Source of the DNA: Sternotherus odoratus | Lineage: Eukaryota > Chordata > Testudines > Kinosternidae | NCBI GenBank assembly: GCA_032164245.1 | Contig: JAVMKO010000001.1 | Location: 293,061,041-293,125,040, forward strand | Length of the DNA stretch: 64,000 bases | Direction: 5' to 3' | In this document: positions 1 through 64,000 of the stretch, one piece after another | How the letters are laid out: each line of letters opens with the position of its first letter | How positions within the stretch are numbered: position 1 is the first letter of the stretch | Made by a program: the position numbers and the translations under genes | The notes under the pieces: model-generated | Seen by the model: the letters and a program-made list of their open reading frames with translations, nothing else | Told to the model about the DNA's origin: nothing | The model's database searches: none

Positions 1-416
1 CTCATTTTGGTATTCTTGCACTGGAGGGCTGGGGAAAGCAAGTCACAAAGTTCCATGAACGTGCCCTTACGCATGCGAAAGTTTCTGAGCCACTGGGAGT
101 CATCCCAGACCCGCAGCACTATGTGATCCCACCAGTCCGTGCTTGTTTCCCTGGCCCAGAATCGGCGTTCCATGGCATGAGCCTGCCCCATTGCCACCAA
201 ATTTGCCAGATTGTCGGATCCCCTACTTTCAGAAACGTCAGTGTCCATGTCCGTGCGCACGTCCAGGTCCATCTCCTCATCACTGTCGTCAGGTTCCAGA
301 AAGCGCAGTTGTCTCCGGATCGCATTCCTCTGCAGACAATGCAGCATAAAATCCACAACAGTGCGCGAGGTCTTCACAACGGCCAGTACTGCAGCGGTGG
401 CATCTGCGGGCTCCAT
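1..416 (-). CDS. Harbinger (HARBI1-like) transposase, N-terminal part, truncated by window edge
   Basis: An uninterrupted frame of 138 codons begins at ATG 416-414 on the minus strand and leaves the window still open. It starts MEPADATAAV, has an acidic patch (LEPDDSDEEMD), and then the stretch RRFWARETSTDWWDHIVL followed by WDDSQWLRNFRMRKGTFMEL, which I recognise as typical of the N-terminal domain of PIF/Harbinger transposases. The DDE catalytic core would lie to the left of base 1. The frame has no stops or frameshifts, so this copy may be relatively young. The complementary plus-strand frame at 123-770 is a shadow of this one. Confidence 0.72.
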   Translation of the reverse strand, partial: MEPADATAAVLAVVKTSRTVVDFMLHCLQRNAIRRQLRFLEPDDSDEEMDLDVRTDMDTDVSESRGSDNLANLVAMGQAHAMERRFWARETSTDWWDHIVLRVWDDSQWLRNFRMRKGTFMELCDLLSPALQCKNTKM

Positions 417-766
417 GCTTGCAGCGGTATGGTGTTAGCGCAGCGCGGAGAAAGGGCGCGAAGAATGAGATGCCTACCCACAGTGCACTGCTCGAAATGG
501 TGTCGGCGGCGCGAAAAAAGGGCGCGAAATAATGAAATGCCTACCCATAGTGCAGCACTCGAAATGGTGCCTGCTGGGGAGTCCGGGAACTATGGAATAG
601 CTACCCACGGTGCAACACTCGCTATGTTGTCGCCTGCCACAGTTGTGTGGACAGACACTGCCGACTTGCTGTGCTTTGTGGGGACGCACAAAATCGACTC
701 TATACAGTCTGCTTTAAAAAATCGACTTAAAGGAAATCGACCTACTGATGTAGTGAAGACGTACCC
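1..766 (-). mobile_element. PIF/Harbinger DNA transposon, 5' end (runs off the left edge)
   Basis: The right end reads as a Harbinger-type terminus (GTAGTGAAGACGTACCC at 750-766) followed by TTA at 767-769, the trinucleotide target preferred by this superfamily. Inside, on the minus strand, is the start of a transposase (1-416). Between them, 417-750 is leader sequence with no other gene. The left end is outside the window. Related termini occur at other MITEs in the window. Confidence 0.65.
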
Positions 767-869
767 TTAGAAGACAAAATTTGGCCCGTGTACCTCAGGG
801 AATGTATTGACTGCTGTGAATTGTTTAATTCATTGCGACAGTTAACCTTTTGTTTTCCATAATGTGTGC

Positions 870-1242
870 GTTTTCCTTGCAGCTGCAGCAATGTCTCTCG
901 GTGCTCCCTCCATGCCAGCACAAAGGCCGAACCAGAAAGCGGACAAGGGAAGACATATTCTGTGAATTTCTGCATTCCTCCGAGAGTGAACGGACAGGAC
1001 CCAGGTAAATGCATGGAGGCTTACGCTGTTAGAGAACATGAAAGCAGGCAGGGAACAAGCGTGTAACAGGCAAGAGGCGATGTTGCGGCTTATGCAGGAG
1101 CAGACAGACTTATTGCGACGTCTGGTTGAGGTGCAGAAAAGGCAGCTAGATCTGAGAGTCCCGCTGCGGCCAGTGAGGAACCAGCTGCTCTCCTCACCAA
1201 GTTCCATATCCTCCTCTCCCAGACGTCCTAGAAAGCGGTGAG
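870..1242 (+). pseudogene. Relic of the second exon of a Harbinger ORF1 (SANT/coiled-coil protein)
   Basis: After an acceptor-like TTTTCCTTGCAG near 870-881 one frame reads RKRTREDIFCEFLHSS, and a different frame further on reads EAMLRLMQEQTDLLRRLVEV followed by a Ser/Pro/Arg-rich tail (SSPSSISSSPRRPRKR) ending at a stop near 1241. This is the usual C-terminal coiled coil of the second protein coded by Harbinger elements. The frame changes between the two parts, so it is broken. It lies outside the Harbinger terminus at 766, so it belongs to a different, older element. Confidence 0.55.
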
Positions 1243-1861
1243 GGGGACGCTCTATTATCCCTTGAACTCAACTCCAGGGGATGGGTCCTGGAGCAGAAGG
1301 GTCTCATCCCCACAGCTTTGATAGCTAGACAGTGCAATTGAAATAAGTTATGTGTCCTTGCCCCTCCCCACTATATTATCAGGCCCTTAGACCTGGGTTA
1401 TCATCGTTGTGCATTGCTGTCTCCGTTCAGTGTTTGTTAGCCTAATGAAAATGCATGAACTAAGGACGAGAGGCTCTTTATTCACTGTGCTCACTGTGGT
1501 TGGTGGGGGTTTCGTTTACAGGCCGTACATGTGAAAAAGGGGGCAGGTTGGTAAGGAACAACACACAGGACTGTCACATCAGTATTGGATCATTCACGAA
1601 ACTGGTTTTCAAAACCTCTCAGAGATGTAGTTCACCTCGATGGAGTTCACCTCTTCTTATTGCCCTGGTGTCTGGCTGCTCATAAAGCATCCATGTCCTT
1701 TAGGATCCTGTGAAGATCCTCCCCATCTCCTCATTCCCCCATCTAGTTTAACACCTTCAAGGTCCTCATTATGGCCACAAACCATCCAGCAGAGAAAGCC
1801 TATGCGGAGCTCCTCCAGACCTCTCTTTAATAATCTGTTGCTAAATAGTGATCAGGGAAGC
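1243..1861. other. No recognisable gene
   Basis: AT-rich noncoding sequence. Only short spurious frames are visible and I see no repeat family I can name. It is probably part of P4HA3 intron 1, inferred from the position of that gene's first exon to the right on the minus strand. Confidence 0.4.
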
Positions 1862-1985
1862 AGTACAGCCTAGTAGTCAGAGCACGGGACCGGAACTCAG
1901 GAGCCCTAGGTCCCATTCCCAGTTCTGCTGCGGGGTGACCTTAGGCAAGTCATTTCACCGCCCCGAGCCTCAGTTTCTCCAGCTG
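1862..1985 (+). repeat. MIR-like CORE-SINE
   Basis: A box-A-like start (CAGCCTAGTAGTCAGAGCAC), a box-B-like segment and the diagnostic GTGACCTTAGGCAAGTCATT followed by CCTCAGTTTCTCC match the conserved middle and end of MIR-type SINEs. It is diverged and old. Confidence 0.7.
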
Positions 1986-2807
1986 TACAGCCAGAATAAA
2001 GTGCTGTGAGATCTGCTGATGGAAAGGGATGTAGGAAAGCTAGAGATCATTATCACTCCGGTCCTCTTGCTTCCCTGCCAGGGGCTGAGAGAGTGCCAGC
2101 TGACTGCGCAGATCCACACCCAGGGGAAGAGGGGGCAGATCTGCACCTCTAAGCACACAGAGCCTTCCCTTCCGGTGTCCACGGCATGATCTCTGCAGCA
2201 GTCTGCTTGCTCTGGCCCAGCTGCAGTTGCATCATACACGGGACTTAAATTCTCACAGTCTTTCCTGGAGCCTCCCGTTCCCCACTTCCCCAGCATGCTA
2301 TAAAACCTCTGGGAGGAGCGGGGGTGGTGGGGGTGGGAGTTGAAAATATTTACTCTGGATGAATTTAAGTCCTGACCATACAGGAAGTGGGCTACTGGGC
2401 CAAATCTCCTGCAAAGTGCCGAGCAGCCCCGACCTCCTACTGCAGTGGGAGCTGGGGGGCACTTCGCATGGCAGGATCTGGTGCATGGAAGTTGCAGGTG
2501 CAACACGTTCCTTGGGGTTTGGCCCTAGCGAGACCATGCTCACTGTCACTGGGTTTGGGTGCACCCAGGGGCTCTGCCTTACCGCTCAAGAAGACCAACG
2601 CACCCATCTAGTGGCCAGCGAGCAAATCACCACCACAACTGCAAGGAGAATCTGACTTCGGAGCTCACTCGCACTGTTTAGTAACGTGGATAGTGGGGTA
2701 GGGGTCAGGTGGGATCGTCACACACATCTAGACTCTAGTGACCTGGATCCTCAAAGGTATTTTGGCCCCTAGCTACTCCCATTGATTTTAATGGGAATTA
2801 GGCACCA

Positions 2808-2929
2808 AGGGTGACCAGACAGTAAATGTGAAAAATCACGACGAGGATAGGGGGTAAAAGGAGACCATATAAGAAAAAGACCCCAAAATCGGGACTGTCC
2901 CTATAAAATCAGGACATCTGGTCAGGCTA
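2808..2929. repeat. Short palindromic MITE, copy 1 of 4
   Basis: About 122 bp bounded by GGGTGACCAGAC and its inverted form TCTGGTCAGGCTA. The same element occurs at 14103-14217, 25134-25255 and 42412-42533. The best-preserved copy has ends TAGGGTGACC and GGTCACCCTA. It has no coding capacity. Confidence 0.7.
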
Positions 2930-3729
2930 ATTTACACTTGAGGATCTAGCCATGTTGTGATACGTGGGCCGACAAATGGACTCTGGTTGTGAGCTCAACT
3001 GTAAAATGTACAGGAACGTTCACAAGTTGTCACATTAACCTACACTAACAAATGTCGATGGGAAAAGATACAAAAATGAGACCGAAAAACTGAATTAGTC
3101 CAAACGAAAAGGCCTCCTGATAGAACTCAAAGACCGTGTTAAAGTCCTGCTTGGCAAAAAAAAAAAAGGCAAAAAAAAAAAAAAAAAAAAGATGAGGTAG
3201 AACCAGAAATTTATGAATGAAAATTGGTGCGTCACATAGTAAGTATAATCGAGGGATAAACTAATGAGGAGCTGGGCTGTTCCACCCAGCCCATCCTTTT
3301 GGGGTCCTTAAAGGAAGACTTTGGGGGGGAAAGAGGGAAGAACAGATGGAGTCTACTGGAACAAGCTGTAGTAAGATGAGGCCCTTTGACATAAACCCTT
3401 GGTATCAGAGGCCGAGTATGAGGCCTGAGGCTTGAACTGAAGTAATGGTCAAGACGTTGCTAACATAAAGCAAAGCTGGGCTGTGAGCCAGAGGTAGGTC
3501 CCTGCTCACAGAAGTTGGCAAGAAGGGAGCTGCTAGAAGTACATATTAATCACTAATAAAATGAACATGTGCCAAGCTGACACCAGAACACCTGGGTACG
3601 AACACATCCCACACAGAAAACAAAGAACAGGCAGACCTAGCTTAAAGGCAGTAGACAATATGATGGACAGACAATATGAAGGAACAATATGATGAATGGA
3701 CAGTGTGATGGATGAATGTTTGTTCGAAC

Positions 3730-3950
3730 CAAGCCTGTGAGAAAGCAACTAACTAACCTAACTAAACCTAACCTAACTAAACTAGCTAAACCTGTGAGAA
3801 AGCAACTTACTAAACCTAACTAAACTAGCTAAACCTGTGAGAAAGCAACTAGTTACTAACTGAACCTAACTAAACTAACCTAACTAAACCTAAACTAACT
3901 AAACTAACTAAACCTGTGAGAAAGCAACTAACTAAACCTGTGAGAAATCA
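3730..3950. repeat. Degenerate CTAA-rich tandem repeat
   Basis: Irregular repeats of CCTAACTAAA alternate with a longer motif CCTGTGAGAAAGCAACTAAC that occurs about four times. It resembles a telomere-like permutation only loosely and has no regular six-base period. Confidence 0.6.
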
Positions 3951-4577
3951 ACATCACAACACCTGGAGTCAGATTTTTAGGTGAGAATATCATCTTTTTT
4001 TTTTAAAAAAAAAGGTCATTTTCTACCCCATATGGCTGCAGAGAAAGTTTGAAAATGTGACCCCTAGAGGCTCCAACTCCAGAGGCAAATACAAAGATCC
4101 CCCCCCCATTATTTTTAAGATCTTGTGATTATGATCTTGATCGTGGAATTTTTGAACACATGGAGTTAGTAATATTGCTGATGTGGCTTATGAGCTTTCT
4201 TGGCTCCTAGTTGGAAAGATAGGGTATAGAATCTTTAACGATGACATCTCTTCTCCCACATGTTTCCCAAGCATTTGAGTTAAATAGATAAAAAACTGGA
4301 AGTGTTTTTTAAGTCCTGCAATTGAGCTTTTGAAAAAATGCAGAGTTGTCATTATTTCAACGGCCCAATAAAAATAAAGTAACAAATATTAAATCAGTCT
4401 GAACAAAACATCACTTCCCCTCTCACTAATCAGCTTTCACTTGCTGGCTGTCTTTGAGGTCATAATCCTGTCTGAGTGAGCTCATCCAGGGAAAACAGGG
4501 TAAACAATTTCGAATGTGAAAAAATAAGCAGAAAGAAAACCTTATAAAGAAAATAGACTCCTCCCAGGCTCTCTTTA

Positions 4578-5658
4578 TCTATATATATAAAAGTCAAATG
4601 GTGTATGTGTGTGTGTATGTATGTATGTGCGCTTACTCCTTCCACACCGTTTGAGCTAGAGACTTGAAATTTGGTACAGTTAGAGGTCTTAGGGTCTTAA
4701 TCAGGGTAAGAGTCGAAAATTTTTCAAATCTTACCCCTGACGCCCCCCCGGGGTGAAATTCTTTAAAGCCGATTCACATCAGCTGGGCAGCTGCTGTTCT
4801 CTGTGACATAGTTATGATGTCATAATACCCCCTCCAACGGACCCCGCACTCGCTCAGCTCTCTGCCCCTTCCCCCGTCCAACGGAACCCCGGAATCCCTC
4901 AGCTCTGTACCCCCTCCCCACCTCCAACAGACCCCGGAATCCCTCAGCTCTGTGCCCCCTCCCCCCTCCAACAGACCCCGCACTCGCTGAGCTCTCTGCC
5001 CCTTCCCCCCTCCAACGGATCCCGCACTCGCTCAGCTCTCTGCCCCCTCCCCACTCCGATGGACCCGAGTTGGGTTTGGTCAGAGGGTAAGTGAGGTGGA
5101 GGTGTCGGGTTTGGTCTGGGGGTGAGGTGGGGGTGTCGGGTTTGGTCGGGGCGGTAAGTGAGCTGGGGGTGTTGGGTTTGGTCTGGGGGGTGGGAAGGTG
5201 TCATGGTGGGTGAGGGGTGAGGTGTGGGTGTTGGGTTTGGTCAGGGGGTGTTGGGTTTGGTGGGGGGGTGAGGAGGGGTGTCGGGGTTGGTCGAGGGGTA
5301 AGTGAGGTGTGGGTGTCGGGTTTGTTTGTGGTGGTAGGTAGGGGTGTCAGGTTTGGTTGGGGGGGAAAGTGAGGTGGGTGTGTCAGGTTTGGTCTACGGG
5401 GGGTGAGGTGTGGGTGTTGGTCAGCGGAGGTTGGTAGGGGGGTGACGAGGGGGTGTTGGGTTTGGGTGGGGGGGGGTGAAAATGTGAGTCGGGGTTGGTC
5501 GAGGGGTAAGTGAGGTGGGGGTGTCGGGTTGGGTCGGGGGGGTGAGGTAGGGGTGTCAGGTTTGCTCTCTGCCCCCTCCAACTGACCCCGCACTCCCTCA
5601 GCTCTCTGCCCCCTCCCCACTTCCGACGGACCCGAGCAACACCGGGTATTTTCGCTAG
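4578..5658 (+). mobile_element. Nonautonomous Helitron (1081 bp)
   Basis: The 5' end is TCTATATATATAAAAGTC and the 3' end is GGGTATTTTCGCTAG preceded by a GC-rich stem, matching the TC...CTRR ends of Helitrons. It sits between A (4577) and T (5659) with no target duplication. The homologous unoccupied site is at 16431/16432. The interior (about 5080-5570) is a G-rich minisatellite of roughly 30-bp units (GAGGTGGGGGTGTCGGG). No Rep/helicase coding sequence is present. Confidence 0.88.
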
Positions 5659-5877
5659 TCCATCATAAAGAAGGGCCCAAACCCATTTTCTCCCCTGCTT
5701 AAGAGGTCACATTTTAAACCAAGATGGTCTTTGGCCTTTCTGCATCCATAGACATTGTACAGCTGTGTTGACTTGTCCGGGGCAGCAGCTGAAGGGTTAA
5801 ATACACAAGGGATGCTCTCATGACTGGGCTGGCAGCCAGAGCTGGGGCTGGGAGTGGACCCTCAGCTGGGCTGCCGG

Positions 5878-6635
5878 TGTAGAACTGAGAAATGAAATTG
5901 TTTGTAAATTGTTCAGGTCACTATATTGTGTTTGTTTCCATATTGGAACTCAGACTCCATTGTTTTTTTACTCCTGTCTTAAACTCCATTTTAAAATGCT
6001 CACTCCACTTTGTCTGCAAAACCCTGATGTAACCTAATTAGTTTAGATGTGTGAATGAGGTCTGCATGGATGATGGAATCAACCTCCAGCCCATCCTGAT
6101 GAAAAAGTGTGAACACCAACTGCTGAAGAACAAAGCAAAAGGAGTCTACCTTAAAGAAAAAGAACAAAATTGAAGAAACATCAAAGCCTGGTCCAAGGCT
6201 GAAAGTCATGTCTGCAATTGACGGATAATCAATCAATAGATCCCAGAGGCAGCATGACACAGCAAGACCTACAGATGCTGAATTCGAACTGAAACCTTAT
6301 AAAAAGGCTGGGTGAGCTAGCAGACTTTGGGTAACGTTCTGCTGCCAACACCAAGGGGTATCAGTGCGCGCTCGACAGAGACCCAACCCCTCCTTGTGCC
6401 AGGCTCTCTTGGCCAGTTAGCCGACACAAGCTCCGAACCCAAGCCACGGACTCAAGCTACATTCAGGACGGGTGACTATATAGCAGCTGCAGAACATCTG
6501 GTGTGTGTGTATGTGTGTGAGTGTGTGTTGTGTACACATAGGTATCAAATATTAGCTATTAATTATTGTATTATAATAAACGTGACATTCTTGTCTTATC
6601 CCCTGAAAAGATCCTGTGTAGTTTTCTGTACAACA
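5878..6635 (+). mobile_element. Solo ERV-type LTR (758 bp)
   Basis: Bounded by TGTAGAAC and GTACAACA (TGT...ACA ends) and flanked by the 4-bp duplication CCGG at 5874-5877 and 6636-6639. It contains a TATA-like TTATAAAAAGG near 6298 and a polyadenylation signal AATAAA near 6577, in the order expected for a plus-strand LTR. No internal viral region adjoins it, so it is a solo LTR. Confidence 0.8.
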
Positions 6636-6639
6636 CCGG

Positions 6640-7590
6640 TTGTGGCCAGCAGCTTTGGCTGGGGCTGGGAATCAGGGGCCAAGACTGGGGCTGCACCTGG
6701 GGGACAGAATGGGGCTGGGAGCAGAGCCATGGCTGGGAGCCGGGGTCATGGTGGAGCAGGCTGGGGGCAGAGCGGGGCTGGGTGGTGCTCCCTCCCCACC
6801 CTCTCTGGGGACAGGCCCATGCCCGACACTTCGGGGACCACTGAGCTAGACATTATAGAGACACAAAGTGAGACAATCCACAGAGAGAGCCAGGTGGTTG
6901 TGACCGAAGAATAAATGTCAGACTTCCAAGAGCTGTTCGTGGACAATTTACAACGAGAAGAAACACCTGTAGAAAGATATTCACTGTGAGTGACCTGCTT
7001 AGCTGACTGCTACACACTGAGGTGGTAGGTGCTACAGAAGTCAGAGAGAGAGAGAGACCCACAAAAGCCCTGGGCTCGAAAGACAACAGGAATGTATTTA
7101 AAATGACACAAGCGTGTGACTGATCAAACACTTCCTAGGCAGATACCTCTGGCAATGTCTACAAGACTCATCTTGTAAGGAAGCCGGCTGGTTATTGCAT
7201 CTACCTTTTCGCTGTGTGGAAGGTAGCCCCAGACATAACACAAGGAAGCAATAGTCCAAAGAAATAAGAGAGGAAGGGCATACCCTCTGGTCCGTCATTG
7301 AGCAAACCTCCCCCTGATGTCCATGTAAGTTTAGCCTCAATAAGGACTGTAGAAATAAAGTACAGACCTCAAAATCTGGCCCATATTCCTAACTTCTGTT
7401 CCAAGGCCTGGTTCTCCTCTCACCCTAATTTGGTGCAACTCCACTGATGTGCATGGAGTCACTCCTGATTTCAGCAAGGTCCATACGCACGTGCCCACCT
7501 GAAGCCAGATCCAATGGCATGTGAGCAGATCGTGCCATTGGAGTTGATGGGAATGTTCCTGGGGTTAACGGTATCTTGCTGACTCCGGCT
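6640..7590. other. GGGCTG-rich stretch and unremarkable intronic sequence
   Basis: 6640-6840 is a low-complexity run of GGCTGGGG and GAGC motifs. The remainder has no gene or repeat I can name. It is presumed P4HA3 intron 1. Confidence 0.4.
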
Positions 7591-7698
7591 CTTAGGGCTT
7601 GTCTACACTGAGTGGCGATGTGGACTGTGGGGTAGGAGTTCTAAAGCACATTCACTGCCCTGTCGTTCACACTGCTGCTCCGTGTACACTGGCCTTAG
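7591..7698. repeat. Short Harbinger-type MITE
   Basis: About 108 bp with imperfect inverted ends, TTAGGGCTTGTCTACACT and GTGTACACTGGCCTTA, including TTA/TAA at the borders. No coding capacity. Confidence 0.55.
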
Positions 7699-7779
7699 TG
7701 TCTCTCATCCCGATGAGGATTAGAACACCTCAGACTGGTAATAATTACCCTGGAATCGGTTCTCGGCCTGGAGATGAGC

Positions 7780-8590
7780 CAGTTCTGCTCTGCCCCCCGG
7801 GCTCTGAGCTGCCTGTTTACAACCGCTTGCAACCCTGGGGTCCAGCCTCCCTCGGACTCTGGGGACCGCGCCGGGGGCAGCTGAGCACCGGGGAAGTTCA
7901 TCGCTGCATGGGGGAGGGGGGGGGTCTCACACCCAGCTGCCTCCCCGAGCCCTGCCCCTCACTACCAGGCGGATCCAGCCTGCGCTGGGAGCCGGGGCCG
8001 GCGGCAGAGCCAGACTGCGGGGGCGGATCCGGCTCAGCCCCCCGCGGGATGTGGGGGAGCCCGGCTGGGGGTCCCGCTGGCGGGGCAGGGCGCCGGGTCC
8101 CGTTACCTCTGCAGGTCCCGCAGCCGGCGGGTCTCCGCCTCCAGGTAGGCTCCCAGGGGCCGCAGCAGCCGCCGCTCGGTGGCCAGCGCCCGGCGCACGG
8201 CGAGCACGGAGGTGAAGGTCTCGCCCGGCGCAGGCAGCCCAGCCAGAGCCCCAGCGCGGCCACCGCCGCCAGCCGCATCGCGCCGCCAGAGCCCGGGATC
8301 TCGCCCGGCCGGCCCCGCCTCGGCCACTGGCAGGGGAAGGCACCGGGGGAGGGGAAGGGAGACGGGGGCCGGCCGCGGTAACGGCCGAAGGGGGGAGCCC
8401 GGGCAGGATCCAGCCGCTGGCGCTTTTCGGGAGGAGCCCGAGGACTCCAGACAACCCCTCGCGACGGGGGCGGGGGGGAGGATTTATTATCCCAGCCCCC
8501 GGGGCTGTGTGCAGCGTGTACGTGTGAGAGCCAGGGGCGGGCTCCCGGCAAGGCGCTCACCCAGCGAGCGGGCTGGGATCCCCCCCCCAA
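7780..8590. promoter_or_regulatory. CpG island at the P4HA3 promoter
   Basis: Very high G+C with abundant CpG, in contrast with flanking sequence, centred on the P4HA3 first coding exon. There is no TATA box upstream of the ATG on the minus strand. The island ends abruptly at about 8590-8606, where a Harbinger element begins, about 330 bp upstream of the start codon. Confidence 0.65.
8107..8278 (-). CDS. P4HA3: Prolyl 4-hydroxylase subunit alpha-3, first coding exon (apparent frameshift)
   Basis: P4HA3 is an endoplasmic-reticulum alpha subunit that, with protein disulfide isomerase, hydroxylates proline in collagens. On the minus strand ATG at 8278-8276 opens a classic signal peptide (MRLAAVAALGLWLGCL). 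One frame over, GETFTSVLAVRRALATERRL and then YLEAETRRLRDLQR match the N-terminal part of the P4HA3 mature protein, where the human gene has a similar ALAPERRLL...RLRDLTRF pattern. The exon ends at a donor (CAGAG|GTAACG, GT at 8106-8105) in phase 2. From ATG to donor is 172 nt, one base out of register for that phase, so a one-base indel lies between about 8222 and 8240. It could be a sequencing error in GC-rich DNA, a polymorphism or a real lesion. Later exons were not found in the window and would lie to the left. Confidence 0.75.
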
Positions 8591-8942
8591 TAACCCACCT
8601 AGGGCGGGTCCGTCTACACCTCCTCCTTAGAGGTATTAGGTCGACTTTACAATGCCGGGGTGTCTACACTACCGAACCCTTTCCGACCCAAAGGGATTTT
8701 CAGATCCGCGCCTGTACTCCACCTGGAGGGGAGGAGTAGCGCCAGACTCGACCTCCGCGGGTCCACTTAGGTGTAATTCGAGGGCTTGGCCTCAGGGATT
8801 GGCCCAGAGCGCTCCAATGGGACCGCTCTGGACAGCACTTTCAACTCCACTGCTCTTGGCCAGGTAGACAGGAGAAGCCCGGGAACTTCTGGATTTCATT
8901 TCCGGTTTGATCCGCGTGGAGAGCTCACCGGCACCGCTGACC

Positions 8943-11532
8943 ATGCCTGGCCAGGGACGCAAACGTGCTCCAGCGTTTAGCACCCAGGAGACTCTGGATC
9001 TGATCGCCTTGTGGGGAGAAGAGACCGGGCGGGGGAAAGACTTCTCCGTAATCGCAGAGAGGATGTGGGGAAAAGGCTACAGCCGAGACGATCAGCAGTG
9101 CCGGGTGAAAATAAGGGCGCTCGTCGATGCCTATTGCAAGACATTGAGGGAGAAGAATCGCCCTGGGGCCGAGCCACAGACCTGCCGCTTCTATGAGCAG
9201 CTGCACGAGATTCTAACCAGGGACACCCCCCTCACCCGCCCAATATTTGTTGAGGACAGTTCCCTGGGGGGCTTCTGGCTGGAGGTCGCTGATCAGGAGG
9301 AGGAAGAGGAGGAGGAGGAGGAGAATGGGCAGCAGCACATTGTGGAGGAGGAGAAGGTGCAGCAGGCAAGCGGAGGATCCATTCTCCCGAACAACCAGGA
9401 CCTTGTCCCAACCCTGGAGCCAATCCCCTCCGAGCACCCCCTGGTGCGGGACTGTGCTGGCGGGGAAGGCACCTCTGGTGAGTGCACACTGGTAATAACA
9501 CTACAGGGGTTAAGTGGTTAATGTTTAATTGGAGGTAAATAATTGGGATACAGTGGTGGCCAGTGCAAAGGGTGCTCCCCAGAAAAGCCCATTTAGATGC
9601 CAAGAGTTTCCACACCAAAAAACGTCCCCGGGTGGAGCCCCCCACCGCCTCCCCTTTCTTGCGTGCTTACCATGCCTGCCTGCAAACCGAAATCCGCTGC
9701 CTAGTGTCACGGAGTGCCTGGGCGATGGTCTGGAACCGCTCCCTAGGAAGACAGACAGGACTTTGGGTGGAGGGCCTCTTCTCCGTATGCAGCCTGTTTC
9801 CAAGGCTAGGAGCTTCACGGGTCCCCACTTCCACCTTCCTGGGTCTGTCCTTGGAGCATTCAGCACCTTCTGCCCCTCCGTGTGCTTCCCCCAGCAAGCC
9901 CACCTGGGCGGGGTCCTGAGGGAGCCCATGGATTCTGCACCCCAAATCCACAGTCAAACGTGACTCTCAGTCAGCCAGTAAAACAGGTTTATTCAATGAC
10001 TGGTCTAACTCAGACCATACAGCGAGCGTGAGCCCTCAGCTGGATCCATTTTGGGGGCCAGAGAGCGAGATAGCTCCTCTGCCTCCCTGCCTGGCTCCAG
10101 CTACCTTCAAACTCCAAATCCCCAACTTCCTCCCTTCCAGCCTCTCCTCCCTGCATTCCTGTGTGTTTTCTTTCCCGGGCAGGAGGTATCGCCTGACCCC
10201 TCTCCAACAGGTTCAGCTGACCTCTTTGGGTATGGTTAGACTGGCGCTTTGCAGCGCTAAAACCCTCCAGTAGCGCTATAATTATCGTACCCTACCCACT
10301 TCAAAGTGACATTTTGCGCATTTACTCACTGTTTAAAGCGCTAGTATTAAACCTCCTTTTCCAGAGGCAGAAGGCTTTTAGCACTAGCGCTGTAGCGCAA
10401 GGGTGCGAATGTGCACACCCATTGCCTATTAATGAGCCTCTAGCCTCCTGCATCCTGGCCCAGAATTCCCATTAGAGCCTCTCTGGCCAGCATTTAAAAC
10501 TCTTCTGTCGCGTCCTCAGGTGACCACACGTCAGACCCTCCCCTACATTCCCCGGGAAATTTGAAAAACCTTTTCCTGTTTCCTACAGCCAGGGGTGGAG
10601 TGCTCAGGTAACCATTTTGCTTCAGCTATGACTCCACGTCCCATGCCCCCGCGGAATAAGCGATCTCGAGCGTGGTCTGATCATGAGGTCATGGACCTCA
10701 TCACCTGTTGGGGGGAATCGGCTGTTCAGTCCCAGTTGCGGTCTAGCCGCCGAAATTATGAAACCTATGCACCCTCTCTTGCCCCGTCACACGCAACAGA
10801 ATGAAAACCTATAAAGAATGTTGGGATAATGTTTATCAGAATGCAGTTCCCGGTATCACCCACAGCTCCCCCGAAACAGTGGTATAGAAAGGCAGGGAAA
10901 CAGTGTTTGTCCAAGAGACTCGGCATGGCCAGGGATCCCTGGTTACTTCTGTGGGTGAAATGGCTTGTTTGGACAGGGGAACTGCAAAAAAAATTCAAGG
11001 AATGCATGGGACTCCCCAAGAATGTCTGTGGCCAACAATGGGATCTTGTGTTTTAACTCTGAAATTGTTACTATTCCCAGCTCGGCCCTTGACAACCTCA
11101 CCAGCTGCATCTGTGGGTCGAAAAGTGAGTAACCTGCGAATCAAGCCGAGGAAGAGCAAAGAGGAGCTTCTGAGGCAAGTTCTGGAACAGGTTTCAATGG
11201 ACAACCAACGTAGGGAGGAGCAGATGAGCCGCTTTGAAGATTGGAGGGAACAGCAAAGGCAGGAGAGAGAGCGCGCTCGCCAGGAGCGTGCTGATAACCG
11301 CACTGACAAGGTGCTTAAAATGCTGGAGCTGCAATTACAGGCTCTGCAGCAGATGGCTGCTGTTCAGGTGCTGCAGACCCTTCAAGGCCACCCCCGCCCC
11401 CATCACTTGCCCCCCATCCATTACCCTCCTGGCTCTCTGTCCCCTCCAGGCCAGTATCAGCATCTGGCTGCTTATTACCACCCACAGTTGCCACCAACCC
11501 CCATCCCTTCACCGACCACCCCACAGATCTAG
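8943..11532 (+). CDS. Harbinger ORF1: SANT/Myb-like DNA-binding protein, two exons, open frame
   Basis: Exon 1 is 8943-9477 (donor CTCTG|GTGAGT) and exon 2 is 11081-11532 (acceptor CTATTCCCAG). The phases match (1 to 1) and give an uninterrupted 328-residue protein. Residues about 10-90 (STQETLDLIALWGEE onward) form a SANT/trihelix-like DNA-binding domain. An acidic glutamate run follows near residue 120. The C-terminal half has a charged coiled coil (KEELLRQVLEQVSMDNQRRE and an RQERERARQER segment) and ends in a Pro/His-rich tail. In Harbinger elements this protein brings the transposase to the nucleus and the DNA ends. It is adjacent to the transposase relic, which argues for a transposon gene and not a host MSANTD gene. 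The intron is loaded with later insertions yet both exons remain open. Confidence 0.7.
9705..10220. repeat. LTR-like interspersed repeat inside the ORF1 intron
   Basis: Starts TGTCACGGAGTGCCTGGGCG, a start I associate with a common turtle LTR. The right boundary is not clear and I could not find a target duplication. No coding sequence. Confidence 0.35.
10590..10830 (+). pseudogene. Fragment of another Harbinger SANT ORF1
   Basis: From an ATG near 10628 the frame reads MTPRPMPPRNKRSRAWSDHE, then VMDLITCWGESAVQSQL, and soon loses similarity and ends. This is the start of a SANT domain like that at 8943 but from a different subfamily. It is truncated. Confidence 0.6.
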
Positions 11533-11942
11533 CACCCTTACCCACTGCACCCAACCCCTACTAACAGGCAGGACCGCACTCCCCAGAATGGGTTGGGTGA
11601 GTACACCAATTCGGAGGGCAGTGGAGATTGAGTCCAGGACATACACCACTATGTAAATGTCCCCTTTCCAAACCCAAGTTCACACCCCTTGCACCCTCGA
11701 ACATATTTCACACCCTCCCCCCAAACCAGTTTCACACCCCTTCTTCCCCCACCACAAACTTTATTAGTTTTTCAACTTTTATTGCAGATTATGAGAAAGC
11801 AGTTCAATAAATGAGTTCTTTTTCATAAATGGGTTTCTGTATTCGGTGCACACATGTGCGTAATAGGTACATAAAAGCGACCGTCTTATCCGATTAACAG
11901 ACTGCTACCCCGCAACCTCCCTCCCTCCCTCTGCAATTCCCA

Positions 11943-13100
11943 TTAGAACTCGCTTTCAGCCAGAAAATGCTCCCTCAAGGCTTCCCTGATCCTTGTACCC
12001 TCGCGCTGGGCCCCTCTAATAGCCCTGCTCTCTGGCTATGCATAAGCGGCCTCCAATTGCTGAACCTCTGAGGTCCATGCCACAGTGAAGGCTTCGCCCT
12101 TCCGCTCACAGAGATTGTGTAGGGCAGTGGTCCCCAACCCCCGGGCTGCGGACCGGTACCGGTCCGTGGATCAATTGGTACCGGGCCGCAGCGGGTACTG
12201 GGCCGAGTGGCGTGGCGGGAGCGGTGAGGCGGCGGCAGCGGGTACCGGGCTGAGCGGCGTGGCAGGAGCGGTGAGGCGGTGGCAGCAGGCAGGCAGCAGG
12301 CAGGCAGCAGGGAAGGTGGCGGCAACTCCCCCCCTCGCAGCAGGCCAGGCGTGGGGCTGGATGAATGGAGCGGTGGAGCCAGCGGGCTGCGGCAGAGGGA
12401 GGGCCGGGGCCTGCACGCCGGAAGTGAGCAGCCGGGAAGAGCCCGGCGCGGTGGGGCCGGTGCTGAGTCAGACACTGCCCCCCCCCCCCCGGGCCGCAGT
12501 AAAATTGTCACCGCGTTGACCGGTCCGCGGTGATAAAAAGGTTGGGGACCACTGGTGTAGGGCACAGCATGCGGAAATAACCGCGAATATACTTCCCCCT
12601 GCCAAGTCTATCTTGCCATAAAGGCACCTCCACCTGGCTTTAAGACGCCCAAAGGCCCTTTCCACAGTCATTCGACAGCGGCTCAGCCTGTAGTTGAACC
12701 TTTCCTGGCTGCTGTCCAGGCTCCCCGTGTAGGGTTTCATGAGCCAGGGCATTAGAGGGTAAGCTGGGTCGCCAAGAATCACAATGGGCATTTCCACTTC
12801 CCCCACGGGGATCCTGTGGTCTGGGAAAAAAGTGCCTTCTTGCAGCTTCCTGAACAGGCCGCTGTTGCGGAAGATGCGTGTGTCATGCACTCTTCCCGAC
12901 CAGCCTGCATTAATGTCAGTGAACCGCCCACGGTGATCCACAAGCGCCTGAAGAACCATGGAGAAGTACCGCTTTCGGTTAATGTACTGGTCAGCTAGGT
13001 GTTCGGGGGCCAGAATAGGGATATGGGTCCCATCGATCGCCCCTCCACAGTTAGGGAAACCCATCTGCTCAAAGCCAGCCACAATGTCTGGCTGCCCATG
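11943..13100 (-). pseudogene. Harbinger (HARBI1-like) transposase, interrupted and truncated
   Basis: Catalytic-core landmarks are visible in order: GGAIDGTHI (first Asp), VILGDPAYPL (second Asp) and TVERAFGRLKARW (Glu), the DDE triad of PIF/Harbinger transposases. A 430-bp hAT MITE (12125-12554) splits the frame after SACCALH. On the far side the same frame resumes with LCERKGEAF but meets a TAG at 12038-12036, before the natural end at 11943. The N-terminal third is missing because homology stops at about 13100. It cannot encode an active enzyme. Confidence 0.8.
12125..12554. mobile_element. hAT MITE inserted in the Harbinger transposase
   Basis: Perfect inverted ends CAGTGGTCCCCAACC and GGTTGGGGACCACTG, flanked by a perfect 8-bp duplication GTGTAGGG (12117-12124 and 12555-12562). 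It is 430 bp, GC-rich inside, without a transposase. Confidence 0.9.
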
Positions 13101-13331
13101 GCAGCGGCGGGGACTGGGGGCCGGGTGGACCCGGCAGCCTGCCAGCAGCGGCGGGGACTAGGTCCGGGGTGCAGCTGGCAGCCCGGCGGGGACGGGGGGG
13201 GGGGGGTCGCGGGGACGGGGGGGGGGCTTTTTTTTAAAAAAAAAAATCTGCGGCTTTTCCGCGGAAGGGTCGCGAGGGGCCGCCAGAGCACAAAAAGGGG
13301 TCGCGGTCTCAACAAGTTTGAGAACCGCTGA
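13100..13331. repeat. hAT-type fragment (one end only)
   Basis: Ends at CAAGTTTGAGAACCGCTG, a common hAT (Charlie-like) terminus. The body is GC-rich with a G-run and a T/A-run. The opposite end is not present next to the truncated transposase. Confidence 0.5.
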
Positions 13332-13710
13332 TCTATGACTAGCCCTGGACTGCCCCCCTGCAACCCCAGTACCCCTGGGTCAGGCCTTGCAGCCTGGGGC
13401 CCTCAGGCTAGAGCTCCCTAGCTCCCAGTGCCTTACCCCTGCCCCAGTCCAGGCACCTTGTTTAAGGCCGCCCCACAGCTAGGCCTGTCTTACTCTGCTT
13501 ACAGAGGAGACTCACTCTCTAGGCCCCTGCCTCTCAGGCTTTATACAGGCCTGACTGTGTGTGGGGCGTGGCCTCCCAGCTGAGCCTGCTTCCCAATCAA
13601 CCTGGGAGTTTGCAGGCTCATAGCCACACCCCTTCCCTGGGCTATTTCAAACCCCTTTCCTGGGCTACTCCAGGCCCTTCCGGCAGGGAGCGGGTGGTTA
13701 CCCCGCTACA
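13332..13710. other. No gene; possible LTR remnant
   Basis: CT-rich sequence with CTTTATACAGGCCTG and repeated CCTGGGCTA motifs. It may be part of an LTR, but I see no clear ends. Confidence 0.3.
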
Positions 13711-14102
13711 GAGCTCAAGCGTAAAATGTACAGGAACGTTCACAAGGTGTCACATTAACCTACACTAACAAATGTCGATGGGAAAAGATACAAAAATGAG
13801 ACCGAAAACTGAATTAGTCCAAACGAAAAGGCCTCCTGATAGAACTCAAAGACTGATTTAAACTCCTGCTTGGCAAAAAAAAAAAAAAAAAAAGATGAGG
13901 TAGAACCAGCAATTTATGAATGAAAATTGGTGTGTCACAAAGTAGGTATAATTGAGGGATAAAATAATGAGGAACTGGGCTGTTCCATCCAGCCCATCCT
14001 TTTGGGGTCCTTAAAGGAAGGCTTTTGGGGGGAAAAGAGGGAAGAACAGATGGAGTCTACTGGAACAAGCTTCATCATGATAGCCCCCCCTCCCCCCTCC
14101 TG

Positions 14103-14217
14103 TAGGGTGACCAGACAGCAAGTGTGAAAAATCGGGATGGGGGGTGTGGGGTAAGAGGAGCCTATATACGAAAAGGACCCAGAAATCGGGACTTAATCCA
14201 GACACCTGGTCACCCTA
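14103..14217. repeat. Short palindromic MITE, copy 2 of 4
   Basis: Ends TAGGGTGACCAGAC and GGTCACCCTA, 115 bp, with no coding capacity. Confidence 0.75.
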
Positions 14218-14769
14218 ACCTCCTGGGACCCTGGATTTTTGTCCTAATCCTGAGCGATGTCCTGACCTGAGAGGGGGATCCAGATGACATCCCCACCCCA
14301 ACAAGCTGCAGTTTAGCTGGATCCCAAACACCACCTGAGATGAAACAGGATCTGACTTTAACAGCAACACCAACAACAGCTCCAGTTCATCGCCACTAAA
14401 TTCTTCTCTTTCCCCCAAAAGGCTGGTTAGTATCAGCTTTGGTATCATGTAAGAGACAGTCAAACAAGGGGGTTGGCCTTCTAAAACCTCTCCAGGTGAA
14501 CGGAAAGGGAGCCAGGGATGTTCTTGAAACCAAAGTCTTATTTAACACTTGACATTGCAGATGCTTTAACTGCTTGTCCTTTTTGCTGTATCTTTACTAA
14601 CAGATTAAAAGGGTGTTTAATGGTGTGTTTGCCCTGGTACTGAGTGGGCTGAGGTCTCCGTATACCCAACCCTGAACCTTATTTAGCACTGTTTAATGTT
14701 GGACAGTGACCGGGTTACATTAACACCTTTGGTCCATATATTCCATCTAAATGAATACAATTGTTCATT

Positions 14770-14856
14770 CCCTCGGAAACATCTGACCACTGTTGGATGA
14801 CAGGCTATTGGGCTAGATGGACCATTGGTCTGACTCAGCATGGCCGTTCTAACAGA
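14770..14856 (+). repeat. CR1 LINE 3' tail
   Basis: GGGCTAGATGGACCATTGGT followed by CTGACTCAGCATGGCCGTTC is the characteristic 3' end of a CR1 subfamily. The coding region is absent, as is usual for 5'-truncated CR1 copies. Confidence 0.7.
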
Positions 14857-14864
14857 CTTTAGGC

Positions 14865-15399
14865 CAGGGGTGGGGAACCTCCGGCCCGCGGGCCTTATAC
14901 GGCCCGCCAAAGCATTTTATCTGGCCCGCGGCCGCCGGCCAGGGGCGCCTCCGCGCTGGGGCTGGGACGCGCCACGTGGGCCGCTGCCGCCGCCGCCAAC
15001 CGGGGGCAGCTCCGCGCTGGGGCCGGGAAGCGCCGCGCGGCCACCCTCTGCCGGGCGGTGAAACAAGGAGCCGTGGGGAGCCGACGGTCGGGGGGGAGGG
15101 GAGAGACCGGGCTGGGTGGGTCAGTTGGGGGGGGGAGGGAAGGAGGTTTTGGGGGGGGAAGAGACCGGGCTGGGCGGGTCAGTGGGGGGGGAGAGGGAAG
15201 GAGGTTTGGGGGGGGGGAGACCGGGCTGGGCGGGTCAGGCAGGTGGCAGGACCCCGGCTGGCAAGGGGCCAGCGGCTAAGTGCAGGGCTCAGCTCCCGTT
15301 GCCAGCCTGGGCTTCGGGGGGGGGGGGGGGGGAGCGGCCCACCGATGATTTTATAAGGGTCAAAATGGCCCTTGGCGGAAAAAAGGTTCCCCACCCCTG
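14865..15399. mobile_element. hAT MITE (535 bp) with perfect target duplication
   Basis: Ends CAGGGGTGGGGAACCT and AGGTTCCCCACCCCTG, flanked by CTTTAGGC at 14857-14864 and 15400-15407. The interior is GC-rich with tandem GGAGGGAAGGAGGTTT-like units and has no transposase. Confidence 0.92.
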
Positions 15400-16603
15400 C
15401 TTTAGGCGCTTTGTGAGCCATTACCATGAACTGTAGGGACTTGTCAATTCCCTTTAATAGGAAAGTTTGCATACATTTGGGCCATCTATTACAATTCAGT
15501 AGGAGCAATGCAGTTACAGATTCCTACTGGCTATGTTTCATCCCACACAGAAAGGACTGAAGATTTCCCAAGACAGTGCCCTGGCCAGTGGGGACCCATT
15601 GCACAGTGAAAGGTAACCTGCAAAGGAATATGTAACGGCAGACTTGAGCCTCTCCTTTATTTTTTGGCTTTTTTATGAGTCCCAGAAAAGGCCTAATTTC
15701 CCCCTGTTCGTTGGTCCTTTTACTTTAAAAAATATCGAACTGGTTTTGCAGGAGATCTCACACAGTGCTGCCAGCTCTAGGGATATTTGGTGTTTTTCTT
15801 AACATCACAACACCTGGAGTCAGATTTTTAGGTGAGAATATCATCGTTCTTTTAAAAAAAGGTCATTTTCTATCCCATATGGCTGCAGGGAAAGTTAGAA
15901 AATGTGACCCTAGAGGCTCCAACTCCAGAGGCAAATACAAAGACACCCCCCCCCCCATTATTTTTAAGATCTTGTGATTATGATCTTGATCGTGGAATTA
16001 TTGAACACATGGAGTTAGTAATATTGCTGATGTGGCTTATGAGCTTTCTTGGCTCCTAGCTGGAAAGATAGGGTATAGAATCTTTAACAATGACATCTCT
16101 TCTCCCACATGTTTCTCAAGCATTTGAGTTAAATAGATAAAAAAAAACTGGAAGTGTTTATTAAGTCCTGCAATTGAGCTTTTGAAAAAATGCAGAGTTG
16201 TCATTATTTCAAAGACTCAATAAAAAAATAAAGTAACAAAGTTTAAATCAGTCTGAACAAAACATCACTTCCCCTCTCACTAATCAGCTTTCACTTGCTG
16301 GCTGTCTTTGAGGTCATAATCCTGTCTGAGTGAGCTCATCCAGGGAAAACAGGGTAAACAATTTTGAATGTGAAAAAATAAGCAGAAAGAAAACCTTATA
16401 AAGAAAATAGACTCCTCCCAGGCTCTCTTTATCCATCATAAAGAAGGGCCCAAACCCATTTTCTCCCCTGCTTAAGAGGTCACATTTTAAACCAAGATGG
16501 TCTTTGGCCTTTCTGCATCCATAGACACTGTACAGCTGTGTTGACTTGTCCGGGGCAGCAGCTGAAGGGTTAAATACACAACAGATGCTCTCATGACTGG
16601 GCA

Positions 16604-18720
16604 GGGTAGCAGTCACAAGACTGGAGGGTGCTGATGTTCTCACCACTTCCATGGCTGGACGGACTCTAAGCACACAGTGACAAAGAGCTCTGCCTACTGC
16701 CGTAGGCTGGGTTGTATCAGCTGAATTCAAACAGAGCAAACTAGCGCACCATGGGGATTTGCAGACACATATTCCGTGGGACAGATTCTCCTTTCCAACT
16801 GACCTCGGGGACAGAGGGGTGAGGCCAGGGTGGCTTACAACCCCCTTTGCTTCTCCCTACATTTGAGGCCCAGCCCCTGCAGTAACTTACAGCAGCCTTG
16901 GGGCTGGTCTAATTTATGTTCGGCTTCAACAGCCTGCAAGAATAGCCAGAGCACAGTGACACACAGGGAGACACCCTGCCCTGGCCCTGACATACCCCCC
17001 TGCTGGGGACAGCGCGGGGGCAGTGAACACAGAGCTGGTTCAGCGGTGCTACACCATCTAGGGCACTTCTTACACCAGGGCTATCCCCAGTGGTCTATGG
17101 TCTCTTCATGCCAGCAGGTAACTAAATAAAAGGAAACACCAAGCCACACCGGGTGTGTTGTTGCCGTTGTTCTAAGATTCAGGAGCAGGGAGCCGCAGCC
17201 GTGTTAGTGCCACGTGGGCATGTGCTTGAACAACCAGCACATTTAGCCGCCGGCCTTGACACACCTCCAGGAGTCCAGGAGTGTCTGAAATGAAGATCGC
17301 CGAGTTGGGAGGCGAGCCTGAGAGATGAGGGGGTGGGTCTCTTCTCAGGGGACTAATATGGGAGCTAATGAATGTTTACCGTGCCTGCTGTCAGAGCCGT
17401 CCTAAACCACACAGCATCTTCCCCTGAGGATCGCAAAGCACTTTACCAGCATTAACAGATGATGCCTCCTCCCAGCAGCCTGGTGACGTACTCGACGGAG
17501 GAAACAGACACAGACAAGTCGTGTGATTTGCCTGAGGCCACGCAGGGAGACTGTGGCAGAGAACACAGCTCTCCTGACCATCCCATGCCTTCACCACCTG
17601 CTCATCTCGCCTCTGCCAGCAACACAGGCTGCACCCCGTGCCATGCCTCAGCCAGGGAATGATACACGCCTCCGGCATGTGGCACCAACCCCATCGCTGT
17701 AAATGGCTGGTTGCAGGGAGTGAATGACTTCAAGGTATAGATTAATGGGATACTTTGATGGAGAGAGAAATATCCTGATTTTCCAGGCCATCATAGCCAG
17801 GGATAAATGAAGTTTTCCTGGTTTACCCCTTTAGGCATGATTGGCACACCTGGGATAGGCATGACATTGGTACGCACGGTTCATAGACGGGGAGCGTCAC
17901 TACTGTCTTTACAAGTGTCTTTGCAAGTAACCGGTGTTGTCACATTGCTTCCTGTTGTCTCACAGTATTTCACTGGCAAAGGTTCTTCATTGCCGCTAGC
18001 TCTTTCTATGCCCCCGCTGTGGGAGCAGCCCAGGGTATTACGTTCATAGCACACATACTGAGACGTTAGGAGTATAACACTGCTTAGACCGCAGAACCCT
18101 AGCACACAAGACCCCAAACCAGAGAGAGACAAAGCAGGCTGCAGAGCTTGTCCCCCTGGACAGCCCCTGGCAAATCATCCTTTCCTCTCCAGAGTGGAGC
18201 TTTCTAGCTGTTTACAGCCCTTTGATCCCTCCGTTCCCATCATTAGCAGGACAGTGGTGTCATATTAGCCTGGAAGTAGACCATTGTCCTGTAATTGCCC
18301 ACCATGTTTACTGGCTGGTTGCTTATCTACAACTATTGTTTGGTTTTCCTGTTTGCTCTTCCCACTGCCCCCACTCAAGCTAGGTCAATGCCTGCGCACA
18401 GGAAAGACTTATCACCCAATGTGCAACCACTTTCCCTCCCGGCCCAGTCCCATACTGTGTTCAGAACACTGTTCCATCAGTGTATTGGATTATCACACAG
18501 CACCTCCCCCCCCCCCATTGAGATCACATGCTGACCCCACTGGCCTGAAGGGACACCGACAAATTGGAGGGAGTTGAGTGAACAGCATTGAAAATGGGAG
18601 GAGGCTGGAGGGTTGGGTTCTGAGGACAGACAGAAGGTGCCATATCCATATGTGTACGGCACCTATGGGTGTGCAGTGCCCTGAACAGACACAATGAGTC
18701 AAACCAGCCTGCAGCTTGAC
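16604..18720. other. No gene recognised
   Basis: No coding exon or dated repeat can be supported, apart from a weak minus-strand MIR-like segment near 17440-17600 (GGAAACAGACACAGACAAGT). The low-complexity C-run at 18506-18520 is trivial. Confidence 0.35.
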
Positions 18721-18721
18721 A

Positions 18722-18850
18722 CGGGTTGATTAAGGCCCGGCTTGACAAAGCCCTGGCAGGGATGATTTAGTTGGGGTTGGTCCCGCTTTGAGCAGGGGGT
18801 TGGACTAGATGACCTCCTGAGGTCCCTTCCAACCCTCATATTCTATGATT
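18722..18850 (+). repeat. CR1 LINE 3' end
   Basis: GGTTGGACTAGATGACCTCC, then TCCCTTCCAACCCTCATATT and ending TCTATGATT is the classic CR1 3' untranslated end found in birds and reptiles. Confidence 0.9.
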
Positions 18851-19183
18851 GTAATATAGCAGGGGCTTGATTCTCCCCATGCTTACTCCAGTGTCAAGCA
18901 GGAGTAATTCTCCTGGAGCCACTGCTGTAAAACTGGTGCAGATGAACGGAGGGTCAATGTCTCTCCCTTCTCTTGCTGATTTCCTCCCTAGCAGAATAGG
19001 TCTCATGGCTCTGGATTCCCAAAGGATTTCCAGCCAATATTTAAATCGAAGGAGCTTAGTGAATCTTAAGTGTGGTGTCTAATCTACCTCCCAAATCAAG
19101 GCCTGGATCGGGACATATTGTAGCTGCTCTTAGCCCTTTGCTCCCCTGCCAAACTCCACCCCTCGGCTGCCAGGCACTGAACT

Positions 19184-19191
19184 GATAAATA
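19184..19191 (+). promoter_or_regulatory. TATA-like element of the beta-defensin gene
   Basis: GATAAATA lies 49 bp before the start codon of the signal-peptide exon, which would put transcription start near 19215 and give a short 5' leader. This is inferred from position only. Confidence 0.35.
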
Positions 19192-19239
19192 CAGGCTAGA
19201 AACAACAGAAAATCAACATCCCGAAAGCCAAGCTCCATC

Positions 19240-22200
19240 ATGAATGCCCTGGGCCTCGGGTTTCTCCTGCTTCTGGCACTGACAGGACCCATCCGTAAGT
19301 ACCCCTTCAAAAGAGACGGGTCCCCCCTCACTTTAGGCTACTCAGCCTGCTACAGTTTCTAAAGTTCCTGGCTTGTTATGGGCATGAGACAGCTGTGTGT
19401 GCATGGAAGAATCCAAAGCTAAAGGACTCCACAGAGTTATCACGCTATCACAGCCTCGGGGTCTTTGGCTAGCAGTGTCCAGGGGAGGACTCCTTTCTTT
19501 GCGAAAGCAGCTACGGAGACCAGATGCAGAAATCCGGAGGTAGACCAGTAGGCTTGGTTTGTTTTGCATGCTGCAGGAAAAACGGCTCTAGACTTTTGAG
19601 GCAGGGAGATCGTTCCACGGGGTCAAATTCTGCTCCTCTGTAAATCCACTGAAGTTCAGGGGCATTACTCGGAACTTACGCCAGTACAACTGAGAGCAGA
19701 ATAGGGCCCCTTTAGGAACAGCATCTCCTGGGAGCACCAGCAATCCCAGACCACGGTGTCAACTAAATTGGGATCTCAGCGAGAGAGAGTGACAGTTCAC
19801 ATGGTCCAGTCCAAATTCATCTCTGGGGTCACTCCATTGACTAGTGAAGTCAGACGGCGTGGGGAGATGGGACACAACACAGCTGAAAATCAGAGAGGTA
19901 GCCGTGTTAGTCTGGAATAGCAGAGGTAACAAAGAGTCCTGTGGCACCTTAAAGACTAACTATAAAGTATCAAACTATAAAGTATCGAACACAGCTGAAG
20001 TTGTCCCTGGTGTTCTCCTTTCTCCTGGCCTAAACAGTGCTTATAAATTCCCAGGGGAGCCCCCCCCCCAAGTGCTCTAATTGTAGCAGCACCCCGGGGC
20101 CTGGGGGAAAATGACAAGTCACCATTCATCCCCTGGCAAACAGCGGCAGAGAGGCCATGGGCATTGTGTGCTAATCACTGGATTGCACTGTGGTGACCCA
20201 GCATCAGCTGAGACAGAGACACACTGAGCTCGTCTACCCCCCCCCCCCCAACTGTCCACCCTGCACCTACGTTTCCCTGATGCTCATGTTTGCAACAGCA
20301 GCTTGCGGAGGAGGGGAAGGCCCCCAGTGATGCTGCTCCCAGGGAGTTCACAACTCCTGGGGATTTGAGTCTGTGTGTGTCTGTCCCGTCTATTTCTGAA
20401 CCCAAACGAGTTGGACAACTCCCCAGCCTGTGAGATCACGTCCATGGGTTTGGAACTTTCCAGCCTCTCCACTAGCTTGTCCTGCTCGCCTCAGACTTTC
20501 CAGAAAACCCAGGCGTGAGATCAACCTGTGAAATGTGGGACAGCCAGCTACCGGCCCAGGCCAGGGCCCCAGCTGCTCGAGTCAGAATCGCTGCCTTTTA
20601 AAATGTCCTCGCAGACACAAAGAAAAGGTTGAAACGGTGAGCCAAGTGTAACTGGCGCCTGCCTGAGTATGCAGGCAGCCTGAAAACAGTGGCTTCAAGA
20701 GGTGTGACCTGCCCTATTCGTCTCATTGCTGAAATCTTCTGCCACCTTCTCAAGGAGGGGTGAGGCCATGGTTTTGGCTAGGGGCCATGAGGGAGGGGCA
20801 GGCATGGGGCCACGGCAGACCCACGTGGGATGTGCCATGGATTGTTTTAATTCAGCCCTGTTTATAATGGAAGGGTGGATTCAACCTCTTTTGCTGAAAA
20901 TTGCCCTGTTCCGTTCATTCCCTCCTAAGCATCTGGCACTGGCCACTGGCGGAAGACAGGATACTGGGCTAGATGGACCTATTGGTCTGACGCAGCATGG
21001 GCATTCTTATGCTCTTATGTGGAAGCACATTACTCCAGTTTAACAGTGTAGACAGGACTTCTTGCCATCATATAGCTCCTGAAGAAGAGTGTGGATGACG
21101 CTGTGAGTGTAAGCGACGAGAAGGCATTGAGCCTTTGGTTATGGGACTGACAATTGATGGGGCTTATAGTGTGTTTTGTCAGTAGATCTCGAAGCACTTT
21201 ACAAAGGAAGTCAGGCTCATTAGTTCCATTGTGCAGATGGGGAAACTGAGGCACAGAGCACTGACATAACTTGATCAAGGTTACCCAGCAAGTGAGCAAG
21301 AGCCAGAATGAGAAACAGAGGCCTGGCCTAGGAAAGGAAGGATGATTTGGTGGTTACAGCACTAGACTGGGCTTTAGGTTACCTGGGTTTAGTTTCTAGC
21401 TCTGCCACAGATCCTCTGTGTGACCTTGGGCAAATCACTTAAACTCTCAGCTCCTCAGTGCCCCAACTGTAAAATAAGAATTAAAAAACTTCCTTCCTTC
21501 CACCCTCTGTCTGCCTTGGTTATCTAGACAGGGACTCTTAGGGTTTGTCTTCACTAAAGCGGGGAGGGATCGAACGCCAGCGGCTCCCCCGTCGACTCTG
21601 GAAGTCCAGCTTGCCAAAAGGCGCAAGCTGGAGTTGACGGGGGGAGCGCGCCGCCGACTGCTGCCGCCCTGAGGATGGCAGGTAAGTTGGCTGTAGATAC
21701 TCCTAATTCAGCTATGTTATTCACGTCGTTGAATTTGAGTATCTATAGCCGATCTCCCCCTAGTCAAGACCAGCCCTCTCTGTGTGTCTACTGGGTACAG
21801 GCTTGGCCCCGGGGCCCTGACCATGGTTGGACCTGCTAGGTTTTACTATAACACAGATAATGGGCACTGGTTGGGAATTTTGCAGTGTAATGGGCATTCA
21901 ACAGAAAATGCTGATTAGCTGAAAGAGAAATGCGTTGCAGAAAAGGGTCAGTTTCGAACAATTTTTTCACTTGAAAAAAAATTTGGAAGAACATTTGGAA
22001 ATTGTTGGAGCCTTTTCTTCTGATCTCTTCAAACTGACAAGTTCTGGGTTTCCACTGCAGAGCGACTTTTCATTTCGAGACGTGAGCTGTAGTAAAAACA
22101 AACAAAAATTAAACCAAACCAAACCGCTTGATCTTTTTCGCGATTTCAACGTTTTGCTCTGATTCAGGATGGGAGATTTTTTTCAATAGTCATAGGACAA

Positions 22201-24210
22201 GAACCCCATTTCCCACCCAGCTCTACAAATTACAGCCCAGTTCTCTAGCCACTGCACCCCTCTGTCTTAAAGCTTTAGGCTAAATCTGTTCAAGAAGCCA
22301 GCTGTCCTCAGAAAGGGGCTGAGCCAAAACCCACTGAAGTCAATGGGTGACTTTTCACTGAGCAGACCCTAAGTGCATCCCAATGACTGGACTTTAAGAG
22401 TCCCGTAATATGGCAGGTATCACCTGAGTGCCACGGTCACTCTGTGACACCCTGCCTCTATTTCTCCCGCTCTTCACTGGGAACCAAAGACCTACCTCAC
22501 TCCCTTGTTCCAGGGACCCACCATCAGACTTAGCTCCACTCCTCTGTGGTCCCTCTGTTCCCAGGCACAGCCTGCCCCTATCCCTCCTCTCCTGAGCTCT
22601 CACAGACCTTTATAACCTCAGGTGTAGCCCTGCCCCCTTTAATTGGCTCACATGGGCCCACCTGTTCTGACACAGGGGCACGGGCCCTGGTCTACTCAAC
22701 AGGACCGGGCCCCATTGGTTTGCGTGTCCAGCTGCAGGCCAGAAGGGCAGCGTGTTGTCTTAAGAATTCACCCCCCATCCCGTGGGGTTCCCAGGCACCG
22801 CAACATGGACACAGGTTCTGGGCCCTCCGGCGTGTTTCCTTTAGCTGCTGCTTTCTCCCTGCCCAGGTGCCCAGCTAGTCGCTCCCATGACCACCTTGAC
22901 CTGTGCAAACCGGAGAGGGTACTGCCGCCACTTCTGCCTTTCCCACGAGGTACATGTAGGCCACTATGGTTGCCCCCGGCGATACAGGTAAGAAGGGGCT
23001 GTGTTGCTGCAACCCCCTGCTGTGTGAGGAGGAGGAAACACACCAGTTGGAGATGGGAGGGAAGGGGTGAATGGTGTTTCACTGCCTGTGCCGGGGGCAC
23101 TATTGGCCCAATGGCCTCGGAGAGTACGTCTTATGGCCACTATCTTGGCTGGCACACCGGGGATTGAACCAGGTACCTCCACAAGAAAAAGCAGGAAATG
23201 CTCCCGCTTGAGCTAGAGTCAGCCCTGCCGTAGCTGCTGGCTGTAAGAGGTTCATACCCTCTGCAGATCAGCAGCCAGGGAGTGTCACCGTTTCAGGGTA
23301 ACTACGCAATTACAAGGTATTCCCCCATCTCTGGTCCACTCCAGGAGGGCCAAGTGAGACCTCCAGCCATCACCTGTCTCTGGGCAGGGCCCCTCCTGAC
23401 TGTGGGGTTTAAGGCTGCACATCCCACTGCCCTACTCTGTGATACTCCCAGCAAACCCATCTGCCTCAAGGTCAACGTCTGGGCTGTACCGTCTCTCCAA
23501 GCTACGGCCCCTATTTGCCAGTAGTTACAAGTTACCACCCTGCTCTTTCTAAGCAGAGTACATTTATTCTTCAGGTAAAAGCATCCCAGAGGAAACATAA
23601 AAAACAATCCATTCCTACATGCCTACTGAACATGCTAGAAGTCACTCAGCAATCTTATGGGGCCCTGTAGACCACAGTCTTCCCAACCTTTCAGCAAGGG
23701 TTAGGAGTCAGTTCCTGGAGGCCCAAAGATCCTGTGCATTTGCTAAATCCAAAGGAAGGCCCCTGAGTCTGTTTAAACCCAGCCCTTCATACCCAAAGAT
23801 TTGCTTTGTCTCCCAGCCTCCTGCGAATGGGTGAAACCAGGCCCTCTCCTTGTCCCCTAGAGGCGGTCACGCTTCAAAGCCAGCATGGGAGTTGCATTAC
23901 TTGCCCCAGACGGATTCCAGGAACACACAATACAGCTCATCTGCACTGGCACAAAGGGCCACGAATATTTTACGGATGGCCCAGCTCAATCGAATGGCTT
24001 TTTGAGGTTTTTATGCTCTGTGTTAAAAACAAAATGGCCCCCAAAGCTACTGCAGGGGGTTGCCAGAGCCGTCACTAGGGGAAAACATAATCACCAGTGA
24101 CCTACATAGGCAAGGCCTGTTCTTTTATTTCCAGGTGCTGTGTGCCAAAGATCTACCTTGTGGAATGGACCAAGCCCAGACGTGCCAGACCCATATCAAC
24201 TCCCCCCTAG
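19240..24210 (+). CDS. Beta-defensin, three coding exons
   Basis: Exons: 19240-19294 (donor ATCC|GTAAGT, phase 1), 22867-22987 (acceptor CCCTGCCCAG, donor ATACAG|GTAAGA, phase 2) and 24135-24210 (acceptor TTTATTTCCAG, stop TAG). The phases join without error to an 83-residue precursor. Exon 1 is a signal peptide (MNALGLGFLLLLALTGPI). Exon 2 holds four cysteines and exon 3 starts with the CC pair. The spacing C-x6-C-x3-C-x11-C-x5-CC (Cys31, 38, 42, 54, 60, 61) is within the beta-defensin range, and GHYGC matches the usual Gly before Cys4. A basic, proline-rich tail (TKPRRARPIS) follows. Beta-defensins are secreted cationic antimicrobial peptides with three disulfides. A donor-like GTGAGT directly follows the stop, suggesting a 3' untranslated exon. 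I cannot assign an orthologue. Confidence 0.85.
19878..19966 (-). repeat. Interspersed repeat family R, copy 1 of 3
   Basis: GAGGTAGCCGTGTTAGTCTG and CTGTGGCACCTTAAAGACTA are the reverse complement of sequence also found at 44670-44825 and 62645-62805. It is abundant in reptile genomes to my recollection, but I will not name the family. Confidence 0.7.
20900..21020 (+). repeat. CR1-type 3' tail
   Basis: GGGCTAGATGGACCTATTGG, then CTGACGCAGCATGGGCATTC and TTATGCTCTTATG, the same tail subfamily as at 14770-14856. Confidence 0.7.
21170..21485. repeat. Two MIR-like CORE-SINEs in opposite orientation
   Basis: 21180-21300 reads GGGGAAACTGAGGCACAGAG (minus-strand MIR). 21335-21480 contains GTGTGACCTTGGGCAAATCA (plus-strand MIR). 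Both are old and diverged. Confidence 0.65.
21537..21778. repeat. Harbinger-type MITE
   Basis: Left end TTAGGGTTTGTCTTCACTAA and a right end containing CTAGTCAAGACCAGCCCT are imperfect inverted repeats. The interior has a small palindrome around 21610-21640. No coding. Confidence 0.55.
22430..22860. repeat. Probable LTR-like repeat just upstream of defensin exon 2
   Basis: CACTCTGTGACACCCTGCCTC and following CT-rich sequence resemble turtle LTRs, but I could not define both ends. It stops within a few bases of the splice acceptor at 22866. Confidence 0.3.
23080..23228 (-). repeat. tRNA-derived SINE
   Basis: On the minus strand an A-box-like TAGCTCAAGCGGGAGCA and a B-box GGTTCAATCCC are about 40 bases apart, the arrangement of a polymerase III promoter. 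The region does not fold into a full tRNA, so it is a SINE and not a tRNA gene. It lies in intron 2 of the defensin. Confidence 0.65.
23285..24110. repeat. LTR-like repeat in defensin intron 2
   Basis: Begins TGTCACCGTTTCAGGGTAAC and contains long CT-rich tracts typical of an LTR. The right end lies just before the acceptor of exon 3. No target duplication was identified. Confidence 0.3.
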
Positions 24211-24316
24211 GTGAGTATCATCTTTCCCCCTTATTCTCTGGTTTGGCTGGTGCCTCAGCCTTCTAGCAAGTGACATTTGATGCTGTAGCTGGGCTATTTT
24301 GAGTCTCAATCAGTCG

Positions 24317-24640
24317 ATTCAGGCCTGATCCAACTCCCATTCAATCCAATTCAGGCCTGATCCAACTCCCATTCAACCCGATTCAGGCCTGATCCAACTC
24401 CCATTCAACCCGATTCAGGCCTGATCCAACTCCCATTCAACCCGATTCAGGCCTGATCCAACTCCCATTCAACCCGATTCAGGCCTGATCCAACTCCCAT
24501 TCAATCCAATTCAGGCCTGATCCAACTCCCATTCAACCCGATTCAGGCCTGATCCAACTCCCATTCAACCCGATTCAGGCCTGATCCAACTCCCATTCAA
24601 CCTGATTCAGGCCTGATCCAACTCCCACTCAACCCATTGA
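24317..24640. repeat. 32-bp minisatellite, 10 units
   Basis: The unit ATTCAGGCCTGATCCAACTC plus CCATTCAACCCG repeats ten times with only a few base changes. Immediately after it, GACCTGAATGGGAGTTGGAT (24639-24658) is the reverse complement of part of the unit, making an inverted cap. The array begins about 105 bp after the defensin stop codon. Confidence 0.9.
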
Positions 24641-25133
24641 CCTGAATGGGAGTTGGATCACGCCCAAGAATTTGATCCTGCCACCCTTACTCCCCGGGAG
24701 CAGCCTCATTCACTGCCAAGTACAGGAGTATGGCTGGGCCATACCTGGACTACAATTTTTAGTCGACTCCTCGCTGATTTCAATGAGGACCCAGATCAGG
24801 GCCCCATTGTGCTAGGCACTTTACACACAAACAGTGAAGAACAGTCCCTATCACAAAGAGCTGATAGTCTTGCTTCAAGACCAATGGTACCGGGATGACC
24901 TGTTCTATTAGCAGATTAACAATCAGTTTAGTCAGAGATGGCTCACTGCATATTTTCCTTGCAGAGGGTAAGAGACATGAGACTGAAGAGTCACACTTTG
25001 TCCTGGTCATTGATCACTCACACAACTTTTAGGGAAAAGATTCATGATGTAGATTTGGGCTCAGATTCTGATTTGGTATAAATCTGGAGTAACTCCACTG
25101 ACGATTTCAGAGGTATTACTCTGCATTTACACA

Positions 25134-25255
25134 GAGGTGACCAGATATCCTGATTTTATAGAGACAGTCACGATTTCTGGGTCTCTTTCTTCTATAGGCT
25201 CCTATTACCCCCTCATCCCGTCTCAATTTTTCACACTTGCTGTGTGGTCACCCTA
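25134..25255. repeat. Short palindromic MITE, copy 3 of 4
   Basis: AGGTGACCAGATATCCTGAT to GGTCACCCTA, 122 bp. Confidence 0.7.
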
Positions 25256-27195
25256 ATTTACACAGGGGTGGATTTGATTAGATGCTGCTGACCCTTTAGA
25301 CAGAATAGAAAACAAATCAGAAAAATGTAGATGGGGCAGAACAGAAAATACTGTAAAAAACAACAACAAAATAAAACCAACCAAAACATGGCTGGTAGGA
25401 AACCAGTTAGTATAGGGAGAGAAGGGGAAGTCTGGGGCCATCATCCATCAGCAGATATGGAAAGAGGAGAAGAGTCTGTGTAATGAGTAGATGAGTTATT
25501 GAAGGACTGGAAAATAGCCCCCACAGGAGAATTTTGATTACAGTTGGGGATTTTCCACATTGATTTGAAACACACATTTTACATCTTGTGTTGACTTGTA
25601 AAAACATTTCATTTCAATCAAAATTCCCCCTGTTTTTCAGTTCATTTGTTCTAAATCCATTTTAACTCTTCATTCCATAACACTTCCAAGAGTTCAACTT
25701 CTCATCCCAAATCGGGGACAAACGCAAACGGCAAAATATCAGAATCTCCCACGGCAGGAGAGTCCGTTCTCCAAACAGCTTTTGCCATAACATGGGCTCT
25801 GTTCACACAACTGGAACACGCCCTCCCCCCCCCTCCCATTACTGATTCATCACTGTGGACTGTAATATATTTTGTGTCATTTCCTGGGCCTGGGGCACTG
25901 ATGTACTTCAGTCCCTCTTGTTCTCTGCCTCTGGCACACCATATTAGGCTCCTGCGGGCTGTAATGCTTTGGTCTAATTCTGGCTGTTGGGTTTGGGGTG
26001 TTTAACAGCCCGTGATTGACAGGAGGTCAGACAGATGACTTGGTGATTCCCTCTGGCCTTAAGCTCTATGATAGTTAAGGAGCATCGTTAGGTTCTGTCT
26101 CCACTAACACCGCCTTAAATGGTCTGTAGCAATCATGGTTAGCTGGAGTGTTGATCCTGCGCTTATTTATCCCCTAGCACAATCCCCAGCAGAGTCAAGG
26201 GGTGGTGAAGACAGACTGGGCCCACACATATGTATGGTTTGTTTTGTGTCACGTTCAGTGATGTATATCAGGGGTAATGCCACTGCTGTCCCTCAAGCGA
26301 TAGCAGGGTAAATCTAGAGTCCGGACGCACAGAATCTAGCCCTGCATGGCTTGTAAAACTGCTTTAGATTGGCACGCTGGGGCTTGCTGCCACGGACTCC
26401 CGGAGCAGCAGAATCGGTGTATTTTGCCTCCGACGCACGCAGGCTCACAAATTCTTTCTTTTGCCTGTTTGCTTGGTTTGCAGGCAGAGTGCTGAAGCGG
26501 CACTGAAGCCACCCTCCACTGAAAGCACGTCTGACCTGACTTCACGGGCGGGGGCGAGGGACCGTGCAGTGGGTGGGTGCCGTCTAGACGGCTGAGCTCG
26601 GATGACTGTCTAAAAACAATATACACCAGCGGCACAGCCAGACTGGGATCGAACTAGCATAGACCTCAAAATAAAAAATCAGGCTTAGGGAGGGTGTGAT
26701 TGTTTGTTTCATTGCTCTCCCCGGGGAAGTAGGCAGCACGATTTCCATTTCAGAGGGAAATTAAGACTGGAAATGAGCTTTCAAAAATCAGCACTGTTTT
26801 TTTGCTTATTTGTAGCACCAGAGTTAAAGACGAGGGAATAGTTAGAGCATTAAAGGGAGTTAAGTAGGGGACTAAAACTCACAGCCTCCTGCTCCGAAAA
26901 CTCAACACCCTACCATCATGCTAAGGAACAACCTCCTAACAACACAGACATAATTGACATAGTTGAACAATTTCTATTCCAGCCAACAGCAGGCAATAGT
27001 GATATACACACAACACCCAGCTCACTACACTCCTAGTACCCTGCACGTAACACCTCCCATCTGAGGAGCTCATAGCAATTTACAAGCAATTTAAAACAAT
27101 GTACAATGAATTCAATCTCACACCTACCACTCCCAGAGTGCAGCAGGTAAGTAGTAGTAGCCTTATGTTACAGATAAGGCAGAGAGGATTAGAAA
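25256..27195. other. No gene recognised
   Basis: AT-rich and unremarkable, with short spurious frames only. Nothing here resembles a further defensin exon or a coding exon that I can support. Confidence 0.4.
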
Positions 27196-27197
27196 TA

Positions 27198-27988
27198 CAG
27201 TGAAACCTCGATATAACGGACTAATTCGGGCGAGGGGGTGTCCGTTAAAGCCGAAAGTCCGTTATTTAATAATTTTTTTAAATTATTAAATAATGGACTT
27301 TCGGCTGACAATGGACACCCCCCTCGCCCAAATTAGTCCGTTATGTCGAGGTTTTACTTTTATCACGGCCGGGAGCCCGGCTGCTGGGACCCTGGCGGGA
27401 GCCGTCAACCCACCCGCCCGGGTCCCGGCTGCGGAGGCGGGGGGTGGGGGGTGGTTGACAGCTCCCGCCGGGCTCCCCGCTGTGGGGAGCCGGGCGGGAA
27501 CTCTCAACCCCCCCCCCCGCCCGGCTCCCCCTGCAGGGAGGGGGGGGGGGAGCTGACAGCTCCCGCCGGGCTCCCCACTGTGGGGAGCCCGGCAGGAGCT
27601 GTCAACTCGCCCGCCCGCCTCCCCGCAGCGGAGAGCCGGGTGGGAACTGTCAACCCCCCCGCCCGGCTCCCCCTGCAGGGAGCCGGGTGTGTGTGTGTGG
27701 GGTTGACAGCTCCTGTGGGCTTCCCGCTGCGGGGAGCCGGGCGGGGAGCTGTCAACCTCTGCAGGGGGAGCCGTGGGGGGGGGGGGGGGTTTGACAGCTC
27801 CCGCCGGGCTCCCTGCTGCGGGGAGCCGGGCGGGAGCCGTCAACCTCTGCGGGGAGTGACAGCTCCTGCCCGGCTCCCTGGGGCGGGAGCCGGCAGCCCC
27901 CGAATAACGGATTTCGGATGCATCGGAAATTTTGTCCGTTGCATCCGAAGTCCGTTAAATCGGGGTCCATTAAATCGAGGGTTTACTG
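27198..27988. mobile_element. Tigger/pogo-like MITE with an internal palindrome
   Basis: Left end CAGTGAAACCTCGATATAAC and right end GATTTAATGGACCCCG in inverted form (GGGTTTACTG at 27979-27988), flanked by TA at 27196-27197 and 27989-27990. The first 160 bp (27198-27357) form a long imperfect palindrome centred near 27280. The middle (27365-27900) is GC-rich, built of repeated GGGAGCCGGGCGGGAGC and GTCAACCC motifs. No transposase. Confidence 0.8.
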
Positions 27989-27990
27989 TA

Positions 27991-28850
27991 TAAAGATGCT
28001 GGTTTTGCTGGAGGTCTGAGATGTGGACTGAGATCTGAGATGTGGATTGAGATGTGGACTGAGATCTTTCCGAGTCCTTAACTGAAAGGCAGGGTGCTGA
28101 ATCTTTAACATAAAGAACTTTTCTCCTCCACAGATCTCTGGCATTTGAGTTAACTGGCTCTTAACAAAACCAAACAGGCTGAATAAAAATCACCGTCCCT
28201 CTCGATCTCTTTTATGCCGCTGTGATGGCAGGAACCTACCAGGTTCTCCAGTGGTCCATAGCAGTTTACCTCACCACAGCTAGGATGGCAAGGAGAGTTT
28301 GGGGGGGGGGATGGAAACAGAGAAGGCTCAAATGTCTGACTCAGTGTGAGAAGGGGGTCACCAAATTTGTTTGTCCTTAATCACCTTGCTGAGTTAGATG
28401 TTGTAAGTTTCAGCCCTTAAATACATACCCACTACAGCCCCATTTCTGGTAGAAGATGTCTGATTCTGTCCCCCGGGTGATCCGGCTGAGTCTCCCCATC
28501 CCTCTGTTCTGCCACATTGGGAACAGGAGGTGAGCAGAAGGACTGAGAAACCAGCACAACCGAGGAGAGTGGGCTCACCCGCCCGGCAGCTTTAGTGCGA
28601 GACGTCTTGCTCCAGCTGCAATCGACACAGCCCGTTCTCAGTTCCAGGCAGCCCCGCCTCCACGGCGAATCAGCTGAAGAGACAGAATTAGAACCCAGGC
28701 CTCCTGCCTTCCCATCCCACGCTCTGACCCCAGAACAATTCTGCCTCCAAATGTAGCAGCTGTCGCTCTGCAGCAGTTAAACAAACAGGACCACCACATG
28801 AGGGACACAGGCATCAGCGGAGAGCTTTATTGATACCCGCTCTTTTGGAG
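27991..28850. other. No gene recognised
   Basis: Unique-looking noncoding sequence. A reverse-strand AATAAA lies at 28826-28831, discussed with the frame at 28852-29133. Confidence 0.35.
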
Positions 28851-28851
28851 A

Positions 28852-29133
28852 TCAGCGGCGTAACTGTATCGTACATAAGGCCTTTTGCTTTACACACAGT
28901 CCCAAGCAATATCTTGGCATGATGCAAAAATGCATCCAGACAGACCCCGAGTCCTCATCTGAGACAGAGTCCAGTTTTTGGCACAAATCAAGGGCGTGCT
29001 TGAATAGAACATCTATTAATAGTGCTACCATCCAGCCGAGATTACACCAGTCCTCCTGCTCTTTTGCTCGATCCTGCATTCGCTCCAGCAGGCATTCAGA
29101 CCCATGCAGAGAAAGTTCCTTATTAACAAACCA
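28852..29133 (-). CDS. Unidentified minus-strand frame ending just before an AATAAA
   Basis: The minus strand is open over about 90 codons and includes RMQDRAKEQEDWCNLGWMV, LLIDVLFKHALDLCQKLDS and CIMPRYCLGLCVKQK, ending at a TGA at 28854-28852. A polyadenylation signal AATAAA follows about 20 bases downstream. I do not recognise the family. The composition looks protein-like, but there is no clear start or splice acceptor. It may be the end of a transposon or retrocopy gene, or chance. Confidence 0.25.
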   Translation of the reverse strand, partial: WFVNKELSLHGSECLLERMQDRAKEQEDWCNLGWMVALLIDVLFKHALDLCQKLDSVSDEDSGSVWMHFCIMPRYCLGLCVKQKALCTIQLRR

Positions 29134-29439
29134 CGACCATGTACAGATAGAGGCGCTGGGGAGTGCTAATGTGCATCAGAACTGGACACACCAGAACCAG
29201 CCATGCACCCCGGCCTCGTCAGCAGAGAGGATTGAACGCCTTGTGACTAGAGGTAAACAGCTGATAGTTGCTGGGACCAACCACTGGAGGGAGACATGGT
29301 GACATCCGCACCGCCAGTGAATGGACAGTCGTCAGGTCGTTTCTAAAATTCAAGCACAGTTCAATGTACACAAACAGCTCTTGTGTGCTGCTACCCAGCA
29401 CAGGAACAGACAGAGCTCTGGGACACATCTTATAGTGGG

Positions 29440-29800
29440 GGCGCTGTACCCCCCCCTTACCCATGTCCGCTCCCCCCGCCACCTCCTAGAGCAGAGTCTG
29501 GGCTGTGGCTCTGGGAGGGGGGACATGGACAGGGGGTTGAGGCGGGGCCATGGCTGGGGGCGGGGATGGAGCCCCAGGCTCAGGGCCAGGAGAGGATCCC
29601 GAATGTGGGGCTGGAAGCAGAGCCCCCAGGCACAGGGCCAGTAGCTGGGACCCCAGGTACAGGGCCAGAAGTGGAGCCCCACATAAAACCTGGGGGTGCT
29701 GTAGAACCCCTAGTTCCTGCGCCTATGAGGTCATGTGATTCTAACCAGTGGAAGGGAAACCAGTGGAAGGATTCTGGGCCAAACAGATGCTGGGGCTGTT
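29440..29800. repeat. GC-rich interspersed repeat, related to 37862-38160
   Basis: Shares GGGGACATGGAC, GGAGCCC..AGGC, CCCCACATAAAACCTGGGGG and GGTCATGTGATTCTAACCAG with 37862-38160. No coding. Confidence 0.6.
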
Positions 29801-30479
29801 TCGGGCTGCTGGAGACATGCAAATTGGCCAGAGGGGAATGAGGGGATCTAGCCCTTTAAATTCTGTAGCCACTCCCTTGTGGAAGCTGTTTCCTGGCAAG
29901 GGACCCGGAGGATGCTGAGAGAGATCAGTGCCCTTACAGAGCTGGTGTCAGTGGCTACAAATAGAGAACCGATCTAAAAATAAGAAACAAAAGTTGAGTC
30001 ATCATGGAGTGGATCTAAAGGGATTTTCACAGGGCAGCAAAGATCCTGCAGGGACTGATTTCAAAATAATTGGCCCGGTTTTCCTCTCGCTTACACCTGG
30101 GATTTCCCTCAGCTCCGATGAAACAGTGTCATTTACACCAGAGCACGTGAGATCAGAATCAGGCCTGCTAGCTCGCCAGGAAAGATTTGGGACGAGATCC
30201 TAGAAATTCAGGTAGCTTTACTTGTGTGAGGAATCCCATTGAAGTCAATAGCACTTATCCACCTGCTTAACTCTACTCACATGAGTAAGTGTTTGCAGGT
30301 TCTGCCTCAGTAAGAGCGAGATATGTACTGCTTGGCTAAGTGCCAACGAAGGAGTGGGGGAGAAGAAATAAGGTAACTGCTTATAAATATATGTTACACT
30401 ATAACTTACTGATTTTCCAGTAGCATTGAGAGGTCCTAACCGAGATCAGGGCCCCCTTTGTTGTACAGACACATGATAA

Positions 30480-30620
30480 GAGACAGACTGTGCTCCTAAG
30501 AGCTGACAGTTTAAACAGAGCTGACAAAGGATGGGAGGGGAAACTGAGGCACAGAGAAGCAAAGTGACTTGCCCAAGTTTACCCAGGAGTTCAGCAGCAG
30601 ACAGTCCCGCACCATTGACA
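30480..30620 (-). repeat. MIR-like CORE-SINE
   Basis: GGGGAAACTGAGGCACAGAG followed by AAGTGACTTGCCCAAG is the reverse complement of the MIR core. Confidence 0.7.
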
Positions 30621-31307
30621 CTACACCCCAGGACTTTCTAGAACTAGTTTCAGGAGGGAGAGCCACAGGTTAACCTGGGGTCTCTAGCAAACCAGTAACA
30701 CAGCAGCAATGCTGCATGGCATGGGGGTGACGTGCACAGACATGATGGGGAGTAGCGTCGGCGTCTGCCTCCAAGCCAGTGTCTGCTTGCTCCCCGGGGC
30801 AGACGCGACGCTGTGGTGTTGATTTATGAAGGCAGGGATGTGTATGCACCGGGAGCAGTTTACAGAGTGAACCATGAGAGAGCGAGAGCTCACCCACACA
30901 CCGGGACTTGCCCAAGGAGAGGAAATACTTGAACAACTTCTCCAGCTGATACTGCAAAGCATGCTCTAAGGAACCTGCTCGGATGGTTCCCTGAACAGAG
31001 AAATGGCCAAGGTGCTAAGCTATTAGTCCTGCAAACATGGGATCTTCAGTGACCACATGTGGTCAGTTCCTTAGTAGAGTATCACTTTTAATTAGACAGC
31101 ACCAGTGTTCCCTCTAACGATCCCCACCCATGTGCGGAATTAATTTTGTTATGTGCACCACTATGGAGGTGACGTGTGACGCATCACCTGGCCGAGGGGT
31201 TCAGAGCGTAGAAGGGAGCTCAGGGCTGGGGTTGAGGTGCGGGAGGGGGTGAGAATCTTCCGGATGGGAGCGTGTGTGTGTCTCGCTTACAGACCCAAAA
31301 GACACCG

Positions 31308-33915
31308 CTAGTTGGATTTTAGCTTTGGTTCGGGCTCCTGCTCGGAGGAGCAGCGGGAGCCTCTGTCCTTCCGGAGATCCTCAAAGCAGAAGAGCTGGAA
31401 GGCGATCTCCTCACAGGCGTCATTCACCCCGCACTCAAACAGGCAGCCAAACAAGAGCGGCGCTGGCGCCTCCTGGCACACGGCCAGGTCCGAGTAACCA
31501 CACGGCCCTTTGTAGAGGAGCCAGGGCTGTTCCCAGTCGGCCTCCTTCAATGGGGAGCGGTTGAGGTAAATGCCCAGGTCGACCCGCTTGTGTTTACCCG
31601 TCGGGTGGGAGTAAAGCAGCCACGACACGGTGCTTCTGGGGATGGCGGAGGGGGCGTTCCCGCTGTTCAACAGGCAGGTCGTTTCCTGGGCTGGGCCGTC
31701 CGCCTCTTCTGCGCCATCTTCCTCCAGAAGCCCCGTTGTCGGTGTGAAGCTCACCACGCTGCCCTGGCAGCCGTGAGGCGGCTCGCACAGCTTCTGACAG
31801 GAGGAGAGGCTCTCAAATGTCAGCCCCTGGTCTGTGCTGAGCGCCGCTGCCCGGCACCTGCAGGGGGTGCGGGCATTGCAGTACAGCACGGGGTCACAGG
31901 CCTGGGACGCCACCTCGGCCACCTGGCACTCCCCCATCTGCAAACCCTCAATCAGCTCGCCCTTGTGCCAGCTTTGCCCGCCGTCGTCACTATAAAAGAC
32001 CAAGGACCGGGGCAGGGTCCAGCAGGGCAGCGGCAGGCAGCAGCAGCGAGCGGTAATGTGGTAGGTGTAAGCCGGGATCACCAGCCGCCCGGAGCGGAGC
32101 TGCACCCCGTGCCCCGGCCCCACCGCAAACGTGGCCCAGTCCTTCAAGTCTTCCCCAATCACCTGCTCCGTCAGGTCCTTTAACGAGCTCCAAGTCCGGC
32201 CGCTGTCTCCGCTGTGGACGTAGCACAGCCGGGCGGCGTTCTTCCCGGTGCGGATCTGTCTTAGCTCTGTGACGTGCTTCCTCACGCAGATGAAGAACAG
32301 GAAGACAGTCCGACTCTTCCGCTCGTACACCGGACAGGGGTTCATTGTGCGGTAACCCGGTAACACTGCACAGGTCAATGGCTCACTGGGCCCCCACTGC
32401 AGCGGGAGAGAGGGGGAGAGAACAGGTAGGTCAGAGGGGTAAGGGAGCGGGGCCCACTCCTCAGTACAACACGATGACCATCCCGTACTGCTGCCTCAGG
32501 CCTGGATGGGACATGGAGCTCACACTTCTCCCCACCACCAGGGGGAGCTGTTGGGCCCTCAGCCCGGAGTCCCCTGTCCCAGCCTGGAGTCCCTTTCCGA
32601 CCCAAACCGTCCTGGAGCCCGCACCCCCAACACTCTGCCTCAAGCCCCCTCCTTCTCCCCAAACACCTCATTCCCGTCCCCACAGCCTACGCCCCCCAGC
32701 TGGAGTCCGAACCCTCCTCCGAATCCCAATCCTCTGCACCAGCCCGGAGCTCTCTTCTGCACCCTCAGCCCCTCATTTCTGGCTCCACCCAGAGCCCGCA
32801 CCTCCAGTCCATAGCTCATACCCCACCCCCAACACCTGCCCCAGCCTGGAACCCTCTCCTGCACCCCAAACCCCTCATCCCTGCTGGAGAGAGTAAAGAA
32901 GGCTCCCCCCCCCCCCCCGCCCTGGGAGGAAACAGCTTCCAGCACTTGAGAGACCAGCTGGGAGGGGAACAAAGTGCACAACTGAGGATCCTCCACCTGG
33001 AACCCCTTGTCCCAGCCCAAGACATGGTGGGGTCCTTGGCAGAGACAAACTGATTGTTGGTGTGTGTGTGTAGGGGGGGCTGGGGGGGGTGTCCTGCACT
33101 TATGGGTGGGCACAGGCAGTTGGTGCTTAATAAATCATTCGTAATCCTCTAGGCAAATGCAGAGAGAGAGAGAAAAGGCTCCTCTAGCCGCTGGGGCTTC
33201 CAGGAATAAAATGGGTCCAGGAGCCCCCTGGTGTATTGTTAAAAGCTGACAATGGGCCGGGGCCTGTGCAGGACACATCCAGATATGAAACGTCTCTGCC
33301 CCAAGGAGCTTATAAACTAGACACAGGGGCAAAGATACAGCAGGGGATTCTGAGAAGGGAGTGAACAGATGGCGGTGGACAGGGGAGGAGAGTTGATTGG
33401 GGCTTGTGGACATCCCCCTCCCTGTCCTATTCCTCAGGGGTGCGATCCTGCAAGGTGCTGAACAACCTCGACTCCCTCTGGATTTCAAAAGGCAGGTAAC
33501 CCCCCCCTCCGGCACCTCATTGGGGCGCTCTGCCCCTCACAGGATCTAGCCCTGCGCCAGTATCATTAGCTACTGCGGAGTGTGAATAGTCAGGAGTGCA
33601 GATATCCAGGGAGAGGCAGGACCCCGGGAAGCGCTAATGCTGAGACACCTCGGGCTGAGAGCGGGCAGCAAGCGAGGGGGATCTGCAGGGCAGCAACACA
33701 CAAGGAATTACCTCCACCGAAGACCCCGTCTTCCGCCCTCGTCTCAGCACCAGGCACTCAGCGTCCTCATCCCTGGCAGAGGAGCGCTTCTCCGCGAACG
33801 CCAGGAGCGTGTCTGGGGGGATACACAGCAGTGCGGGGATCCGATAGGTGACCCCACTGTGCGGATCCTGGTGGAACAGAGTCACCTTCCCAGAGCTCCT
33901 CGAAGCCTCGATCAT
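31308..33915 (-). CDS. NEU3: Sialidase-3 (ganglioside sialidase), tandem copy 1
   Basis: Coding exons 33712-33915 and 31308-32396 (minus) join in phase 0 across a 1315-bp intron (donor GTGGAG|GTAATT, acceptor CCGCTGCAG) to give 430 aa; human NEU3 is 428. NEU3 removes terminal sialic acid from gangliosides at the plasma membrane. Seen in order: YRIP with Arg25, EKR (Arg44), DED (Asp49), RTMNPCP (Asn87), three Asp boxes (130-137, 204-211, 255-262), Glu224, NART (Arg244), RVDLG (Arg339) and CGYSD (Tyr369, nucleophile). The C-terminus KLKSN resembles human FKSN. The start MIEASR lies at the same distance from YRIP as in human NEU3. No active-site residue is lost. Private changes include Tyr for His just before RTMN and Lys for Glu before GPCGYS. 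It has the only uninterrupted CpG-rich upstream region of the three copies. Confidence 0.92.
32530..33440. repeat. C-rich insertion in NEU3 intron, shared by copies 1 and 2 only
   Basis: Repeated CCCCTCATTTCTGG / CTGCACCCTCAGCC-type motifs. It corresponds to 39610-40530 in copy 2. Copy 3 has unrelated sequence here (59240-59640). It marks copies 1 and 2 as the closest pair. Confidence 0.65.
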
Positions 33916-33942
33916 GATGTCTGGACGTACCAGTAACCCCAG
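33712..33942 (-). other. NEU3: NEU3 copy 1: first coding exon with 5' leader
   Basis: The exon starts after an acceptor TTTTCTCTCCCAG (ends at 33943), carries 27 nt of leader, then ATG at 33915. The in-frame codons upstream of the ATG read LGLLVRPDI and connect to no upstream start, so the ATG at 33915 is preferred. Confidence 0.6.
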
Positions 33943-34340
33943 CTGGGAGAGAAAAGGGATCAAGGGGGTTAAAATAATACTAGCTACGGAGCTTCTCTCA
34001 GCCACAGAGCTGCACCCACCTGCTCAGACAGGAAACACACTGGGCTCCTTTATTCTCATCTCTGCCATAGACTCACTGCATCAGACAACCGGCTCGTGCC
34101 CCAACGCTGCAAGAGGCTCAGATCTGTGATTTCAATGAGAGCAGGATCCAGCCCTGACCAGTGGGGGTTGGGACACTGAGTTAGGGCCAAATTCTGTTCA
34201 ATTAAGCCAGAGTCATTTCTGGCACTGGGTTTACACCAGCGTCACAAAGATCAGAACCCCCCCGCCCCCCTCCAAGTGACAAACAGGGGCCTTCCTCCAA
34301 GCCCGGATTTTCCCAGCACTAGCCCAGGGCAGTAATTTAC

Positions 34341-34472
34341 CGTCAGCCGGTGCCTGTCCCGCTGGAGGGATCCCCGCAGCGCTGTCTCCAATGCAGACCG
34401 GTTCTGGCGTCTCCCTCCTGGCCTGGATTCTGCTCTTTCCAACGGCGAACGGGGCCAACTAGACCAAGGAGT
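34341..34472 (-). other. NEU3: NEU3 copy 1: probable 5' untranslated exon (132 bp)
   Basis: Conserved in all three copies (41953-42085 and 60527-60659). It is bounded by an acceptor CTGCTGTTTCTAG and a donor CTGACG|GTAAAT. Copies 2 and 3 have one extra T inside, which would shift a frame, so it is unlikely to be coding. Confidence 0.5.
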
Positions 34473-34879
34473 CTAGAAACAGCAGGAGAAGTGAGAGTCG
34501 AAGCTCTAATCTCTGGCAGGGATCCAAACCCTACTGAGCCGAGCCGAGCCAAATCCCACCCCACCGGACTGCTCCTCCCCACTCCTGTAGACACGGCTTG
34601 GCCCAGGATTCCTGCTACAGTGCCCCACCCCAAAGCGGACTCCGCACCGCCCCCAGTCACGGTAAGTCCCCCCAAAAGACCTGCCCCCCGCCCCCATTGC
34701 ACTGTGTCCCCCCAGTAGACCTGCCCCCCGCCCCCCATTGCACTCAGTCCCCCCCAAAGACCTGCCCCCCGCCCCCCATTGCGCTCAGTCCCCCCACTAG
34801 ACCGACCCCCACCCCCGATTTGTGCTGAGTGCCCCCCAACCTCCACTGGACCTGCCCCCGCCCCCCATTGCGCCGAGTC

Positions 34880-35100
34880 CCCACCTCATCCCCGCCGCCG
34901 CTCGCCGCAGACTCTGCTCCGCATTCACGGCTCCGCGGGGCGCGGGGAGCAGCAGGACTCGCTCCCCGCCTGTCCCCCGCTCCCTCCGGCTGTCTCCTCC
35001 CGCGGCCGGTGCGCGGCGGAATCGCTTCCCCCGATGCACCGGAGGTGAATCCTTCGCTGCTCTCGCTAACGGCCCAGATCCGGGCGGGTGTAAAGCCCCG
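34880..35100. promoter_or_regulatory. NEU3: CpG-rich putative promoter and first exon of NEU3 copy 1
   Basis: Dense CpG (CGCGGGGCGCGGGGAGC, CGCGGCCGGTGCGCGGCGG). The homologous region in copy 2 has lost many CpGs and carries a MITE; in copy 3 it is missing beyond about 61005. Promoter role is inferred from position and composition. Confidence 0.5.
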
Positions 35101-35480
35101 TGAACCCCGCAGTCCCGGGGGTGATCCCGGGGGGCCTGGGCCAGTCCCCGGGCTCAGCCCTTCTCACCCAGCGAGCCCCAGGCAGGGACCATTGTGATCA
35201 GGGAGCGGGGCCTCCTGCATCGACCGGTTCCCCTCCCTATTCCCCCTTCCCGCTCTCCCAGCGGGGGAAATCTCCTCCCCTTCCCCGGGACATCGAGGGG
35301 GAAACTGAGGCACGGAGCAGGGCCGTGACTTGCCCCGGGTCTGGCAGTGAGTCAGGGGCAGCGCCCGGAGCAGAACTCAGTCCGGGGGGGGGGGGGGGTT
35401 GTGCTCTAACTACTAGGCCAGGCTGTTTCCAATACCGTGGCCTGAAGGCGCTTGGCCGCTCAGCTGCACAGACAAAGCCC
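35073..35480 (+). repeat. NEU3 duplicon upstream flank, copy 1
   Basis: Homologous to 42660-43110 and to 49848-50330. It contains a minus-strand MIR (GGGGGAAACTGAGGCACGGA). It is the reference for recognising the orphan flank at 49848. Confidence 0.75.
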
Positions 35481-35689
35481 CAGCGCGGCTCCCCCCAGAC
35501 GGGAGCCTGTCTGGGGCTTGTCTCTGCCCTCCCCAGGGAGGGAGGGGGAGTCGCAGCGCGCTTGGGGGAAGAGGCGGGGGGCGGGCCTTGGGGAAAGGGG
35601 TGGAATTGGGGCAGGGCAGAGCAAAGGCAGAGACCCTGTACTCCCCCTCCACATCCCCCCCCCCTCCGCCGTGATTGAGCCACTCAGGC

Positions 35690-36260
35690 CCGGGGACTAG
35701 AAGTACCCCCACGACCCCAGCCCAACTCCTGCACCCCTCACGCCAAACAGGAGCTGCCCTAGGTAAGTGGTCCACACCCCAACTTCCTGCCTCAACCCTA
35801 AGCCCCTCCTGCAGCCTATCTCCTGGCTAGAGCCTGCACCCCAACCCGCTTTGCACCCCTCACACACACACACAGCCCCCTGCCCTCCCTGACTCCTGCA
35901 ACCCCCTCACACACCTCCAGCCCTGAATTGTGCACCCCCCACACAACACCAGCCATGACTTGCATTCCCTAGCTGTGACTCCTGCACAACCCCAGGCCCC
36001 CAACCCTCCCTGACTCCTGCACCCCCACACAGACCCCCAATCCTCCCTGACTCCTGCAAACCCCTCATGCCCCTCCAGCCCTGACTTCTGCACCCCCAGA
36101 CACACCACCAGCCCCCCTGCAGACCCTCACTTTTGCACCCCCCCCATATCCCCACCTGCACTCCTCATGCCAAACGGGAGCTGCCCCAGGTAACTGCTGC
36201 ACACGCCAACCCCCTGCCCCAGCCCTGACCCCCCTCCAACCCCCTAAGTCCTGGCCAGAT
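35690..36260. repeat. C-rich low-complexity repeat
   Basis: Irregular reiteration of CCCTGACTCCTGCACCCCC with a duplicated CCAAACRGGAGCTGCCC motif at 35745 and 36170. Specific to the copy 1 flank. Long frames on the minus strand here are repeat artefacts. Confidence 0.6.
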
Positions 36261-36594
36261 CCCGCACCCCAATGGGTTTTTTTACAAAGTGCGCTCTTAT
36301 CCAAAGCGCTTTACAATAGCCAGCTAATGGTACAAACAATATTTGGAAAGTTCATTAAGTGGTCTGCCGAGACCCTCAGGAATTTTCAAGTGGTCTGTGA
36401 AAAAATGTTAGACTACAAAAACAATCAAGGTACCTCACTTTATTTCCATTTACTTCCTATTACTTATAGGAGGAGGATGGGAAAGAAATGAAAACCAGAG
36501 GGGGATACAAGAGAATGTCCTTTTTCTTGTCTGGGTCCCAAGGAGAGGCCCCCAAAATGAAGCTGAGCAGACGGCTCCACTAATTCTAAATTCG

Positions 36595-37133
36595 CCACTG
36601 GAGGAGAGGAAGGTGATTAGAAACAGTCAATATGGATTCACTAAGGGCAAGTCATGCCTGACCCACCTAATTGCCTTCAATGATGAGGTAACTGGCTCTG
36701 TGGATGAGGGGGAAAGCGGGGGATGTGTTATTCCTTGATTTTAGCAAAGTTGTCTTTGATAGTCTTCCACAGTATTCTTGCCAGCAAGTTAAAGAAGTCT
36801 GGGCTGGATGAATGCACTATAAGGTGGATAGAAAGCTGGCTGGATCGTTGGACTCAACAGGTAGTGATCAACGGCTTGATGTCTAGTTGGCAGCTGATAT
36901 CAAGCGGAGTGCCCCCAGGGTCAGTCCTGGAGTCAGTTTTGTTCTACATCTTAATTAATGATCTGGATGATGGGATGGATTGCACCCTTAGTAAGTTTGT
37001 GGAGGACAGTAAGCTGGGGGGAAGGTAGATATGCTGGAGGGTAGGGATAGGGTCCAGAGTGACCTAGACAAATTGGAGGACTGGGGCAAAAGAAAATGGA
37101 CGAGGTTCAACAAGGACAAGAGCAGAGTTCAGC
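36595..37133 (+). repeat. CR1 LINE ORF2 fragment (reverse transcriptase)
   Basis: Frames read SQYGFTKGKSCLTHLIAF, then ILASKLKKSGLDECTIRWIE, GVPPGSVLESVLFYILINDL and FVEDSKLGG in place of the usual FADDTKLG. Several frameshifts. It ends exactly where LTR family 1 starts, as at 50812. Confidence 0.85.
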
Positions 37134-37861
37134 CGTGACGGGTTTGGTCACAGAGACCCCTTCGGACTGTCACCTGACGTGCTGAGATTACCTGGAGTCC
37201 GTTTTCCCTGCCAGCTTGGGATTCCAGAACCCTGCCTTATTGAGCCAGACACCCAAGCCTGCTATAGACACAGACCAAGGTCTGGTCCATGCCCCCAAAG
37301 CTGCAGGCTTTAACCCCAAACTGCTCAGCGGGTCACCCATCTCCAGCACCCAGACACTCAGTTCCCAAGGAGATACCCCCAAATAAGTCCATTTTACTCT
37401 ATATAAAGCCTATGCAGGGTAAACTCATCAATTGTCCACCCTCTATATCTCTGATAGATACGCACAGCTGTTTGCTCCCTCAAGTATTAATCACTTACTC
37501 CAGGTTTACTAATAAACAAAGTATAAGAAGTAGGATTTAAATGGTTCCAAGTAATAACAGACAGAACAAAGTGAACCCAGGTCTACACGGGGCGGGGGGG
37601 GGGGGGGGTGTCAACCTAAGATACGCAACTTCAGCTATGCGAATAGTGTAGTTGAAGTTGACATATCCTAGGTTGACTTACTGTCAACTCTGCTTCTGCC
37701 TCTCCCAGAGGGGGAAATCCTGAGTCGAGGGGGAGAGCGTGCAGGGATCAATTTATCACGTCTACACTAGACACAATAAATCGATCCCCGATAGATTGAT
37801 CCCTACCTGCCGATCCAATGGGTTGTGTAGATGTGGCCTAAGTTACCAAGCAAAATAATAA
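37134..37861. mobile_element. ERV-type LTR family 1, truncated, with a MITE insertion
   Basis: Starts GTGACGGGTTTGGTCACAGA and matches 50814 onward. It holds the unoccupied site (37523/37524) for the Helitron present at 51879-54287. A MITE interrupts it at 37576-37842. The far end is lost after 37861. Confidence 0.7.
37576..37842. repeat. Harbinger-type MITE in LTR family 1
   Basis: Left end CCCAGGTCTACAC and right end GTGTAGATGTGGCCTAAG, followed by TTA. The other LTR copy is continuous at 54339/54340, which confirms the insertion. Internal palindromes include CTATGCGAATAGTGTAGTTG. Confidence 0.75.
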
Positions 37862-38214
37862 ATAGAGGGTGGGGGGACATGGACGGGGTAAGGGGGATGA
37901 AGCTGGGGCTGGGGGAAGAACCCTAGGCTCAGGCCAGAAGAGGACCCTGCATGTGGGGCTGGGAGCGGAGCCCTGAGGCATGGGGCCGGCAGCCAGGACT
38001 CTGAGACTGGGACCAGCAGCTGAGACGCCAGGTGAAGGGCCAGAACCCCACATAAAACCTGGGGGTGCTGCAGCTCCTGCATCTATGGGGTCATGTGATT
38101 CTAACCAGCTGGGGGCAGTGGTGGACATTAAGAATTCCCAGTGGAAGGGCAGAACAATTTTAGCACCGGGCCATGGCGCATCCACCCTGACAAAGCAGTT
38201 GTCACGACTCCACA

Positions 38215-38262
38215 GAAATTATTACACTCATTCCATGGGCCGTAGTTTGCCCGCTCCTGCCG
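38215..38262. repeat. Right end of a hAT element left of NEU3 copy 2
   Basis: CCATGGGCCGTAGTTTGCCC then GCTCCTG directly before GGAAGTCCCGGACCCC. The same hAT end occupies the same place before copy 3 (ending at 57856), so the insertion predates the duplication. Confidence 0.55.
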
Positions 38263-38386
38263 TTGGAAGTCCCGGACCCCAGACCAGAGACACCCAAAAG
38301 AAGAGGCTGCTCTCGGAAGCCCAGGCCTCATGGGGGCGGGATCCTCAGCGGCGGGGGTGTCCCGCTTACTCCCCCAAAAGACACCG

Positions 38387-41000
38387 CTAGTTGGATTTTA
38401 GCTTTGGTTCGGGATGCTGCTCCGAGGACCAGCGGGAGCCTCTGTCCTTCCGGAGATCCTCAAAGCAGAAGAGCTGGAAGGCGATCTCCTCACAGGCGTC
38501 ATTCACCCCGCACTCAAACAGGCAGCCAAACAAGAGCGGCGCTGGCGCCTCCTGGCACACGGCCAGGTCCGAGTAACCACACGGCCCTTCGTAGAGGAGC
38601 CAGGGCTGTTCCCAGTCGGCCTCCTTCAATGGGGAGCGGTTGAGGTAAATGCCCAGGTCGACCCGCTTGTGTTTACCCGTCGGGTGGGAGTAAAGCAGCC
38701 ACGACACGGTGCTTCTGGGGATGGCGGAGGGGGCGTTCCCGCTGTTCAACAGGCAGGTCATTTCCTGGGCTGGGCTGTCTGCCTCTTCTGCGCCATCTTC
38801 CTCCAGAAGCCCCGTTGTCGGTGTGAAGCTCACCACGCTGCCCTGGCAGCCGTGAGGCGGCTCGCACAGCTTCTGACAGGAGGAGAGGCTCTCAAATGTC
38901 AGCCCCTGGTCTGTGCTGAGCGCCGCTGACCGGCACCGGTGCCAGCACCACCCCGGGGTGCGGGCATTGCAGTACAGCACAGGGTCACAGGCCTGGGACG
39001 CCACCTCGGCCACCTGGCACTCCCCCGTCTGCAAGCCCTCAATCAGCTCGCCCTTGTGCCAGCTTTGCCCACCGTCGTCACTATAAAAGACCAAGGACCG
39101 GGGCAGGGTCCAGCAGGGCAGCGGCAGGCAGCAGCAGCGAGCGGTAATGTGGTAGGTGTAAGCCGGGATCACCAGCCGCCCGGAGCGGAGCTGCACCCCG
39201 TGCCCCGGCCCCACCGCAAACGTGGCCCAGTCCTTCAAGTCTTCCCCAATCACCTGCTCCGTCAGGTCCTTTAACGAGCTCCAAGTCCGGCCGCTGTCTC
39301 CGCTGTGGACGTAGCACAGCCGGGCGGCGTTCTTCCCGGTGCGGATCTGTCTTAGCTCTGTGACGTGCTTCCTCACGCAGATGAAGAACAGGAAGACAGT
39401 CCGACTCTTCCGCTCGTACACCGGACAGGGGTTCATTGTGCGGTGACCCCGTAACTCTGCACTCGTCAAGGGCTCACTGGGCCCCCACTGCAGCGGGAGA
39501 GAGGGGGAGAGAACAGGTAGGTCAGAGGGGTAAGGGAGCGGGGCCCACTCCTCAGTACAACACGATGACCATCCCGTACTGCTGCCTCAGGCCTGGATGG
39601 GACATGGAGCTCACACTTCTCCCCACCACCAGGGGGAGCTGTTGGGCCCTCAGCCCGGAGTCCCCTGTCCCAGCCTGGAGTCCCCTTTCCGACCCAAACC
39701 GTCCTGGAGCCCACACCCCCAACACTCTGCCTCAAGCCCCCTCCTCCCCAAACACCTCATCCCCGTCCTAACAGCCTACACCCCCCAGCTGGAGTCCGAA
39801 CCCTCCTCCGAATCCCAATCCTCTGCACCAGCCCGGAGCTCTCTTCTGCACCCTCAGCCCCTCATTTCTGGCTCCACCCAGAGCCCGCACCTCCAGTCCA
39901 TAGCTCATACCCCACCCCCAACACCTGCCCCAGCCTGGAACCCTCTCCTGCACCCCAAACCCCTCATCCCTGGCTGGAGTGAGTAAAGAAGGCTCCCCCC
40001 GTGCCCTGGGAGGAAACAGCTTCCAGCACTCGAGAGACCAGCTGGGAGGGGAACAAAATACACAACTGAGGATCCTCCACCTGGAACCCCTTGCCCCATC
40101 CCAAGACATGGTGGGGTCCTTGGCAGAGACAAACTGATTGTTGGTGTGTGTGTGTGTTGGTGTGGGTGGGGGGTGCCCTGCACTTATGGGTGGGCACAGG
40201 CAGTTGGTGCTTAATAAATCATTTGTAATCCTCTAGGCAAATGCAGAGAGAGAGAGAAAAGGCTCCTCTAGCCGCTGGGGCTTCCAGGAATAAAATGGGT
40301 TCAGGAGCCCCCTGGTGTATTGTTAAAAGCTGACAATGGGCCGGGGCCTGTGCAGGACACATCCAGATATGAAACGTCTCTGCCCCAAGGAGCTTATAAA
40401 CTAGACACAGGGGCAAAGATACAGCAGGGGATTCTGAGAAGGGAGTGAACAGATGGATGGTGGACAGGGGAGGAGAGTTGATTGGGGCTAGTGGACATCC
40501 CCCTCCCTGTCCTATTCCTCAGGGGTGCGATCCTGCAAGGTGCTGAACAACCTCAAGACCCTCTGGATTTCAAAAGGCAGGTAACCCCCCCCCCCGGCAC
40601 CTCATTGGGGCGCTCTGCCCCTCACAGGATCTAGCCCTGCGCCAGTATCATTAGCTACTGCAGAGTGTGAATAGTCAGGAGTGCAGATATCCAGGGAGAG
40701 GCAGGACCCCGGGAAGCGCTAATGCTGAGACACCTCGGGCTGAGAGCGGGCAGCAAGCGAGGGGGATCTGCAGGGCAGCAACGCACAAGGAATTACCTCC
40801 ACCGAAGACCCCGTCTTCCGCCCTCGTCTCAGCACCAGGTACTCAGCGTCCTCATCCCTGGCAGAGGAGCGCTTCTCCGCGAACGCCAGGAGCGTGTCTG
40901 GGGGGATACACAGCAGTGCGGGGATCCGATAGGTGACCCCACTGTGCGGATCCTGGTGGAAGAGTGTCACCTTCCCAGAGCTCCTCGAAGCCTCGATCAT
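38387..41000 (-). CDS. NEU3: Sialidase-3, tandem copy 2
   Basis: Coding exons 40797-41000 and 38387-39487 (minus), phase 0, intron 1309 bp, 434 aa. It keeps the landmark residues of copy 1 (Arg25, Asp49, Asn87, Glu224, Arg244, nucleophile Tyr shifted by four). A 12-bp insertion changes NARTPCRCR to NARTPGWCWHRCR, adding four residues including two Trp next to the arginine that binds the sialic-acid pocket. Pro becomes Arg two residues before the His of HRTMN. The 5' side is compromised: the acceptor in front of the first coding exon reads CTCTCCCGG instead of CTCTCCCAG, and a MITE lies in the promoter region (42412-42533). The protein frame is intact, but expression is doubtful or rerouted. 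Confidence 0.9.
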
Positions 41001-41135
41001 GATGTTTCTGGTACGTCCAGACCTCAGCCGGGAGAGAAAAGGGATCAAGGGGGTTAAAATAATACTAGCTACGGAGCTTCTCTCAGCCACAGAGCTGCAC
41101 CCACCTGCTCAGACAGGAAACACACTGGGCTCCTC

Positions 41136-41686
41136 AGACGGAACAAGCAATAATTCTGAGCCAGAAAGGTCAGAGTGCATTAACTGCCTGCTGCAGAGCT
41201 CAGCCGTACATGGTTACAGCGCACCTCCAGCTATGCACATCCTTATCTCATTCTCATTTTCCTTTTGCTGCTATTTCTTTTGCTCCCAGCTCTCCAAAAT
41301 GGACTTTGTTCTGTCCAGTCTCTGATGCCGCCCAGAGTTTCCCCGCAGACCTCAAGGGGAGATGAGGCAGTTTAAGCCCCACAATGAGGGTTTGGAGATA
41401 ATGTCCGGAAATATGTGATCACAACATTTTTAATTAAAGTGTCAATGAAAAACTTCAGCCTGTCTTTCAAACAACACTGTGAACAACAGCTCAGAAGAGG
41501 GAGGGCGTGCAGAGACAGGAAGTGAAAGGAACAGAAAGAGAAACCCCAAGGGATTAACCTAGATTAGAGAGGAACATTTTACCTTAGGTTCAAAGAAGAA
41601 CAAACACTGGCCAGGGAAGCACGGATAGAGGGAGGATGGCCCTGTGATTAAGCCACAAGTCAGGAGATTTGGCTTCTTTCCCATAG
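41136..41686. other. Copy-2-specific insertion between leader exons
   Basis: About 550 bp absent from copies 1 and 3: the shared sequence breaks after CACACTGGGCTCCT and resumes at ATAGACTCACTGTATCAG. No recognised repeat or gene. Confidence 0.5.
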
Positions 41687-41952
41687 ACTCACTGTATCAG
41701 ACAACCAGCGCAGGGACCTATGCTAGAAGGAGCTCAGTGCAGACTTAGCTCCTACTGATTTCAACGAGAGCAGGATCCAGCCCTGACCAGCGTGGGGTGG
41801 GACACTGAGTTACAGCCAAATTCTGCCCAATTATGCCAACGTAAAACCAGCATCACAAAGATCAGAATCCAGCTCCCACCCCTCCAAGTGACAAACAGGG
41901 GCCTTCCTCCAAGCCCAGACTTTCCCTTCACTGGCCCAGGGCAGTAATTTAC

Positions 41953-42085
41953 CGTCAGCCGGTGCCTGTCCCGCTGGAGGGATCCCTGTAGCGCTGTCTC
42001 CAATACAGACCGGCTCTGGTGTCTCCCTCCTGGCCTGGATTTCTGCTCTTTCCAACGGTGAACGGGGCCAACTAGACCAAGGAGT
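41953..42085 (-). other. NEU3: NEU3 copy 2: probable 5' untranslated exon
   Basis: 133 bp, with the same acceptor (TTTCTAG) and donor (GACG|GTAAAT) as in copy 1. Confidence 0.45.
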
Positions 42086-42411
42086 CTAGAAACAGCAGGA
42101 GAAGTGAAAGTCGAAGCTCTAACTCTGGCAGGGATCCAAACCCTACTGAGTCGAGTTGAGCCAAGCCCCACCCCACCCCATGGGCTGCCCCTCCCCAATC
42201 TTGCAGACACGGCTTGGCCCAGGATTCCTGCTACAGAGATGGGCTACAGTGCCCCAACCCAAAGCGGCCTCCGCACCGCCCCCAGTCATGGCAAGTCCCC
42301 CAAAAAGACCTGCCCCCAAGCCCCCTTTGCGCCGACTCCCCCCCCCCTCATCAGACCCACCCCCGCCGCTGCTCACCACAGACTCTGCACAGCACTCCTG
42401 GATCCGCAGCG

Positions 42412-42533
42412 TAGGGTGACCAGATGTCCTGATTTTATAGGGACAGTCCCGATTTTGGGGTCTTTTTTTTATTTAGGCTCCTATTACCCCAACCCCTGTC
42501 CCGATTTTTCACACTTGCTGTCTGGTCACCCTA
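42412..42533. repeat. Palindromic MITE, copy 4 of 4, inserted in the NEU3 copy 2 promoter
   Basis: Perfect ends TAGGGTGACCAGA and TCTGGTCACCCTA. Flanking sequence (GATCCGCAGCG and GGCACCACAGGG) aligns with the uninterrupted CpG-rich region of copy 1 near 34925-34945. Confidence 0.85.
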
Positions 42534-42659
42534 TGGCACCACAGGGTGCTGGGAGCAGCAGGACTCACTCCCCGCCTGTCCCCAGCTCCCTCCGGCTGTC
42601 TCCTCCCACGGCCGGTGCGCGGCGGAATCGCTTCCCCAGCACCGGAGGTGAATCCTGCT

Positions 42660-43110
42660 GCTCTCGCTAATGGCCCAGATCCTGGCTGGTGTAAAGCCCC
42701 GTGAACCCCGCAGTCCCAGGGATGACCCCGTCACCAGGGTGTCCTGGGCCAGTCCCTGGGCTCAGCCCTTCTCACCCAGCGAGCCCCAGGCCAGCAGGGA
42801 CCATTGTGATCAGGGAGCGGGGCCTCCTGCATCGACCGGTTCCCCTCCCTATTCGATACTTCCAGCTCTCACAGCGCTTCACAGCGGGGGAAATCTCCCC
42901 TTCCCCGGGACATCAGTGGGGAAACCTAGGCATGGAGCAGGACCGTGACCTGCCCCAGGTCTGGCAGTGAGTCAGGGGCAGTGACCGGAGTAGAACTCAG
43001 TCCTGGGAGTCATGCTCTAACCATTAGGCAAGGCTGTTTCCAATACCATGTGCTGGATTTTCACTGCATGCCTTGGCCTCTCAGACAGAGAAAGCCCCAG
43101 CGCTGCTCTC
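42660..43110 (+). repeat. NEU3 duplicon upstream flank, copy 2
   Basis: Aligns with 35073-35480 (GTGTAAAGCCCCGTGAACCC onward). It ends where a hAT element begins. Confidence 0.75.
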
Positions 43111-43175
43111 CCCGTGGGATCCTACCTGTGTGGGGCCACCGCTTCTGCCCCCTCTGCCCCAATTATCCTATAGCA

Positions 43176-43703
43176 CAGGGGTCGGCAACCTTTCAGCAGT
43201 GGTGTGCCGAGTCTTCATTTATTCACTCGAATTTAAGGTTTTGCATGCCAGTAATACATGTTAATGCTTTTAGAGGGTCTCTATAAATCTACAATATATA
43301 ACCATTGTATGTAAAGTAAATAAGATTTTACAAATGTTTAAATAAAATAAAAAAATAATAAAATAAATGGAGATATACCAATCTCCTAGAACTGGAAAGA
43401 CCTTGAAGGTCATCGAGTCCAGTCCCCTGCCTACACTAGCAGGATCAAGTACTGTCCCCTGACAGATTTTTTGCCCCAGATCCCTAAATGGCCCCCGCAA
43501 GGATTGAACTCACAACCCTGGGTTTAGCAGGCCAATGCTCAAACCACTGAGCTCTCCCTCTCCTCCCCAAGAAACTTCATTTAAAATTAAATTAAAATGC
43601 AGAGCCCCCCGGACCGGTGGCCAGGACCCAGGCAGTGTGAGTGCCACTGAAAATCAGCTCACGTGCCGCCTTTTGCACTTGTGTCATAGGTTGCCTACCC
43701 CTG
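43176..43703. mobile_element. hAT MITE with a SINE nested inside
   Basis: Ends CAGGGGTCGGCAACCT and AGGTTGCCTACCCCTG. A tRNA-derived SINE interrupts it at about 43366-43563. I find no convincing 8-bp target duplication (CTATAGCA versus ATCTAAAT). Confidence 0.75.
43366..43563 (-). repeat. Turtle-type tRNA-derived SINE with CR1 tail
   Basis: On the minus strand it begins AGAGCTCAGTGGTTTGAGCA (A box), then GGGTTGTGAGTTCAATCCTT (B box) and ends GACCTTCAAGGTCTTTCCAG plus TTCTAGGAGAT, a CR1 3' tail. A tRNA head joined to a CR1 tail is the documented structure of the turtle polymerase III SINE and is the best single clue to the organism. Confidence 0.85.
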
Positions 43704-43819
43704 ATCTAAATGGACGGTCCATATAGATTTTGCCTTTTCATCTCTCCCTGCAATATTGATCCACACAAACACCCCAGATACTTTTCAAGTTCAGAAGATG
43801 GTAGCATGTTCATTTAAGA

Positions 43820-44537
43820 CAGGGGTGGGCAAACTACGGCCCGCGGGCCACCTGTGGCCAGCGAGCCATTTTTATCCGGCCTGTGAGCTCCTGCCAGGGA
43901 AGCGGGACCAGTGGTCCAGCTCTCCTCGGGCTGGATGCTCTGAGAGATCCCCGGAGAGCGGGGCTGGCTGCTGGCCGGGCGCTTTACCCGGAGACTGAGG
44001 CTGACGCGCTGCCTGGAGCCCAGGACAGCTGGCCCGCCGGTGGCCGGATGCCCTGAGCCTGGGAGAGCGGGTCAGCGGCTGGCCAGGCGCTCTGCCTGGA
44101 GCCCAGGAGAAGTATGGCTGGCAGATGGCTGGGACTGCACCTGGGAGAGCGGGGGTGGCGGATGGCCGGGTGCTCAGCCCAGGAGAGCGGGCCAGAAGCT
44201 ACCCTCCCCCCCCCAGCTCTGGGGATCAGGACTGGCTGTTCTGCTGCTCTTCACCCTACTCTTCAGTGATGGGCCGTCATTTTTAGCACCATCTTCAGGG
44301 AAGACTCTTCAGGCAAAACTCCACTTTCTTAAGGTCTGACCTCACCACTCCTTCAATAGAGTTTATCTGAATATCTCTGAATTGTTAATTTCATGAGCGT
44401 TCACAGCCTACCATGAGGCAGTTGCGGGGGCGGGAAGTGGGAGGGGCTCGGAAAGGGGCGGAGCCAGGCTACCCGGCCCTCCATACAGTTTCACAACGCT
44501 GATGTGGCCCTCGGGCCAAAATGTTTGCCCACCCCTG
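43820..44537. mobile_element. hAT MITE (718 bp) with perfect target duplication
   Basis: Ends CAGGGGTGGGCAAACTACGG and ATGTTTGCCCACCCCTG, flanked by ATTTAAGA at 43812-43819 and 44538-44545. No transposase. Confidence 0.92.
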
Positions 44538-44669
44538 ATTTAAGAGGAAAAGCAGCAACTGTACCAGCAACGGTGGCGGGGGTGGGGGTGGAGAAGGGAG
44601 GGAACACTGCTACCACATAAAGGAACATTAGGAGCTTCTTTCAAATGAACCTGTGCAGGCTTAAGCAAC

Positions 44670-44825
44670 AAAGTCCTGTGCCCCTGCATACTTCCACTGC
44701 ATGCATCCCACAAAGTGGGTATTAGCCCACTTATGCTTCAATCCTTTAGTTAGTCTTTAAGGTGCCACAGGACTCTGTGTTGCTTCTGCAGATTCAGACT
44801 GACAAGGCTACCTCTCTGATTCTGT
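44670..44825 (+). repeat. Interspersed repeat family R, copy 2 of 3
   Basis: ACTTCCACTGCATGCATCCC, TTAGTCTTTAAGGTGCCACA and GGCTACCTCTCTGATTCTG match the copy at 62645-62805. Confidence 0.75.
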
Positions 44826-45174
44826 GCAGGCTTGTGCCCCGAATACTCTTATTGACACAGTGCCATGGGGAGTTTCAGCTTCTCCCTTTGGGTGATGCCA
44901 ATGGCTCAGAGAAGCAGCTCAGTCAGCTACAACTCCTGACATGAAACTAACACAGCAGGGACTGGAGTTCTCAGAAGTGGCCCTTAAGATCCAGGTCCCT
45001 GCTGCCCAAAAAACTCATATGGCTGCTTCTAGGGATCACTGCGCTCCCCATTGCCTTCCCCTTTGAGATGCAGATCCCCTGCGATGCAAGACCTACCCAG
45101 ATCACCCCTCTGTTTGCGCATTTCAAACCTCAACTCTTCTGGGGGCTGAAAGCTGCCCAGATGGCCACACTCAC

Positions 45175-45238
45175 CCGAGCTGAAGTGCCATTGTGTTAGG
45201 AGGATGCACGAACACAGCAAGAGCCTCCCGGTCTCCAT
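45175..45238 (-). CDS. Possible orphan signal-peptide exon
   Basis: On the minus strand ATG at 45238 opens METGRLLLCSCILLTQWHFS, a short basic start plus a hydrophobic core typical of a secretory signal, and the exon ends at a strong donor (CTCGG|GTGAGT) after 64 nt in phase 1. Phase 1 leader exons are usual for immunoglobulin-superfamily and other secreted proteins. No downstream exon was recognised to the left, where NEU3 copy 2 and repeats lie. It could be a relic of a gene broken by the local rearrangements, or chance. Confidence 0.3.
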
Positions 45239-46083
45239 CTGCGCTTTCCAGAGGCTGCAAAACCCCTCCAACCCCACTGCTGCCCGGTCGGCTCAGGGGC
45301 ACCAGGGGCACAGCCCCCTCCTGGTCTGATGCAGTGCCAGAGAAGGGGAGAGGAGAGTGGGAGCATGAGGAGACAGCGGGGCCATGCAAAGGGGGGGGGC
45401 AGTCGGCGGTTGCTCCACCTCCTCTGGAACCACCCCAGTACCTGAGCCAGACCATGGAGTGGCTGGCACGCAGCTAGAGGTGGGGCAGGAGGTCCAGAAG
45501 ATGAAGAGGATCTGGCAGATCCAGTTTCTCCACTAGCATCCTCGTCATCCTCCTCGGATGAGGCAGCGGCGGTGGGCACCTCCATTGCGGGGCCACCCCC
45601 TATAGATAGCCGTGCCCACCAGGAACTCCTGCACAGGGTGGCAAGGAATATGAACTGATAGGCTGAGGAGGTGGTAGAGCCCAAGGACCCTGTGGTGGAC
45701 ATCCTGGCACTACAAGGACCATCCAGGGTTGCTCTACCCCTCATCAAAAGTATACAAGCCAATGCAGAGACCATTTGGCAGACCCCAGCCTCCATCCCTG
45801 TCACCGATAAGGGTGTGGAGAGGAAGTACTTTGTGTTTGACTACCTGTTCACACACCCACAGCCTTGCTCATTGGGAGTGATGGCAGAATAGGAGAGGGA
45901 GAGGCCGGGGCAGTAAGCCCCAGTGCCTAAATCTAAGGACACAAAGCGCCTGGTTTTATTCGAACGCAAAGTTTACTCCATGGGGGGCTTGCAACTCAGG
46001 GTTGCCAACCAAGAGGCAATCCTGAGCAAGACCCTTGAACTCCCGGAACTACATACTGAAGTTTAGGGAGCCGGTACCAGCAG

Positions 46084-46289
46084 ACTCCAGGGAGGAGTTT
46101 GGGATGATTGTTGAGGAGGGCAATATTAGGTCAAGTAATAAAATATGGAAAGGCTGCGGGGAACCCCCCAACAAAAATATAGGTCCACTCCAGGGAGGAG
46201 TTTGGGATGATTGTTGAGGAGGGCAATATTAGGTCAAGTAATAAAATATGGAAAGGCTGCGGGGAACCCCCCAACAAAAATATAGGTCC
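46084..46289. repeat. Exact 103-bp tandem duplication
   Basis: 46084-46186 is repeated at 46187-46289 with no difference that I can find. The unit spans the junction between the DIRS gag sequence and the sequence inserted into it, so the duplication is younger than the insertion. Confidence 0.9.
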
Positions 46290-47095
46290 ACAGTCCTTTA
46301 TTGCGAGCTCCAGTATCTATCACCTGGTTGGTAGCCAAGCTAGTCCTTCCCCTGCTGGAATGAGGAAAGTGTATATAAACCAAACACATTGTGTTTATTT
46401 TGTGGAAACTGAGGTACATAAATGGGAATGGGAAAAATGCATAAAACAATAACAGAAACTTATTCTCTCTAGCGGTACAATAACTCAGAACATCTGTGGC
46501 CTGAAGCCAAGGCCCAATCTAGACCCCCGTGGAGTACAAAGGGTAGGTAAACATACAATGTCACCCTTCTGATGGTCGCTCAGGACCTCAATCCTTTGGC
46601 TCGTACAGAGCCCAGTAGAGGAACTCTGAGGAGATCCCTCGTTGAGTTGACCTCCTCACAGGCTCCAGATGACCCGGCGGCAGGCTCATGAGATGACAGC
46701 GGGGTGTTCACTGGCGAGCGACAGCGATGGATGTTAACTGCCGCAGATGGGGGTGGAACCTGTCCAGGGTTTGGATCCCCTGTGGAAAGAAACCCGCGCG
46801 CACCTGATACTCGGGTGGGCAGCCCCGAGCTGAGGTCACTGCCGCTCCACTAGAGACTCCATAGCGCAAAACCTCTTAGGGACACCCCGTAGAATCCCCG
46901 GGAAAATCCGGTTTAAACTGGAACTTGTTTACTACTTGGGCCATGTCTGACAGTTGGAAAGGGTGAGAAAACACTCCAAGGGCCCTCCTGATCACATGAC
47001 CGAGTCCTCCATTTTAGATAACAAAATGGGTTCCACAAACATAACAAATCATAATACTAATTACCTTGCAAACACAGCTTTAGGAATTTGTACCT
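46290..47095. other. Unclassified insertion inside the DIRS element
   Basis: Noncoding sequence separating the two halves of the DIRS gag region. No clear ends or recognised family. Confidence 0.4.
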
Positions 47096-48718
47096 AACAG
47101 CAAGACAGTGGCATGAAGCTCTTTACAGGCCTCACGGATGCCGTGGACTCAGCAGTGTGTGCCTTGTCCTCAGGGATAGCTATGCGGAGTAGTCCATGGC
47201 TGCAGGCCTCAGGGCTACCGCCGGAGGTTCAGGAAATGACATAAGAACTACCCTTTGAAGGGGTGGGCCTGTTTGCCGAGCAAACTGACTCCAGACTCCA
47301 TAGCCTCAAAGACTTCAGGGCGACAATGAAATCTTTGGCTATGTACAAACCCTGGCAACCCAACGAAAGCCCTTTAAGCCCCAATTACCACAACAGCCCC
47401 CGTACCCTCCTCGGCTGAGTCAGGAATTTTACAGGCTTAGGGTTAGGAATGGCAGACGTAAGCGTTCCCATCCCCCGTCCGGACAGGGCCCGCCTCGACT
47501 AAGCCTTCGTCAGGCTCAAAACAGACATTTTGATGATGCAACGGAGGATGGAGCACCTGTCTCAACACCGGATCCTTCTCTGTGTTTTTTTAACCCTCTA
47601 TCTCACTTCTACCATGCATGGTCCCAGGTAACATCGGACCACTGGGTTCTTCACACAGTGGAAATGGGAGATTCTCTCCAATTCTGCCCCTACTTCCTAA
47701 TCCTCAAAGCCAAGGAGGGGTCTCAGACCCATTCTAGACCTGCGAGTACTCGACAAGTTCCTGGTAAAGTTGAAGTTCCGCATGGTCTCCCTCAATAAAA
47801 TTATCCCTTCCCTGGATCCGGGAGACTGGTTTGCCACCCTCGACATGAAAGACACATACTTTCACATAGCCATTTGCGCTGTTCACAGACACTTCTTAAG
47901 GTTCGTGAACGACCAAAAACATTATCAGTTCACGGTCCTTCCCTGCGGCCTGTCGACAGCTGCATGAGTGTTCGCCAAGTGCATGTCGGTGGTAGTATCC
48001 TTCCTCCGTAGGAGGCAGGTGCAGGTATGCCCTTACCTAGATGACTGGCTATTCATGGGGCACACCACAGAACAGGTGGTCACAGGTCAGTCTGGTCACA
48101 TCCACTCGGTTTCCCCCTCAACATGAACAAGTCCACCTTTGTCACCGCCCCACAGAATAGAATTTAGCAGGGCAGTGTTGGACTTGGTCCAGGCAAGAGC
48201 ATGTCTGCCAGCGTCCCAATTCCAATCCGTCATTCGATACATCAGAGAGTACCCGACCCCTACAGCGAGGAATTGCCTCAGTCTCCTCGGTCCTATGACC
48301 ATCTGCACGTACATGGTCCGGCATGCCAGGCTGAGGCTCAGGCCTCTACAGATGTGGCTCGGTTTGACATCCCACCCAGGGCACGACAGCCAGGGCTTAG
48401 TGGCAGGATTAACCTTTTGTGGGCCCCCGTGTTGTCATTATGGGCCCCTTCTGAGTGTGGGCCTGGTGTGGTGGCACCATTGGCGCCTTAGTATACCCAA
48501 TACTGAATCTCAGAGACATTTTTCATTTTGATCACATGCCTCTGCTTATCTATATGTATTGACATACCCAGCGTCCTCAGCCTCCAGTTCTTCTCATTGA
48601 GGTGTACCCAGGTGGGCTTACCAGTGTCCACAGTGAGCAGAATTTTCATCATGATCAAGCAAACTCCCCACAGATTTATTTCCTTCCTCGTTCAGACCTT
48701 CTATAGCCGTGTCTCCGG

Positions 48719-49458
48719 CAGGGCCGGCGACAGGGGGGTACAACGTTTACAGCTGTACCGGGCCCCGGACTTCAGGGGGGGCCCCCTGAAGTCTGGGGCC
48801 GGTACAGCTGTAACTGTTGTCCGGGGCTGTGAGCGAGGCGCGGCTCGGGCAGCCGCTGCCGCGCTCACCAGCCCCCTCCCCCGGCACCCAGCAGCCAGCC
48901 CCGCCCCCCTTCTCCCGGCCGGCCACGCGGCGGCAGCACGTGCCGGAGTTGGGGCCCGCTGGAGGTAGGAGACCGGCCGAGGGGGCCGCGGGAGATCGGC
49001 GGGGCGGGGCGGGGGTGTGTGTCCCGCGGGAGATCGGCGGGGTGGGGGGGGGGTGTCCCGCGGGAGGCAGGAGATGGGGGGGGGGTCCCGCGGGAGGCAG
49101 GAGATGGGGGGGGGGGTCCCGCGGGAGGCAGGAGACCGGGGGGTGAAAGACAGGAGACCGGCCGGGGGGGGGCCGCGGGAGACCAGCCGGGGGGGGGCAC
49201 GGGAAGTAGGAGACCGGGGGCCCTCGGGTGGCGGGAGATCGGCCGGGGGGGGGGGGGGCGCGGGAGGCAGGAGAGGGGGGGAGCGCAGGCGGCGGGAGAC
49301 TGGCCGGGGGCGGGGGGTCCCCGGGGGCGGTGGGAGACTGGCGGGGGGGGGGGGGCGCGGGCGGCGGGAGACTGGCTGGGGGCCGCGGGCGGCGGGAGAC
49401 TGGGGGGGTCCCGTACGGTCTGCCGTACGGGGCCCCAAAATTCCTGTCGCCGGCCCTG
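48719..49458. mobile_element. hAT MITE (740 bp) with internal G-rich minisatellite
   Basis: Ends CAGGGCCGGCGACAGG and CCTGTCGCCGGCCCTG, with target duplications GTCTCCGG (48711-48718) and GTCTCCCG (49459-49466), 7 of 8 bases equal. The inside contains a short inverted repeat (CTGTACCGGGCC around 48752-48812) and tandem units of about 30 bp (GCGGGAGGCAGGAGATGGGG). The long proline-rich frames on the minus strand are artefacts of this repeat. Confidence 0.85.
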
Positions 49459-49847
49459 GTCTCCCGTACCACCCTATGTCACCAGTCACTGTATGTGATC
49501 CTGGCTTCAGCTCAGTAAAGTTCCACAGCCAGCAAACACCTGATCAGTTCTGACAAATCCTTCCCCCCACGCCCATTCTGCCATTTGAGCAAGTCACTTG
49601 CAAACTTCATTTTTCCCAGCCTGACTCAGTGAGCACTTAGCCCCTGAGAGCCGGCTGTCACCAGCCTTCTTTTTCCCACTGCTCCCATCTACGTGCTATT
49701 CCACTACCTGGTCACCACCCCCCCTCCTCCTGCTTGTTTCCCTTCTATCTTGGACGTGCTCTCCAGACAGCTGGTCCTATTCTTCCCCTGCAAACCTGAC
49801 CTGCTTCTACTTTCCCTGCTCCCCTTGCCATTCCTTTCCTACTGCTG

Positions 49848-50330
49848 AGATCCTGGCTGGTGTAAAGCCCCGTGAACCCCGCAGTCCCAGGGGTGACCCC
49901 AGGGGGCCTGGGCCAGTCCTCAGGCTCAGCCCTTCTCACCCAGCGAGCCTCAGACCAGCAGGGACCATTGTGATCATGGAGTGAGGCCTCCTGCATTGAC
50001 CCATCACGATAGTTCCCTATTCGATATTTCCAGCTCTCACAGCGCTTCACAGCAGCGGGAAATCTCCTCACCCTTCCTTCCCTGGGAGATCGAGGGGGAA
50101 ACTGAAGCACAGAGCAGGGCCATGACCTGCCCCAGGTCTGGCAGTGAGTCGGGGCAGAGCCTGGAGTAGAACTTAGTCCTGGGACTTTGCTCTAACCATA
50201 AGGCCAGGCTGTTTCCAATACCATGGGCTGAATTTTCACTGCATGCACTTGACCTCCCAGTTGCACAGAGAAAGCCCTAATGTGGCTCCCCCAGGCTCAC
50301 CCTCCTCCCCCTGTTATCCTGCAGCACCTC
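49848..50330 (+). repeat. Orphan NEU3 upstream flank: relic of a lost fourth copy
   Basis: GAGATCCTGGCTGGTGTAAA onward aligns with the flanks of copies 1 (35073-35480) and 2 (42660-43110). To its left, where NEU3 exons should be, there is unrelated sequence. To its right, CR1 and LTR family 1 follow in the same order as after the copy 1 flank. Confidence 0.75.
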
Positions 50331-50415
50331 TCATTTCCACTCCTCAGTCTGTCCCTCCCTGGTTCTTTGGCATCTGGCAGTCTTGCTTCGCCACCTAGTG
50401 GAGCTTCTCCATTTT

Positions 50416-50812
50416 GAAGCAGCGGGAGGAGAGGAAGGTGATCAGGAACAGTCAACATAGGTTCACCAAGGGCAAGTCATGCCTGACCAACCTGATTGCC
50501 TTCTATGATGTGCATAGGCGCAGACTCTGTGGGTGCTCCGGGGATGGAGCACCCATGGGGAAAATTTGGTGGGTGCTCTGCATCCACTGGCAGCAAAGCT
50601 CCCAGGGCTAAGGCGGCGGCAGGGGGGTGGGAGTGGGAGATTGAGCATCCACGTGAGAGAGGGGAAGGCAGCACCTATGGATGACACTAAGCTGGGGGGA
50701 GACATAGATACACCGGAGGGTAGGGATAGAGTCCAGAGTGACCTAGACAAATTGGAGGATTGGGCCAAAGGAAATTGGATGAGGTTCAACAAAGACAAGT
50801 GCAGAGTCCTGC
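50416..50812 (+). repeat. CR1 LINE ORF2 fragment, with an internal insertion
   Basis: GAGGAAGGTGATCAGGAACA and the frame QHRFTKGKSCLTNLIAFYD, interrupted at about 50513-50683, then [18 protein letters not shown] and [19 protein letters not shown]. Homologous to 36595-37133, including the junction with LTR family 1. Confidence 0.85.
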
Positions 50813-50821
50813 TGTGACGGG

Positions 50822-51479
50822 TGTTAGAGAAAGTTAGCGCATGTAACTCCATTTTGAAGTTCCTCTCGGCCCTTATCAAGAAAGTCAACACAGTGCATAC
50901 CAGAGAAAGGGGGGCCTCTAGTCACCAGCGGTTTCAAATACCCTCTAGACAAAGGAAGGGGCAGCCTCGAAACCGCTAGGACAAGATAAGAGCTTCACGT
51001 GAACATCAGCCTGTGGTCATGAGCTCAATGCAGAAGGGATAGGCTAAAGATAAGAAAGATGCCCCTCCATAGGCTGTAAGTCCCGATACGGTGTGCATGC
51101 ACTGCTAAGAAGTATATAATCCATGCTTTGTTTGTATTCAGGGTCCTTCCTGGCCACAGGAAGCACCACACAGCTGTGTAATAAACTGGGTTTCTCTGCA
51201 TTATTTCGGATTGATTCCTGTGCCTCAACCTAGACTCGAACTCTGTGTGACTAGGGGGTGTATTTCGTAACAGTTTTCGAGCTGCGTGGCTTATAGGCAT
51301 AATTCGCAGCAGTTTTCGAGCTGTATGTGACCCAAAGGTGTAATTCATAGCGGTTCTCTTGAACCGTGTGTGTGACCTGTAGGTGTAATTCGTAACAGCC
51401 CTCGGGCTGTGCGTGACCTGTGAGTGTAATTCGTAACTGCCCTCGGGCTGTGCGTGACTTGTGAGTGTAATTCACAACA
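50822..51479 (+). mobile_element. Solo ERV-type LTR family 2 (658 bp) inserted in LTR family 1
   Basis: Ends TGTTAGAG and CACAACA, flanked by the 4-bp duplication CGGG (50818-50821, 51480-51483). Contains TATATAA near 51112 and AATAAA near 51180. The last 240 bp are a degenerate tandem repeat of about 55 bp (GGTGTAATTCGTAACAG and CTCGGGCTGTGCGTGACC). Confidence 0.85.
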
Positions 51480-52896
51480 CGGGTCTGGTCACAGAGACCC
51501 CCTTGGGACTGTCACCTGCCGTGCTGAGATTACCTCTGAGCCCATTTTCCCTGCCACCTTGGGACTCCGGAACCCTGCCTTGTTGAGCCAGACACGCTAG
51601 CCTGCTGCAACACAGACCAAGGTCTGGTCCACGCCCCCAAAGCTGCAGGCTTTAGCCCAAAACTGTGCAGCGGGTCACCCATCTCCAGCACCCAGTTCTC
51701 AATGGGATCCAAACCCCAAATAAATCCCTTTTACTCTAAATAAAGCTTATACAAGGTAAACTTATAACTTGTCCACCCTCTATAACTCTGATAGAGAGAT
51801 ATGCACGGCTGTTTGCTCCCCCAGGTATTAATCACTTACTCTGGGTTTACTATTAAACAGAAGTGATTTTATTAAGTACTAGCGAAAATACCCGGCGTTG
51901 CTCGGGTCAGTCGGAGGTGGGGAGGGGGCAGACAGCTGAGTGACTGCGGGGTCCGTTGGATGGGGGCACCCCCCCCGACCAAACCCGACACCCCCACCTC
52001 ACTTACCCCTCGACCAACCCTGACTCATATTTTCACCCCCCCACCCAAACCCAACACCCCCACGTCTCCCCCTACCAACCCGAACACCCCCTGACCAACA
52101 CCCACACCTCACCCCCCGTAGACCAAACCTGACACACCCACCTCCCTTTCCCCCCCAACCAAACCCGACACCCCTACCTACCACCCCAAACAAACCCGAC
52201 ACCCACACCTCACTTACCCCTTGACCAACCCCGATGCCCCCAAGCAAACCCAACACCCCCACCTTACTCCCCCACCAAACCCAACACCCCCTGACCAACC
52301 CCAACCCCCACACCTCAACCCTCACCCACCGAGACACCTTCCCACCCCCCCAAACCAAACCCGACACCCTCGGCTCACTTACCCCCCAACCAAACCCGAC
52401 ACCCCCACCTCACCCCCCCACCAAACCCGAGACCCCCACCTCACCCCCCCGACCAAACGCAACTCCCCCACCTCACCCCCCCGACCAAACCCAATACCCC
52501 CACCTCACCCCCCCCGGCCAAACCCGACACCCCTACCTCACTTACCCTGAGGGATTCCGGGGTTCCGTTGGAGGGGGGAGGGGGCACAGAGCTGAGGGAT
52601 TCCAGGGTTCCGTTAGAGGGGGGAGGGGCAGAGAGCTGAGGGATTCCGGGGTTCCGTTAGAGGGGGGAGGGGCAGAGAGCTGAGCGAGTGCAGTGTCTGT
52701 TGGAGGGGGTGTTATGACATCATAACAACATAGCTGCCCAGTTGATGTGATTGGCCTTTAAAGAATTTCACCCTTGGGGGGCGTCAGAGGTGAGATTCGA
52801 AAAATGTTCGACCCTTACGACCATTAGGACCCCAAACCTCTAACTGTACCAAATTTCAAGTCTCTAGCTCAAACGGTGTGGAAGGAGTAAGCTTAC

Positions 52897-52897
<1 letters not shown>

Positions 52898-52969
<72 letters not shown>
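52898..52969 (+). repeat. (TCTA)18 microsatellite at a Helitron 5' end
   Basis: Pure tetranucleotide tract of about 72 bp in place of the TCTATATATATA terminus seen in the sister copies. Confidence 0.92.
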
Positions 52970-53600
52970 AAAGTCAAGTGGTGTATGTATGTATGTATGA
53001 CTGCGAACTCCTCCCGCACCGTTTGAGCTAGAGACTTGAAATTTGGTACAGTTAGGGGTCTTGGGGTCTAGATGGTCGTAAGGGTCGAAAAATTTTCGGA
53101 TCTCACCTCTGACACCCCCCAGGGGTGAAAGTCTTTCAGGGCCAATCACATCAGCTGGGCGGTTAGGTGGTGATGATGTCATAATACCCCCTCCAACAGA
53201 CACCGCACTCGCTCAGCTCCCTGCCCCTCCCTCCTCCAACGGAACCCCGGAGATCCCTGAGTTCTCTGCTCCTCCCCCTTCCCAACGGAACCCCAGAATC
53301 CATCAGCTCTGTGCCCCTCCCCACCTGTGAAGGTCCCCGGAATCCCTCGGCTCTGGGCCCCCTCCCCGCCTGCGACGGATCCGAGTTGGGTTTGGTGGGA
53401 TGGTAAGTGAGGTGGGGGTGTCGGGTTCGGTCGGGGGGTGAGGTGGGGGTGTTGGGTTTGCTTGGGTGGGTCAGGTGGGGGTGTCGGGTTTGGTCGGGGG
53501 GTAAGTGAGCCGGGGGGTGTTGGGGTTGGTCAGGGGGTGTCAGCTGTCTGTCCCCTCCCCACCTCCGACTGACCCGAGCAGCGCCGGGCACTTATGCTAG
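52898..53600 (+). mobile_element. Nonautonomous Helitron A (703 bp)
   Basis: Its 5' end is an expanded TCTA tract running into AAAAGTCAAGTGGTGTATG, and its 3' end is GCCGGGCACTTATGCTAG. It abuts Helitron B with no base between. Confidence 0.82.
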
Positions 53601-54231
53601 TCTATATATATAAAAGTCAAGTGGTGTATGTATGACCGTGAACTCCTCCCGCACCGTTTGAGCTAGAGACTTGAAATTTGGTACAGTTAGGGGTCTTGGG
53701 GTCTAGATGGCCATAAGGGTCGAAAAAATTTCGAATCTCACCTCTGATGCCCCCCAGGGGTGAAAGTCTTTAAGGGCCAATCACATCAGCTGGGCAGCTA
53801 GGTGGTGATGACGTCATAATACCCCCTCCTACAGACACCGCACTCGCTCAGCTCACTGCCCCGCCCTCCTCCAACGGAACCCTGGAAATCCCTCAGTTCT
53901 CTGCCCCTCCCCCCTCCCAACGGAACCCCGGAATCCATCAGCCCTGTGCCCCCCCCACCTGCGAAGGTCACCGGAATCCCTCAGCTCTGTGCCCCCTCCC
54001 CGCCTGCGACAGATCTGAGTTGGGTTTGGTCGGACGGTAAGTGAGGTGGGGGTGTCGGGTTCGGTCGGGGGGTAAGTGAGCCGGGGGGTGTCGGGCTTGG
54101 TCTGGGGGGGTGGGAAGGTGTCGGGGTGGGTGAGGGGTGAGGTGTGGGTGTTGGGGTTGGTCAGGGGGTGTCAGCTGTCTGTCCCCTCCCCACCTCCGAC
54201 TGACCCGAGCAACGCCGGGCACTTTTGCTAG
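53601..54231 (+). mobile_element. Nonautonomous Helitron B (631 bp), head-to-tail with A
   Basis: Starts TCTATATATATAAAAGTCAA directly after the CTAG of A and ends GGGCACTTTTGCTAG at 54228-54231. The following TACATACAT belongs to Helitron C. Confidence 0.85.
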
Positions 54232-55023
54232 TACATACATACATACATACATACACGCATACACCATTTGACTTTGATATATATAGATAAGAAGTAGGAT
54301 TTAAGTGGTTCCAAGTAATAACAGACAGAACAAAGTGAATTAGCAAGCAAAATAAAACAAAATATGCAAGTCTAAACCTAATACATGAAGAAACTGATTA
54401 CAGGTAAATCTCACCCTCAGAGATGTTTCAATATGCTTCTTTCAGACAAAACTTCTTTCAAATCTGGGCCCAATCCTTTCCCCTGGTACAGTCATTGTTA
54501 GTTCCAGCAGGCATCTAAAGTGAAAAGCAGAGGCTTTCTCATGACCGGTAGTTCCCTTTGTTCTGTTCCATCCCCTTTTATATCTTTGGCACAAGGTGGG
54601 AATCTTTTTTCTTTCCCTGGGTTCCCACCCCTCCTTTGAAATGAAAAAGCACCAGGTTTAAATGGATTCCAGCATCATGTGACATGTTCACATGTCCTGT
54701 GAGACTTCATTATCCACAGGCTGGTTCACATATACTCAGGAAGGTTGGGAAGTAAACAGAGCCATTTACAACCAAATTGTCCTAGTCAATGGGAGACAAC
54801 AAGATTCCAAGCCACCATTAATGGCCCACAATTTGCATAATGCCAATAGGACCTGAGTTATATTTCACATTCCTAGCTTCAGATACATGATACATTCATA
54901 CAAATAGGATGAACACACTCAGTAGATTATAAGCTTTGTAATGATACCTGACAAGAGACCTTTTGCATAAAGCATATTTCAGTTACACCATATTCACACA
55001 TATAAACATATGTTTATAAAGAA

Positions 55024-55276
55024 CTAGCAAAAATACCTGGCGTTGCTCGGGTCCATCAGAGGGGGGAGGGGGGAGAGAGCTGAGCGAGTGGGGGGGATGT
55101 TGGAGGGAGGGAAGGGGGAGAGAGCTGAGCAAGTGCGGGGGCCGTTGGAGGGGGGAGGGGGGAGAGAGAGCTGAACAAGTGGGGGGGGGCATTGGAGGGG
55201 GGAGAGATTTTAAAATTTTTTGATTCTTACCTGAGGGGGGAGAGAGCTGAGCGAGTGCGGGGGCCGTTGGAGGGGG
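55024..55276 (-). mobile_element. Helitron fragment D (3' end only)
   Basis: CTAGCAAAAATACCTGGCGT is the reverse complement of the Helitron 3' end. The body is G-rich and the 5' end is absent. Confidence 0.7.
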
Positions 55277-55279
55277 GGA

Positions 55280-56985
55280 GGACTGACAGGTCTGTGGAGT
55301 ATGGACTGAGCAGTCCTCACTCTGGGCCAGATCCTCAGTTGGTGTAACCTGTGGAGCGGATTTACACCAGCAGGTGTTTTGGCCCCGGGCGGCGGTGCAT
55401 CTGGCTCAGGGTGCGGGTACATCAGTAGGACGGCAGTGGAGAGGCTGGCATGGCTGCCGGGGTTGTGGCCAAGTTCTCAATCTGAGATGGAGTGACGGCT
55501 GCTTCGCTCCTCTGCAGACCAGGCCCTGGGACAGGAGTGGGCTCTAGGGGGGGGTGGGGATGAGAGGTTTGGAGAGCAGGAGGGAGATCAGGGCTGGGAC
55601 TCAGGGTGCAGGCTCTGACTGGCACTTCCCTCAAGTGGCTCCCAGATGCAGCAACATGTCCCTTCTCCAGCTCCTACGCGTGGAGCGGTCCCGACCCTTG
55701 GAGCGAGGCCATGTGGCTGCCGTAGCCTGACCAAGGATTTGTTAATAACATTGATTTGATTTATCAGTTCAATTTAATTTATTTTTTAATTCATAATATT
55801 GATAACATTTAATTATTAATACTAATTAATATGGGTTTAGGCTCGCCAAGCTGTTTGATCAGAAAATAAAGTTCTTGCCCTGAATCAGTCTCCACAGAAT
55901 TTATAAAGGACCCTCGGGGGTACGACAGGAAGCTCACACTAAGACAGATATAATCATAAAGACCTTTTATTAAAATCAATGAAATAGTAAGTAAATGGTA
56001 AAATAGTCAGTGTTACACAGTTACAATTGTAATACTGTTATTCAAGAGATACATATAGTGATACAATATTATGTGCTGCCAAACTCTGGTTAATATACTC
56101 ACACCCTGGCGACCTCTTGCAGAGGAATCTGGTGCGAAGAGCTGTCAAAACTGCCTTAGAATTTATTTAACTTGACTTCTAATCTAATCTAATCTAATAA
56201 ACAAAAGTGTGATTAACGTGTTAGGGAAACTAAGCTTAGCCTAGTGCCTTTAGAACTTACAGTTTGAAAAGAAAATAAGTACAGATTATTAATATTTAAC
56301 AACTGTCGTAGATAACATTGATAGTTAGTTGAAGATAAAGAGGGAGCGATCCCATGGCGAGGACAGGGTCATCTCTTTTATAGGCCACAAGTGCCTGAAA
56401 TCCTCCCTTTGATGCCCAAATTTCATTACTCCCCCTCAGAAATGTTCGGGTACGCTCACCCCATAAGATAATATGTATGTGTATAGAGATGACAGGTATG
56501 TACGCATTTGTGGTGTACGTGTTAAGTCTGTGGGTACCACTCTGAAAAATCCCTTATGCCATTCTTCCTTCTCCAGTGGTCAAGGTAAAGGTCCTAGACA
56601 TAGGCGTGGTGGCTTTATCTATGTGGGTAACAAGATGAAGATCAACTTTACTTTCTGGGTAAAAGGTCTTGAAATAGATATGCTAACTTAGCCTTAGCTT
56701 GACATACAGGTTTTTGGTCTGTAGGCCTCTTGTGTTATAGCCAAACTTATTTTTAATATAAATCTAGAAACCTATTACATCATATACTTAAATGTATAAG
56801 AAAAGATATATCTATGCAAGCAAGCAGATTAATCTAGACTGCTTCTGGGAGTCACATGATGTAGCTCGTACCCCCGTGCACCCCAGAGCAGGGCAATGCT
56901 GCGGTCCCTGCATGCTGTGGCCCCCAGCCTGACACCCCAGGTGGAGCGGAGCCCTAGAAAGTCCTTTGCAAACCAGGCCCTAGAT
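55280..56985. other. No gene; AT-rich probable LTR or retroelement remnant
   Basis: 55740-56860 is strongly AT-rich and contains AATAAA signals, in contrast with flanking GC-rich DNA. I cannot define ends or coding sequence. Confidence 0.35.
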
Positions 56986-57856
56986 CAGGGGTGGGCAAAC
57001 TTCTTGGCCCGAGGGCCACATCGGGGTTGCAAAATTGTATGGAGACCTGGGTAGGGAAGGCTGTGCCTCCCCAAACAGCCTGGTCTCTCCCCCTATCCAA
57101 CCCCCTCCCACTTCCCGCCCCCTGACTGACCCCCTCAAAAATCCCGACCCATCCAACCCCCCCGCTCCTTGCGCCCTGACTGCCCCCTCCAGAACCCCCC
57201 AACCCCTAACCACCCCCGGGACCCCACGCCCTATCTAGCCCCCTCGCTCTTTGTACCCATGACCGCCCCCGTTCTGAGGCCCCCCCCAATTGCTTCCCCA
57301 GGATGCCTCCCCCTGCGCCCTGACTGCCCAAACTCCTATCCACAACCTGCTCCCCAACAGACCCCCGGGACTCCCACGCCTATCCAACCCTCCCCCCCCA
57401 CCATTCCCTAACCGCCCCTCTCCCCAGAACCTCTGACCCATCCAACCTCTGTCTGCTCCCTGTACCCTGACTGCTCCCGGGACGCCCTGCCCCTTATCCA
57501 CACACCCCCGGCTCCCTACCCCATTACCACGCCACTCAGAGCAGTGTATCTGGCGGCTGCATGGCCCGCCAGAGCCAGACACCCTGCCCTGAAGGAGCTC
57601 GCAGCCCTGCCCCCTTACCACGCCGCTCAGACCGGCAGGAGCTCAGAGCCCCACTGGGGCCAGTCATGCCACTGCAGTGCTGCCTGGCAGTAGTAGCAGA
57701 GCCAGAGTGCTGTCCACACGGTGACGTGCCTCCAGAGGAAGGGGGGAAGGAGGGGAGACAGACTGGGGGTAGCCTCTCCGGCCGGGAGCTCAGGGGCCAA
57801 ACAGGACAGTCCCATGGGCTGCATGTGGCCCACAGGCCGTAGTTTGCCTACCTCTG
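56986..57856. mobile_element. hAT element left of NEU3 copy 3 (871 bp)
   Basis: Ends CAGGGGTGGGCAAACTTC and TAGTTTGCCTACCTCTG. Flanks CCCTAGAT and CCCCAGGA agree at only 5 of 8 bases. The interior is C-rich and without transposase. The right end matches the remnant at 38215-38262. Confidence 0.75.
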
Positions 57857-57988
57857 CCCCAGGAAGTCCCGGACCCCGAACCAGAGACACCCAAAAGAAG
57901 AAGATGCTTTCGGAAGTTCAGGCCTCATGGGGGTGGGGATCGTCGGGTGGGGGTGGGGATGCCTTACTTATTCCCCCACAGAACACCG

Positions 57989-60225
<2,237 letters not shown>

Positions 60226-60526
60226 TCAGACAGGAAACACACTGGGTTCCTTTATTCTTATCTCTGCCATAGACTCACTGCATCAGGCAACCAGCTCGTG
60301 CCCCAACGCTGCAAGGGGCTCAGGTCTCTGATTTCAATGAGAGCAGGATCCAGCCCTGACCAGTGGGGGGGTGGGACACTGAGTTAGGGCCAAATTCTGC
60401 TCAGTTATGCCAGCGTAAAACTAGCGTCACAAAGGTCAGAACCCACCTCCCACCCATCCAAGTGACAAACAGGGGCCTTCCTCCAAGCCCGGATTTTCCC
60501 AGCACTAGCCCAGGGCAGTAATTTAC

Positions 60527-60659
60527 CGTCAGCCGGTGCCTGTCCCGCTGGAGGGATCCCCGCAGCGCTGTCTCCAATGCAGACCGGTTCTGGCGTCTCC
60601 CTCCTAGCCTGGATTTCTGCTCTTTCCAACGGCGAACGGGGCCAACTAGACCAAGGAGT
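60527..60659 (-). other. NEU3: NEU3 copy 3: probable 5' untranslated exon
   Basis: 133 bp, bounded by TTTCTAG and GACG|GTAAAT, with the same extra T as copy 2. Confidence 0.45.
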
Positions 60660-61054
60660 CTAGAAACAGCAAGAGAAGTGAAAGTCGAAGCTCTAATTCT
60701 GGCAGGGATCCAAGCCCTATTGAGCCGAGCTGATCAAAGCCCCACCCTACCCCATGAGACTGCCCCTCTCCAACCTTGCAGACACGGCTTGGCCCAGGAT
60801 TCCTGCTACAGAGATGGGCTACAGTGCTCACCCCCCCGCAAAAAGGCCTCCACACCGCCCCCAGTCATAACAAGTGCCCCCAACAGACCTGGCCCCCTCA
60901 CCCTTCCATTGTGCTGAGTCCCTCACGCCCCCATCAGACTTGCACATGCTGCTCCTCACCTCAGACTGTGCTCGGCACTAACGACTCTGGAGGGCGCTGG
61001 GAGCAGCCTTAATTGCACACGCCTTAATTCTCACAAGCAACTCCCTATCCAGCA

Positions 61055-61671
61055 GATGCAGGTGCTCCTTGCCATAGGAGCAGTGGAGGAGGTTCCTCAG
61101 GAGCTAAGGTGCAAGGGATTCTATTCCCGATACTTTCTAATCTTCAAAGCCAAGGGAGGTCTAAGACCCATCCTAGACCTGCGAGAACGCAACAAATTCC
61201 TGGTAAAGTTGAAGTTCCACATGGTCTCCCTCAATACCTGGATCCGGGAGATTGGTTCGCCATCCTCGACATGAAAGACACTTCTTAAGGTTCGTGATCA
61301 ACCGAAAACATTATCAGGTCACGGTCCTTCCCTGCAGCCTGTTCACAGCCCCACGAGTTTTTGCCAAGTGTATGTCGGTGGTAGTATCCTTCCTCCATAG
61401 GACGTTGGTGCAGGTATACCCTTTCCTAGATGACTGGCTACTCAGGGGGCGCACCACAGAGCAGGTGGAGACACGGGTCAGTCTGGTCACATCCACGTTT
61501 GAGAGACTTGGTTTCCTCCTCAACATGATCAAGTCCACCTTTGTCACCGACCCACAGCATAGAATTGATCAGGGCAGTGTTGGATTCGGTCTAGGCAAGA
61601 GCATGTCTGCCAGAGTCCCAATTCCAAGCCATCATTCGATGCATGAGAGAGTACCCGACCCCTACAGCGAC
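61055..61671 (+). mobile_element. DIRS-type retrotransposon fragment (reverse transcriptase)
   Basis: FKAKGGLRPILDLRERNKFL, VKLKFHMVSL, then after a frameshift HYQVTVLPCSLFTAPRVF, AKCMSVVVSFLHR and VYPFLDDWLL. Compared with 47700-48280 it lacks 37 bp between two AGACAC motifs, which causes the frameshift. Confidence 0.75.
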
Positions 61672-62113
61672 CTGTGCTATGCAGGACCAAGTAAACCTAG
61701 CCTAGACCATCCCTTACAGGTGTTTGTCCAGCTAGTTTTTAAAAGCTTCCAGTGATGAGGACTCCACACCCTGCTTTGGAAGCCTATTCCAGAACTTGAC
61801 TACCCTGAAAGATTTGCCGATGCATCACGTGGATGACTCATTTCAGTTTGTGGTCCACTATAACCCCCAGATCCTTTTCAGCAGTCCTGCCACCAAGACA
61901 GTTATTCCCCATTTTGTAGTTGGGCGTTTGCTTTTGCCTTCCTCAGTGAAGTGCTTTGCACTTGTCTTTATTGAATTGCATCTGGCAGAATTCAGACCCA
62001 TTCTCCCACTTCTCAAGGACATGTTGAGTTTTAAACGTGCCCTCCAAAGTGCTTGCCAGCCCTCCCAGCTTGTCGTCATCTGAAAATTTGATAAGCATAC
62101 TCTCTACTCCATT

Positions 62114-62453
62114 CATGGGCGACAGGTATAATAGGCCAAGCCAAGCCCCGGCCCCGCCAGCTCCTCCAAGCTGGTGGCAGCTTAGCTCCAGCTGAAGGGG
62201 AGCAGGTGACTAGGGCTGGTGGTGACCCGGCGCTGGGGCCAGTGGGCAACCCAAGGATGGGGTGGTGGGCGGGGCTGCTCAGCCAGGGCTTCTCCAGACG
62301 TGGGGAGAAGGGTGGGCCTCAGAGCTCCAGAGGCATGGCAGAGGAGAGTGCCTCAGGGCTCCAGTGGGTGGGAAGGGGCTTGGGCAGAAGAGGCAGACCC
62401 CCGGGGCTAGCTCTCGTCAAAGGGGCGGGGGGGAGGCTCACATGCTGCTCATG
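62114..62453. mobile_element. hAT-like insertion in CR1 (340 bp)
   Basis: Flanked by a perfect 8-bp duplication ACTCCATT (62106-62113, 62454-62461). The ends CATGGGC and GCTCATG are only weakly inverted, so the class rests mainly on the duplication length. Confidence 0.6.
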
Positions 62454-62644
62454 ACTCCATTATACAAGACATGAAAATATTGAATAGTACTGGATCTAGG
62501 ACTGATCCCTGTGGGAACCCACTAGATATACCCTCCCACACTGACAGCAAACCACTGATCACTGCTCTTTGAACAGGGTCCCTACCGTATAGTAATTTCC
62601 TCTAGACCACATTTCCCTGTTATCTCCAACCTGGCTCTTGCCTA

Positions 62645-62805
62645 CTTATTTATACCTGCCCCTGGATACTTCCACTGCTTGCATCCAACGAAGTGGGCAT
62701 TAGCCCACTTATGCTTCAATCCTTTAGTTAGTCTTTAAGGTGCCACAGGACTCTTTGTCACTTCTGCAATTCCAGACTAACACGGCTACCTCTCTGATTC
62801 TTCAC
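62645..62805 (+). repeat. Interspersed repeat family R, copy 3 of 3
   Basis: ATACTTCCACTGCTTGCATC to CTCTGATTCTT, inserted in CR1. The longest of the three copies in the window. Confidence 0.75.
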
Positions 62806-64000
62806 ATTTCCCTAGTTTGCCTACGAGAATGTCATGCAGCGCTGTGTCAAAAGCCTTACTAAAACCAAGGTATATCACATCTATTGCTTCCTCCCATCCA
62901 CTGGCCAGCAACCCTGTCAAAGAAAGAAATTAGGTTGGTTTGATTTGATCTGCTCTTGACAAATCCATGCTGGCAATTCATATAACTCTTCTATCCTCCA
63001 GGTGCTTACAAACCGATGGTTTAATAATTTGCTCCTGTATCTTTCCAGGGATTGAAATTAGCTGACTCTCTGTAATTCCCCAGGGCCTTCTTGTTCCCCC
63101 CTTTTAGAGTTAAGTACTATGTTTGCCCATCTCCAGTCTTCTGCGACCTCTCCTGTCTTCCAGCAGTTCTCAAAGATCATTGCTAATGGCTCTCAGATTG
63201 CTTCCACTAGTTCCTTAAGTACTCCAGCATGAATTTTATCAGGCTGTGCCAATTTGAATACATCCAAGTTATCTAAATAGTCTAACCCGTTCTTTCCCTA
63301 TTTTGACTTGCATTCCTTCCCCCCTCCCCCGTGTTAATATGAATTGTGTTGAGTATCTGGTCATCATTAACCTATTTTGTAAACACTGAAGCAAAATAGG
63401 CATTAAACACCTCCGCCTTCTTGATGTCATCAGTTATTAGCTTTCCTTCTCCCCTAAGTAGAAGACTTATCTTTTCCTTCATCTTTCTCTTGCTCCTAAT
63501 GTATTTATAGAACCTCTTCTTATTGCCTTTTACATCTCTTGCTAGGTGTAACTCATTTTGTGCCTTAGCCTTTCTGCGCGGTTTTTTTGTACTCTTCCTT
63601 AGCAGTTTGGCCATGTTTCCATTTTTTGTAGGAGTCCTTTTTGATTTTGAGGTCATTAAAGAGCTTCTGATGGAGCCATATTAACCTCTCACTATTCTTC
63701 CTCCCTTTCCTTTGCATTGGGATAGTTTGCATTTGTGCCTTTAATACTGTCCCCTTGAGGAACTGACAGCAATCCTGAACTTCCGTTTCCCTTAGATTGT
63801 CTTCCCATGGGACCTTACCTACCAGTTCTCAGAGTTTCTTGAAGTCTGCATTTGGAAGTCTATTATCCTTATCCTGCTGCACTTCTTCCTTTCTGAATAA
63901 GGATTATATATATCATTTCATGATTCTTTGATGATGATGACCACCTGGATGGATAGACACCTGTCTCTTGGGAAGTGCTTGGCAGCTATTTTTGAGCTCC

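Follow-up and report, generated by a model that had tools for sequence, protein, structure and literature searches.

The window, by which we mean the whole 64,000-nucleotide stretch of Sternotherus odoratus DNA analysed here, holds on its forward strand a three-exon gene encoding a precursor of 83 residues. Exon 1 (19240..19294) provides the ATG and the signal peptide, which was recognised by eye and has an exon of its own; its 55 coding bases end in phase 1 at the donor GTAAGT. Exon 2 (22867..22987; 121 bases), whose acceptor is preceded by a pyrimidine tract, encodes the end of the signal peptide, a propiece, Cys1 to Cys4 and the sequence CPRRYR, and ends in phase 2 at the donor GTAAGA. The coding part of exon 3 (24135..24210) supplies Cys5, Cys6 and a basic, proline-rich tail of 22 residues, and closes with a TAG stop at 24208-24210. 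The introns are 3.6 kb and 1.1 kb long. When the exons were spliced in phase, the translation placed cysteines at residues 31, 38, 42, 54, 60 and 61, with ten residues separating the signal region from Cys1. The original prediction had named these exon coordinates, splice sites and in-phase joins, and they were borne out at every position; its spacing of C-x6-C-x3-C-x11-C-x5-CC (6-3-11-5-0), followed by 22 residues beyond Cys6, was re-derived from the spliced translation. Nothing in the window disrupts the start codon, the splice sites, the six cysteines or the stop. About 50 bases upstream of the ATG, on the same strand, we read a possible TATA-like box, GATAAATA, at 19184..19191. NF-kB-like sites were not enriched in the window (58 observed, 70.6 expected by chance) and, being at chance level, support no claim about regulation.

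Three sialidase copies, each in two coding pieces, lie on the reverse strand of the window, and we take them to be NEU3-like. Copy 1 (31308..34023; BNR_2 E value 1.1e-29 at 31308-32495) and copy 3 (57989..60225; BNR_2 E value 3.4e-30 at 57989-59128) had both of their pieces found by tblastn with copy 2 (38387..41108; BNR_2 E value 2e-30 at 38387-39586), in which the piece at 40719-41108 gave no Pfam match. SPCS2, XRRA1 and POLD3 are on the same contig as the defensin gene. Pieces of XRRA1 were located 61-86 kb past exon 3, and POLD3 farther out, beyond a 264 kb region within which probes of human SLCO2B1, ARRB1 and POLD3 found no match. The fish synteny is known here from text: publications name xrra1 near seabream defb2 and again in the legend of a sea bass synteny figure. 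The immediate fish flanks are spag7 and mepce; the shared neighbour compared here is xrra1 alone.

The precursor matched Pfam PF13841 (Defensin_beta_2) at 23.4 bits against a cut-off of 22.2. The same profile found nothing in the six-frame translated genome, a silence that is expected because an intron splits the domain and that is no evidence of absence; exon 2 itself matched the 1.76 Gb genome at a single place (E <= 1). NCBIfam profiles, a collection built for prokaryotes, gave no match to the protein, and Rfam and tRNA scans were empty. On its own the four-cysteine pattern is weak evidence: it matched once in the window, with a mean of 0.21 expected from 100 random 64 kb sequences built from the window's dinucleotides, and a looser scan returned four matches, three of them elsewhere in the window, against 2.26 by chance. 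An expectation of 0.21 per random window lends something to the idea that three open stretches had aligned by accident, but a Pfam score above the cut-off, a hawksbill turtle homologue (81% identity across 51% of the query, E value 2.2e-27) and exon lengths identical to those of a fish gene together indicate a gene beyond chance. Since homologues exist, the accidental reading is already refuted, and we give it practically no weight.

Vertebrate beta-defensins share a framework that ranges over C-x4..8-C-x3..5-C-x9..13-C-x4..7-CC, and the gene falls within it. PMC6716921 prints a narrower range, x8-10 and x6 at gaps 3 and 4, which the gene exceeds at the first (11) and falls short of at the second (5); five residues in gap 4 are nevertheless given there for 42 of 66 Komodo genes, and fish members also have 11 residues in gap 3. 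The sequence evidence thus supports an intact beta-defensin gene that is easy to miss.

A family search, run with a profile in which 8 of 10 rows were fish and which for that reason favours fish, recovered 117 proteins at E <= 0.01 among 5815 candidates: 109 from named ray-finned fish, one from the hawksbill turtle and seven without an organism name. A turtle-only query yielded the hawksbill protein as its single candidate. The full pattern C-x5/6-C-x3-C-x11-C-x5-CC was present in 84 of the 117 matches, with x5 between Cys1 and Cys2 in 53 and x6 in 31, and the motif CPRR[YLF][RK], which falls between Cys4 and Cys5 and of which the gene has the form CPRRYR, was found in 65. Identity to the listed fish proteins was at most 65%.

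Local alignment scores for the mature core were obtained against 68 sequences (58 Komodo, six host cluster, two fish, one oyster and one human). The score was 123 with a fish type 2, and further fish proteins from the databases reached up to 133, whereas no Komodo or host cluster defensin exceeded 66. The Komodo set covered 58 of the 66 genes in PMC6716921, with VkBD7, 34, 39 and 43 (several domains), 55, 59 and 79 (odd) and 80b (near copy) left out and the long tail of VkBD23 trimmed before comparison. By this measure the nearest relatives are fish types 2 and 3, ahead of the reptile defensins compared. The prediction of a beta-defensin held, by PF13841 and homologues, but was incomplete in not pointing to fish.

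Published descriptions of teleost defensins place four cysteines on exon 2 and the remaining pair on exon 3, as in the turtle gene. Types 2/3 (defbl2 and defbl3; Siniperca and sea bass BD2, salmon BD5) have six cysteines with x3-x11-x5-CC as here, and are like the turtle gene in the CPRR-Y-R motif, in having CC on exon 3 and in the intron directly before CC. They differ in their x5 between Cys1 and Cys2, where the turtle gene has x6 and so was not filed as type 2/3, and in ending about four residues after CC, among the proteins with a regular end inspected, in place of 22. Type 1 (sea bass and seabream defb1) matches the turtle gene in its x6-x3-x11-x5 spacing, in the lengths of two coding exons (55 and 121 bases, as in turtle exons 1 and 2) and in the residue numbers of all six cysteines, but is without CPRRYR and is less similar, with a local score of 77 where type 2 reached 123. 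The Cys1-Cys2 spacing of the gene is thus the one seen in type 1, and its CPRRYR is the motif that marks types 2 and 3; taking types 1 to 3 together, the gene shows CC on exon 3, x3-x11-x5-CC and XRRA1 at the locus, the fish side of the last being from text. We consider it probable that this is a functional, single-copy beta-defensin of the fish kind, vertically inherited, orthologous to the fish genes and kept in turtles at a NEU3-SPCS2-XRRA1 locus apart from the main cluster.

The host's usual beta-defensins (PF00711) were found on a different contig, C3, with at least 19 matches, a lower bound set by the scoring of 150 of 211 candidates. C3 is taken to carry the CTSB cluster on the strength of these matches and of a paper on the painted turtle. 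Eight of the 19 loci were obtained and six read on their own strand, L001 and L002 being left out. In two of the six, L007 and L008, a GTAAG follows CC. The host and reptile cluster defensins, like TBD-1, TEWP and pelovaterin, have the beta-defensin cysteine framework and secretion in common with the gene; the host cluster differs in its contig, in its local scores and in the position of CC, which shares an exon with other cysteines in all six genes read. The predicted three-exon layout stood for this gene; an exon 3 that carries CC and no other cysteine is the teleost arrangement, unlike that of the six.

Beta-defensins evolve quickly and spread, and an ordinary reptile gene might have moved out of the main cluster and converged on a fish-like sequence. 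The trees leave some room for such a history. In an AU test a clade of the gene with the reptile cluster was not rejected (p-AU 0.56), nor was one with fish types 2/3 (p-AU 0.35), and in a wider tree the gene grouped, on long branches, with a fish type 1 row and the Komodo cluster gene VkBD80a. The wider tree took 11 of the 58 Komodo genes and dropped 20 of 60 non-hawksbill proteins (13 lacked the full pattern and 7 became identical once trimmed); the AU-test tree took four Komodo genes and, among fish, 13 rows of types 2/3. The trees give the gene no firm place because they have too few columns. Convergence would require intron position, exon lengths, x3-x11-x5 and CPRRYR all to have re-arisen, yet by automatic count that spacing occurs in none of the 58 Komodo and six host cluster genes compared, and the neighbour XRRA1 is common to fish. 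We regard such a move as quite improbable.

All named relatives except the hawksbill are ray-finned fish, as horizontal transfer or contamination by fish DNA would predict. The gene, however, lies inside a 306 Mb contig beside NEU3-like genes, SPCS2 and XRRA1, has introns of kilobase length and a homologue in a second turtle, and is at best 65% identical to any listed fish protein; in both trees it also fell, weakly, outside the fish type 2/3 rows. A fish origin of the DNA is thus highly improbable.

Vertical inheritance could also have left a decaying relic, an ancestral fish-type gene that is now a pseudogene or scarcely expressed. The hawksbill record, an unnamed product, reads the last exon in a frame shifted by one base from that of CC and so loses CC, which could reflect decay of the gene in that species, and no tetrapod besides the hawksbill is among the named family matches. 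Against this, the reading frame and its signals are unbroken in the window, and the closest back-translation of hawksbill exon 3 keeps CC, tail length and stop; it differs at 4 of 78 bases, a count that is blind to silent changes. Four other family predictions (P0059 from Arapaima, P0064 from sturgeon, P0044 and P0073) also stop or go astray just past exon 2, so annotation slips are common at this junction, and we judge a relic unlikely. The same record agrees with the warning that annotation would easily miss the gene, and offers an example of how a small three-exon gene escapes it. GTGAGT (24211..24216, forward strand) immediately follows the stop, and the hawksbill record terminates at the equivalent point; it is a possible splice donor toward an untranslated exon 4.

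Rapid sequence change makes vertebrate defensins difficult to follow through evolution; a fixed point is provided here by the exon lengths and cysteine positions, together with one neighbour, that the gene has in common with fish. On balance we favour the view that the fish beta-defensin lineage has here its first amniote member to be described. The gene would have stood near XRRA1-SPCS2-NEU3 since before bony fish and tetrapods parted; turtles would have kept it and given it a basic tail that is conserved among them, while most other tetrapods would have lost it or have it unannotated. If so, the NEU3-XRRA1 locus and the principal cluster of reptiles and birds would be two separate ancient defensin loci. 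It becomes testable whether the defensin clusters of reptiles, birds and mammals derived from the NEU3-XRRA1 locus or stood beside it from the start. In the open-licence literature surveyed, mostly titles and abstract openings, no report turned up of a reptile defensin of the fish type or of such a gene beside NEU3; PMC11541337 mentions a defensin of a frog that is close to those of fish. For turtles, a review lists TBD-1, pelovaterin and TEWP, termed avian-like (PMC9951749), to which the present gene would add a further defensin.

Among PDB sequences the neighbours of the protein are big defensins and beta-defensins, the best match being the C-terminal domain of oyster big defensin 1 (PDB 6qbk, E value 0.001). 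The two share the pattern CAN.RG.CR..C.SHE...CC, but the oyster spacing is x13-x4 where the turtle gene has x11-x5. Oyster big defensin 1 has, according to the literature, an N-terminal hydrophobic domain; the turtle precursor is without one, having 83 residues in all and ten from the signal region to Cys1, so a big defensin was rejected. A bowfin relative was modelled with three strands (best pLDDT 75, the other four models 51-57), and its best PDB match was human beta-defensin 4 at an E value of 0.03, none reaching 0.001. If expressed, the turtle precursor would be secreted by way of its signal peptide and cleaved near Ala20, and the six cysteines would pair 1-5, 2-4 and 3-6 to fold a three-stranded sheet. 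The cationic core, which holds CPRRYR and four histidines, and the basic proline-rich tail, presumably added to a fish-type gene in turtles, may bind anionic microbial membranes and so kill. Binding would probably be stronger at acid pH, by analogy with crocodile CpoBD13, a histidine-rich beta-defensin that serves as a model for such a pH effect (PMC9977887) and whose sequence match to the protein is weak (E value 0.59). The computed charge of the mature peptide is +8.5 at pH 7.4 and +12.2 at pH 5.5.

The three-exon beta-defensin candidate in this window (the window gene) has exactly the exons and cysteine spacing of the original prediction. On the forward strand, exon 1 (19240-19294) carries the start codon and signal peptide, exon 2 (22867-22987) runs from Cys1 to Cys4, and exon 3 (24135-24210) holds Cys5-Cys6, the claimed 22 residues after Cys6, and the stop. 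Each of the four splice sites follows the canonical GT/AG rule, and the coding exons of 55, 121 and 76 bases join in phase to encode 83 residues, with cysteines at residues 31, 38, 42, 54, 60 and 61 (6-3-11-5-0 residues between successive cysteines). If intron 2 is left unspliced, a stop follows immediately past RYR. Because the bare four-cysteine pattern is expected 0.21 times per random window, the case for the gene rests on homology. The beta-defensin identity was borne out by a Pfam Defensin_beta_2 match exceeding the cut-off and by the protein search proposed earlier, in which the translation found a hawksbill turtle homologue (E 2.2e-27). Genome-wide, the exon 2 protein has one match at E <= 1. 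This is a real, intact, single-copy beta-defensin gene.

As judged from its sequence, the window gene belongs by structure to the fish lineage of beta-defensins. Sea bass beta-defensin 1 has exons of 55, 121 and 25 bases (sum 201) and disulfide cysteines at 31, 38, 42, 54, 60 and 61 (PMC8231796); the first two coding exons and all six cysteine numbers are identical to those of the window gene, whereas the third exon has 25 rather than 76 bases. Thus the intron before the adjacent Cys5-Cys6 pair (CC) interrupts the same codon at an identical position in both genes. In the teleost layout, exon 2 carries four cysteines and exon 3 the other two (PMC11541337). In the host's usual beta-defensin cluster, CC and the other cysteines share one exon in six of six readable genes, with GTAAG directly after CC in two. 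The window gene has a CPRRYR motif between Cys4 and Cys5, as do fish types 2 and 3, and six residues between Cys1 and Cys2, as does fish type 1. When 68 peptides were scored locally against its mature core, a fish type 2 peptide reached 123 (z 8.9 against 100 shuffles with cysteines fixed), a fish type 1 peptide and the oyster big defensin 77 each, human DEFB104 67, the top of 58 Komodo defensins 66, and the top of six host cluster genes 54. The x3-x11-x5 spacing occurred in the two fish peptides only among the 68. Scored apart from this set, TEWP reached 51, pelovaterin 31 and TBD-1 30, and among the fetched proteins hawksbill reached 198 and the top fish 133.

Of 5815 candidates in a wide family search, 117 proteins passed E <= 0.01: 109 from named ray-finned fish (reedfish and sturgeon through to perch-like fish), one from hawksbill, and seven without a name. 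The profile leaned to fish (8 of 10 rows), and with it, among these candidates, no named match came from birds, crocodiles, lizards, frogs or mammals. One 69-residue protein (P0117), possibly from another tetrapod, has the x6-x3-x11 spacing of the window gene and ends in GCPRRYR, exactly at the exon 2 boundary.

The hawksbill record, the single turtle relative found, tracks the window gene through RYR, and its exon 3 is then shifted by one base relative to the CC frame. Either the frame was lost in hawksbill or the record is mis-annotated; other family predictions likewise end or stray at the exon 2 boundary. Since hawksbill exon 3, in its closest back-translation, has 4 differences from the window in 78 bases and encodes RCCVPKIYLVEWTKPRSARSISTPP-stop when read in the CC frame, the basic tail looks common to both genes, silent changes being invisible by back-translation.

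In the painted turtle, the defensin cluster is placed near CTSB and XKR5/TRAM2 (PMC9138766). The window is C1:293061041-293125040 of the host assembly (1.76 Gb, 218 contigs), and the hawksbill homologue and the repeats point to a turtle as host. The assembly contains at least 19 PF00711 matches, all at 7.4-8.6 Mb of one contig (C3); the window gene was absent from the results of this search, which reads exon by exon. Rightward from the window gene lie three NEU3-like sialidase copies (31308-34023, 38387-41108 and 57989-60225, all minus strand), followed, in window-relative numbering, by SPCS2 (67454-74567, minus; four pieces matched with a human probe, 84-94% identity) and XRRA1 (85276-109874, plus; five pieces matched with a probe at E <= 1e-7, in gene order), and then by POLD3 (C1:293337744-293372776). 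Over a 324-residue piece, the first and third tandem sialidase copies have 97% and 89% protein identity to the second.

Xrra1 is among the seabream defb2 neighbours named in PMC11541337, and a sea bass synteny figure legend also names it; the immediate flanks of the fish defensins are spag7 and mepce. Because xrra1 lies near fish defensins and XRRA1 begins and ends 61-86 kb beyond exon 3 here, the pattern is most simply explained by vertical descent, the fish synteny being known from text and through xrra1 rather than the immediate flanks. The window gene is probably in the fish lineage by descent. Trees built on 42 columns leave its place open: the first grouped it with a fish type 1 row and VkBD80a, a Komodo cluster gene, on long branches, and in the second a clade with fish types 2/3 (p-AU 0.35) and a clade with the reptile cluster (p-AU 0.56) both escaped rejection. 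Fish-lineage structure, probable fish-lineage descent and a position outside the host's main cluster make this gene worth attention.

Judging by its family, the precursor would be secreted, and the mature peptide would form a three-stranded sheet with disulfides 1-5, 2-4 and 3-6 and bind anionic microbial membranes. The model of a bowfin relative has three strands (pLDDT 75 for the top model, 51-57 for the remaining four); human beta-defensin 4 was its top PDB match (E 0.03, probability 1.00), and none of its PDB matches fell below E 0.001. The computed charge of the mature window peptide is +8.5 at pH 7.4 and +12.2 at pH 5.5, a rise due mostly to the core's four histidines; for the tail by itself the computed charge is +3.5. 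Crocodile CpoBD13 binds phosphatidic acid through histidines, and its activity peaks at acid pH (PMC9977887). By analogy, a similar histidine and acid-pH effect might operate in the window peptide.

Repetitive sequence was seen in and around the gene. Intron 1 contains, at 19880-19990, what is presumably a short interspersed element of a kind found in turtles, and upstream, at 8868-13157, a Myb/SANT-like ORF (plus) and a DDE_Tnp_4 ORF (minus) form a pair resembling that of a Harbinger-type DNA transposon. A 32-base tandem repeat (ten copies, 96% matches) lies at 24315-24635, starting roughly 100 bases past the end of exon 3.
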